Shown in pieces: positions 1 through 54,371 of a stretch of 54,371 nt of DNA. Each line of letters opens with the position of its first letter. The stretch's first letter is position 1. The notes below the pieces were generated by a model. It was not told the origin of the DNA. It worked only from the letters and a program-made list of their open reading frames with translations, and did not search any database. Source of the DNA: Nevskia sp. (lineage in GTDB: Bacteria > Pseudomonadota > Gammaproteobacteria > Nevskiales > Nevskiaceae). The position numbers and the translations under genes are program-made. The stretch is taken from contig NZ_JAHFRY010000011.1 in the NCBI RefSeq assembly GCF_023266035.1, forward strand, positions 1 to 54,371, written 5' to 3'.

Positions 1-1554
1 GGCGTCGACGATGTACAACACCTCGCCGTTGGAGCTGACCGCCATCGAGCCCGCTGCGGTGGTGCCGATCGGGAATCGGCCCAGCAACTCGCCGGTGTGG
101 ATGTTGCGTATCGCCACCTGGTTGCCGCCCTCGTGGCTGTAGGCCAGCGGCAGCACCGGATTGGTCGCGGTACGCAGACCTTCGGCGGCGTACGACAGTC
201 GGCCCGGCTCGGTGCCCGAACGCCAGAACGACACCTCGATGGTCTCCACCGCCGGCTCGCCAGTGCCGATTGCCGGATCGTTGCCGGTCACCGTGACCGT
301 TGCGCGGTGCACGGTATCGGCGGCAAGCACGCCTGGCGTCACGGTCAGACGCAGGGCGCCGCCGGTGACGCCATTTGCCGTCACGCCGAGCCAGCCGGCG
401 CTGGAGCTTGCAGACCAGGGCACACCGGCGCGATCGAGGCTGGTGGTGACGCCGATGTCGCGGCTCAGCAGTTGCCGCGACGGGAATTGCGAGAACGCGA
501 CACCGTCGGTCACCACCTGCAGGCGTTCGACCTCGCGATTCAGGCGCACCGGCAAGGTGTAGCTCAGCACGGTGCCGCGGACATCGACGTCGAGCCGCGC
601 CGAGCCGATGTAGACGCCGCCGGTCAGCACCGCGCGGTTCGCGGAAATCATCGTCGACGCACTGCTGCCGCCGACCTGTCCGCCGAGCGCGCTGGCAGCG
701 AGCCAGGCCGGTGCGGGCGGATCGCTGGACAGCGTCACGGTCCACGGATAGGTGTTCGCGCCGGTATTGATCTGGAAGCTGAACAGCTGTGGCGGCGTGC
801 TGGCCAGACCGTCGTCACCGCCGAATTGCAGGCTTTCGGGCCCGGCATTCAGCGTCGGCGCAGTCACGCTCAGCGACACCGGAATGATCACAGTGTTGCC
901 GGCATCGGCGCTGTTGGTCAGGGTCACCGTGCCGTCGTAGTCGCCGATCGAAAGGGTGCTGGCGTCGAGCGTCACCGAAAGCGTCCGGCTGCCGGTGAAC
1001 GGGCCTGCCGGCACCACAATCCACGGCGCACTCGCGGCTGCACGCCAGGTGACGGTATCGGCCGACACCGAGACCAGCTGTTCGATCGTGGTTGTCGAAT
1101 CGCCGAACACCAGCGTGCCGGTCAACGGAAACTCGCTGGCCGACAGCCGTGCTCGAACCATCAAGGTCACGGTGATATCGCGATAGCCGAGCACGTTGCC
1201 GCTGGCATCGGCATAGCCAAGGCTCGGTCGTGCGGTGTAGGTCCCGGGCGCGAGATTGGTCGCAGCGACCGAGAAGACGGCGTCGTAGGTCGAGCCGGAG
1301 CCACTGATACTGATTGCCAGCCAGTCGGCCGGCGTCTGCCCGTCGGGATAGGCCGCTCCGACGAACGCCGCGCGGCTGTCGTTGACGGTGATGCGCACCG
1401 TCTGCGCCGGGGTCGCTGATGCGAACTGGTCTGCCTGAAAGCTCAGGCTGGTCCTGTTGACCGAGATACTGCCGCCTTCCGATCCACCTCCGCCTCCCCC
1501 GCAGGCCGTCAGCAACACCGCCAACAACGCGCACCACAAGACCCGGATCGACAC
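1..1554 (-). CDS. Lipoprotein with BACON-like repeats and start of a beta-propeller, C-terminus outside window
   Basis: The reading frame is open from a GTG at 1554 to the window edge, giving 518 residues without the C-terminus. The GTG is preceded by a good ribosome site (AAGGAAG). The first 18 residues form a lipoprotein signal with lipobox LTAC (Cys18), followed by a glycine-rich linker, so the protein should be lipid-anchored in the outer membrane or periplasm. Residues of roughly 30-430 look like three or four immunoglobulin-like modules of the BACON/choice-of-anchor type, with recurring patterns such as APWIVV, PAWLAA and AGWLGV followed by a YxGTVTLT-like strand. The last 50 residues (for example VAIRNIHTGELLGRFPIG and MAVSSNGEVLYIVDA) resemble the first blades of a YVTN/YncE-like propeller. 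The function is unknown; adhesion or glycan binding is a guess from the fold. It diverges from the TonB receptor gene. Confidence is high for the gene and moderate for the domains. Confidence 0.8.
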   Translation of the reverse strand, partial: MSIRVLWCALLAVLLTACGGGGGGSEGGSISVNRTSLSFQADQFASATPAQTVRITVNDSRAAFVGAAYPDGQTPADWLAISISGSGSTYDAVFSVAATNLAPGTYTARPSLGYADASGNVLGYRDITVTLMVRARLSASEFPLTGTLVFGDSTTTIEQLVSVSADTVTWRAAASAPWIVVPAGPFTGSRTLSVTLDASTLSIGDYDGTVTLTNSADAGNTVIIPVSLSVTAPTLNAGPESLQFGGDDGLASTPPQLFSFQINTGANTYPWTVTLSSDPPAPAWLAASALGGQVGGSSASTMISANRAVLTGGVYIGSARLDVDVRGTVLSYTLPVRLNREVERLQVVTDGVAFSQFPSRQLLSRDIGVTTSLDRAGVPWSASSSAGWLGVTANGVTGGALRLTVTPGVLAADTVHRATVTVTGNDPAIGTGEPAVETIEVSFWRSGTEPGRLSYAAEGLRTATNPVLPLAYSHEGGNQVAIRNIHTGELLGRFPIGTTAAGSMAVSSNGEVLYIVDA

Positions 1555-1996
1555 GGCAGACACTTCCTTTCTGGATGAATAGGCCCCAGGGCCTTGGCGC
1601 CCGGATCTCTGTTGCGCATGCGCATCGCTGGGCGGGTCAAGTGTCCAAGTTCGCGAATGGCCGCGCAAATCGCGTTCGTCAGGACGAAGTTCCTGTGACT
1701 CGGGAGATTCAAGACTTGTCGCGGCGAACGCCTGAGGATCGGTCGATTTCATTTGCAGCAATTACCACCGGCGGCCCGCATCGCGGCCTCCAGGGCAAAT
1801 GGATTTTTGATCCTCGTCAACGATCAACGGATGAAAAGTGAAGATTCGGCGCATTTCACAACATGCCGAGAACACCGGCCGGATTCGGGGAACTTTTCCC
1901 ATTTATTGCCAGCGCTGACCTTCTGATCATGGCGCGCGCCGCCGGCTTTTCCGCGCGGCCGCCCACGACTAGAAATCCCCCGAGAGGAAAGAGACC
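1555..1996. other. Intergenic region between divergent lipoprotein and TonB receptor genes
   Basis: These 442 bases lie between two divergent start codons and should hold both promoters. I found no convincing coding frame, no clear -35/-10 pair and no recognisable Fur-type operator. There is a short TGCGCATGCGCA palindrome near 1613-1624 of unknown meaning. Confidence 0.4.
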
Positions 1997-4224
1997 ATGC
2001 CGACGACACCCTGCCGCCGCAAACCCATTGCGCTGGCCGCTGCCCTGATGGCCGCCGGCAGTCTGTGGAGCGCCCCTGCGGCTGCACAGGAAACGGCTGA
2101 ATCCGCGACGGCCGAAGAAGCGGTGAAGCTGGCTCCGGTGCTGGTCGAAGGCACGTTCAAGGGGCCGATCGAGAACACCGCCGGCACCGCTCGCCAGTTG
2201 ACCGCCGAAACCATCGAGGAACTCAAGCCGGTGCCCCTGCACGAAGCGCTGCGCAGCCTGCCCGGCCTGCGGATGATCGACGACGATATCGCCGGCCGCC
2301 GCTCCGGCATCGGCCTGCGGGGCGCGCCTTCGCGGCGCTCGCGCAAGGTGTTGCTGCTGGAGGACGGCTACCGATCAACGCCTCGCCGTATCTGGATTCA
2401 TCGGCCCACTACACGCCGCCGCTGCAGCGGCTGCAGAACGTCGAAGTGCTGCAGGGCACCGGCCATGTGATCTATGGCCCGCTGAACAATCACGGCATTG
2501 TCAATTTCCGCTCGCTGTCACCGACCACGACGCCGCAGAGCAAGATCGACTTGGGCCAGGGCAATGACGACAACTTCCAGCGCCACGCTTCGCACACGCG
2601 GACCATCGGCGATCTCGGCATCGCCGTGGCCTAAACCGGCGCCAATGCCGATGGTGCTTTCGATGTCGAGAAGTCGCAGTTCGATGACTTCTACGCCGAG
2701 CTCGAATACCAGCTGTCGAAATCGCAGCTGGTGGAGTTCAGCATCACCCGGATGCTCGAAGATTCGAACTACGACGAATCGAATCTGACGCCGGTGGAAT
2801 ACGCGCTGGCGCCGCGGCGCAAGCTTGGCCGCTTCGGTCAGCAGTACAACACCATGGCGGTGGACTTCTCGAAGTACGACTTGAAGCACCAGTGGAATGG
2901 CGAGCACCTCACGCTGTCCTCGCGCCTCTACACCACGCGCACCGATCGCCGCCGGTTCACCGTCGATCCCGAAGCGGTGTCAGTCGATGCGCTGCCGACG
3001 TTCGTCTATGACAATCCCGACTACCAGTTCGAGCCCGGCGTCAGCGGCGTGATGGTCAGCCGTTCGCGGCTGTACGAGAACTACGGCGCGGAGACGCGCG
3101 CCGTGATCGATTTCCAGACCGGCAGCCTCGGCCATGAACTGGCCTTCGGCATACAGGCGATGCGCTCGCTGTTCGATGACGGACGCAGCTTCGGCGCCGT
3201 CGGGGAAGTCATCTCCAGGGGCAATCCGGGCAGCAACTTCGGCGAAGGCGAACTGGCCGAAGCGCGACTCGACAAGTACCAGTCGACGGCGATCGCCGGC
3301 TACATCCAGGACGCCGTACAGGTTGGCAATCTGCAGATCACGCCTGGCCTGCGAGCGGAGCATTACACCCAGCATCGCGAGCGCCGCTTCACCGGTGCGG
3401 AGTTCGAGTTCGATGGCGAGCGTGACGATCGCCTGCTGGCGCTGCTATACACCCGCGTCGAACGCACACAGATCTTCGCCAATGTCGCGCGTGGCTACAC
3501 GCCGGCCTTCGCACGCTCGGCAGACGAGTTTCCGCTCAAGCCGGAGACCGGCATCAACAGCCAGATCGGCTTCCGCCACAAGCTGGCCAGCGGCCTGAAC
3601 GTGGAAGGTGCGGCGTTCTACAACCTCATCTACGACACCGTCGTGCAGCTGCCATACACCGTCGACGACGCCAACATCGTCGTCAACTCGGCGGACTCGC
3701 GCAGCCTCGGTTTCGACTTCGGCCTGAACTACGAGACGCCGACGATCGCCGGCACCAACGTCCGCGCCAATTCGACGGTCGCCTATAGCTACGCCCGCTC
3801 GACGTTCACCGAAGGCGAACTCGACGGCAATCGCGTGCCGGAAACGCCGCTGCATGCCGGCAGCATCACTGTCGGCCTGCGTGGCGGCGAACGCTGGAAC
3901 GCATCGCTGACCGTCAACCACTTCGGCAGCTACGTCTCGGACCTGCTGAACACCCGCGATTTCGTGCTGGCCGACGAAGATCGCAAGCCGGTGCAGGCGG
4001 GCGACAGCGTCGAGATCCGCGAAGTGGTGGTGCTCGGCCGAGTGTCGTCGAACACGCTGCTGCCGGCAAGAGTCGGCTACTTCCTGCCCTGGTCCGGGCC
4101 GAAGACCGAGCTGTGGGTGACCGGCCGCAACCTGACCAACAAGCTCTACATCGTCGACATCGAGAACGGCATTCGTCCGGGTGCGGCGCGGACTGTTATT
4201 GGTGGCGTTACCGTGCGCTTCTGA
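1997..4224 (+). pseudogene. TonB-dependent outer-membrane receptor, broken by one frameshift and one in-frame stop
   Basis: The ATG at 1997 follows a strong ribosome site (AGAGGAAAGAG). The product begins with a Sec signal peptide ending near SAPAAA, then a TonB-box-like stretch (VKLAPVLVEG) and a plug domain (PLHEALRSLPGL, KVLLLEDG). After GAG GAC GGC at 2366-2368 the frame is lost. Homology-like sequence resumes one base out of register (PINASPYLDSSAHYTPPLQ, then NVEVLQGTGHVIYGP), as expected from loss of one base. The same frame then meets TAA at 2632-2634 where TAC or TAT would fit (GIAVA-stop-TGANADG). From there it stays open to 4224 and ends with a normal beta-barrel terminus (RNLTNKLYIVDIENG, final Phe). 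The restored protein would be about 742 residues, similar to FecA-like ferric-complex receptors. The substrate cannot be told. Either a recent pseudogene or sequencing error explains the lesions; two independent errors is less likely. Confidence 0.85.
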
Positions 4225-4226
4225 CT

Positions 4227-4326
4227 CCTTCCCCCGTTTACGGGGGAAGGTTGGGATGGGGGCGTATGCCGGCAGCGCCAAAGTCAAACGCCCCTACCTC
4301 AGTCCTCCCCCGCAAGCGGGGGAGGA
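4227..4326. repeat. Paired palindromic (BIME/REP-like) repeat between convergent genes
   Basis: Two G/C-rich hairpins face each other. The first is CCTTCCCCCG-TTTA-CGGGGGAAGG at 4227-4250, a perfect 10-bp stem. The second is TCCTCCCCCGC-AA-GCGGGGGAGGA at 4303-4326, a perfect 11-bp stem. The flanks between them are also inverted copies (TGGGATGGGGGCGT from 4252 against the complement of ACGCCCCTACCTCA), so the unit is an inverted pair of one repeat. It sits in the 111-bp gap between the ends of the TonB receptor and alpha-2-macroglobulin genes, the usual place for REP-type elements. It may also end transcription from both sides, although neither hairpin has a T-run. Confidence 0.75.
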
Positions 4327-4335
4327 AGACCTGAG

Positions 4336-7300
4336 TCAAGGCTTCGCCGCTTCCTCGACGATCAAGCGCGCCGGCACATCGTTGCCGAAGATATCGGGGT
4401 CGTACATCGCTTCGGCATGCGGCGCCTGCACGGCGAACTCGCCGGTCGCAACGGCTTGTCCCACCCAGTACAGACGATGGCTGCCCGACCCGACTTCATC
4501 AGCGAACCAGCGCGCCGCTTCGAAGCGCAGTTCGCGGTGATAGAACGGATACGGGCTTGCCGAACCCGGCGGCTCGGCCTCGGCGGCGTCGAGACCGCTG
4601 CTGACCGCGAGATCCGGATTGACCGGCTCCAGGCCGCCCGGCACCGGATCGTCGACGACCACGAAGCTGCGCGCCACCGGCGTGTTCAGCAGCAGTTCGA
4701 TGCGCACCAGTTCGCCACGGCGGATGGTCATCGGTGACGTCAGCGCCTGCCATTGGCCATCGCGCTTCACCGCGTAATTGCGCTTCAGGCTGATGCCGGC
4801 ATTCGCCGCAGTGGCCTGATCATCGGCCTGCACATAGCGGACGTTCGCGGCCCAGTAACCACGGCCCTCGCCCGCATGACGAATCTCCAGTTCGCGACGC
4901 TTGCCGATGTCTTCGGCCTTGATCGGCTTGGCAGCCGCAACGGCGGCATCGCGCGGTGTCGAGAACTTCGCGTTCGCGAAGCTCTGACCATCGAGCAGCG
5001 CTTCCAGCGTGAACGCCGGCGCGGCCGATTCGTAGCGCCGTGCATAGGCTTCCATGGCGCTGGCGCAGAACACGTTCTCCTGGGTGTTCTCCCAGTGATC
5101 GCGACCGCCTCGGGACTGGCTGATCGAGCGCACCAGCTTGGCCGGCAGTTCGCGCAGCGAAGCATCGTCATCAACCAGTTTGTCGTCGCTGCCGACCAGG
5201 GCCATCAGCGCCATGCAGTTGGCGCGCAAGGGCGAACCGAGCAGTGGAATCCAGGCGCTGTCCTCGGTTTCACGCAGCACGAAGGTGCCGGCACTTTGCT
5301 GGCCACGTGCCAGGATCTGATCGAGCGCTGAATGCGCAACGGCAGACCCACCATCGACCCGCTGCGCCGCATCGAGCAGCATCGCCTGACCGAACAGGCC
5401 CATGCGCGGCAGCGCCGGCGCATGACGTTCCAGTTCCGCCGCATCGAGCTTGCCGCGCCGCGCCAGCGCCGCCAGCACCACCGCGCGCACCGTGCTCGAG
5501 GCTTCGGCGGACTGGCCGGCGACGTTCTTCCGCAACAGCGTCTGCAGATAGCCATCGAGCTTGGTCTGCACCGCCTGCGGCGGCTGCAAGCCAGCGGCAC
5601 GCAGCCACTCGAAGGCCAGCGCGGTGTAGGCGGACAGATAAGGGCTGACGCGCGACTCGTCGCCGTTCCAGTAGGTCATGCCGCCGTTCTGGGCCTGGAA
5701 ACCGGCGGCATCGGCGAACAACTGCGTGGCGATGCCCGGTGCTTCCGGCCAGGCGAACGCCGGGTCGAGCCAGGGCTGCAGGCGGCCGTACTGCGCGGCC
5801 ATCACGCCCTTGGTCAGGCGCTGCTCCCAGCACAGGTAGGGGTAGTCGCGCAGATAGCGGAAGGCACCGTCGAGATTGCCGAGCACGGTTGGCGAGAAGC
5901 GGACCGCGACTTCGCCGCCGGGCAAGCTGCCGGCCGGCACTTCGATCGGCGTCGTGGCGCTGCCGTCATCGAGGAAGCCGAACTCGGAGGCGGTCACCGT
6001 CGGCCGGCGTGGCTTCACCGGCAGGCTGAACGTCAGGCCATCCTTGTCCTTGGCATCGCCCGCCGTCGCCTTGAACGCGATGGTGCCCGGCTCATTGCCG
6101 GCCACTTCGGCGGCGATATCGAGATACACGGTCTGGCGCTCGAAAGCCGCGAGCTTCACGGTCTGTTCGGTCTTCGCCGTCGCAGCGCCCGTCGCCTCGA
6201 TGGTCACCACCAAGCTGCGTGGCGCATCGGCGCGATTGAGCACCGAGAAGCCGGCGCGGAACTGGTCGCCGCTGCTGATCTGGTTCGGCATCACCGGCCG
6301 CAGCTCGGTGTCCTTGGTCGAGATCAGCTTGCTCGAACCGAGGCCGAAGCGATCGCCCGGCGATACCGCGAGGACGATCACCTTCCAGGCGGTGAGATTG
6401 TCCGGCAGCACGAAGTCGAAGCTGGCCCTGCCATTGGCATCGGTGACCAGCGACGGGTTCCAGTAGGCGATGAATCTGTCGACCGAACGCAAACTGAGAT
6501 CGGCACCGCCATCACCACCCGGCGTCGCGCCCTTCTTCTCGAACTTCTGGCGGCCGACGAGACGGGTCAGCAGGCTGTAGTTGGCGAGGTCCAGGCTCTG
6601 CAGGCCGTTGAAGCCACGATAAGGATCGAAATAGCTTTCGCCATCACGAATCAGGTCGTAGACCGCTTCGTCGACGACGGCGACGGCGAGCTCCATCTTC
6701 GGATCGGCGAGCGCTGCTTTCGGGGTCGCGCTGATGCTGAGCTTCGCGGTTTCGCGCGGCCGGTACTTGGCCTTGTCGGCGGTCACCTCGACATCGATCT
6801 GCCGGTAGGGATCATCGACGGTGATCGTCCGATAACCCATCCGGAAGGTCGGCTTGCCGAGATCGACATCACCATCCGGCGGCGGGCTCGCCACACGCGG
6901 CGACTGCACGACCACCGACAGATAAAAGCCCGGCAGATGCTCCGGCGTGATCTTGACCTCGATCACCGGCGTCGAACCTTCGAGCACCTGGGTGCGGCGA
7001 TCGATGACGCCGTAGCGCTCGGTGGTGATCAGTGCGATCGCGCCGGGGTACGGATTCTTGACCAGGATCTTCGCGACATCGCCAACCTTGTAGCGCTTGC
7101 GATCGGCATCGAGTTCCAGGCCGTAATCGTCCTTCTCCTGCCAGACGAAGTGATTGCTGCCGCTGGCCCACATCCAGCGCGAGGAACGATGCAGGCGGTT
7201 CTGGGTATCGCGAACCATCGCGGTGATCCGGTACTGGCCGCCGGCATCCGGCGTGAACGCGCAGGCCTGCGGGCCGGCGGTGGAGCGGCCCTTGCAGATC

Positions 7301-10095
7301 GCGACATCGACCCACTTCTCGCTGTAGCGCGAGACATAAGCGTTGCCGATGTCCTTGACCCGGGCCACCGAGACATCGCGACGCTCGATGCGCACATAGC
7401 GCGGCGTGCCGGCCGCTGGTTTGCCATCGGCATCGCTGACCAGGGTTTCGATGCTGGTCGCCTTGCCTTGGCTCAGCAGCCAGTCCTTGCTGCGCAGGCC
7501 GATGAAGCGATCGCGGCCGGCGTAAGGCGCCGATGCCGCAGCGGCGATGGTGCGGCCGCGATCGTCCTGCACGCTGGCTTCGACCATTACCGTGCCCCAG
7601 GCGATGTCGCTCTCGGGCGCGGTCAACTCGGCGCTGAACTCGCCCTGGCCATTGGTCGTCGCCCGCTTGGTCGAGATGCCGCGGCTGCCGCGCGGATCGT
7701 CGCCGGCATCGGCCGAGTAGCTGAAGTCTTCGGCAGCTGGATCCTTGCTGGTGAACGGTGCCGCTTCGACTCTGGCGCTGATCGTGGCCGGCGCGCCGCT
7801 GAAGCCGCCGCCGCTGTGCAGGCTGGCACGAAGCAGCGCAGTGAACGGCTGGCCCGGTGCCACGCGCTTGGCGTGGATCTCGGCCGCAAGCTTGAACGGC
7901 GCCGGAGTGAAATCGGAGACCAGCACTTGCATCGGATACAGCGTGTCCGGATGCCGCTTGCCCTCGCTGTCCGGCTCGCGATCGGCGGCGGTATAGCTGG
8001 CTTCCAGCTCGAAGCGATACCAGCCGACCTTGCCCTGCTTGGCCACCGCGAACTCGCCATCGACAGCACCGAATTCGGACAAGGTCAGGCCGTCGCGCTC
8101 ATGCACCACCTGGTCCGCCGGATCGAGCACGCGCAGCTTGTATGGCCCGCGCTCGGCAGCCGCCAGCGCCTTGTTGGCCTCGTTGCGGACATAGAGCTTG
8201 AACTGCACGGTATCGCCGGCGCGATAGACGCCCTGCGCCGTGGTGCCCCAGCTCTTCAGATGGCCGTGGCGCTGCTGGCGCGAGGCGTAGACCTCGTAAC
8301 CGGAAGCGCGATAGGTATCGACGCTGAAGCCGTCATTGAGCGGCAGCACGGCGATGTCGCCATCGCGCACCACCCGCACGGCCAGCGGTGCTTTCGCATT
8401 CCAGCCGCTGTACGTGAGCATTGGATCGACGCTGGCAGCGCCGGGCAGTTCGGCCAGGCCATCGGCATCGGTCTTCACGGCGACCGCATCGCTCGACGAC
8501 TCCGGCTGCCACACCGGCGGCTTGGCAACGAACAGATCGACGGCAGCACCGGCCACCGGCTTGCCGGTGGCGAACTCGGTGACCCAGACCAGGGTGTTGT
8601 AGTGGCCGAACTTGGCGTGCACCTGCCAGGGCGTGACCTGCGCGAACAGCGGCTCGCCCGGGCGCTGCAGCGGATACTTGCCAGTCGCCGGCCTAGTCGT
8701 CAGCCAGCCTTCGACGACGCCGGAATGGCCATCGAGCAGCTTGCGGATATCGAGCGGCATCGCGAAGGCGATGTCCCGCGCCTGAGCCACCGGACGGCTG
8801 GCCTTGAGATTGCGCTCGACACCGCTCGCCGTGGTCCGCGTGTAGGCGATCTCGACACTGTCGAGATTGGTGACCACCGCGGGCACTTCGGCATCGATAC
8901 CGGCTTCGAGCACGGCCTGCGGATGCGAGAAGCTGAGATTCGGGCTGCGATGCGCGGTACGGAAGGTGAGGCTGATCGGCGGTTTGATTGAATCTGGCAG
9001 CTTGCGATCGAACAGATCGTGGATGTCTTCGCCGCCGCTGATCCGATACTCGGCATCGGCCTTCAAGGTGAACGGGAGGCGCAGCAGGTAGCGACTGTTG
9101 TCGCGGTTGCTCGAGCCGGCATACCAGCTGGTCGAGGCGTTCGCCCAGGGGTCGTAGTCCTTGCGGCCGCCGGAGGGGTCCGGCGTGATCCTCAGCTTGC
9201 GGCCATTGCCTTCGGCTTCGACTGGCGCGGTGAACACCAGTGCCGCGTTCGACAGCGGATCGCAGAGCGGCGCCTTGTCGCCGGGCCGGGTCAGCAAGGT
9301 CTGGCCGCCGGCCGTCACGCATTGCAGGCCGAGCAGGCGCAGGTCGGCAAAGGTGTGGAACGGTGCGGCGCTGTCGCTGGCAACGCCGCGCTCGGTGCCG
9401 AGCGCCGATACCAGCCCCGGGCCGACTTGCAGCTCGCCATCGCGATCGGCCGGCAGCGGCTTCGCTGGCAGCACCCGCCATTGCTTGCGCGCCTCGCCCG
9501 CCGGCATGCCGTGCAGTGCCGGCACGTAGTAAGGCGTTTCATCGTCCTGCGGATCGGCTTCGACGATCACCGGCATGCCACCGAGATTTGCCGCTGCTTG
9601 CAGCGAAGCCGCAGTGACCGGCTGATCGAACACCGCGCGAATCACCGGCAGGGTCGGCGAACGCCATGACGCCACGCTGCCGTAGCGCAAGGCCGGCCGC
9701 GCGGTGATGAAGCGATGGCTCATGCTCTTCAGCAGCTTCGCGCCGCTGTCGGCGACCAGTTCCGGATGCACCTCGACGGTGTAGGCCGTGGCCGGCGTCA
9801 GTGCCGCTTCCTCCGGCAGCTGGCAGGCCAGGGTCGTGATATCGATCCAGCGCCACTCGCAGGGCAGCGTGGGCGTGATGGTCACCGGCACTTCTTCGGG
9901 CTTGCGCTCCATGCGGCCTAGCGGCACCACGGCGCGATCGAAGGCCAGCACGATCTGCTGCTGACCCGCTTCGACATCCTCACCGGCCGGCGTGATCCGC
10001 AGCAGCTTCAGCTCATCCGCCGTGGCGCTGTTTGCGATCAGCAGCGCGCCGATCAGCGCACTGACACCGCGCCCCAGAGTCATGACCACGCTCAT
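4336..10095 (-). CDS. Bacterial alpha-2-macroglobulin, thioester type (YfaS/YfhM family)
   Basis: This 1919-residue protein traps proteases: a protease cuts the bait region and the exposed thioester links to it. The start is the ATG at 10095, which overlaps the upstream stop (ATGA) and follows AAGGTG. Residues 1-26 are a Sec signal (cleavage near SATA-DE) with no lipobox, so the protein should be soluble in the periplasm, unlike the lipoprotein form in E. coli. Macroglobulin-like domains fill the N-terminal half. The thioester motif is CWEQ with Cys1422 and Gln1425, intact (genome 5821-5832). The typical pre-thioester stretch GRASFDFVLPDNLTAWK lies before it. The MG10-like C-terminus contains VVDDPVPGGLEP. 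At 1919 residues it is longer than the E. coli homologues (about 1530-1650). The usual neighbour pbpC, for penicillin-binding protein 1C, is absent downstream. The only coupled gene is the small membrane protein upstream. Confidence 0.93.
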   Translation of the reverse strand: MSVVMTLGRGVSALIGALLIANSATADELKLLRITPAGEDVEAGQQQIVLAFDRAVVPLGRMERKPEEVPVTITPTLPCEWRWIDITTLACQLPEEAALTPATAYTVEVHPELVADSGAKLLKSMSHRFITARPALRYGSVASWRSPTLPVIRAVFDQPVTAASLQAAANLGGMPVIVEADPQDDETPYYVPALHGMPAGEARKQWRVLPAKPLPADRDGELQVGPGLVSALGTERGVASDSAAPFHTFADLRLLGLQCVTAGGQTLLTRPGDKAPLCDPLSNAALVFTAPVEAEGNGRKLRITPDPSGGRKDYDPWANASTSWYAGSSNRDNSRYLLRLPFTLKADAEYRISGGEDIHDLFDRKLPDSIKPPISLTFRTAHRSPNLSFSHPQAVLEAGIDAEVPAVVTNLDSVEIAYTRTTASGVERNLKASRPVAQARDIAFAMPLDIRKLLDGHSGVVEGWLTTRPATGKYPLQRPGEPLFAQVTPWQVHAKFGHYNTLVWVTEFATGKPVAGAAVDLFVAKPPVWQPESSSDAVAVKTDADGLAELPGAASVDPMLTYSGWNAKAPLAVRVVRDGDIAVLPLNDGFSVDTYRASGYEVYASRQQRHGHLKSWGTTAQGVYRAGDTVQFKLYVRNEANKALAAAERGPYKLRVLDPADQVVHERDGLTLSEFGAVDGEFAVAKQGKVGWYRFELEASYTAADREPDSEGKRHPDTLYPMQVLVSDFTPAPFKLAAEIHAKRVAPGQPFTALLRASLHSGGGFSGAPATISARVEAAPFTSKDPAAEDFSYSADAGDDPRGSRGISTKRATTNGQGEFSAELTAPESDIAWGTVMVEASVQDDRGRTIAAAASAPYAGRDRFIGLRSKDWLLSQGKATSIETLVSDADGKPAAGTPRYVRIERRDVSVARVKDIGNAYVSRYSEKWVDVAICKGRSTAGPQACAFTPDAGGQYRITAMVRDTQNRLHRSSRWMWASGSNHFVWQEKDDYGLELDADRKRYKVGDVAKILVKNPYPGAIALITTERYGVIDRRTQVLEGSTPVIEVKITPEHLPGFYLSVVVQSPRVASPPPDGDVDLGKPTFRMGYRTITVDDPYRQIDVEVTADKAKYRPRETAKLSISATPKAALADPKMELAVAVVDEAVYDLIRDGESYFDPYRGFNGLQSLDLANYSLLTRLVGRQKFEKKGATPGGDGGADLSLRSVDRFIAYWNPSLVTDANGRASFDFVLPDNLTAWKVIVLAVSPGDRFGLGSSKLISTKDTELRPVMPNQISSGDQFRAGFSVLNRADAPRSLVVTIEATGAATAKTEQTVKLAAFERQTVYLDIAAEVAGNEPGTIAFKATAGDAKDKDGLTFSLPVKPRRPTVTASEFGFLDDGSATTPIEVPAGSLPGGEVAVRFSPTVLGNLDGAFRYLRDYPYLCWEQRLTKGVMAAQYGRLQPWLDPAFAWPEAPGIATQLFADAAGFQAQNGGMTYWNGDESRVSPYLSAYTALAFEWLRAAGLQPPQAVQTKLDGYLQTLLRKNVAGQSAEASSTVRAVVLAALARRGKLDAAELERHAPALPRMGLFGQAMLLDAAQRVDGGSAVAHSALDQILARGQQSAGTFVLRETEDSAWIPLLGSPLRANCMALMALVGSDDKLVDDDASLRELPAKLVRSISQSRGGRDHWENTQENVFCASAMEAYARRYESAAPAFTLEALLDGQSFANAKFSTPRDAAVAAAKPIKAEDIGKRRELEIRHAGEGRGYWAANVRYVQADDQATAANAGISLKRNYAVKRDGQWQALTSPMTIRRGELVRIELLLNTPVARSFVVVDDPVPGGLEPVNPDLAVSSGLDAAEAEPPGSASPYPFYHRELRFEAARWFADEVGSGSHRLYWVGQAVATGEFAVQAPHAEAMYDPDIFGNDVPARLIVEEAAKP

Positions 10096-10592
10096 GACTT
10101 CACCTTGATGCGCAGCATCTGCACGCCATCGCCACTGCTGACGGCGCGCACTTCACGCAGGCCGGCAACGCCGGTCCAGATCAGTTCTTCGGTGGTGCTC
10201 TGGTCCGGCTTCTTCTCGACCAGGCCGATACGAGTCAGCACGCTGGCATCGAAGGCGACTTCGCCCGGCGAGCGAACCGTCAGCCAGTCCGCCTTGCCAT
10301 CAATGAACACCACTTCGGTGCTGCCCGGTGCGTAACGGCAGCGGCGCGAATACAGCGAGCTTTCGCAATCCCAGGGCGGCCCGAGCACGACCGCGAGTTC
10401 GGCTTCGGTGCGGCCGGCGACATCAGCAATGCGGAACAGCGGCGCGCCGCTGGCCGGGTCCAGCGATTCGAACGCGGCCGCGTAGTCGTAGTCCTCATCA
10501 CCGTGGCGTGCACGGGTCAGCCAGAAGGTGACGGCGGCGGCGATGACGATCACCACTGCCAGTACTGCGAGCTTGCTGAAGTTCTTGCCCAT
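10092..10592 (-). CDS. Small membrane-anchored protein, BamE-like C-terminal domain possible, coupled to the macroglobulin gene
   Basis: I start this 166-residue protein at the ATG at 10592 (MGKNFSKLA) because AGGAG lies 10 bases upstream; an in-frame ATG nine codons earlier has no ribosome site. Residues of about 4-26 form one membrane helix (KLAVLAVVIVIAAAVTFWL), with basic residues after it and the bulk probably periplasmic. The body carries GRTEAELAVVLGPP, a pair of cysteines (WDCESSLYSRRCRY) and a VVFIDGKADWLTV strand. This order resembles BamE/SmpA-like domains (helix ending in LGxP, then beta strands with a DGK turn), but the likeness is pattern-based only. The stop overlaps the macroglobulin start (ATGA), so the two are translationally coupled and the protein may assist or anchor the macroglobulin. 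No function is established. Confidence 0.75.
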   Translation of the reverse strand: MGKNFSKLAVLAVVIVIAAAVTFWLTRARHGDEDYDYAAAFESLDPASGAPLFRIADVAGRTEAELAVVLGPPWDCESSLYSRRCRYAPGSTEVVFIDGKADWLTVRSPGEVAFDASVLTRIGLVEKKPDQSTTEELIWTGVAGLREVRAVSSGDGVQMLRIKVKS

Positions 10593-10654
10593 GCTTTCCC
10601 TGCTCCTGGCTTCGGTCATGCAACGCGGCGGGATGCGCCCGCGGCTTTTCCAAG

Positions 10655-11992
10655 CTACGGCTTGTGACCACCATGGGCCGCGATCTTCAGCGACAACTCC
10701 AGCGCCTGTTCGTAGTTCAGACGCGGATCGACGGCCGATCGGTAAGCGCGTTCGAGGTCGGTTTCGGTGAGGTCACGGGCACCGCCGAGACATTCGGTGA
10801 CGTCCTCGCCGGTCAGCTCCAGATGCACGCCGCCGAGCCGCGACCCACAGGCCGCATGCACCGCGAACGAAGCTTCGACTTCGCTGAGGATATCGTCGAA
10901 GCGCCGGGTCTTGAGGCCGTTGCCAGCGGTCTGGGTATTGCCGTGCATCGGATCGCAAAGCCACAGCACTTCATGGCCCGCGGCGCGTACCGCATCGATC
11001 ATCTTCGGCAGCCCGGATTCCACCTTGCCCGCGCCCAGGCGATGAATGAAGCTCAGGCGGCCCGGTTCCTTGTCCGGATTCAGCAGGCGGCAAAGCTCCT
11101 GCACCCATTCCGCGCTCATCGACACGCCGAGCTTCACGGCAATCGGATTGCGGATGCCGCGCATGTATTCGACGTGCGCGCCATCGACCGCCGCCGTGCG
11201 CAGGCCGATCCATGGCAGATGGGTCGACAGGTTGTACCAGCCCGGCTTGCGCGGCACCTGACGCGTCTGCGCGGCCTCCGCAGCCAGCAGCAGCGCTTCA
11301 TGCGAGGTGTAGAACTCGACGCGATTGAAGTCGTGGATCGGCTGGCCGGCCAGCGTTTCCATGAACTTCACCGATTCGGTGATCGCTTCGACCCGCTTGG
11401 AGTACTGCTCGGCGAGTGGCGCGTGATGCACCCAGTCGAGATCCCAGTATTCCGGGTGATGCAGGTCGGCAAAGCCGCCATCGATCAGGCCACGGACGAA
11501 GTTGATGGTCATCGCCGAACGCTTGTGGCCTTCGAGCAGCAAGGCAGGGTTCGGAATGCGCGCGTCGGAGGTGAATTCCGGCCGATTGACGGTGTCGCCG
11601 CGATAACACGGCAAGGTCAGACCGTCCTTGGTCTCGACATCGGCCGAACGCGGCTTGGCGTACTGGCCGGCGATGCGCCCGACCCGCACCACGGGCATCT
11701 TCAGCCCGTGGACCATGACCAGACTCATCTGCAGCAACACCTTCAGCCGGTTGGCGATCAGACCGGATTCGCAGTCGGCAAAGCTTTCCGCGCAGTCGCC
11801 ACCCTGCAACACGAAACGCTTGCCGGCTTGCGCTTCGGCCAGCCGCGATTTCAGCGCATCGACTTCCCAGGACGTGACCAGTGGCGGCAGGCGGCGCAGT
11901 TCGCCGAGTGCAGCTTCCAGCGCATTCGCATCGGGGTAGTTCGGCTGCTGTACAGCTGGCATGGCCTGCCAGCTCGAGGGGGTCCAGGTCAT
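10655..11992 (-). CDS. Class II 3-deoxy-D-arabino-heptulosonate 7-phosphate (DAHP) synthase
   Basis: The enzyme joins phosphoenolpyruvate and erythrose 4-phosphate in the first step of the shikimate pathway for aromatic amino acids. The 445-residue length and signatures belong to the plant-like class II family: RFVLQGGDCAESF with the metal-binding Cys, RVGRIAGQYAKPRS, SHEALLLAAE, WIGLRTAAVDGAHVEY, WLCDPMHGNT and HLELTGEDVTECLGG. I chose the ATG at 11992 (MTWTPSSW) because it gives the normal N-terminus; the open frame continues 43 codons further through the promoter region but has no family similarity there. No clear ribosome site precedes this ATG. The gene diverges from vapBC. It is unrelated in sequence to the AroF/G/H enzymes of E. 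coli, so I give no symbol. Confidence 0.95.
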   Translation of the reverse strand: MTWTPSSWQAMPAVQQPNYPDANALEAALGELRRLPPLVTSWEVDALKSRLAEAQAGKRFVLQGGDCAESFADCESGLIANRLKVLLQMSLVMVHGLKMPVVRVGRIAGQYAKPRSADVETKDGLTLPCYRGDTVNRPEFTSDARIPNPALLLEGHKRSAMTINFVRGLIDGGFADLHHPEYWDLDWVHHAPLAEQYSKRVEAITESVKFMETLAGQPIHDFNRVEFYTSHEALLLAAEAAQTRQVPRKPGWYNLSTHLPWIGLRTAAVDGAHVEYMRGIRNPIAVKLGVSMSAEWVQELCRLLNPDKEPGRLSFIHRLGAGKVESGLPKMIDAVRAAGHEVLWLCDPMHGNTQTAGNGLKTRRFDDILSEVEASFAVHAACGSRLGGVHLELTGEDVTECLGGARDLTETDLERAYRSAVDPRLNYEQALELSLKIAAHGGHKP

Positions 11993-12022
11993 CGGTTTCG
12001 GGAGGTGTTCTTTGGAGGGAGA

Positions 12023-12041
12023 ATTATAGGCGGCGTGGTAG

Positions 12042-12051
<10 letters not shown>
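12023..12051 (-). promoter_or_regulatory. Putative sigma-70 promoter of the DAHP synthase gene
   Basis: On the minus strand a perfect -10 box TATAAT occupies 12028-12023. The hexamer 17 bases upstream (GATGGT, 12051-12046) is a poor -35. The start codon is about 30 bases downstream of the -10 box, which fits a short leader. Confidence 0.5.
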
Positions 12052-12325
<274 letters not shown>

Positions 12326-12333
12326 GCAGCCCG

Positions 12334-12765
12334 ATGCTGTACTTCGATACCAGTTTCCTGCTGCCCTACTTCACGACCGAAGCCTCGTCGACGGCTGTAG
12401 AGACGTTTTTCTCCCGTCACGATTTCGAAAGCTTCACGATCAGCCAATGGACCGCTACCGAGTTTCACAGCGCGATCAGCTTCAAGATCCGCTCCGGTCA
12501 ACTGGCTGCTGCCATGCATGACGCCATCCTCGAACGCTTCGCCACCGCCCGCGCTGAAACCTTCCTCGTCGTATTACCCACCGCCGCCGATTTCGAACTG
12601 GCCGGTGGCTTGCTGCGCGACTGGAAAAGCGGCCTGCGCAGCGGCGACGCCCTGCATCTAGCCATCGCCCGAAATCGTGAAGCGACTTTGGTAACGCTCG
12701 ACAAAACGCTGCTGAAAGTAGCTCGCAGTCTCAAGATCGCCCACAAGACCCTGCCCGGCTCATGA
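12334..12765 (+). CDS. vapC: PIN-domain ribonuclease toxin, VapC family
   Basis: The 143-residue product is a PIN-domain nuclease of the kind that cleaves tRNA or rRNA when freed from its antitoxin. Four acidic metal ligands are visible: Asp5 ([10 protein letters not shown]), Glu43 (TATEFHSA), Asp105 ([10 protein letters not shown]) and Asp123 (LVTLDKTL), so it looks active. It starts eight bases after the antitoxin stop. Its own stop overlaps the mutS start codon (ATGA, 12762-12765), which would couple mismatch-repair translation to the toxin operon. The RNA target cannot be inferred. Confidence 0.9.
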
Positions 12766-15341
12766 GTAGCGCGAAACCCGGCGAACACACGCCGATGATG
12801 CAGCAGTACCTGGCGATCAAGTCGCAGTACCCGGACACGCTGGTGCTGTATCGGATGGGCGATTTCTACGAGCTTTTTTACGAGGACGCACGCAAGGCCT
12901 CGAAGCTGCTCAACATCACGCTGACCAAGCGCGGCGAATCGAATGGCGCGCCGATCGCGATGGCGGGCGTGCCTTATCACCAGCTCGAAAACTATCTCGG
13001 CCGATTGATCCGCCAGGGTGAATCGGCGGCGATCGTCGAGCAGGTCGGCGAAGTCGGCGTCGAGAAAGGTCCGGTGCGCCGCGAAGTGGTTCGCGTGGTC
13101 ACGCCGGGTACGGCGACCGAGGATTCGCTGCTCGATTCGCGTGCCCAGAATCTGCTCGCGGCAGCCTGCATCGGCGGTGGCAAGTTCGGCCTGGCCTGGC
13201 TGGAACTGTCGTCCGGACGCTTCTCTGTGCTGGAAACCGAGAGCGCTGGCGACTGGCGCGCCGAGCTGCATCGGCTGCGCGCTTCTGAACTGCTGACACC
13301 GGAAGACGCGGCCTATGAACTCGGCGGCCTGCACGGCCGGGCGCGGCCGGTCTGGCATTTCGACACCTCGTCCGCTCGCCGCCTGCTGACCGAGCAGTTC
13401 GGTACTCGCGATCTGCGCGGCTTTGGTGCCGATGAACTCGGCCCTGCGCTCGGCGCAGCCGGCGCGCTGCTGCAATACGTGCAGGAGACGCAGAAGGCCA
13501 AGGTCGCGCATCTGACCGGTTTGCGAGTCGAAACCATCGACGAAGCGCTGATCCTCGATCCGTCGACGCGGCGCAATCTGGAGATCGAGCATTCGCTGTC
13601 CGGCTCCGTGCCGCACACCCTGGTTGCGGTGCTCGATGCCTGCGTGACCAGCATGGGCAGCCGGCAGATGCGGCGCTGGCTGTCGCGGCCGCTGCGTGAT
13701 CGCGAAACGGTGGGTGCCCGCCATGACGCGGTGGCGATGCTGATCGACGATGGCAGCTATCGGACGCTACGCGAAGCGCTGCGGCCGATCGCCGATATCG
13801 AACGCATCCTGGCGCGCGTGTCCTTGCGCTCGGCAAGGCCGCGCGATCTCGCCGGGCTGGGCGCTTCGCTGGCCGGGCTGCCGGCGCTCGTGCAGACCTT
13901 CGCGGCCATCGATGCACCGCTGCTGAGATCGCTGGCCGCAAGACTCGGTGATCACCCTTCCCTCGCCGCCGAACTGGCCCGCGCGATCGTCGACGAGCCG
14001 CCGCTGCTGGCCCGTGATGGCGGCGTGTTCCGTCCGGGCTTCGATGCTTCGCTCGACGAGCTGCGCAATCTGTCGACCAATGCCGACGGCTTCCTGCTCG
14101 ATCTCGAAAGCCGCGAGCGGGCGCGTTCCGGCATCGACGGCCTGAAGGTTGGCTACAACCGCGTGCAGGGCTATTTCATCGAGGTGTCGAAGCTGCATTC
14201 GGCGAAGGTGCCGGCCGACTACCTGCGCCGCCAGACCCTGACCAATGCCGAGCGCTACATCACCGAGGAGCTGAAGCGCTTCGAGGATCAGGTGCTCGGT
14301 GCCCGTGACAAGTCGCTGGCCCGCGAGAAACAGCTTTACGAAGCACTGCTCGACCGGGTTGCTGCCGATCTCGTGCCGCTGCAGGCCACCGCCGCTGCGA
14401 TCGCCGAACTCGATGTGCTGGGCAGCTATGCCGAGCGCGCCGAAGCACTGCGCTGGACGCGGCCGGCACTGGTCGAAACCGCCGGCATCCGGATCAGCGG
14501 CGGCCGGCATCCGGTGGTCGAAACCACGCTCGATACGCCGTTCGTGCCGAACGACAGCCTGCTCGACGACAGCCGCCGTCTGCTGCTGATCACCGGCCCG
14601 AACATGGGCGGCAAGAGCACCTACATGCGCCAGACGGCGCTGATCGTGCTGCTCGCCCACGCCGGCAGTTTCGTGCCGGCGGAAAGCGCGGTGATCGGCC
14701 CGGTCGATCGCATCTTCACCCGCATCGGCGCTGCCGACGATCTGGCGCGCGCGCAGTCGACGTTCATGGTCGAGATGTCGGAAACCGCGAACATCCTGCA
14801 CAACGCGACCGCGCAAAGCCTGGTGCTGATGGACGAAGTCGGCCGCGGCACGTCGACCTACGACGGCCTCGCCCTCGCCCGCGCCTGCGCCGAATATCTG
14901 GCGACGACCTCGAAAGCCTGGACGCTGTTTGCGACCCATTATTTCGAACTGACCGCACTCGCCGACGAACTGCCGGCGGTGGTCAACGTCCACCTCGACG
15001 CCGCCGAGTATTCATCGGCCGCCGGCGAACAGCTGGTGTTCCTGCACAAGGTGCAGCCGGGCCCGGCGAACCGCTCCTACGGCCTGCAGGTGGCCGCATT
15101 GGCTGGCGTGCCGACGCCAGTGATCGCGCGGGCGCGGACCATCCTCAACACGCTGGAAACGCAGGCCGAAGCGGCACCGGCGAAAGCCCTGCCCGCCGCG
15201 CGCAAACCGGAACCGCCACAGCTCGCGCTGTTCGCGCTGGCCGAATCGAAAGCGCTGAGCCTGCTCGACAAGACCGATCCCGATTCCCTGAGCCCGCGCG
15301 AGGCGCTGGAGCTGCTCTATCGGCTGAAGAAGCTGCGCTGA
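12762..15341 (+). CDS. mutS: DNA mismatch repair protein MutS
   Basis: MutS recognises base mismatches and small loops and recruits MutL. The 859 residues have the normal domain order. The N-terminal mismatch-binding domain has the Phe-X-Glu motif in MGDFYELF (Phe35, Glu37). The connector and lever domains follow, then the ATPase with Walker [10 protein letters not shown] near residue 612, the [12 protein letters not shown] Walker B/D-loop region and FATHYFELT. The C-terminal tail ends with [18 protein letters not shown], the dimer/tetramer segment. The start ATG overlaps the vapC stop, an unusual partner; an independent promoter inside vapC cannot be excluded. A 267-bp repeat element begins five bases after the stop codon. 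Confidence 0.98.
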
Positions 15342-15346
15342 GCGCT

Positions 15347-15613
15347 GGGCCTGTTCACGATCGCTTTGATCGCTGCGTTGCAGGTCAAAAGCACGCCGGG
15401 CGAGGCGCGAACCGCAGGCCATAGCCACCTATGGTCAAGGTTCGCAACGAAGTCCCGGCGCGCTTTTGGCCGCAACCCTTCGGGGCGGGGCCATTTCTGC
15501 GCATTGCTGCCTCTCTCGTCGCGCCAATGGGTCGGCCATTGGCCGCTCCTCGTTCGTTGCACTACGCAGGAATGACCTCCGCCGCAGCGATCAAAGCGAT
15601 CGTGAACAGGCCC
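15347..15613. repeat. MITE-like non-coding element with perfect 31-bp terminal inverted repeats
   Basis: The segment 15347-15377 is repeated exactly as its reverse complement at 15583-15613 (31 of 31 bases; the core of the left copy is TTCACGATCGCTTTGATCGC). Inside, 15377-15476 is itself a long imperfect palindrome centred on CCATAG-CCAC-CTATGG (15419-15434). A second palindrome reads CCAATGG-GTCGG-CCATTGG. No protein-coding frame is credible. The structure resembles a miniature inverted-repeat element or a large REP-like unit, moved by a transposase encoded elsewhere. I see no clear target-site duplication at its edges (GCGCT on the left, ACGGC on the right). It fills nearly all of the gap between mutS and rdgC. 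Confidence 0.75.
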
Positions 15614-15678
15614 ACGGCTAGCGACCGGCGCCCGCCTCCGCTACCCTCTTGCGCCCCACGCTGACCTGCCTCCATCCG

Positions 15679-16584
15679 ATGTCGATCTGGTTCAAGAATT
15701 TGACGGTGTACTCGCTGGCGCCGGGCTGGCGGATGACGGCAGCGCAGGTGGAAGAAGCGCTGGCCAAGCACCCGCTGATCCCGGTCAACAGCGCCAGCAT
15801 GCAGAGCCAGGGCTGGGTGCCGCCGGCGCCAGGCGCCGGCCTGGTCTACTCGCAGGGCAAGCAGTTGCTGATCGCGCTCGGCATCGAGCAGCGCATGCTG
15901 CCGGGCTCGGTGGTCAATCAGGTGCTCAAGGAAAAGGCCGCCGCGCTCGAACAGCAACAGGGCTTCGCGCCGGGCCGCAAGCAGCTGCGTGATCTCAAGG
16001 ATCTGGTCATCGACGAGCTGCGGCCGCGCGCCTTCATCCGCAGCCGCACGGTCCGCGCCTGGATCGATTTCGAGCATCACTACCTGATCGTCGACAGCTC
16101 GTCGCCGAAGCTCGCCGAAGATCTCGGCACCGTGCTGCGGGCCGATCTCGGTGATCTGCCGGCGGTGCCGCTCGATACCAAGGAAGCGCCGTCCGCGGCG
16201 ATGACGGCCTGGCTGGCGACGGGTTCGTCACCGCCGATGTTCATCGTCCAGGACGATTGCGAGCTGCTGGCAGACAATCCGACCAAGGCCGCGGTGCGCT
16301 ACGCCCGCCACAGCCTCGATGGCCCGGAGCTGAAAAGCCTGATCAGCGGCGGCAAGATCGTCACCCGCGTCGGCCTGGGCTGGCGCGAGCGCCTGACCCT
16401 GGTGCTGACCGACAAGCTGGCGATCAAGCGCATCCGCTTCATCGACATCAGCGAAGACGATGCGGCCGCGAAGAAGAACGACGCCGACGCCTTCGATACC
16501 GATTTCACCCTGATGACCGGCGAGCTGAGTCTGCTGGTCGGCGATCTGGTGGCGGCGCTGGGCGGCGCCAAGCCGGCGGGCTGA
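15679..16584 (+). CDS. rdgC: Recombination-associated protein RdgC
   Basis: RdgC forms a ring-shaped dimer on double-stranded DNA and restrains RecA-driven recombination. The 301-residue product starts at ATG 15679 (MSIWFKNLTVYSL), which matches the family N-terminus; an ATG ten codons upstream adds sequence not found in the family. Typical segments are LAKHPLIPVNSASMQSQGW, QLLIALGIEQRMLPGSVV, RAWIDFEHHYLIVDSSS, and the C-terminal FDTDFTLMTGELSLL. It faces rluB and is separated from it by an inverted repeat. Next to mutS it gives a small replication and repair cluster, although the repeat element between them argues against one transcript. Confidence 0.97.
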   Translation: MSIWFKNLTVYSLAPGWRMTAAQVEEALAKHPLIPVNSASMQSQGWVPPAPGAGLVYSQGKQLLIALGIEQRMLPGSVVNQVLKEKAAALEQQQGFAPGRKQLRDLKDLVIDELRPRAFIRSRTVRAWIDFEHHYLIVDSSSPKLAEDLGTVLRADLGDLPAVPLDTKEAPSAAMTAWLATGSSPPMFIVQDDCELLADNPTKAAVRYARHSLDGPELKSLISGGKIVTRVGLGWRERLTLVLTDKLAIKRIRFIDISEDDAAAKKNDADAFDTDFTLMTGELSLLVGDLVAALGGAKPAG

Positions 16585-16596
16585 ACAGAACAGCGA

Positions 16597-16679
16597 TCTC
16601 ACGCAAAGACGCAAGGACGCCACGAACAGCGACGTCAAAATTCTTCTGTAAAAGCTTCTCTTTGCGTCTTTGCGTGAGA
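16597..16679. repeat. 18-bp inverted repeat between convergent rdgC and rluB
   Basis: TCTCACGCAAAGACGCAA at 16597-16614 is matched by its exact reverse complement at 16662-16679, with a 47-bp spacer. GCAAAGACGC-type repeats recur in intergenic DNA of many proteobacteria. The spacing is too wide and T-poor for a simple intrinsic terminator, but the arms could pair in transcripts from either gene. Confidence 0.6.
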
Positions 16680-16707
16680 CAGCCTTTGATGTTCAGCCGC
16701 CGCCGAT

Positions 16708-17646
16708 TTACTCCGGCTTGCGCGGCTTGTAGCCGGTCCAGCCTTCCGGCTTGGCCTTGCGATCGACCTTCTTGATCGCATCGCGACGCGGCACGTCGCC
16801 GATCTTTCGCTCTTCGGCGCCCGGCCGTGAACGCCGCTCGCGCGGCTCCTTGGCTTTCTTCGGTGCTTCGAAGCCAACCGCCGCACGCAGCGCGCTCAGC
16901 TCGTCGCGATCGAGATCGCGGAAGCCGCTGGACTTGACGCCACGGCCGAGCAGGATCGGGCCATAGCGAACGCGGATCAGGCGGCTGACCTTCAGATCCT
17001 GCGAATCGAACAGGCGCCGCACTTCGCGATTGCGGCCTTCCTTCAGGGTGACCTTCCACCAGGTGTTCGCCGAGCCGGTCCGGCCTTCATCGTCGCCATC
17101 GTCATCGAGTTCGGGGGCAATGCGCTCGCCGGGCTCGATCTTGTCGAAGTGCGCCGGGCCGTCTTCCAGCTCGACACCCTTGCGCAGCTTGTCGAGCGTT
17201 TCCTTGGTGATGGTGCCGAGCACGCGTACGGCGTACTCGCGTTCCATCTCGTAGCTCGGATGAGTCAGGCGCCGGGCCAGCTCGCCATCGTTGGTCATCA
17301 GCAGCAGACCGGAGGTGTTGAGATCGAGACGGCCGACGGCGATCCAGCGGCCGTTGTCGAGCTTCGGCAGCTTCTTGAACACCGTCTTGCGGCCTTCGGG
17401 ATCGTCACGGGTGACCAGCTCGCCGACGCGCTTCTTGTACAGCAGCACGCGGGTCGCTTCCTTCGCATACGAATGGCGAACCATGCGGCCGTCGATGGTG
17501 ATGCGATCGCCGGCAACCACCTTCTGGCCGGCGGTCGCCGCGTCACCATTCACCTTGATGCGGCCTTCGGCGACCATGGTTTCGATGGCGCGACGCGAAG
17601 CGAGGCCGGCGTCGGCCAGCACCTTCTGAATCCGCTCGCCGCTCAA
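16708..17646 (-). CDS. rluB: 23S rRNA pseudouridine(2605) synthase RluB
   Basis: RluB converts uridine 2605 of 23S rRNA to pseudouridine. The 312-residue protein begins with an S4 RNA-binding domain (ERIQKVLADAGLASRRA to about residue 60). The RsuA-type catalytic domain follows, with the nucleophilic Asp in GRLDLNTSGLLLMTND and the strand EGRNREVRRLF. The C-terminal 70 residues are a lysine/arginine-rich low-complexity tail, usual for RluB. The start overlaps the scpB stop by four bases, the last link of the trpS-scpA-ABC-scpB-rluB operon. RluB rather than RluE or RluF is chosen from the N-terminal S4 domain, the basic tail and the scpB neighbourhood. Confidence 0.95.
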   Translation of the reverse strand: MSGERIQKVLADAGLASRRAIETMVAEGRIKVNGDAATAGQKVVAGDRITIDGRMVRHSYAKEATRVLLYKKRVGELVTRDDPEGRKTVFKKLPKLDNGRWIAVGRLDLNTSGLLLMTNDGELARRLTHPSYEMEREYAVRVLGTITKETLDKLRKGVELEDGPAHFDKIEPGERIAPELDDDGDDEGRTGSANTWWKVTLKEGRNREVRRLFDSQDLKVSRLIRVRYGPILLGRGVKSSGFRDLDRDELSALRAAVGFEAPKKAKEPRERRSRPGAEERKIGDVPRRDAIKKVDRKAKPEGWTGYKPRKPE

Positions 17647-18377
17647 TGGAGCACCACGTCGGCTGGTGACTCATCGCCGTCGGAACCGGTATCCGATTCC
17701 TCGTCGCTGTCGGCCTCCTCTTCGCCCGGACGCGGTAGCGCCGTGGCGCCAGCGCCGGCACCGAGCTTGGCCAGCGCGGCTTCCAGCTGTTCGAGATCCT
17801 TCACATCGGGCAACGCCGGCAACTGGTCGAGCGTGCGCAGATTGAAGTCGTCGAGGAACTGCGAGGTGGTGCCGAACAGCGCCGGGCGGCCCGGTACGTC
17901 CTTGTGGCCCAGCTCGCGTATCCAGCCGCGTTCCGAAAGCGTGCGCAGGATGTTCGAGGACACGGCGACACCGCGCACGTCCTCGATCTCGCCACGGGTG
18001 ATCGGCTGGCGATAGACGATCAGCGCCAAGGTTTCGAGCAGCGCGCGCGAATACTTCGGCGGCTTTTCCTGCCACAGGCGCGCGACCCATTCGGCGTATT
18101 CCGGCCGAACCTGCACGCGCCAGCCGCTGGCCACTTCCTTCAGCTCGCTGGCGGTGCCGGAGAAACGGCTGTCGACCAGTGCCAGCGCTTCGCGCAGTTC
18201 GCGCTTGCCGAGGTTGAACTCGGAGCCGACGAAGCGCACCAGCTGATCCATCGACAGTGCGCCGTCGGAAGCCAGCAGCAGCGCTTCGATGATCAAGCTG
18301 ACCGCGCCGAGATCGACGGCGGGTGAGGTCTCGGCCGAAGCCTCGACCATGGGGTTTTCCTGCTCTTCTTCGTTCAC
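17643..18377 (-). CDS. scpB: Segregation and condensation protein ScpB
   Basis: ScpB is the winged-helix (kite) subunit that joins ScpA and SMC in the bacterial condensin. The 244 residues show the two winged helices: IIEALLLASDGALSMDQL and later ALLETLALIVYRQPITRGEIE with VRGVAVSSNILRTLSERGWI. The family hallmark GRPALFGTTSQFLDDFNL is present. The last 30 residues are very acidic (EEEADSDEESDTGSDGDE). The gene lies 85 bases after the ABC permease gene, whereas in related genomes it normally follows scpA directly. SMC itself is encoded about 10 kb away in this window. Confidence 0.96.
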   Translation of the reverse strand: MNEEEQENPMVEASAETSPAVDLGAVSLIIEALLLASDGALSMDQLVRFVGSEFNLGKRELREALALVDSRFSGTASELKEVASGWRVQVRPEYAEWVARLWQEKPPKYSRALLETLALIVYRQPITRGEIEDVRGVAVSSNILRTLSERGWIRELGHKDVPGRPALFGTTSQFLDDFNLRTLDQLPALPDVKDLEQLEAALAKLGAGAGATALPRPGEEEADSDEESDTGSDGDESPADVVLH

Positions 18378-18462
18378 GCTTTCAGTCCTTCGGATGCATC
18401 GGTGATCGCCCAGCAGTGGCTGCGCGCTTGCCGCCTCACGGCGGGGTTATCTCGTAATACCG

Positions 18463-19992
18463 TCAGTATCCCAGCAAATTCTGCCGATTGGCGTCGCGCC
18501 ACCATTCGAAGAACGGCACCAGCAGCACTAGCAGCACGATGCCGGCGCCCCAGAGATTGCCATTGGCGAGAAACCAGGCGGCAGCGGTCCAGCCGAATTG
18601 CATGGCCAGGACGCTGACGATGTCGAGCGGATCGCGCGAGCGGCGCGCCGCCGCAACCTGCACGAACGAGCGCCGCGGCGATGGATACGGCCGCGCCACT
18701 TCGACCGCGCAGGCACAGAAGCCAGCGCCGAAGCTGCACAGCAGGCAGACGATGCCCATCCACAGGTTCTGCGCCATCGCCCAGAGCGAGGCCAGCAGCA
18801 TCAGCAGCAGCACCGGGGCAAGTGCGGCAATGCACTTGTAGGCGATCAGCTGGCTTCTGGAGCGTGGCGAGGCGCCGAGCAGCGCTGGGGCTTCCTCGGC
18901 GCTGATCATCAGGTTCGAGATGTACTGGCTGAGCTGGCCGGCGAAGAACGTCGTCGCGGCGACAGCCGCGGCAAGCTGGTACTGCCCCTTGAACAGATTG
19001 CCGTAGAAGAACGCGACGATCAGCATCGGCTGCGCGAGCAGTGCGATCGCCAGCCGTGGATCGCGAACGATGGTCCGCCATTCCTTGAGCATCACCACGC
19101 GCAGCAAGCCGGGACGGAAGCGCGGCATCGTTTCGCCACTCGCCTGCTGACGGCGCTGGCGCGGCGGCGCGTTGTCCGGCGATTGCACGGCCTGCAGGAT
19201 TGCCGGCGCGGCATAACGGGTGGCGAGCACCAGGCTCAGGCCGGCCAGCAGAGACATGCTCAGCAAGGCGGTGAGATCGCCGGTCATCGCCAGCGCCGGC
19301 AGCCGCACCAGGTGGGCATGCGCCGCCAGACCGCTGCTGGCGATGCCGTGACCGCCATCGCTGGCCTTCGCCTGCGGATCGCGTGACAGCAGGCTGACGG
19401 CGACGAAGCCCAGCGGCACCAGCGCCTGCACCACCTGCAGCACTCGTCTCGCCTGCACCACGCCGAACAGCCGCACCGCCAGCCCGATGATGAACAGCGC
19501 CAGCGCCAGGGTCACCATCGCCATCATCACGGTGACCGGATAGGCGAGCAGGAACAGCGGCTCGCCGAGCAGCGCGCCCATGTTGGCGACCGGCGTCACC
19601 AGCAGGATCGAGATCGCCCAGGTGCCGGCGATCAGCGATACCACCCGCATCCACAGCACCCGTTCGAACGGCAGCGGGCTGGACAGATGCAGGCTCAGTT
19701 CGCGGCCGGCGAGGATCAGGCGGAAGCTGCCGATCATCGCGGCCATCAGCATGAAGAACTCCAGCGACAGCAGCATCACGCCGGAAAACTGCAGCGCCCG
19801 CTCGGTGCTCAAGCTCGTTGGCGCATTGAGCATCGCGTACAGCACCAGCCCGGCCACGGCGTGCAGGCCGATCAGGAAGCCGCCGTAGAGCAGGTACGGC
19901 CACAGGCGCCGACGGCCCAGGCTCATGCCGCGGAAAGCGAGGCGCAGATCCTGCCAGACCAGCCAGGGCAGACTGCCGGCAGCGAGCCTCAT
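18463..19992 (-). CDS. ABC-2-like exporter permease subunit
   Basis: This 509-residue integral membrane protein has about a dozen hydrophobic segments, for example YLLYGGFLIGLHAVAGLVLY, VMLLSLEFFMLMAAMIGSF and MMAMVTLALALFIIGLAV in the first half. Further groups lie around residues 330-430 and at the end (WFLANGNLWGAGIVLLVLL). A soluble insert near residue 250-300 precedes MLKEWRTIVRDPRLAIALL, a juxtamembrane pattern typical of exporter permeases. Its start overlaps the ATPase stop by four bases, so the two form one transporter. The substrate is unknown. The unusual point is its place between scpA and scpB. Confidence 0.88.
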   Translation of the reverse strand: MRLAAGSLPWLVWQDLRLAFRGMSLGRRRLWPYLLYGGFLIGLHAVAGLVLYAMLNAPTSLSTERALQFSGVMLLSLEFFMLMAAMIGSFRLILAGRELSLHLSSPLPFERVLWMRVVSLIAGTWAISILLVTPVANMGALLGEPLFLLAYPVTVMMAMVTLALALFIIGLAVRLFGVVQARRVLQVVQALVPLGFVAVSLLSRDPQAKASDGGHGIASSGLAAHAHLVRLPALAMTGDLTALLSMSLLAGLSLVLATRYAAPAILQAVQSPDNAPPRQRRQQASGETMPRFRPGLLRVVMLKEWRTIVRDPRLAIALLAQPMLIVAFFYGNLFKGQYQLAAAVAATTFFAGQLSQYISNLMISAEEAPALLGASPRSRSQLIAYKCIAALAPVLLLMLLASLWAMAQNLWMGIVCLLCSFGAGFCACAVEVARPYPSPRRSFVQVAAARRSRDPLDIVSVLAMQFGWTAAAWFLANGNLWGAGIVLLVLLVPFFEWWRDANRQNLLGY

Positions 19993-20756
19993 GCGGCGCG
20001 CGTGTCGGGGTCGGGACCGGTCGCCGACAGGAACAGGTCTTCGAGGGTGTCGTGGACGTTGCCGTACTGCTGGCGCAACTCGTCCAGCGTGCCTTCGGCG
20101 ATCAGCTGGCCGGCGCGGATCAGGCCGATACGCGAAGCCATGCGCTCGGCCACTTCGAGGATATGCGTGGTGAACAGCACGGTCAGGCCATCGCGGACGA
20201 GGCCGGCGAGGAAGTCCTTGACCTTGCGCGCGGCGGCGGCATCGAGGCCGGTCAGCGGCTCGTCGAGAATCAGCAGCTTCGGTTCGTGGATCAGCGCGCC
20301 GGCCAGGGTCAGCTTCTGCTGCATGCCGCGCGACAGGTTTTCGCAGTAGTTGGCGCGCGCATCCCAGAGATCGAGCCAGCGCAGCAGGTCTTCACCCTTG
20401 CGCTCGGCGGTGCGGCCGTCGACGCCCCAGAGCCCGGCGACGAACTCCAGATATTCGGTGCAGCGCAGCTTGCCGTAGAGCATCGGCTCATCGGGCAGAA
20501 AGGCCAGCTGCTGCTTGGCCGCCATCGGCTTAGCCGCCAGATCATGGCCGAACACGCGGATGCTGCCGGCATCCGGCTGCAGCAGGCCGGCGATCATCCG
20601 CAAGGTGGTGGTCTTGCCGGCGCCGTTGGCACCGAGCAGCGCGTAGAACTGCCCCGCTTCCAGCCGCAGGTTCAGGCTGGCGACGGCGGCCTTGCTGCCG
20701 AAACCCTTGGCGACGTTCTCGAGTTCCAGTGCCCAAGCAGATGAAGGCGCGCTCAT
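19989..20756 (-). CDS. ABC transporter ATP-binding protein (exporter type)
   Basis: The 255-residue protein energises the adjacent permease. All nucleotide-binding motifs are intact: Walker A GANGAGKT (residues 42-49), Q-loop region QQLAFLPDEPMLYG, signature LSRGM, Walker B LLILDEP with D-loop TGLD, and the switch His in LFTTHILEVAERMA. Sequence style (LPDEPMLYGKLRCTEYLEF) is that of ABC-2 exporters such as NatA or YxlF-like ATPases. Both ends overlap neighbours by four bases (scpA upstream, permease downstream), so it is translated as part of the scp operon. Confidence 0.95.
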   Translation of the reverse strand: MSAPSSAWALELENVAKGFGSKAAVASLNLRLEAGQFYALLGANGAGKTTTLRMIAGLLQPDAGSIRVFGHDLAAKPMAAKQQLAFLPDEPMLYGKLRCTEYLEFVAGLWGVDGRTAERKGEDLLRWLDLWDARANYCENLSRGMQQKLTLAGALIHEPKLLILDEPLTGLDAAAARKVKDFLAGLVRDGLTVLFTTHILEVAERMASRIGLIRAGQLIAEGTLDELRQQYGNVHDTLEDLFLSATGPDPDTRAA

Positions 20757-21607
20757 GCGTCCTCGGCCAGCGCCGCTTCACCCGCGCCGGCCGCGGCGAT
20801 GGTCACCAGCGCGAACGGGCCGGACTGGGTGATCTCCAGCATCGACGACTTCGCCAGTTCCAGAATCGCCAGCAGGCAGACCACGACTCCTGCCCGCCCT
20901 TCCGCCGGATCGACCAGATCGACGAAGCGGATCGGGCCGTTGCGCACGCAATCGAGCACATGGCTCATCCGCTCGCGCACGCTCAGCGGCTCGCGGGCGA
21001 TGGTGTGACGGGTGAACAGTTCGGCGCGCAGCAGCACCTCGCGGAACGCCAGCATCAGTTCGCGCAGACCCGGTGCCGGCGGCAGCACGACGACATCGAC
21101 CTTGTCCGGCCGCGCCTGCACCACGGCGATCTCGCGGCCGACTCTCGGCAGCGCGTCCAGCGCTTCGGCAGCGGTCTTGAAGCGCTCGTATTCCTGCAGG
21201 CGACGCACCAGTTCCATGCGCGGATCGCCGCCGGTTTCGTCGTCATGCGCAGGCGGCTTGGGCAGCAGGATGCGCGACTTGATCTCGGCCAGCCATGCGG
21301 CCATCACCAGATACTCGGCCGCCAGTTCCAGACGCAGCTCGCGCATCAGGCGGATGTATTCCATGTACTGCTGGGTGATCTTCAGCACCGGGATATCGAG
21401 GATGTCCAGGTTCTGCTTGCGGATCAGGTACAGCAGCAGATCGAGCGGGCCTTCGAAGGTTTCGAGGAAGACTTCCAGCGCATCCGGCGGGATGTACAGA
21501 TCGCTGGGCATCTGCGCCAGCCGCTCGCCATTGACCAGCGGGCCGCGCGACTCGGCAGCCGGAGCTGCTGCGTCGGCGGCAAGCTCGGTGGCTTCCTCTG
21601 CGCTCAC
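20753..21607 (-). CDS. scpA: Segregation and condensation protein ScpA
   Basis: ScpA is the kleisin that closes the SMC ring in the bacterial condensin. The 284 residues start with about 35 low-complexity residues, then the hallmark kleisin helix [20 protein letters not shown] and [22 protein letters not shown]. The C-terminal winged helix ends near [17 protein letters not shown]. Gene order upstream (trpS, four-base overlap) is normal for gammaproteobacteria. Downstream the expected scpB is displaced by an ABC transporter pair that is joined by another ATGA overlap. Confidence 0.96.
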
Positions 21608-22608
21608 GCCGGAATCAGGCCAAGCACATCGTGCACGCGCTTCAGGGTGGCGTTGGCGCGGACACTGGCGCGTTCGGCGCCGTCCTTCAGCACGGCGCGC
21701 AGGCCGTCGCGGTCTTCACGCAGTTCGGCGTACTTCGCCTGCACAGGCTTCAGGCATTCGACGACCGCATCGGCCACCGCGCCCTTGAAGGCGCCGTACT
21801 GCTTGCCTTCGAATTCCGCTTCCAGCGCAGTCACGGTCTTGCCGGTGGTCGCCGCGAGGATCGACAGCAGATTCGATACGCCGGGCTTCGCAGCGATGTC
21901 GAAGCGGACGAGGCCATCCATGTCGGTGACCGCGCGCTTGATCTTGCGGACGATCACGTCCGGCGAGTCGAGCAGGTACAGCGCATTGGTTTCGGCGTCG
22001 TCGGACTTCGACATTTTTGCCGTCGGGTCCTGCAGGCCCATGATTCGCGCGCCGACCGGCGGGATCATCGGCTCCGGCACCGTGAAGACGGGGCCGTAGA
22101 TGTTGTTGAAGCGATTGGCGATGTCGCGCGTCAGTTCCAGATGCTGCTTCTGATCGTCGCCGACCGGCACCTGAGCGGCGTCATAAAGCAGGATGTCCGC
22201 CGCCATCAGCACCGGATAGCCGAACAGACCTGCGTTGATGTTGTCGGCGTGCTTGGCGCTTTTGTCCTTGAACTGGGTCATCCGGCCCAGCTCACCGAAC
22301 TGGGTGTAGCAGTTGAGAATCCAGCCGAGCTGTGAATGCGCCGGCACGTGGCTCTGCACGAACAGCACGTTGTCTTTCGGATCGAGCCCGCAGGCGATGT
22401 ACAGCGCCAGGAATTCGTAGCAGCGCTCGCGGAGGATCGCCGGGTCCTGACGCACGGTGATCGCGTGCAGGTCCACCAGCATGTAATGGCAGTCGTAGTC
22501 CTTCGACAGCGGCAGCCAGTTCTTGATCGCGCCCAGATAGTTGCCGAGCGTCAGGCGGCCGGACGGCTGGATGCCGGACAGAACGGTGGGGCGTGCGTTG
22601 GAAGTCAT
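21604..22608 (-). CDS. trpS: Tryptophanyl-tRNA synthetase
   Basis: The class I synthetase charges tRNA-Trp. The length (334 residues) is normal. It shows the N-terminal [17 protein letters not shown] (HIGH-equivalent TLGN), [29 protein letters not shown] and the KMSKS loop as AKMSKSDD. It leads the trpS-scpA-ABC-scpB-rluB chain, with a four-base overlap to scpA, and lies 28 bases downstream of the protease-like gene. In some bacteria charged-tRNA supply genes and condensin genes share this transcript without known functional reason. Confidence 0.98.
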
Positions 22609-22636
22609 CGGAAACGAGTGAGGTTGCGCAGCGGAT

Positions 22637-23305
22637 TTACAGACCGACGATCAGCAGGATCAGCGCGATCACCAGCCGGAAGATCGGCGCGATGATCACA
22701 CCCAGCACGCCGAGCACGGCCAGCGCCAGGATGATCAGGAAGGTGTAGGGCTGCAGCTTCTCCAGCGCGATCGACTGCTTCGGCGGCAAGGTGACCAGCA
22801 GCATGCGACCGACATCGAACGGCGGCAGCGGCAGCAGGTTGAGCACGAAGAAACTGACGTTGAACATGATGCCGAGATTGGCCATGGTGCCGATGCCGAG
22901 CCAGACGCCTTCGCTGGAACCCGGCATGCCGACGGAGATCTTCAGCACCACCGCCCAAAGCACGGCCATCACCAGGTTCGACAGCAGACCGGCGGCGGCG
23001 ACCTTCACAGCGCCGCTGCGCGGATTGCGGAAATTGCGCTCGGAAATCGGGATGAACTTGGCCCAGCCGATCAGCAGACCGCCAAGGCCGGCGCTGCTCA
23101 GCGCGATGAACACGCCGGGCAGCAGCAGGGTGCCGATCGGATCGACATGGGCGAGCGGATTGAGGCTCATCCGGCCTTGCTGCTTCGCGGTGTTGTCGCC
23201 GAGCGCCAACGCCATGCGGCCACGGACGATTTCGCGAACGGTGAGGGCGAGCACCAGCGGCAGCAGCGACACAGCCAGTCGCTGAAAAAGGGTCAGGGAT
23301 TCCAT
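22637..23305 (-). CDS. Site-2 protease family membrane protein with degenerate, probably inactive active site
   Basis: The 222-residue protein has the M50/site-2 protease topology. A first helix carries the metal site, then [15 protein letters not shown] and [15 protein letters not shown] (normally FGWAKPVPV), a central helix pair and a final [12 protein letters not shown] motif. In active members the first motif is HExxH; here it reads REIVR (residues 24-28), so both zinc-ligand histidines are arginine while Glu25 stays. In the second motif Asp164 is kept but LDGGR has become FDVGR, and AAGPLANL has become AAGLLSNL. The rest of the reading frame is well conserved and uninterrupted, so this looks like a maintained pseudo-protease rather than decay. 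It lies between yciO and trpS, the usual place for the active homologue. Confidence 0.88.
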
Positions 23306-23344
23306 CGGCCGATTATACCGGTGCCAGACCTGCTATCCGCCCGC

Positions 23345-23980
23345 TCAGCTTTCCTTCAGGCCCAGCGCCGATACGTCGCCACGCCCCTGGCGGATCAGCA
23401 CCGGCGCTTCGCCGGTGAGATCGATCACCGTGGTCGGGGTGACGCCGCAGGTACCGGCGTCGAGCACCAGATCCACCGAACGCTCCAGCCGCGCGCGATC
23501 GTCGTCGAGATCGTCGAGCGGCTGCTCGGCGTCCGGCCATTGCAGCGTGCAGCTGAGGATCGGCTCGCCGAGCAGTTCCAGCAGCGCCTGGGTGACCTTG
23601 TGCTCCGGAATGCGGATGCCGATGGTCTTGCGCTTCTCGTGCATCACCCGGCGAGGCAGTTCCTTGGTCGCTTCGAGCACGAAGGTGTACGGGCCCGGCG
23701 TCAGCTGCTTCAGCAAGCGGTACTGCCAGTTGTCGACCTTGGCGTAGGTGGCGATCTCGGACAGATCGCGGCAGACCAGGGTGAACTGGTGCTGGCGATC
23801 GAATTCGCGCAGGCCGCGGATGCGTTCGGCAGCATCCTTGTCGCCCAGGCGGCAGCCGAAGGCGTAGCAGGAGTCGGTCGGATAGGCGATCACCGCGCCC
23901 TGGCGGACACGGTCAGCCGCCCGCTGCAGCCAGCGGCGTTGAGGATCAATCGGATGTAGTTCCAGCCATTCGGAAGCCAT
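23345..23980 (-). CDS. yciO: YciO family protein (Sua5/YrdC fold)
   Basis: The 211-residue product belongs to the Sua5/YciO/YrdC family that includes the threonylcarbamoyl-AMP synthases of tRNA t6A synthesis; the exact role of the YciO branch is less settled. Family segments are AVIAYPTDSCYAFGCRLGD, RQHQFTLVCRDLSEIATYA, PGPYTFVLEATKELP, KRKTIGIRIPEH and TCGVTPTTVIDLTGEAPVLI. I start at ATG 23980 (MASEWLELHP); the frame is open far upstream only because it runs antisense to yciB. It heads leftward toward the protease-like gene and trpS with gaps of 39 and 28 bases, probably one transcript. Confidence 0.93.
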   Translation of the reverse strand: MASEWLELHPIDPQRRWLQRAADRVRQGAVIAYPTDSCYAFGCRLGDKDAAERIRGLREFDRQHQFTLVCRDLSEIATYAKVDNWQYRLLKQLTPGPYTFVLEATKELPRRVMHEKRKTIGIRIPEHKVTQALLELLGEPILSCTLQWPDAEQPLDDLDDDRARLERSVDLVLDAGTCGVTPTTVIDLTGEAPVLIRQGRGDVSALGLKES

Positions 23981-24058
23981 GGCGCCATTGTCCCATGCCC
24001 GGATGGCGGATCGTTGACTGCCGCGATCAGGCCCTAATGATGCGAGGACCGGCGTGGC

Positions 24059-24064
24059 TATAAT
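24059..24064 (+). promoter_or_regulatory. Likely -10 box of the yciB-bolA promoter
   Basis: A consensus TATAAT lies at 24059-24064, about 73 bases before the yciB start, in the divergent gap with yciO. The matching -35 area (about 24035-24041, TAATGAT) is weak. Confidence 0.45.
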
Positions 24065-24136
24065 CCGGCCATCCGAGGCCTGGGGATCGACGATCCGCGG
24101 GCCACCAACGATTCGATGCAGGAACCTGCCGCTGCC

Positions 24137-24682
24137 ATGAATGCTGTGCTCGACCTGATTCCCGCGATCCTGTTCTTCGTGGCCTACAAGCTGTACGACC
24201 TGTTCACGGCCACCGCCGTGCTGATCGCAGCGCTGCTGGTGATGGTGGTGGTGACCTGGCTGCGCACGAAGAAAGTGCCGAAGCTGCAGTTGGCCACGGC
24301 GCTGGTCGCCGCCGTACTCGGAGGTCTGACGCTGTGGTTCCGCGATCCCAAATTCATCCTGTTCAAGCCGACGGCGATCTACGGTGCTTTCGCGCTGGCC
24401 CTGCTCGGCAGTCACCTGATCGGCGACAAGGTGCTGATGCAGCGCATCCCGCAGAAGAACCTGGTGCTGCCCGATGCGCTGTGGCGCAAGCTGAATCTGG
24501 CCTGGGCGCTGTTCTTCGTGTTCTGCGCCGTGCTCAACATCTATGTGGCGATGAACTTCAGCGAAGCGGTCTGGGTGAAGGTCAAGGTGTTCGGCTTCAC
24601 CGGGCTGATGTTCGTGTTCATGCTGGGCCACATCCCGTTCCTGTCCCGCTACATGGTCGATCCCGATGCCCCTGCGCGTTGA
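24137..24682 (+). CDS. yciB: Inner-membrane septation-related protein YciB
   Basis: YciB (also called IspA/IspZ) is a small inner-membrane protein linked to septation and cell-envelope synthesis. From ATG 24137 (MNAVLDLIPAILFFVAY) the product has 181 residues and five hydrophobic helices. It matches the family at KLYDLFTATAVLI, FGGLTLWF-like AVLGGLTLWFRDPKFI, FKPTAIYGAFALALL, LPDALWRKLNLAWALFF and VWVKVKVFGFTGL. An ATG seven codons upstream is possible but has no ribosome site and no family match. It overlaps the bolA-like gene by 17 bases. Confidence 0.95.
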   Translation: MNAVLDLIPAILFFVAYKLYDLFTATAVLIAALLVMVVVTWLRTKKVPKLQLATALVAAVLGGLTLWFRDPKFILFKPTAIYGAFALALLGSHLIGDKVLMQRIPQKNLVLPDALWRKLNLAWALFFVFCAVLNIYVAMNFSEAVWVKVKVFGFTGLMFVFMLGHIPFLSRYMVDPDAPAR

Positions 24683-24938
24683 CAACATCCGCAAGACGCT
24701 CGAAGCCGCGCTGGCGCCCTCGCAGCTGGATATCGAGGACGACAGCCATCGCCACGCCGGCCATGTCGGCGCCAAGGGCGGCGGTCATTACCGGGTGTTC
24801 ATCGTCTCGGCGAAGTTCTCCGGCCGCTCGCTGATCGGCCGGCACCGGATGGTCTACGAAGCCTTGGCCGACCAGATGAAGGGCGACATCCACGCGCTGT
24901 CGATCGTCGCCAAGGCGCCCGAGGAAGTCGGCGGCTAA
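24666..24938 (+). CDS. BolA family protein
   Basis: This 90-residue protein has the BolA fold: IRKTLEAALAPSQLDIEDD, SHRHAGHVGAKGGGHYRVFI (conserved His cluster, with GGHYRV), RHRMVYEALADQMKGDIHALSI. BolA proteins pair with monothiol glutaredoxins in iron-sulfur trafficking and affect cell shape; the exact subtype is not decided here. The start lies within the end of yciB, implying coupling. Its TAA stop (24936-24938) overlaps the stop of the convergent membrane-protein gene, leaving no room for a terminator between them. Confidence 0.93.
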   Translation: MPLRVDNIRKTLEAALAPSQLDIEDDSHRHAGHVGAKGGGHYRVFIVSAKFSGRSLIGRHRMVYEALADQMKGDIHALSIVAKAPEEVGG

Positions 24939-26019
24939 GCCTCTTGCACCGGACGGCGTAGCAGCCAGCCCAGGCTCAGGCTCAGGCATTCGAACAGCAG
25001 CCAGGCAAGCACGGCGCCGGTCAGCAGCACAGCCTGATCATCGAGCAGATGGTTCAGCAAGGCTGGCAGATGGCCGCTCCAGAAGGCCTTGATCAGCCCC
25101 AGCAAGGGATGCGGCCGCAACAGGTCGGCACCGCGGCGGCCCAGGAATTCGATGCCTGCCTCGCCTTTGCGCGCGGCTTTCAGCAGCCAGCGTTCTCCGA
25201 CAGCTTCGCCGCTCAGCTTCAGCCAGGCAGTCGACCGTGCCGGGCTCAGCCACAGTGCCAGGCTGCCGCCCGGACGCTCGGCCAGATTGGCGACTCGATT
25301 GAGCATCTGCGGATCGTCGATCGGCCTCAGGATGCGCAGTGCTGCCGCCGGACGTGCGCGCTCGGATAGCCGAGACACATCGCCGGCCACGGCCAGCAGT
25401 TCATCGGTCTTGCCGGTCTCGAAAGCACGCCGGCCTAGGCGCAGCAGGGTTTTCGCAAACGTCTCGCTGAGCGCGCCGGCCCGGCGCGCGAACTTCATCA
25501 AGGCCACGCCGGCATCGGCGCCGGGCGCGATGGTCGTCGCCAGACCAAGCGCCGACAGCGCCACGATCACCTCGTCGCTGTCCTCGCCGCGCAGCGCCTT
25601 TGCGCCCTGGATCAGCAAATCGCGAACATCGCCGATCACCAGCAGATCGGCCGCCACCGCACCGGCCAGCGCTTCGGTGCTGTCGCCCTGCCCGGTCAAG
25701 GCACCTCGCCCGGCTTCGGTCAGGCGACGCAGCACGGCATCGCGCTCGGCAACGATCTGCGCTTGCGCGGCGAGCAGCGCCGGCCTCTGCTCGTCGTCAC
25801 TCGTTTCCAGGCCCGCGTCAATGATCATCAGCGCTTCGCTGAAATGACCGGCCGCACGTTCCACTTCGGCGCCGGCAAGCGGATCGTAATCGGCCAGCGC
25901 ATCGAGTTCGGCATACGCGGACAGACTCGGCCAGTGCTGAAGACAGGCCCAGGACAGCGCCGCCGCTACCAGCAATCGAAGCACACGCAAGCCAATACTG
26001 AACTTGCGTGCTTCGATCA

Positions 26020-26020
<1 letters not shown>
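24935..26020 (-). CDS. Uncharacterised membrane protein with terminal membrane helices, coupled to ligA
   Basis: I do not recognise this 361-residue protein. It begins with GTG at 26020, whose G is shared with the last base of the ligA stop (TAGTG). An N-terminal hydrophobic helix (VLRLLVAAALSWACLQHW, residues about 13-30) is followed by some 290 mostly helical, alanine/leucine-rich residues with many charged pairs. A second hydrophobic helix (VLLTGAVLAWLLFECLSLSLG, about 330-350) and a basic tail LLRRPV close it. This suggests a periplasmic or cytoplasmic helical domain held by two membrane anchors. No enzyme motif is visible. It is the last gene of the smc-zipA-ligA cluster and meets bolA tail to tail. 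Confidence 0.8.
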
Positions 26021-28870
<2,850 letters not shown>

Positions 28871-28925
28871 CGTTTCGCCTTTAGACCCCGAAGCATTTCA
28901 ACGGCCGCTGACCCCGCACCGAGCC

Positions 28926-31900
28926 TCAAACGGCCGGTGCTTCCGCTGCTTCTTCCGGCGTGCCGGCCAATGCCACGGCCTGCTGCACATCGACGCTGAC
29001 CAGGCGCGACACGCCCGGTTCCTGCATCGTCACGCCATGAAGGTGCTCGGCCAGCTCCATCGTGATTTTGTTGTGGGTAATGATAATGAATTGAACGCCC
29101 TGCGACATTTCCCGCACCACTTCGCAGAAGCGGCCGACGTTGGCGTCGTCGAGCGGCGCATCGACTTCGTCCATCAGGCAGAACGGCGCCGGGTTGAGCT
29201 GGAACAGCGCCAGCAGCAAGGCCACCGCGGTCATCGCCTTTTCGCCGCCTGACAGCAGCTGAATCGTCGAATTGCGCTTGCCCGGTGGCCGCGCCATGAC
29301 TTTCACGCCACGGTTCAGCACCGTCGCGGTTTCGCCATCCGGTGCATCGCCGGTCAGTTCCAAATAGGCCTCGCCGCCGCCGAACAGCTGCGGGAAGCGC
29401 GCCTTGAAGATCTCGTTGACCTGATCGAACGTGGTCTTGAAACGATCGGTCGTTTCGCGATCGAGCTGGGCCATCGCGTCTTCCAGCGTCGCCAGCGCAT
29501 CGCTGACATCGGCGTGCTGGGTGCTGATGTAGGCCTCACGCTCGCGGCCCTCTTCCAGCTCCTGGATCGCCGCCAGATTGATCGCACCGAGACGGTCGAT
29601 ACGCCGGCCGATCGCGCCCAGCTTTTCTTCCCAGAGTTCCAGCGGCAGATTGCCGTTGGCATCCGGAATCAGGTCTTCGGCCAGTTCTTCGCGACTGAAG
29701 CCACTTTCCGCGAACTGGCCTTCCGCCACTTCGCGACGGGCGCGCAGGTTCTCGAACTCCAGACGCGCGTTCTGCAGACGTTCCTGTGCGGCTTCCTTGC
29801 GCGCTTCGGCAGCGCGCAGTGCCCGCAGGTTTTCCGCCTGCAGGGTTTCGGCGGCAGTCAATGCATCGCGGGCAATACGCAGACGATTGCGTGCTTCGCC
29901 GACGGCGGCGCGAGAGGCTTCGACTTCGGCGGTCTTGGCGACGATCGGCGCATCGAGTTCTTCGCCGGCGACACGCCGCGAGCTCAGCGCCTGTTCGAGC
30001 GCTTCACGCTGTTCGGCCAGCGAATGCAGCGATTGATTGACCGCAGCAAGCGCACTGTTCTGGCCGGCCAGATGAACTTGCGCCTGGCCCCGCTGCACCG
30101 ACGCCTGCTGCACGGCGGCGCGCGCCTGAGTCAGCGCGTCGCGAGATGCGGCAAGCACGCGGCTGCGCTCGGCGCGCTCGTTGCGCAACTGCTCGGCGGT
30201 GTCTTCGAGATCACCGAGTCGGGCACGCGCTTCGGCCAGTTCCTCGGCCTGCTGCTCGCGCTGGGCGCTGAGCAGTTCGAGTTCCTGCGACAGTTGACGA
30301 ATGCGGCTTTCGGTCTGCTCCAGCCGCACCGCCTGTGCCTGCCGATGCGCCAGACGCTGACCGTGACGGCTGCGCGTCTGATCGAGCCTTGCCGCGACAC
30401 CGCGGCGCTCGTTGTCGAGCTGCACGCGGCGAGTGTTCATCTCCGTGAGCTGCTGCTCGCCGGTGCGCACGGTGCCGGTCAGTTCTTCGACCGAAGCCTT
30501 GAGTTGTTTCAGTAGCAGGCCGCGGGCGATGACGCCGCTGTGCTGCGGATCGAGCTTGGGATAACGAACCCAGGCACGGCCGCGCCAGACGCCATCGGCG
30601 GTGATCACCGATTCGCCTGCGCTTAAGCTTGCCGCGATCCGCTCGGCTTCCTCGATCGACGATGCCGCGCGAATGCCGGACAGCCAGTCGATGACTGCAG
30701 CAGGGCCGCTGACGCGCGCGGCCAGTGTGCCGTCCGTTCCAGGAAAACCAGCCTCGGCATGCAGCAAGGTCGCACCGGATTTCGGGCCGGCTGGCACCCG
30801 CTGCCCCTGCCATTCCGGCAGCAGCGGCGCCTGCAGCAAGCCGCTCAGCACATGTTCAACGGCTGCTTCCCAGCCGGTGTCGACCTGCAATGCCGCGTTC
30901 AGACGCGGCAGGTTCGCCCAGCCGTTGCTGCGCAGCCAGTGACCGAGATCGGCGTCGTCCTCGCGCAAGGCCGCCTGCTGCAGGGTTTCCAGCGAGGCCT
31001 GGCGGCCACGCGCGCTTTGCAGCGCCTGCCGCGCTTCGTGCAGGCCGGTTTCGACCGTGGTGCGCTGCTCGCGCGCGGCCTGCAATTCGGCATCGGCGGT
31101 CTGCAAGCGGGCCTGCGCTTCGCTCAGTTCGTCTTCCAGCTCGGCGAGTTCGATATCGACTTCGGCCAGGGAATCGCGGATCGGCGTGCCATCGAGTGCG
31201 CCGCGCTCGCCGGTCATTCGACGCAGGCGTTCCTCGGTCTGCACCAGCGCCCGTTCCTGGCTCTGCACGCGGACTCGCTCGCCTTCCGCGGCGAGCATCG
31301 GCGCCTGCGAACGCTGCGAGAACGATTCCCAGCGGCTCTGTTCTTCGGAAACGCGCGATTCCGCGCCGGCCAGCAATTCCTGCTGCTGGGCTTCGCGCGC
31401 TTCGGCTTCCTCGGCGCGGGCTTGAGCGGCGGTGGCGGCCTGGGTCAGCGATTGATGACGCAGCTGTTCCTGATCGCGGCGGCGGGTCAGCTCGAACAAC
31501 TGGCCTTCGAGCTGTTCGAGTTCACGAACCCGGAGATTCTTCAGCTCGCGGGCATGCGCGAGATTCTGCTCGTGGCGAGCCAGCCCGCTTTCGGCCTCGT
31601 AGACCTGCGCCTGCTCGGCATTGAGCAGGTTGCCAGCTTCACGCAGGCGCGTGTCGGCGGCGTCGCGTGCTTCCTCAGCCGACACCACGGCCGCGCGGGC
31701 GACTTCCAGGGCCTCGTCAAGGCTGGCAATCGACGCTTCCTGCGCCGAGGCCTGGGCTTCGAGCGCGCGCAGCCTCAGCAGCAGCACCTCGGCTTTGAGA
31801 CGACGCTCCTCGTCCTTGTATTGCTTGTACTTTTCGGCGTTCGCAGCCTGTTTCGCCAGCACTTCGATGCGAGCGCGAAGTTCGCCCTGCAGATCGTTGA

Positions 31901-32483
31901 GTCGGCTCAGGTTTTCCCGCGTCTGCTTGATCCGCGACTCGGTTTCCCGACGGCGCTCCTTGTACTTGGAGATGCCGGCCGCTTCTTCGAGCAACTGGCG
32001 CAATTCCTCGGGCTTGGCCTCGACCATCCGCGACACCATGCCCTGCTCGATGATCGCGTACTGGTTCTTGCCGCCGAGGCCGGTACCGAGGAACAGATCA
32101 GTGACGTCGCGCTTCAGGCACTTGCTGCCGTTGAGGTAATACTGGCTGCCGCCATCGCGAGTCAGTTCGCGCTTGACCGCCAGTTCGGCGTAAGCGGCGA
32201 ACGGGCCGGTGACCTGGAAGTCGCTGTTGTCGAAGGTCAGTTCGACGCTCGCCCGGCCGGCCGGCTTGCGCGAACGCGAACCGTTGAAGATCACGTCCTC
32301 GGAGTCGGCACCGCGCAGGTTCTTGATGCTGGCTTCGCCCAGCACCCAGCGCACGGCATCGATCAGGTTCGATTTGCCGCAGCCGTTCGGCCCGACGACC
32401 GAGGTCAACCTGGATGGCAGCGGCAGGCTGGTCGGGTCGACAAAGGACTTGAACCCGGCGAGTTTGATTCCGGATAGACGCAT
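28926..32483 (-). CDS. smc: Chromosome segregation ATPase SMC
   Basis: SMC with ScpA and ScpB forms the bacterial condensin that organises the chromosome. The 1185 residues show the N-terminal Walker A GPNGCGKSN (31-39), long coiled-coil arms rich in Glu, Ala, Arg and Gln, and a central hinge around residues 520-650 (TGWEAAVEHVLSGLL, GESVITADG). A second coiled coil leads to the C-terminal signature LSGGEKAMTAVALLLALF with Walker B FCLMDEVDAPLDDANV. In this group of gammaproteobacteria Smc-ScpAB replaces MukBEF. The gene heads smc-zipA-ligA and diverges from queF. Confidence 0.98.
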   Translation of the reverse strand: MRLSGIKLAGFKSFVDPTSLPLPSRLTSVVGPNGCGKSNLIDAVRWVLGEASIKNLRGADSEDVIFNGSRSRKPAGRASVELTFDNSDFQVTGPFAAYAELAVKRELTRDGGSQYYLNGSKCLKRDVTDLFLGTGLGGKNQYAIIEQGMVSRMVEAKPEELRQLLEEAAGISKYKERRRETESRIKQTRENLSRLNDLQGELRARIEVLAKQAANAEKYKQYKDEERRLKAEVLLLRLRALEAQASAQEASIASLDEALEVARAAVVSAEEARDAADTRLREAGNLLNAEQAQVYEAESGLARHEQNLAHARELKNLRVRELEQLEGQLFELTRRRDQEQLRHQSLTQAATAAQARAEEAEAREAQQQELLAGAESRVSEEQSRWESFSQRSQAPMLAAEGERVRVQSQERALVQTEERLRRMTGERGALDGTPIRDSLAEVDIELAELEDELSEAQARLQTADAELQAAREQRTTVETGLHEARQALQSARGRQASLETLQQAALREDDADLGHWLRSNGWANLPRLNAALQVDTGWEAAVEHVLSGLLQAPLLPEWQGQRVPAGPKSGATLLHAEAGFPGTDGTLAARVSGPAAVIDWLSGIRAASSIEEAERIAASLSAGESVITADGVWRGRAWVRYPKLDPQHSGVIARGLLLKQLKASVEELTGTVRTGEQQLTEMNTRRVQLDNERRGVAARLDQTRSRHGQRLAHRQAQAVRLEQTESRIRQLSQELELLSAQREQQAEELAEARARLGDLEDTAEQLRNERAERSRVLAASRDALTQARAAVQQASVQRGQAQVHLAGQNSALAAVNQSLHSLAEQREALEQALSSRRVAGEELDAPIVAKTAEVEASRAAVGEARNRLRIARDALTAAETLQAENLRALRAAEARKEAAQERLQNARLEFENLRARREVAEGQFAESGFSREELAEDLIPDANGNLPLELWEEKLGAIGRRIDRLGAINLAAIQELEEGREREAYISTQHADVSDALATLEDAMAQLDRETTDRFKTTFDQVNEIFKARFPQLFGGGEAYLELTGDAPDGETATVLNRGVKVMARPPGKRNSTIQLLSGGEKAMTAVALLLALFQLNPAPFCLMDEVDAPLDDANVGRFCEVVREMSQGVQFIIITHNKITMELAEHLHGVTMQEPGVSRLVSVDVQQAVALAGTPEEAAEAPAV

Positions 32484-32637
32484 GTATGGTGGGGTTTGCA
32501 GGGGGCTGGACGGAGCTGAGCCCGCCGCGAATAACCGACAGTTTAAGGGATGACGGCCATTTTGCAGTTCGACGACCGTTTACCAAGGGTGTCATTTGCG
32601 ACAATAGCCGCCTCAGCTTCCTACCCCATCTTCAACA

Positions 32638-33063
32638 ATGTCGACCAAGCCTTCGAAAGCGCTGGAAAATTTCCCCAACCCGAACCCGGGCCGAGACTTC
32701 GTGATCCGCATGCGGATGCCGGAATTCACCTGCCTATGCCCGAAAACCGGCCAGCCGGATTTCGGGACGTTGTACCTCGAATACATTCCCGAGGCGCTAT
32801 GCGTCGAACTGAAATCGCTGAAACTGTATCTGTGGAGCTACCGCGATGAAGGCGCGTTCCACGAAGCCGTGACCAACAAGATCCTCGACGATCTGGTCGC
32901 CGTGACCCAGCCCCGCTTCATGCGCGTTACGGCCGACTGGTACGTGCGTGGCGGCATCTACACCCATGTGGTCGCCGAGCACCGTGCCCCGGGCTGGGCG
33001 CCGACCTTCGCCGACACCGTGCAACTGCCGCCGGCGATGTGGCAGGGCTTCCAGGGTCATTGA
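32638..33063 (+). CDS. queF: NADPH-dependent 7-cyano-7-deazaguanine reductase QueF (short type)
   Basis: QueF reduces the nitrile of preQ0 to the amine preQ1 in queuosine synthesis. At 141 residues it is the unimodular short type. The catalytic cysteine is Cys34 in [10 protein letters not shown] with Asp41, the NADPH-binding QueF motif is ELKSLKLY (57-64), and the substrate residues His75-Glu76 sit in FHEAVTN. The neighbour gluQ also acts on queuosine-modified tRNA. No preQ1 riboswitch is evident in the 154-base leader. Confidence 0.96.
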
Positions 33064-33183
33064 GGCGGACTTCGGATTGTGATCTGACACGCAATCAGGG
33101 GCAGCCGATGCGGTCACTGAGGCGGCTACCGCGCATGAATTTTGCTCGGGCCATTCCTGATCGTTGCCGGGGGGCGTCGGGAC

Positions 33184-34095
33184 ATGCTTGATTCCATCAG
33201 CGCGGCGGAGCAACGCCCTTATCGCGGACGCTTCGCCCCGACGCCATCGGGGCCGCTGCATCTCGGTTCGCTGAGCACCGCGCTCGCCAGTTACCTGGAT
33301 GCGCGGCACGCTGGCGGTCGTTGGCTGATCCGGATCGATGATCTCGATGCGCCACGCTGCCGCCCCGAACACGCCGACACGATCCTGCGCCAGCTGGAAG
33401 CGCATGGGCTGCGCTGGGACGAAGCAGTTCGCTATCAATCCCGGCACACGGCCGAGTACGAAGCGGCCTTCGACCAGCTGCGCGCCGACGGCCTTTGCTA
33501 TCTCTGTACCTGCACGCGCGCCCGGCTTGCCGAAACCTCGCATTCGGGAATCGATGGGCCGGTCTACGCGGGAATCTGCTCGCGTGCGGGTCATCACGGC
33601 TCCGGAAGCTGGCGCGTCCGGATGCCGGACGGTTTGATTTCGCTGGACGATCGCCTGCACGGCACGATCGGCCGAGACCTGCAGCGGGATATTGGCGATT
33701 TCATGATCCGCCGCGCCGATGGCCTGATCGGCTACCAGCTTGCTTCGGTGATCGATGAACGTGAGCAGGGCATCAGCGCCCTGGTTCGCGGCGCTGACCT
33801 GATCGGATCGAGCCTGCGGCAGCAGTATCTGCTGCGCCATTTCGAGATCCCGATTCCTGCCTACCTGCACGTGCCGGTGCTGCTCGATAGCAGCGGGCTC
33901 AAGCTCAGCAAGCAGAACCATGCGCTGCCGATCGCTTCGAAGAACGCAGCACAGAACCTGATCCGGGCGCTGACCCTGCTCGGCCAGAGCGCCTTCGCCG
34001 CGGACTGGCACGGAAGAATCGACGAAATCCTGCGTCTGGCGGTCCGAAACTGGAACCCGGCGCTGATTCCAAGACGCCTCGACCTGCCCGCCTGA
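33184..34095 (+). CDS. gluQ: Glutamyl-queuosine tRNA(Asp) synthetase
   Basis: This truncated GluRS-like enzyme attaches glutamate to the queuosine base at position 34 of tRNA-Asp. I chose ATG 33184 (303 residues, MLDSISAAEQRPYRGRF), preceded by GTCGGGA; a GTG-type upstream start is less like the family. It has the HIGH motif as LHLGS (25-29 region), RIDDLDAPRC, a zinc site CYLCTC with YAGIC, and a KMSKS-like KLSKQN. The C-terminal anticodon-binding domain of GluRS is absent, as in the family. It follows queF by 120 bases. Confidence 0.95.
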   Translation: MLDSISAAEQRPYRGRFAPTPSGPLHLGSLSTALASYLDARHAGGRWLIRIDDLDAPRCRPEHADTILRQLEAHGLRWDEAVRYQSRHTAEYEAAFDQLRADGLCYLCTCTRARLAETSHSGIDGPVYAGICSRAGHHGSGSWRVRMPDGLISLDDRLHGTIGRDLQRDIGDFMIRRADGLIGYQLASVIDEREQGISALVRGADLIGSSLRQQYLLRHFEIPIPAYLHVPVLLDSSGLKLSKQNHALPIASKNAAQNLIRALTLLGQSAFAADWHGRIDEILRLAVRNWNPALIPRRLDLPA

Positions 34096-34178
34096 ACCGG
34101 TCATCAGCACCACAGGGACTTCATGGTGCTATGCGGCATAGTCTGGCATTCTTGGCGCACCGCAACATAGTGAACCGC

Positions 34179-34670
34179 ATGAACGATATTCGCGTCATCA
34201 AGAAATATCCGAATCGTCGCCTGTACGACACCAATGTCAGTCGCTACATCACGCTCGAGGAAGTGCGGCAACTGGTCTTGAGCAACGTCAAGTTTCGGGT
34301 CGAGGACAAGCGCAGCAAGGACGACATCACGCGCAGCATCTTGCTGCAGGTGATTTCTGAGCAGGAAGAAGGCGGCAATCCGATCTTCAGCTCGGAACTG
34401 CTGACCCACATCATCCGTTTCTACGGCGACCCGATGCAGCCCAGCATCAGCCGCTATCTGGAAATGTCGCTGCAGCTGTTCCTGCAGCAGCAGACCAATT
34501 TCAGCGAGCAATTGAAGGAACTGCTCGGCCAAGCTCAGCAGCCGGTGCAGCGCCTCAAGGATCTGGCAGAGCGCCAGGTGCCGATCTGGCGCACGGTTCG
34601 CAAGGAGTTCCTGAAGAACCTCACGCGCGCCAAGGTCGTCAGGAAAGGTGGCACGGAACTTGGTGATTAA
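34179..34670 (+). CDS. phaR: Polyhydroxyalkanoate synthesis repressor PhaR
   Basis: PhaR binds polyhydroxyalkanoate granules and represses phasin and its own gene. The 163-residue product starts at ATG 34179 (MNDIRVIKKYPNRRLYDT). Upstream in-frame codons exist but add no family sequence. The N-terminal PHB/PHA accumulation regulator DNA-binding domain is RVIKKYPNRRLYDTNVSRYITLEEV, followed by KRSKDDITRSILLQVISEQE and a helical C-terminus. No PHA synthase or phasin gene lies in the window. An AT-rich gap with a probable small RNA gene follows. Confidence 0.93.
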   Translation: MNDIRVIKKYPNRRLYDTNVSRYITLEEVRQLVLSNVKFRVEDKRSKDDITRSILLQVISEQEEGGNPIFSSELLTHIIRFYGDPMQPSISRYLEMSLQLFLQQQTNFSEQLKELLGQAQQPVQRLKDLAERQVPIWRTVRKEFLKNLTRAKVVRKGGTELGD

Positions 34671-34712
34671 TCAGCAGTCCCGCTGAATCATTCCGGGAAT
34701 TAGGCGGAAATT

Positions 34713-34730
34713 TTTGACGCATCCGTCAAA
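34713..34730. promoter_or_regulatory. Inverted repeat TTTGACG-N4-CGTCAAA, possible operator
   Basis: A perfect 7-bp dyad with a 4-base centre lies 42 bases after phaR and about 60 bases before the -35 of the putative small RNA. TTGAC-N6-GTCAA has the half-site spacing of CRP-family sites but not the CRP sequence. It might instead be a weak hairpin at the end of phaR transcripts. Confidence 0.35.
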
Positions 34731-34759
34731 TTATTGAACATCATCGTTAACTGTATGAT

Positions 34760-34773
34760 TTAAGTATACTTAA
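34760..34773. promoter_or_regulatory. Perfect 14-bp palindrome TTAAGTATACTTAA
   Basis: This palindrome is centred about 57 bases before the predicted start of the small RNA and 15 bases upstream of its -35 box, inside the most AT-rich stretch of the window. Position and symmetry fit an operator for a dimeric regulator. The identity of the regulator is unknown. Confidence 0.4.
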
Positions 34774-34788
34774 TGATCTTGATCTAAT

Positions 34789-34817
34789 TTGACAAGACGC
34801 AATCAAAAATTTATAGT
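34789..34817 (+). promoter_or_regulatory. Strong sigma-70 promoter of the putative small RNA
   Basis: A perfect -35 TTGACA (34789-34794) and -10 TATAGT (34812-34817, five of six) are separated by exactly 17 bases. Transcription would begin near 34823-34825. No protein-coding gene on this strand lies downstream before the terminator at 34947. Confidence 0.75.
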
Positions 34818-34823
34818 GCACTG

Positions 34824-34947
34824 CAACAACGATCAAGTAACAAGACGGCGCACCCAAATTCAAGTATTACCTGCGCTGTGAATGTCTCCTCCAGAAAGGC
34901 CTAGCGCCTTTCTCGCACCTTGCCCCCTGCTTCAGGGGGCTTTTTTT
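34824..34947 (+). ncRNA. Putative trans-acting small RNA with exposed CUCCUCC
   Basis: A transcript of about 124 nt is bounded by a near-consensus promoter and an intrinsic terminator. It has no open frame of note. Three hairpins can be read directly. Stem 1 is ACGGCGCA (34845-34852) with TGCGCTGT (34872-34879) and a 19-nt loop. Stem 2 is AGAAAGGC (34893-34900) with GCCTTTCT (34906-34913) and loop CTAGC. The terminator stem is GCCCCCTG with CAGGGGGC. Between stems 1 and 2 the sequence TCTCCTCC (34885-34892) is unpaired; CUCCUCC is complementary to Shine-Dalgarno sites, a common seed in repressing small RNAs. It lies between phaR and the convergent pnp gene. I cannot match it to a named family. 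An untranslated leader is excluded because no gene follows on this strand. Confidence 0.65.
34922..34947 (+). terminator. Intrinsic terminator of the putative small RNA
   Basis: GCCCCCTG-CTT-CAGGGGGC (34922-34940) forms an 8-bp GC-rich stem followed by seven T residues (34941-34947), a textbook Rho-independent terminator. Confidence 0.85.
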
Positions 34948-34981
34948 GTCTGTCATTTTCGTGCGGCTAACCTCCGGGCAC

Positions 34982-35017
34982 AAAAAAGCCGACGCGTGCT
35001 CGGCACGCGTCGGCTTT
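34982..35017 (-). terminator. Intrinsic terminator after pnp
   Basis: On the minus strand a perfect 15-bp stem (35017-35003 with 34999-34985, loop CGA) is followed by a run of T (complement of 34982-34987). It lies 16 bases after the pnp stop and ends the long rimP-pnp transcript. Confidence 0.85.
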
Positions 35018-35032
35018 GATCAGCAATCCGCT

Positions 35033-37132
35033 TTAAGCGACGTCGACGGCCTTCATCGACAGACGGATGCGGCCCTGCTTGTCGATTTCGAGAACCTTGA
35101 CGCGCACGGTCTGACCTTCGCTCAGTTCTTCGGAGACGTTCTCGACACGCTTTTCGGAGATCTGCGAGATGTGCACGAGGCCGTCCTTGCCCGGCAGGAT
35201 GGTCACGAAGGCGCCGAAATCCATCAGCTTGGCGACCTTGCCTTCGTAGACTTCGCCAACCTGCACTTCGCGGGTCAGCGCTTCGATGCGCGCGATTGCG
35301 GCCTTCGCGGCATCGCCATCGATCGCGGCGATACGGATGGTGCCGTCGTCGTCGATGTCGATCGAGGTGCCGGTCTCTTCGGTGATCGAACGGATGGTGA
35401 CACCGCCCTTGCCGATGATGTCGCGGATCTTGTCCGGATGGATCTTGATCGTGGTGATGCGCGGCGCGAACTCGGACATTTCCGAACGCGGCTTGGCGAT
35501 CGTCGCGGTCATCGACTCCAGGATGTGCTGACGACCGGCGCGGGCCTGTTCCAGCGCCTGCTTCATGATCTCGCCGGTGATGCCGGTGATCTTGATGTCC
35601 ATCTGCAGCGCGGTCACACCGGCAGTGGTGCCGATGACCTTGAAGTCCATGTCGCCGAGATGATCTTCGTCGCCGAGGATGTCGGTCAGCACGGCCCAGC
35701 GCTCGCCTTCCTTGATCAGACCCATCGCGACACCGGCAACCGGCGCCTTGATCGGCACGCCCGCGTCCATCAGCGCGAGGCTGGCGGCGCAAGCCGAGGC
35801 CATCGACGACGAACCGTTCGATTCGGTGACTTCGGCGACCACTCTAACGACGTACGGGAAATCCTTGACCAGGTCCGGCATCACGGCAGCAACGCCGCGC
35901 TTGGCCAGACGGCCGTGGCCGATTTCGCGGCGCTTCGGCGCGTTCAGGCGGCCGGTTTCGCCAACGCAGTACGGAGGAAAGTTGTAGTGCAGCATGAACT
36001 GGTCGCGCGACTCGCCCTGCAGGTTCTCGATCAGCTGCGAGTCCTTGCCGGTACCAAGCGTGACCACGCCGATGACCTGGGTTTCGCCACGGGTGAACAC
36101 GGCCGAACCATGGGTGCGCGGCAGGATGCCGACCCCCATGTCGAGACGGCGCACGGTCGCGTTGTCGCGGCCGTCGATGCGCGGCGCACCCGACAGGATG
36201 CGATCACGAACCACGGCGTATTCCAGATCGCCGAACGCGCCCTTGACCTTGGCGGCTTCGAACTTCGGCGCATCACCTGAGGCGAGCGCGGCAACAGCCG
36301 AATCACGGACAGCGCGAACGGCGTCCTGACGGGCCTTCTTGTCGGTGATCGCGTAGGCGGTGGTGACGTCGCCGGTGTAGGCGGCCAGCGCGCCGGTCAG
36401 ATCGGCGTTGGCAACAGCCGGCTTCCACTCGGACTTTGGCTTGCCGCATTCGGCGACCAGTTCGTTGATCGCGGTGATCGCGGCCTGCATCTGCTCGTGA
36501 CCGAACAGCACGGCGCCGAGCATCACTTCTTCGGAGAGCTGCTGCGCTTCGGATTCGACCATCAGCACGGCCGCGGCGGTGCCCGCCACAACCAGATCAA
36601 GCTTCGAGTCTTCGAGCTGCTTGTGCGTCGGGTTCAGCACGTAGGCGCCGTCGATGTAACCAACGCGCGCCGCACCGATCGGGCCCTGGAACGGGACGCC
36701 GGCCAGCGACATGGCGCAGGACGCGCCAATCAGTGCCGGGATATCGCCATCGATCTGCGGATTCGACGACATCACCATCGCAACGACCTGAATCTCGTTG
36801 TAATAGCCTTCCGGGAACAGCGGACGCAGCGGACGATCGATCAGACGCGAGGTCAGCGTTTCCTTCTCGGTCGGACGGCCTTCACGCTTGAAGAAACCAC
36901 CCGGAATACGGCCACCCGCGTAGGTGCGCTCCATGTAATCGACGGTCAGCGGGAAGAAGTCCTGACCTTCCTTGGCATCCTTCTTCGCCACCACGGTGAC
37001 CATGACCACGGTCTGGTCGACGGTAACGATGACCGCTGCGGTCGCCTGACGGGCGATGGCACCGGTTTCGAGGGTGACGGTGTGGGCACCGTACTGGAAT
37101 GATTTCTTGATGGGCGCTACGGGATAGACCAT
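35033..37132 (-). CDS. pnp: Polynucleotide phosphorylase (PNPase)
   Basis: PNPase degrades RNA 3' to 5' with phosphate and is the core of the RNA degradosome. The 699 residues show two RNase PH-like domains: the first has [22 protein letters not shown], the second has [15 protein letters not shown]-type sequence and [16 protein letters not shown] ([15 protein letters not shown]) and S1 ([17 protein letters not shown]) domains follow at the end. It lies 50 bases after rpsO, the conserved rpsO-pnp order, and its transcript ends at the strong terminator beyond its stop. In E. coli the leader is cut by RNase III and PNPase represses itself; no obvious long hairpin is visible in this short gap. 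Confidence 0.98.
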
Positions 37133-37182
37133 GTTGGACTCTGTCGAACTCGGAGAAGGAACAGCGAGAACCGCGGCGCTTT

Positions 37183-37452
37183 TTAGCGACGCAGACCGAG
37201 TTCGGCGATCAGCTTGGAGTAACGGCCTTCGTCTTCACGCTTCAGATAGTCCAGAAGCGTGCGGCGCTGGTTGACCATCATGGTCAGACCGCGGCGGGAA
37301 TGGTGATCCTTCTTGTTCGCTTCGAAATGCCCCTGCAGCGACTTCAGCCGCTCGGTGATCAAGGCAACCTGCACTTCAGGCGAACCGGTATCACCCTTGG
37401 CGCGGGCAAACTTGGACACGACGGCGGATTTCTGCTCAACGGAAAGGGACAT
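37183..37452 (-). CDS. rpsO: Ribosomal protein S15
   Basis: S15 binds 16S rRNA early in small-subunit assembly. From ATG 37452 ([12 protein letters not shown]) the product has 89 residues, the exact family size; GGAG lies six bases upstream, so the earlier in-frame ATGs are rejected. Signatures are [28 protein letters not shown] and [17 protein letters not shown] separate promoter precedes it. The short leader can form alternative small hairpins (GGTT-TACAG-AACC and TTTAC-AGAACC-GTAAA), which might serve autoregulation as in E. coli; this is inference. Confidence 0.97.
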
Positions 37453-37494
37453 CATCAACTCCAAAAAATGATTTTACGGTTCTGTAAACCAGCT

Positions 37495-37523
37495 ATTGTA
37501 ACGGCCGTGACCACGGGTCACAA
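37495..37523 (-). promoter_or_regulatory. Internal promoter upstream of rpsO
   Basis: On the minus strand -35 TTGTGA (37523-37518) and -10 TACAAT (37500-37495) are exactly 17 bases apart, in the truB-rpsO gap. The spacer contains a GTGACC-CGT-GGTCAC inverted repeat. The start of rpsO is about 43 bases downstream of the -10 box. Confidence 0.6.
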
Positions 37524-37532
37524 CCGCGACGG

Positions 37533-38492
37533 TCAATGACGGCGCGGTGCGAAGGTCGAGGCCAGGATTTCCTCGGACGGCTCCGGACCAATCCAGCGTT
37601 TCGACGAGACTCGCCGATTCCGATCGACCTTGGCGATGCTGCTCGCCAAGCCTTCCGGACCGTAGACGATCACGTCCCCGGGTAGCGCCGCCGGGTACGG
37701 CCCGCATTCGAGACCGCGACGCAGTCTCGCGGCATCGAAGGCGTCAACATCGAGCCGAGGTCTGTCGCCCAGCGCAGCAGCCAGCGGCAGCAGCAGCGCG
37801 TTGAGACGATCCATCTGGAAATTGCAGGCGTGGAGATCGGGCATCGTCACCATGCTGACCTTGCGGAACGGTCCCGTTTCCAGGCGACGCAAACCAGTCA
37901 GATAGGCGCGCTGACCGAGCAGATGCGCCCAATCCTCGGCCAGCGTGCGGATGTAAGTGCCTTTCGAGCAGAACACCTCGAACGAAAAGCCACCCGGCTC
38001 GAAATCAAGCAGTTTCAGTTCATGAATGGTGACGCGGCGCGGCTCGCGATCGATCTCGACACCTTCGCGGGCGAGTTCATAAAGATGCCGGCCGCCACGC
38101 TTGATCGCCGAGTACATCGGCGGAATCTGCTCGATCTCGCCGAGCAACTGCGGAAGCACCGCTTCGATGTCACTGCGCGTGATCTGCGACGCATCGGACG
38201 TCGCGATCACCTCGCCTTCCGGATCACCGGTGGACGTCTGGGTGCCGAGCAGCACCTGCGCCTGATAGCGCTTGTCGGATTCAAGCAGGAAGCCACCGAG
38301 CTTGGTCGCCTGGCCGAAGCAGATCGGCAACAGCCCGGTCGCAAACGGATCGAGGCTGCCGGTATGCCCTGCCTTCTCGGCGTCGTAAAGCCGACGAACC
38401 TGCTGAAGCACGTTGTTGGAGCTGACACCGGCCGGCTTGTCGAGCAGCAGGAAGCCGTCGATCAGCGCCCGTTCACGATGCCGGCGGCTCAT
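37533..38492 (-). CDS. truB: tRNA pseudouridine(55) synthase
   Basis: TruB makes pseudouridine 55 in the T loop of tRNAs. The start at ATG 38492 (MSRRHRERALIDGFLLLDKP) follows AAGGTGG and gives 319 residues; it lies inside the end of rbfA (20-base overlap). The catalytic Asp sits in GHTGSLDPFATGLLPIC; LLESDKRYQAQVLLG, PPMYSAIKRGGRHLYELAREG and CSKGTYIRTLAEDWAHLLG are family hallmarks. The C-terminal region is a PUA-like domain. It follows the normal infB-rbfA-truB-rpsO order. Confidence 0.97.
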   Translation of the reverse strand: MSRRHRERALIDGFLLLDKPAGVSSNNVLQQVRRLYDAEKAGHTGSLDPFATGLLPICFGQATKLGGFLLESDKRYQAQVLLGTQTSTGDPEGEVIATSDASQITRSDIEAVLPQLLGEIEQIPPMYSAIKRGGRHLYELAREGVEIDREPRRVTIHELKLLDFEPGGFSFEVFCSKGTYIRTLAEDWAHLLGQRAYLTGLRRLETGPFRKVSMVTMPDLHACNFQMDRLNALLLPLAAALGDRPRLDVDAFDAARLRRGLECGPYPAALPGDVIVYGPEGLASSIAKVDRNRRVSSKRWIGPEPSEEILASTFAPRRH

Positions 38493-38895
38493 CATCAGCC
38501 ACCTTGAGATCAACCTTGGAATCAGCGGCTTCGCTGCTGGCCTGGTCGTTGGCGATGGCTTCCCGGATCAGACCACCGACACGATCTGCTTCACGCAAAG
38601 CCATGTCGGCGGTGAAGTGCAGCGTCGGCACATGGCGGATGCGCATGCGATCGACCAGCAAATGTCGCAAGCGACCAGCCGCACCGTTCAGGGCCTTGAC
38701 CGCCTGCTTCAGTTCATCGTCGGTGCCCAGCTGGCTGATCGATACCTTGGCATTGCGAACATCGGCAGCCACCACCACATCGGTCACCGTCAATTTGCCG
38801 ATGCGCGGGTCAGTCAACTCGTCGCGGATCAATTCCGACAGCTCGCGCTGGAGCTGGGAATTGATCCGCAACGTGCGGGAATACTCTCTCGGCAC
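38473..38895 (-). CDS. rbfA: Ribosome-binding factor A
   Basis: RbfA binds the immature 30S subunit and helps 16S rRNA 5'-end maturation, mainly in the cold. The 140-residue protein has the KH-like fold with REYSRTLRINSQLQRELSELI, DPRIGKLTVTDVVVAADVRNAKV and LRHLLVDRMRIRHVPTLHF. The tail after residue 115 is acidic and low in complexity. It starts six bases after the infB stop and overlaps truB. Confidence 0.96.
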   Translation of the reverse strand: MPREYSRTLRINSQLQRELSELIRDELTDPRIGKLTVTDVVVAADVRNAKVSISQLGTDDELKQAVKALNGAAGRLRHLLVDRMRIRHVPTLHFTADMALREADRVGGLIREAIANDQASSEAADSKVDLKVADDEPPAS

Positions 38896-38901
38896 TCGGG
38901 A

Positions 38902-41595
<2,694 letters not shown>

Positions 41596-41614
41596 CGGCG
41601 CGCTCCGGAGGGGG

Positions 41615-43108
41615 TCAGGCCTTCTGTGACTCAAGGCCACGGGCGGTCATGATCAACCGGGCCGCGACGTCTTCGTCCATCGGCACTTTTTCTGTCAGCT
41701 CGTCGGTCGCAAGATCGGCAAGGTCGTCCCGCGTCACCACACCGGCAGCCGCCAGGCGATACGCAAGTTCCTCATCGACTCCCGGCACGGCGAGCAAATC
41801 TTCTGCGGGCTGCACCGAAGCAGCTTGTTCGGCCTTGGCCAGTGCTCGGGTCAGCAGCACATCCTTGGCGCGATTGCGAAGTTCTTCGACGATCTGCTCG
41901 TCGAACTCTTCGATGTCGAGCAATTCTTCGTCCGGCACATAAGCAATTTCTTCGAGCGAAGCGAAACCTTCCTGCACGAGGATCAAGGCGACTTCGGCAT
42001 CGACTTCCAGGGCTTCCATGAAGAGAGCCTGGACGGTCTGATTTTCCTGTTCCTTCTTCGACTCGGCTTCGGCAGCCGTCATCACGTTCAGAGTCCAGCC
42101 GGTCAGTTCGGACGCGAGACGGACGTTCTGTCCACCACGACCGATCGCCTGCGCAAGCTTGTCTTCAGCCACGGCGATCGACATGGCATGGGAATCTTCA
42201 TCGACGATGATCGATTCCACTTCTGCCGGCGCCATCGCATTGATGACGAACTGGGCGATGTTGTCGTCCCAGGGCACGATATCGATGCGCTCGCCCGCCA
42301 GTTCGTTCGACACACTCTGCACGCGCGAACCGCGCATGCCGACGCAGGCGCCGACCGGGTCGATACGCTTGTCCTTGGCCTGAACGGCAATCTTGGCGCG
42401 CAGGCCCGAGTCGCGGGCAGCGCCCTTGATCTCGATCAATCCCTGGGCGATTTCCGGCACTTCGAGCTTGAACAGCTCGATCAAGAACTTCGGTGCCGTG
42501 CGGCTCAGGAACAGCTGCGGGCCGCGCATCTGCGGGCTCACTTCATAAAGATAGCCGCGAATGCGATCGCCAGGACGAACCGGCTCGCGCGGAATCACCT
42601 GATCGCGCGGAATGATCGCTTCGGTGGTGCCACCCAGGTCGACGATGATCGCGCCGCGCTCGATGCGCTTGACCAGACCGGTCATCAATTCGCCGACACG
42701 ATCAGCATAGGCATCGACGATGCGCGCCCGCTCAGCATCGCGCACGCGCTGGAAAATGACCTGCTTGGCCTTCTGCGCGCCGATGCGACCGAACTCGATC
42801 GACGGCAGCGGTTCTTCGCGCACATCGCCGGGAATCGCCTCGGGCTGGGTTTCCTGCGCACGCGCCAGCAGGATCTGCCGCAGCGGCGTCTCGAAATTGG
42901 CGTCTTCGTCATCGACGATCGTCCAGCGGCGCCAGGTCTCGTAATCGCCGGTGTCGCGGTCGATGGTGACGCGGATATCCCATTCCGAGCCGTAATGTTC
43001 CTTGCTTGCGGAAGCCAGAGCCGCTTCAAGCGCCTGAAAGATGATTTCTTTCTCGACGCCTTTTTCATTGGAGACGACATCCACCATGAGCAATACGTTC
43101 TTGTTCAT
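41615..43108 (-). CDS. nusA: Transcription elongation/termination factor NusA
   Basis: NusA binds RNA polymerase and controls pausing, termination and antitermination. The 497 residues contain the N-terminal polymerase-binding domain ([21 protein letters not shown]). S1 ([18 protein letters not shown]), KH1 ([17 protein letters not shown]) and KH2 ([19 protein letters not shown]) domains follow. Two C-terminal acidic helix-hairpin-helix repeats, typical of gammaproteobacteria, are seen at [17 protein letters not shown] and [18 protein letters not shown]. Its start overlaps the rimP stop by four bases and infB follows after 19 bases. In E. coli NusA represses this operon. Confidence 0.98.
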
Positions 43109-43575
43109 GAACCTGTCTTCTCCTTGTCAAAATTCGGGACCAGCTTGGCCTTGTCGATATCGGCCAGCGGCAATGTGACGACGCCTTCTGCAGTTTCAAT
43201 CGAGACTTCGTCGTCGGTCGCGCCCAGCAGCACGCCCTGGAAGCGGCGGCGTCCGGCGATCGGGGCCAACGTCTGGATTCTTGCTACTTCACCCTGGAAA
43301 CGCCTGTAGTGTTCAGGCGTCACCAGCGGACGATCAAGACCCGGTGACGAGATCTCGAGACGATAGGCCTGAGTGATGACATCTTCGACATCGAGCGTCG
43401 CCGCCACTTCGCGACTCACTTTCTCGCAGTCATCCAGACCGATGCCATCGGGCGAATCGATGAACAGCCGCAACATGCCGGAGCTGTCGCGCGGACTGTA
43501 TTCCAGCAGCACCAGCTCGTAACCGATGGCATTCACCACCGGCTCCAGCAGTTGGATCAAGCGATCTCGCAGCAC
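43105..43575 (-). CDS. rimP: Ribosome maturation factor RimP
   Basis: RimP is needed for 30S subunit maturation. I chose GTG 43575 (VLRDRLIQLLEPVV), preceded by GAGGAAG, giving 156 residues. The open frame upstream runs through the terminator/leader and is not coding. Family segments are AIGYELVLLEYSPRDSSGML, LRLFIDSPDGIGLDDCEKVS, YRLEISSPGLDRPL and the C-terminal SH3-like GVLLGATDDEVSIET with DIDKAKLVPNF. It heads rimP-nusA-infB and lies behind the attenuator-like terminator. Confidence 0.95.
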   Translation of the reverse strand: MLRDRLIQLLEPVVNAIGYELVLLEYSPRDSSGMLRLFIDSPDGIGLDDCEKVSREVAATLDVEDVITQAYRLEISSPGLDRPLVTPEHYRRFQGEVARIQTLAPIAGRRRFQGVLLGATDDEVSIETAEGVVTLPLADIDKAKLVPNFDKEKTGS

Positions 43576-43632
43576 CCAGCTTCCTCGTCTGAACCGCCCA
43601 GTGGACAGTCCTCTCAAATTCAAAAAACCAAT

Positions 43633-43653
43633 AAAAAAGGCCCACACGGGGCC
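43633..43653 (-). terminator. Terminator/attenuator in the rimP leader
   Basis: On the minus strand GGCCC-CGTGT-GGGCC (43653-43639) is followed by six T residues. It lies between tRNA-fMet and the rimP start. A Rho-independent terminator at this place is known in gammaproteobacteria as the rimP leader, thought to limit read-through into rimP-nusA-infB. The stem is short, so read-through is expected. Confidence 0.7.
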
Positions 43654-43676
43654 CGAATGCAGCGTAAAACCTGAAT

Positions 43677-43753
<77 letters not shown>

Positions 43754-43769
43754 CCGTCTTCAGTTGACT

Positions 43770-43798
43770 AGTATAACCAGCAACACACTCTTAAGCAA
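43770..43798 (-). promoter_or_regulatory. Promoter of tRNA-fMet and the rimP operon
   Basis: On the minus strand -35 TTGCTT (43798-43793) and -10 TATACT (43775-43770) are separated by exactly 17 bases. The predicted start is about ten bases before the tRNA 5' end. Confidence 0.65.
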
Positions 43799-43853
43799 AC
43801 ACATTTTCAACTTCTGGATAACGATAAACCCGCTTATCCCTACTGCATATCCA

Positions 43854-43938
43854 TGGTGCCGACGGGGAGACTCGAACTCCCACGACTTTCGCCGCTACCA
43901 CCTCAAGGTAGTGCGTCTACCAATTCCGCCACGTCGGC
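43854..43938 (-). tRNA. tRNA-Leu (GAG)
   Basis: The 85-nt gene folds with acceptor GCCGACG/CGTCGGC, A73 and encoded CCA. The anticodon stem is CTACC/GGTAG with loop TTGAGGT (anticodon GAG), followed by a long class II variable arm. It lies between secG and tRNA-fMet, as leuU does in E. coli, and probably shares the secG transcript. Confidence 0.96.
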
Positions 43939-44013
43939 CTTCAGGATTTCTACTTCTACTTCTAGCGCCGCTGCTGAAAGAAAAATTCATCAGCACCAAG
44001 CGCGTCGACTATT

Positions 44014-44445
44014 TTACTGTGGAACCGCTGGCTTTTGCGAGCCCGGAGCAGAATCATTTCCTGTCGGTGCCACGGGTGCTGCCGGACTTGGTACGGGGAC
44101 TTCCGGTGCAGGAGTTGGGGCCGGAACAGCACCACCTTCTGCAGGCACTGCCGGAACAACGGGCTCGGAGACAACCGCAGCCGGGGCCTGATCGACCACG
44201 CTGCTGCTCGCACTCTTGCCGTGCACGACGTAAGCCAGCGCCAGACTGAGCAGGAAGAACGCGCCAGCCAGCCAAGCGGTGATCCGGGTCAGAAAATTGG
44301 CCGAACCGCGTGAGCCGAATACGGTGCCCGAAGCACCACTGCCGAACGCAGCACCCGCGTCGGCACCCTTGCCGTGCTGGATCAGCACGAGGCCGATCAG
44401 TGCAATGGACACCAGCACGTGTAGCACTACCAGAATTGTGTACAT
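44014..44445 (-). CDS. secG: Protein-export membrane protein SecG
   Basis: SecG is a small subunit of the SecYEG translocon. The 143-residue product has two membrane helices (ILVVLHVLVSIALIGLVLIQ and ITAWLAGAFFLLSLALAYVV). Between them is the conserved loop HGKGADAGAAFGSGASGTVFG with SRGSANFLTR. The last 65 residues are a Pro/Ala/Val-rich tail, longer than in E. coli (110 residues total). It follows tpiA by 21 bases and precedes the two tRNA genes. Confidence 0.96.
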   Translation of the reverse strand: MYTILVVLHVLVSIALIGLVLIQHGKGADAGAAFGSGASGTVFGSRGSANFLTRITAWLAGAFFLLSLALAYVVHGKSASSSVVDQAPAAVVSEPVVPAVPAEGGAVPAPTPAPEVPVPSPAAPVAPTGNDSAPGSQKPAVPQ

Positions 44446-44466
44446 GAAACCCGATCGTTGTTGATG

Positions 44467-45249
44467 TCAGGCGTCGAGCGATGCGGCCAATATCTGGGCC
44501 GACGCGCAGATCGCGAGGAATTCCGGGGCTTTCAGCGACGCGCCGCCAATCAGACCACCGTCCACGTCCTCACAGGAGAACAGAGACGCTGCGTTGTCAG
44601 CTTTGACGCTGCCGCCGTAAAGCAGGCGAACCGAATTTGCGATTTTAGCATCGTTAGCCGCGATGACGCCACGGATAAATGCGTGCGCCGCCTGAGCCTG
44701 CTCGACGCTGGCCGTACGGCCGGTACCAATGGCCCAAACCGGTTCGTAAGCAACCACCGCATTGATGAATGCACCGATTCCGGCAGCGGCAATGACAGCA
44801 TCCAGCTGACGCTTCAACACGACTTCGGTCTGATCAGCTTCGCGTTCAGCGAGCGTTTCGCCGATGCACAGCACCGGGATCAGGCCGCCCGCCTGCGCCA
44901 CGACGAACTTGCGTGCCACGCAGGCATCGTTTTCGCCGTAAAGCGTTCGGCGCTCGGAGTGGCCGACCAGCACGTGGCTGCAGCCCACATCGTTCAGCAT
45001 CGATGCGTGAAGTTCGCCGGTGTAGGCGCCAAGCTCAGACTCATCGCTGAGGTTCTGGCCGCCAACCGCAATCGGCGCAGCACCGATATGTCGCCTGACC
45101 GCATCCAGATACAAAGCCGGTGGGCAGACAAGTACATCGATCGCCGGACATTCGGCGATGCCTCGCAGCAAACCTTCGACCAGTGCGGCATTCGACGCCG
45201 ATGATCCGTTCATCTTCCAGTTGCCCGCCACCAGATATCCGCGCGACAT
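44467..45249 (-). CDS. tpiA: Triosephosphate isomerase
   Basis: The enzyme interconverts dihydroxyacetone phosphate and glyceraldehyde 3-phosphate. From ATG 45249 (MSRGYLVAGNWKMNG), preceded by GGAGG, it has 260 residues. Catalytic residues are visible: Lys12 (NWKMN), His97 (LVGHSERR) and Glu169 (AYEPVWAIGTG). The phosphate loop is LLYGGSVKADN. An in-frame ATG 11 codons upstream lies before the ribosome site and is rejected. It lies between glmM and secG. Confidence 0.98.
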   Translation of the reverse strand: MSRGYLVAGNWKMNGSSASNAALVEGLLRGIAECPAIDVLVCPPALYLDAVRRHIGAAPIAVGGQNLSDESELGAYTGELHASMLNDVGCSHVLVGHSERRTLYGENDACVARKFVVAQAGGLIPVLCIGETLAEREADQTEVVLKRQLDAVIAAAGIGAFINAVVAYEPVWAIGTGRTASVEQAQAAHAFIRGVIAANDAKIANSVRLLYGGSVKADNAASLFSCEDVDGGLIGGASLKAPEFLAICASAQILAASLDA

Positions 45250-45293
45250 AGGTCCTCCGCTCTTGTTAGTGGATTGAGTCATTCAATTTTGCG

Positions 45294-46643
45294 TCAAGCA
45301 GCCGACAAGGCCGCAGCCTGCCGCACTGCCGTCGCCAGGCGTTCTGCCGCCTTGTTTGCATCGTCGGGATCATTGGCTTCCACCATGACCCGCAACACCG
45401 GCTCGGTACCGGACGCCCGCAGCAGCAAGCGCCCTCGCCCTGCCAGCCATTGTTCGACCTCGGTTGCCGCTGCCTGCACCAGCGCATGATCCAACAGCGG
45501 CTTGGCCTTGCCGGTCACCGGCACATTCAGCAACACCTGTGGCAACTTGGCCATGCCTTGCACCAGTTCGGCAAGCGACAAGCCTTGGATCTGCATCGCT
45601 TCCAGTATCTGGAGCGCGGTGATGATGCCGTCACCGGTGCGGGCCCGATCGAGACAGATCGTGTGCCCCGAGGTTTCGCCGCCGATGATGCCGCCAGTGG
45701 CACGCAGGCGTTCGAGCACGTAACGGTCACCGACGGCAGCACGTTCGAAGGCGATGCCATGTCCAGCGAAGGCGCGCTCAAGGCCGTAATTGCTCATCAG
45801 GGTACCGATCACCGGTCCACGCAAGCTGCCTGACAGCTGACGTTGACGCGCCAGCACGTACAGGATCTCGTCACCATCGACCGATTGGCCATCGGCCCGG
45901 ACCATCAGGCAACGATCACCATCACCATCGAGGGCAATGCCGATGTCGGCACGATGGTGAGCAACAGCTGCCTTCAATGCTTCCAGATGTGTGGAGCCAC
46001 AGTCCTCGTTGATATTGAGGCCGTTCGGGCTGACGCCGATCGACACCACCTGCGCGCCGAGCTCGGCAAACACTGCCGGTGCAACCCGATAAGCCGCGCC
46101 ATGGGCGCAATCGACAACCAGCTTCAGGCCGCGCAGCGAATCGCCGGCGAAAGTACCCTTGCAGAACTCGATGTACCGGCCTTGCGCGTCATCGATCCGT
46201 CGCGCCCGTCCCATTGATTCGGGCGGCACGCAGACGATATCCCGCTCCAGATAGGACTCGATTTCCTCTTCGAGCTGATCGCTGAGCTTGTCTCCTTCAC
46301 CGGAGAAGAACTTCACGCCATTGTCGAAATGCAGATTGTGCGAAGCCGAGATAACAACCCCCGCCTGAGCTCGGAGTGCGCGAGTCAGGTAGGCGACTGC
46401 CGGGGTCGGCAGCGGCCCGAGCAGATAGGTTTCAACGCCGGCCGCAGCCAGACCCGCTTCCAGTGCCGATTCGAACAGATAGCCCGAACGCCGCGTGTCC
46501 TTGCCGACCAGCACCCGGGCGCCCGGCGTTTTCGCCAGCACGCAGCCTGCTGCCCAACCCAGCTTCAAGGCGAACTCCGGGGTCATCGGCGCCTGACCCA
46601 CGCGCCCTCGAATGCCGTCCGTTCCAAAATATTGTCGACTCAT
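45294..46643 (-). CDS. glmM: Phosphoglucosamine mutase
   Basis: GlmM converts glucosamine 6-phosphate to glucosamine 1-phosphate for UDP-GlcNAc and thus peptidoglycan and lipopolysaccharide. The 449 residues include FGTDGIRGRVG, the phosphoserine Ser101 in ISASHN, the metal loop DGDGDR near residue 245, the sugar loop GGETSGH and the C-terminal phosphate site RASGTEPVLRVMVE. After SASHN the usual proline is leucine (SASHNLHFDNG), a minor change. It starts eight bases before the folP stop region ends, in the conserved folP-glmM order. Confidence 0.97.
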   Translation of the reverse strand: MSRQYFGTDGIRGRVGQAPMTPEFALKLGWAAGCVLAKTPGARVLVGKDTRRSGYLFESALEAGLAAAGVETYLLGPLPTPAVAYLTRALRAQAGVVISASHNLHFDNGVKFFSGEGDKLSDQLEEEIESYLERDIVCVPPESMGRARRIDDAQGRYIEFCKGTFAGDSLRGLKLVVDCAHGAAYRVAPAVFAELGAQVVSIGVSPNGLNINEDCGSTHLEALKAAVAHHRADIGIALDGDGDRCLMVRADGQSVDGDEILYVLARQRQLSGSLRGPVIGTLMSNYGLERAFAGHGIAFERAAVGDRYVLERLRATGGIIGGETSGHTICLDRARTGDGIITALQILEAMQIQGLSLAELVQGMAKLPQVLLNVPVTGKAKPLLDHALVQAAATEVEQWLAGRGRLLLRASGTEPVLRVMVEANDPDDANKAAERLATAVRQAAALSAA

Positions 46644-46650
46644 CCCGACA

Positions 46651-47505
46651 TTATGACGGGGCCGACACCGCTTGCACCGCGCGTCGTACTGCGCCAGCCA
46701 CTTTCACGGCGTCAACCGTTGCCGCGACATCGTGCGTACGGACGATGCTTGCTCCATTCCAGACCGCGAGCGTCGCGGCCGCCAGTCCTGCCGCTGTTCG
46801 ATCGACCACTGCTCGCCCTGTGATCTGGCCAAGCATGCCCTTGCGTGACATCCCAACCAGGATCGGCAAACGCAGCGCCTGAAAGCTGGGCAACTGCGCC
46901 AGAAGCTCAAGGTTATGCGCGAGCGTCTTGCCGAAACCGAAGCCCGGATCGATCAGCAGCCGCGAAGCCGGAATGCCTTGCGCCAGACATGTCGCGATCC
47001 GCGATTCGAAGAACGCGCCCACCTCATCGACCACGGCCCCGTAGGCAGGTGCCAGTTGCATCGTTCGAGGCTCGCCCCGCATGTGCATCAGGCAGACAGC
47101 AGCCTGCTCGGCAGCGGCCACTTCGATGGCCCCGGGCGCCTGCAAAGCCTTGACGTCATTGATGATCGCAGCCCCCGCGCGACAAGCCGCCCGCATCACC
47201 TCCGGCTTCATCGTGTCGATCGACACGATGCAGTCCCGTTCGCTGCACAGGCGCTCGATCAGCGGCAGGACGCGATCGCATTCCTCGCCTACCGATACTG
47301 GATCGGCACCCGGTCGAGTCGATTCGCCACCGATGTCGATGATCGCGGCGCCTTCATCGAGCATTCGATGCGCAGCGGCCAGCGCGGCATCGATCCCGAC
47401 ATGGCGGCCGCCATCGGAGAATGAATCCGGGGTGAGGTTCAGAACGCCCATGACCACAGGCGAGGACAGATCCAGTCGTCGTCCACGCGGCAGTTCGAGA
47501 ATCAC
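46651..47505 (-). CDS. folP: Dihydropteroate synthase
   Basis: FolP condenses p-aminobenzoate with the pterin pyrophosphate in folate synthesis and is the sulfonamide target. I chose GTG 47505 (VILELPRGRRLDLSSP), giving 284 residues, the usual size. The frame is open further upstream, but that part includes the ftsH terminator and has no family likeness. Hallmarks are VMGVLNLTPDSFSDGG, IIDIGGESTRPGA, SIDTMKPEVMRAA, LIDPGFGFGKTLAHN and VGMSRKGML. It lies between ftsH and glmM. Confidence 0.95.
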   Translation of the reverse strand: MILELPRGRRLDLSSPVVMGVLNLTPDSFSDGGRHVGIDAALAAAHRMLDEGAAIIDIGGESTRPGADPVSVGEECDRVLPLIERLCSERDCIVSIDTMKPEVMRAACRAGAAIINDVKALQAPGAIEVAAAEQAAVCLMHMRGEPRTMQLAPAYGAVVDEVGAFFESRIATCLAQGIPASRLLIDPGFGFGKTLAHNLELLAQLPSFQALRLPILVGMSRKGMLGQITGRAVVDRTAAGLAAATLAVWNGASIVRTHDVAATVDAVKVAGAVRRAVQAVSAPS

Positions 47506-47524
47506 GATCGGTTCCAGCTCGCCA

Positions 47525-47552
47525 AATGAAAAGGGCCGGTATGAACCGGCCC
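47525..47552 (-). terminator. Intrinsic terminator between ftsH and folP
   Basis: On the minus strand GGGCCGGT-TCAT-ACCGGCCC (47552-47533) is a perfect 8-bp stem followed by TTTTCATTT. It begins 20 bases after the ftsH stop. folP and glmM would then depend on read-through or on a promoter that I did not find. Confidence 0.75.
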
Positions 47553-47572
47553 CGGAAACTACTGCAGCAGCT

Positions 47573-49498
47573 TCAGTTCTGGCTGGCAGGTGTCGGCGTG
47601 ACAGTCGGCGGAACTGCTGACGGCCCGTTCGGCTTGTTACCCACCGGCGGCACCCGCGTGCCATCAGTCCACGAACCCGGCGCGCCCGGATCCTTGCCCT
47701 GCATGATCCGCGCGATCTGATCGCTGTCGATCGTTTCGTACTTCATCAGTGCATCAGCCATTGCATGCAGCTTGTCGAAGTTGTCGACCAGAATCTGTTT
47801 GGCACGCGCGTAATTGGTATCGATGACTTCGCGAATTTCGCGATCAATCGCGTTCGCCGTGTCGTCGGACATGTTCTTGTGCTGCGTGACGCTGCGGCCC
47901 AAGAACACTTCGCCTTCATCTTCGCTGTAGGCCAGCGGACCAAGCTTGTCCGACAGACCCCACTTGGTGACCATGTTGCGCGCCAGGTTGGTCGCACGCT
48001 CGATGTCGTTCGATGCGCCGGTGGTGACGCCATCGGGCCCCAAGGTCAGTTCTTCGGCAACACGACCTCCGAACATCATGCAGATCAGGCTGTTCAAGCT
48101 CTGCTTCGAGCGCGAATGACGATCCTCTTCCGGCAGGAACATGGTCACACCCAAGGCGCGGCCGCGCGGAATGATCGTCACCTTGTAGATCGGATCATGT
48201 TCCGGGACGTTCAGACCGACGATCGCGTGGCCGGCTTCGTGATAAGCCGTATTGCGCTTTTCATCCTCGCTCATGACCATCGAGCGGCGCTCGGCGCCCA
48301 TGATGATTTTGTCGCGAGCACGGTCGAAATCGTCCTGACCGACCAAACGCTTATTGCCGCGTGCGGCGAACAGCGCAGCTTCGTTGACCAGATTGGCCAG
48401 ATCGGCACCCGAAAAACCAGGCGTCGCACGGGCGATGATTTCCGGCTTCACGTCATCGGCCAGCGGCAGCGCACGCAGATGAACCTTGACGATCTGCTCG
48501 CGGCCACGGACATCCGGCAGCGGCACGACCACCTGACGATCGAAACGGCCCGGGCGCAGCAGCGCCGGGTCGAGCACGTCCGGGCGGTTGGTCGCGGCGA
48601 TGATGATCACGCCTTCGTTACCTTCGAAGCCGTCCATCTCGACCAGCAACTGATTCAGCGTCTGCTCGCGCTCGTCATGACCACCACCGAGACCAGCACC
48701 GCGATGACGGCCAACCGCGTCGATTTCATCGATGAAGATGATGCAGGGAGCGTGCTTCTTGCCCTGCTCGAACATGTCGCGAACACGGCTGGCACCGACA
48801 CCGACGAACATCTCGACGAAATCCGAACCGGAGATGGTGAAGAACGGCACACCGGCTTCACCGGCGATCGCCTTGGCGAGCAGGGTCTTGCCGGTACCCG
48901 GCGAGCCCACCATCAGCACACCGCGCGGAATCTTGCCGCCGAGCTTCTGGAACTTGCCCGGATCCTTCAGGAAGTCGACCAGTTCGGAAACTTCCGCCTT
49001 CGCTTCCTCGACACCGGCAACATCGTTGAAAGTGATCTTGACCTGATCGGCATTGAGCATGCGGGCGCGCGATTTTCCGAAGCTCATCGCACCGCGACCG
49101 CCGCCACCGCCGGACTGCATCTGGCGCATGAAGTAGATCCAGACGCCGATCAGCAGCAGGATCGGACCGAAGCTGAACAGGATTTGCATCACCAGCGGCG
49201 TTTCCGGCTTCACCGCACCGTCGAACTTGACGTTGTGGTCGAGCAGGATGCCGATCATCGCGCGATTGTCCGTTTCCGGGCTGATCGCCGTGAAGGTCTG
49301 GCCGCTCTTCAGCTTGCCGCGAATGTTCTGGCTTTCGATCTCGGCGCTATCGACCTGGCCGGATTTGACCTGTTCGAGGAAGTCCGAATAAGCCAGTTTC
49401 GGCTGCGCGCCATTGCGCGAAGAAAAGCTCTGGAACGAAAGCACCAGAACAACCAGGATGACCAACCAGAGCAGCAGATTCTTGGCGAGATCGTTCAA
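47573..49498 (-). CDS. ftsH: ATP-dependent zinc metalloprotease FtsH
   Basis: FtsH is the membrane-bound AAA protease that degrades damaged membrane proteins and regulators such as LpxC and sigma-32. The 641 residues show helix 1 ([15 protein letters not shown]), a periplasmic loop, helix 2 ([18 protein letters not shown]) and the AAA module with Walker A GSPGTGKT. Walker B is [12 protein letters not shown], the pore loop is [10 protein letters not shown] and the second region of homology is [12 protein letters not shown]. The zinc site is HEAGH. The C-terminal 35 residues are Pro/Thr-rich. It follows rlmE by 43 bases, the conserved rlmE-ftsH pair, and a terminator follows. Confidence 0.98.
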
Positions 49499-49541
49499 CG
49501 GATAATCCTCGGGATTCTTGAATCCGTAATTCGTTTTGACA

Positions 49542-50171
49542 CTACACGACGCGATGATTGCGCGCCAGCACGTAAACCTCGGGACTTCTGGCCCGCGATG
49601 CCTTGGGTTTTCGGATTTGCACGGTGCGAAATTTCGTTCGCACCAGCTTCAGATACGCCTCGGACCCCGGCCCCTGGAACAGCTTCACCAGAAAAGCTCC
49701 ACCTGGCTTGAGACGCTGGACCGCAAAATCCAGCGCCAGTTCGCACAGGTAGATCGACGCAGCTTGATCTGCAACGTCGATGCCAGAGATGTTGGGGGCC
49801 ATGTCGGACAACACAAGATCAGCCGAACCTGCCGGCACCGCCGCTTCGATCGCCTGCAGCACCGAGTCTTCCCGGAAGTCGCCGAGAATGAACTCGACGT
49901 CCTTGAGCTGATTCATCGGCAGGATATCGAGCGCTACCACCCGTCCGTTTTTACCAATCTGCGGACGCGCGAACTGACTCCAGCCGCCAGGCGCAGCGCC
50001 CAGGTCGACGACCGTCATGCCGGTCTTCAGAATCTTGTCGCGTTCCTGGATTTCCTTGAGCTTGTAGACCGCCCGCGAACGGTAGCCTTCCTTGCGCGCC
50101 AGCTGCACATAGGGGTCCGCCTCGTGCTCGGCGAGCCATTGGGTGCTGCTCTTGCTGCGCGGTTTGCTCAA
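49542..50171 (-). CDS. rlmE: 23S rRNA (uridine(2552)-2'-O)-methyltransferase RlmE
   Basis: RlmE (FtsJ) methylates U2552 of 23S rRNA, a late step in 50S assembly. No ATG exists before the core domain. The best start is TTG 50171, eight bases after the greA stop, giving 209 residues, the size of the E. coli enzyme; this start is inferred. Motifs are [10 protein letters not shown], the SAM site [36 protein letters not shown] and SPEVYVLAR, covering the K-D-K-E tetrad. The yhbY gene often found between greA and rlmE is absent. Confidence 0.92.
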
Positions 50172-50178
50172 TACGGTC

Positions 50179-50654
50179 TCAGAGGTAACTGACTTTGACG
50201 ACTTCCAGCTCGCGGATGCCGCGAGGCGTTTGAACCTGGGCGACATCGCCTTCGGTCTTGCCGATCAAGGCCCGGGCGATTGGCGAATTCACCGAGATCA
50301 GGCCGTTCTTGATGTCGGCCTCATCTTCACCGACGATCTGATAGCGCAATTCCTCGCCGGAATCGGCATCGACCAGCTCGACGGTCGTGCTGAACATCAC
50401 CTTGCCAGTCTTCGGCAGCCCGGCCGGGTCGATGATCTGGGCATTCGACAGCTTCGCTTCCATCTCGCCGATGCGGCCTTCATTGAAGCCATGCTGCTCT
50501 CGGGCGGCGTGATATTCGGCGTTTTCCTTCAAGTCACCGTGAGCACGGGCTTCCTCGACCGACGCGATGATCTTCGGGCGCAGTTCGCTCTTGCGGTAAC
50601 GCAATTCTTCGCGCAGCGCCTCGGCGCCGCGCAGAGTCATCGGGGTCTTGGTGC

Positions 50655-50658
<4 letters not shown>
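50179..50658 (-). CDS. greA: Transcript cleavage factor GreA
   Basis: GreA rescues backtracked RNA polymerase by stimulating cleavage of the transcript 3' end. The 159 residues have the N-terminal coiled coil with the acidic tip ([20 protein letters not shown]) and the C-terminal globular domain ([23 protein letters not shown] and [16 protein letters not shown]). The start overlaps the carB stop (ATGA), so carB and greA are coupled. The acidic tip residues and length favour GreA over GreB. Confidence 0.97.
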
Positions 50659-53883
<3,225 letters not shown>

Positions 53884-53891
<8 letters not shown>

Positions 53892-54371
53892 GGGCACTCT
53901 CCTTCGAAGCATCGATCAGGGTGACGAAGCGATCGAACAGGTAGCTGACGTCATGCGGTCCGGGGCTGGCCTCCGGATGTCCCTGAAAACTGAAGGCCGG
54001 GGCGTCGGTCAGGCGCAGGCCCTGGTTCGAGCCGTCGAACAGCGAGCGATGCGTGACCACCGCATTGGCCGGCAGCGTGGCTTCGTCGACCGCGAAACCG
54101 TGGTTCTGGCTGGTGATCAGCACGCGGCTGGTTTCAAGATCCTGCACCGGGTGATTGGCGCCGTGATGGCCGAACTTCATCTTCAGGGTTTTCGCTCCGG
54201 CCGCGAGGCCGAGAATCTGGTGGCCGAGGCAGATGCCGAACGTCGGCAGCTTCATCGCAAGGAATTCGCGCGTCGCGGCGATGGCGTAACTGCAGGGCTC
54301 GGGATCGCCGGGGCCGTTGGACAGCATCACGCCATCCGGCTTGAGCTTGAGCACATCGGCGGCGGTCGATT
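53884..54371 (-). CDS. carA: Carbamoyl-phosphate synthase small subunit, N-terminus outside window
   Basis: The frame is open from the stop at 53884 to the window edge, so the N-terminal half is missing. The visible 162 residues are the class I glutamine amidotransferase domain: [11 protein letters not shown], the nucleophile Cys in [42 protein letters not shown] and the catalytic His-X-Glu in [13 protein letters not shown]. It hydrolyses glutamine and passes ammonia to CarB. A GTG at 54354 is in frame but lies inside conserved sequence, so it is not the start. Confidence 0.97.

What the first reader, a model, noticed from the sequence alone, without database searches (positions are those of the whole stretch)
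34740..34950. Candidate undescribed small RNA with exposed anti-Shine-Dalgarno seed between phaR and pnp
Seen directly: TTGACA-17 bp-TATAGT, then about 124 bases with two 8-bp hairpins and an 8-bp terminator stem plus seven T, and no gene downstream on that strand. The unpaired CUCCUCC between hairpins is complementary to ribosome-binding sites. Known: several proteobacterial small RNAs use C/U-rich single-stranded seeds to block translation. Inference: this is a stand-alone riboregulator, perhaps tied to carbon storage because phaR is adjacent.
Basis: partly seen in the sequence, partly recalled or inferred. Interest (0 to 1): 0.78.

Follow-up and report, generated by a model that had tools for sequence, protein, structure and literature searches.

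The report
Small RNA linked to carbon storage
A short RNA gene next to a carbon-storage regulator is conserved through an order of bacteria, carries a sequence that could block ribosome binding sites, and has a DNA switch site that is shared with a storage-granule protein gene, so stored carbon may tune protein synthesis through it.

Summary
In detail: TTGACA-17-TATAGT, about 124 nt, two 8-bp hairpins with largely unpaired CUCCUCC between them, and an 8-bp terminator with seven T. It is not chance. The core (seed, hairpin 2, terminator) is in 80 of 85 genomes of the host's order, very probably Nevskiales. Its stems covary, and the seed is intact in 122 of 126 copies. In 68 of the 77 genomes with both genes, a copy lies just downstream of phaR.

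The main new point is a PhaR-operator-like site, TGCACTGCAACA, on the -10/+1. Such a site lies within 140 nt upstream of 95 of 126 copies and abuts the -10 in 91 (controls 14 and 1 of 942 windows). It also lies upstream of 30 of 30 phasin orthologues examined.

Best reading: PhaR represses the sRNA; PHB granules titrate PhaR away; the sRNA then pairs with Shine-Dalgarno sequences. It works like RF02278 double-hairpin RNAs (21.8 bits against a cut-off of 50, so not a member), with PhaR control as in rhizobial MmgR. Transcription, PhaR binding and targets are untested.

The parts
34131..34670 (+). phaR, PHB-responsive repressor gene (ORF 34131-34670; by my reading the true start is nearer 34179)
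   Evidence: PF07879 95.7 bits and PF05233 53.4 bits; ORF
34156..34167 (+). one-mismatch PhaR-like site CGCACCGCAACA before the likely phaR start
   Evidence: 30 such one-mismatch sites in the window, no more than chance; the relaxed site recurs upstream of phaR in 29 of 40 regions examined, the strict one in 5 of 40 (no control run for the relaxed pattern)
34713..34730 (+). inverted repeat TTTGACG-CATC-CGTCAAA after phaR, possible weak phaR terminator
   Evidence: read directly; not flagged by the scan
34789..34817 (+). sigma-70 promoter TTGACA-17-TATAGT
   Evidence: the same arrangement in the copies shown
34817..34828 (+). PhaR-operator-like site TGCACTGCAACA on the -10/+1 (11 of 12 positions of TGCRNYGCASMA)
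34824..34947 (+). predicted sRNA, about 124 nt
   Evidence: promoter and terminator positions, fold; no transcript data
34845..34879 (+). hairpin 1: stem conserved, sequence variable
   Evidence: 5' segments of 82 distinct boxed copies have mean z -2.85, 65 of 82 below -2
34886..34892 (+). anti-Shine-Dalgarno seed CUCCUCC
   Evidence: 122 of 126 copies intact; unpaired in 37 of 40 folds
34893..34913 (+). hairpin 2, AGAAAGGC/GCCUUUCU
   Evidence: pairs in 126 of 126 copies with 18 distinct arm pairs (G-U allowed, 5-8 bp); covariation
34914..34921 (+). conserved single-stranded linker CGCACCUU
   Evidence: near-invariant in the 32 copies of A2; unpaired
34922..34947 (+). intrinsic terminator, 8-bp stem and T7
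   Evidence: covariation of its stem

Best explanation
The locus encodes a stand-alone small RNA under PhaR control. (1) Without PHB granules, PhaR sits on the operator that overlaps the -10/+1 and keeps RNA polymerase off. (2) When PHB accumulates, PhaR is drawn onto the granules and the sRNA is made at the same time as phasin mRNA, whose promoter has the same kind of operator. (3) The sRNA folds into a sequence-variable 5' hairpin, hairpin 2 and a U-tailed terminator, leaving CUCCUCC single-stranded. (4) That seed pairs with Shine-Dalgarno sequences, probably with Hfq, and lowers translation of mRNAs with strong SDs. Phasin, whose SD here is GAGGAG, is one plausible target (a feedback brake); carbon-uptake genes are another, by analogy with NcS27. 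Shown from sequence: anatomy, conservation, covariation, operator match, sharing with phasin, linkage to phaR. Inferred: a transcript, PhaR binding, induction by PHB, SD pairing, Hfq, targets.
For: Core in 80 of 85 genomes of the order; covariation 10 of 12 pairs, 0 of 500 shuffles reach any of five measures; seed intact in 122 of 126. Copy just downstream of phaR in 68 of the 77 genomes with both. Box upstream of 95 of 126 copies and abutting the -10 in 91 against 14 and 1 of 942 control windows. Published PhaR consensus TGCRNYGCASMA, with TGCACCGCAACA among the listed sites, and YGCRNYGCR in S. meliloti. Box within 250 bp of the start of 30 of 30 phasin orthologues against 1 of 288 other windows and 0 of 30 for the reversed pattern. 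Related RNAs act at ribosome binding sites, and a PhaR-repressed sRNA acting on phasins is known (MmgR).
Against: No RNA data. 31 of 126 copies lack the box, including the phaR-adjacent copies of G024, G035, G043 and G047 (those genomes have a boxed copy elsewhere), and 4 genomes with phaR have no boxed copy. The own genome has no PhaC_N hit and only a sub-cut-off class III-like synthase, so PHB synthesis is not certain here. The phasin match of the own gene is below the Pfam cut-off. A second phasin-type family has the box in only 2 of 30. The better pairing with phasin starts (mean -9.0 against -5.5 kcal/mol) is what any good SD would give.
Confidence: 0.66

Rival explanations
1. It is a broad anti-SD growth brake of the NcS27/RF02278 sort; PhaR is only one of several interchangeable inputs and phasin is not a meaningful target.
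For: The RNA persists without a box in G065, G068 and G082, where no phaR was detected, under a different promoter shared with G076 and G077. The RF02278-like copies elsewhere in the class have the same seed under other promoters: 27 of the 30 inspected lack a box. Phasin pairing is not specific.
Against: 73 of 80 sRNA-bearing genomes have a boxed copy, and linkage to phaR is order-wide.
Confidence: 0.17
2. The operator belongs to a regulator other than PhaR that happens to control phasin and the sRNA.
For: PhaR binding was not tested for any Nevskiales protein. The strict box is upstream of phaR itself in only 5 of 40 regions, and 4 genomes with phaR have no boxed copy.
Against: The site matches footprinted and EMSA-tested PhaR sites of two alphaproteobacteria, is at phasin genes in 30 of 30, and is missing in the 3 sRNA-bearing genomes without detected phaR (perhaps one evolutionary event).
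Confidence: 0.06
3. It is the 3' UTR and terminator of phaR, perhaps releasing a 3'-UTR-derived sRNA, not an independent gene.
For: Same strand and close behind phaR; no terminator was flagged between phaR and the promoter. The own C98 copy does lie in the 3' UTR of a protein gene.
Against: A near-consensus promoter of its own with a fixed box-to-(-10) arrangement in 91 of 126 copies; copies far from phaR with the same promoter, e.g. own C57.
Confidence: 0.06
4. The C/U-rich single strands titrate a protein instead of pairing with mRNAs.
For: Both the seed and the second linker CGCACCUU are near-invariant, which SD pairing alone does not require.
Against: The seed is exactly complementary to SD sequences, and the related S17 acts by pairing, as compensatory mutations showed (PMC11722255 passages).
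Confidence: 0.05

Closest known systems
RF02278 Betaproteobacteria toxic sRNA / double-hairpin RNAs (ncS03, ncS05, NcS27, ncS62 of Burkholderia cenocepacia; S17 of Bordetella is described as similar to bdhR1)
   Same: Unpaired UGUCUCCUCC-like seed, then a hairpin, then a U-tailed terminator; several copies per genome; predicted to cover ribosome binding sites (passages).
   Different: 21.8 bits against a gathering score of 50; different hairpin sequence; an extra 5' hairpin; a PhaR-like box on the -10/+1, found within 130 nt in only 3 of 30 class-wide RF02278 hits inspected; other order.
MmgR (RF00519 suhB / alpha-r8 sRNAs) of Sinorhizobium meliloti
   Same: sRNA with a PhaR (AniA) operator in its promoter, EMSA-tested; lowers phasin levels (passages).
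   Different: Unrelated RNA: 11.6 bits against 41, at the terminator only; MmgR is 77 nt; here the gene sits next to phaR and carries an anti-SD seed.
PhaR regulon (phaP, phaR, phaZ genes)
   Same: Operator sequence and its position over the promoter.
   Different: Classical members are protein genes; here a conserved, phaR-linked sRNA joins them.

Membership tests
RF02278 Betaproteobacteria toxic sRNA | score at or above the Rfam gathering score of 50 | tested here: not met
   21.8 bits, E 0.033; own genome 0 matches at E<=0.001
RF02278 Betaproteobacteria toxic sRNA | CU-rich unpaired seed, hairpin, terminator | tested here: met
RF02278 Betaproteobacteria toxic sRNA | inhibits growth when overexpressed or cloned in E. 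coli | not testable with these tools
   known for the family from passages; the original paper is not held
RF00519 suhB / MmgR | match to the Rfam model | tested here: not met
   11.6 bits against 41, terminator only
PhaR regulon | PhaR operator over the promoter | tested here: met
   11 of 12 positions of the published consensus; 95 of 126 copies have a box, 91 abutting the -10; controls 14 and 1 of 942
PhaR regulon | operator shared with phasin | tested here: met
   30 of 30 orthologues examined; the other phasin-type family 2 of 30
PhaR regulon | box absent where phaR is absent | tested here: inconclusive
   3 of 3 sRNA-bearing genomes without detected phaR lack it, but so do 4 of 77 with phaR; Fisher p 4e-4 without correction for relatedness, perhaps one event
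PhaR regulon | PhaR binds the site and releases it when PHB is present | not testable with these tools
   needs EMSA/footprint and mutants

The most novel reading that the evidence does not exclude
A carbon-storage gauge wired to translation. Across Nevskiales, and partly elsewhere, PHB granule formation releases PhaR and switches on one or more anti-SD sRNAs that dampen SD-led translation, so that polymer stores directly brake protein synthesis and growth. The same wiring may reach some RF02278-type RNAs: of 8 RF02278-like copies with an AGATCCC core in the host's family, 7 have a PhaR-like box, one of the 7 in relaxed form only. In the class-wide scan 3 of 30 inspected RF02278 hits had a box, so the wiring is not general there.
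Probability: 0.33. Interest if true: 0.8.

Novelty: new variant of a known kind. Interest (0 to 1): 0.62.

Why it matters
If true, a bacterium's polymer store reports its fill level to the translation machinery through an RNA. It would give a concrete regulator and signal for one branch of the anti-SD 'toxic' RNAs, whose function in B. cenocepacia was called unknown in 2015 (PMC4603805 passages) and was later tied to carbon-source use and metabolic shutdown for NcS27 (review PMC10987360 passages). The postulated repressor of the Bordetella S17 promoter is still unnamed. It also parallels the PhaR-MmgR circuit of rhizobia with an unrelated RNA, which would make PhaR-gated sRNAs a recurrent design, and it could be a handle for PHB production. 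My ten searches (open-licence papers only) listed no report of this RNA.

Tried and rejected
Rfam at gathering score gave nothing at the locus. Sub-threshold hits Atu_C9, anti-hemB, ncS54, isrD, suhB and SNORA77 were set aside as chance or terminator matches. Searches read minus-strand phasin loci in the wrong orientation (0 of 30 and 17 of 30); both were redone, which replaces them. A protein-coding reading was rejected: 12 of 95 boxed transcripts hold a closed ORF of 20 codons or more. A phage or plasmid origin found no support: 6 phage records, none covering more than 23% of the query, and one 30-base plasmid match. An attempt to reach Burkholderiales RF02278 copies through plasmids found nothing; of the two class hits over the cut-off, one has a box (L280) and one has none within 600 nt (L279), so extension to that family is inconclusive. 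Duplex energies at phasin starts fit but are not specific.

Limits of the counts. The box pattern used is looser than the published one at positions 10-11 (any base, then A or C). A1 (40 copies) was picked by requiring a box, so its box count is not independent; the 126 were found by the RNA model without that requirement. A2, from which the model was built, has 32 of those 40. A3 took 97 loci: 8 of the earlier ones and 89 of the 92 fetched; the three copies with a CTCCTTG seed (L424, L426, L428) and most earlier loci were left out, and one copy is in it twice (L344 and L359 overlap). A3 was fitted to the structure. Of 58 operator-like sites in the own genome, looked at 50 site contexts. Whether the phasin orthologue is missing was tested for G065 and G068 only, not G082.

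Full report
WHAT IS THERE. In the phaR-pnp gap the + strand carries TTGACA (34789-34794), a 17-base spacer and TATAGT (34812-34817), then about 124 bases that fold into hairpin 1, hairpin 2 and a terminator with seven T. CUCCUCC (34886-34892) lies between hairpins 1 and 2 and is mostly unpaired (0.86). No gene follows directly on that strand; pnp converges from the other side.

WHERE IT IS. One relative's contig is 808058 bases long, the length of NZ_QICN01000001.1 of Sinimarinibacterium flocculans, which NCBI places in Nevskiales. Two genomes of the window's own genus share contig lengths with Nevskia records: G003:C167 with Nevskia soli JAMFRN010000048.1 (16388) and G008:C22 with Nevskia sp. 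NZ_JAKFUM010000020.1 (39642). So the host is very probably a Nevskia (Gammaproteobacteria).

CONSERVATION. BLAST with 281 bases found mainly the part from GUCUCCUCC to the terminator in 80 of 100 relatives: 80 of the 85 in the order, 0 of the 15 outside it. A covariance model of that core (R1, from 32 copies) finds it in 80 of 85 genomes of the order, in 126 copies, one to five per genome. In a class-wide sample it finds 7 of 185 genomes, 3 of them in the order. The four others score 65.8, 46.8, 42.4 and 32.4 bits, and of these the 42.4-bit one (G121) has a PhaR-like box about 135 bases up. In 98 matches aligned to the model (87 distinct), 98.3% of cells pair, 10 of 12 pairs show changes on both sides, and 0 of 500 shuffles reach any of the five measures; sliding the partners removes the signal (that alignment is fitted to the structure and leaves out some copies, see Tried and rejected). 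Hairpin 2 can pair in all 126 copies with 18 distinct arm pairs. The seed is intact in 122 of 126. Hairpin 1 varies in sequence but keeps a stem: 82 distinct 5' segments have mean z -2.85, 65 below -2. The own genome has three copies.

LINKAGE TO phaR. PhaR (PF07879) is in 81 of 85 genomes. Of 77 with both, 68 have a core 427-726 bases after the end of the PhaR domain match, same strand; 9 do not (some contigs are short, so this may be low).

THE OPERATOR. Directly at the end of the -10 comes TGCACTGCAACA or a variant. Bradyrhizobium PhaR footprints and promoter alignments gave TGCRNYGCASMA (PMC6201568, passages). The window's site differs at position 10, but sites with A there, including TGCACCGCAACA, are in that paper's table. 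S. meliloti PhaR gave a palindrome with core YGCRNYGCR (PMC12542648, passages). Most of the site lies before the predicted start, so conservation of the RNA does not explain it. It is within 140 bases upstream of 95 of 126 copies and abuts the -10 in 91. In 942 windows of 140 bases from the same loci 14 have a box, some of which may be phaR or tandem-copy boxes, and 1 has the abutting arrangement. Against the reading, 31 copies lack it. They include the phaR-adjacent copies of G024, G035, G043 and G047, although each of those genomes has a boxed copy elsewhere. One box-less copy (own C98) is in the 3' UTR of a protein gene that has a PhaR-like palindrome just before it, about 600 bases from the sRNA core.

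THE SAME OPERATOR AT PHASIN. In the own genome TGCRNYGCARCA has 58 sites against 13 for the pattern read backwards. Of the 50 site contexts examined, three had a strong promoter next to the site: the two boxed sRNA copies and a 157-aa gene on C228. That protein matches Phasin_2 only weakly (18.2 bits, cut-off 24.9), but several orthologues pass the cut-off at the same places (G018, G021, G022, G024, G028, G032, G035). All 30 orthologues examined have the box within 250 bases of the start; 0 of 30 have the reversed pattern and 1 of 288 other windows has the box. Most PF09361 top hits belong to another phasin-type family, and 2 of 30 of those have it. Upstream of phaR itself the strict box is in 5 of 40 regions and a relaxed one in 29 of 40, without a control for the relaxed form. 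PhaR is the simplest common regulator.

A NATURAL CONTRAST. Of 80 sRNA-bearing genomes, 73 have a boxed copy, all with phaR. Seven have none: four with phaR (G001, G076, G077, G081) and three without detected phaR (G065, G068, G082). Fisher p is 4e-4, not corrected for relatedness. G065, G068 and G082 share their replacement promoter with G076 and G077, so this may be one event. In G068 and G082 the sRNA follows what I read as dksA; in G075 and G080, which have phaR but no sRNA, phaR follows it. G075 and G080 have no PhaC_N hit. G065, G068 and G082 do have PhaC_N, and G065 and G068 have no hit with the phasin orthologue. An RNA that outlives its PhaR box has work beyond phasin.

PHB CAPACITY. 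The own genome has no PhaC_N hit but has a class III PhaC-like protein at 146 bits, below the curated 365. With phaR and a phasin-like gene present, PHB synthesis is probable, not shown.

MECHANISM. Established for C. necator (PMC9049629, passages): free PhaR represses phaP and phaR, binds PHB, and so leaves the DNA. I infer that the sRNA is derepressed at the same moment and that CUCCUCC pairs with SD sequences. The own phasin SD would pair at -11.5 kcal/mol; over 30 genomes the mean is -9.0 against -5.5 before internal ATGs, which any good SD would give. For RF02278 RNAs, 55-80% of predicted interactions fall at ribosome binding sites; ncS27 overexpression slows growth, and ncS03, ncS05 and ncS27 are 8.0, 6.9 and 4.3 fold up in glucose medium (PMC5688073, passages). 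S17 needs Hfq and represses BP2158 by pairing (PMC11722255, passages). A PhaR-repressed sRNA acting on phasins exists: MmgR (PMC8401924 and PMC12542648, passages).

MEMBERSHIP AND NOVELTY. It is not an RF02278 member (21.8 of 50 bits) nor an RF00519 member. It works like the first in design and like the second in control. Ten literature searches listed nothing that describes this RNA or a PhaR-controlled anti-SD RNA in this order; the library is open-licence only, and I saw search listings and passages, not whole papers. I rate it a new variant of a known kind.

Noticed in passing
L034, L038, L039, L040, L043, L048, L049, L050: A second, RF02278-like sRNA family in the host's family (core GUCUCCUCCAGAUCCC...GGGAUC, about 30-36 bits) with a PhaR-like box upstream in 7 of 8 copies, one of them relaxed.
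   Followed up: partly
L281-L308 (class-wide hits): RF02278 matches below cut-off are common: 82 of 274 class genomes at E<=0.001. Many of the 30 inspected share CUCCUCCAUCCUCC with a strong promoter of the form TTGACA...AATATTAGAA and no PhaR box: perhaps another anti-SD sRNA family with a different regulator.
   Followed up: partly
L404 (G082), L405 (G065), L409 (G068), L402 (G077), L403 (G076): sRNA copies under a replaced promoter with the palindrome-like ACGAAAGTCGT between -35 and -10; phaR is undetected in three of these five genomes.
   Followed up: partly
L218 (own genome C98:9900-13500), sRNA core at C98:11454-11517: A core copy without its own promoter in the 3' UTR of a small protein gene (about 169 aa) that starts just after a PhaR-like palindrome; G015 has a similar copy.
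   Followed up: partly
G030, G020, G031, G024, G035, G043, G059, G040: Tandem sRNA copies within a few hundred bases to about 2 kb, several behind phaR; one of a pair may lack the box.
   Followed up: no
L025, L031, L139, L161 and box-less copies L343, L349, L358, L374: A recurring GGTAAGT stretch between -35 and -10 in many copies, perhaps a second operator.
   Followed up: no
window 43680-43753 and 43857-43938, - strand: Two tRNA genes.
   Followed up: no
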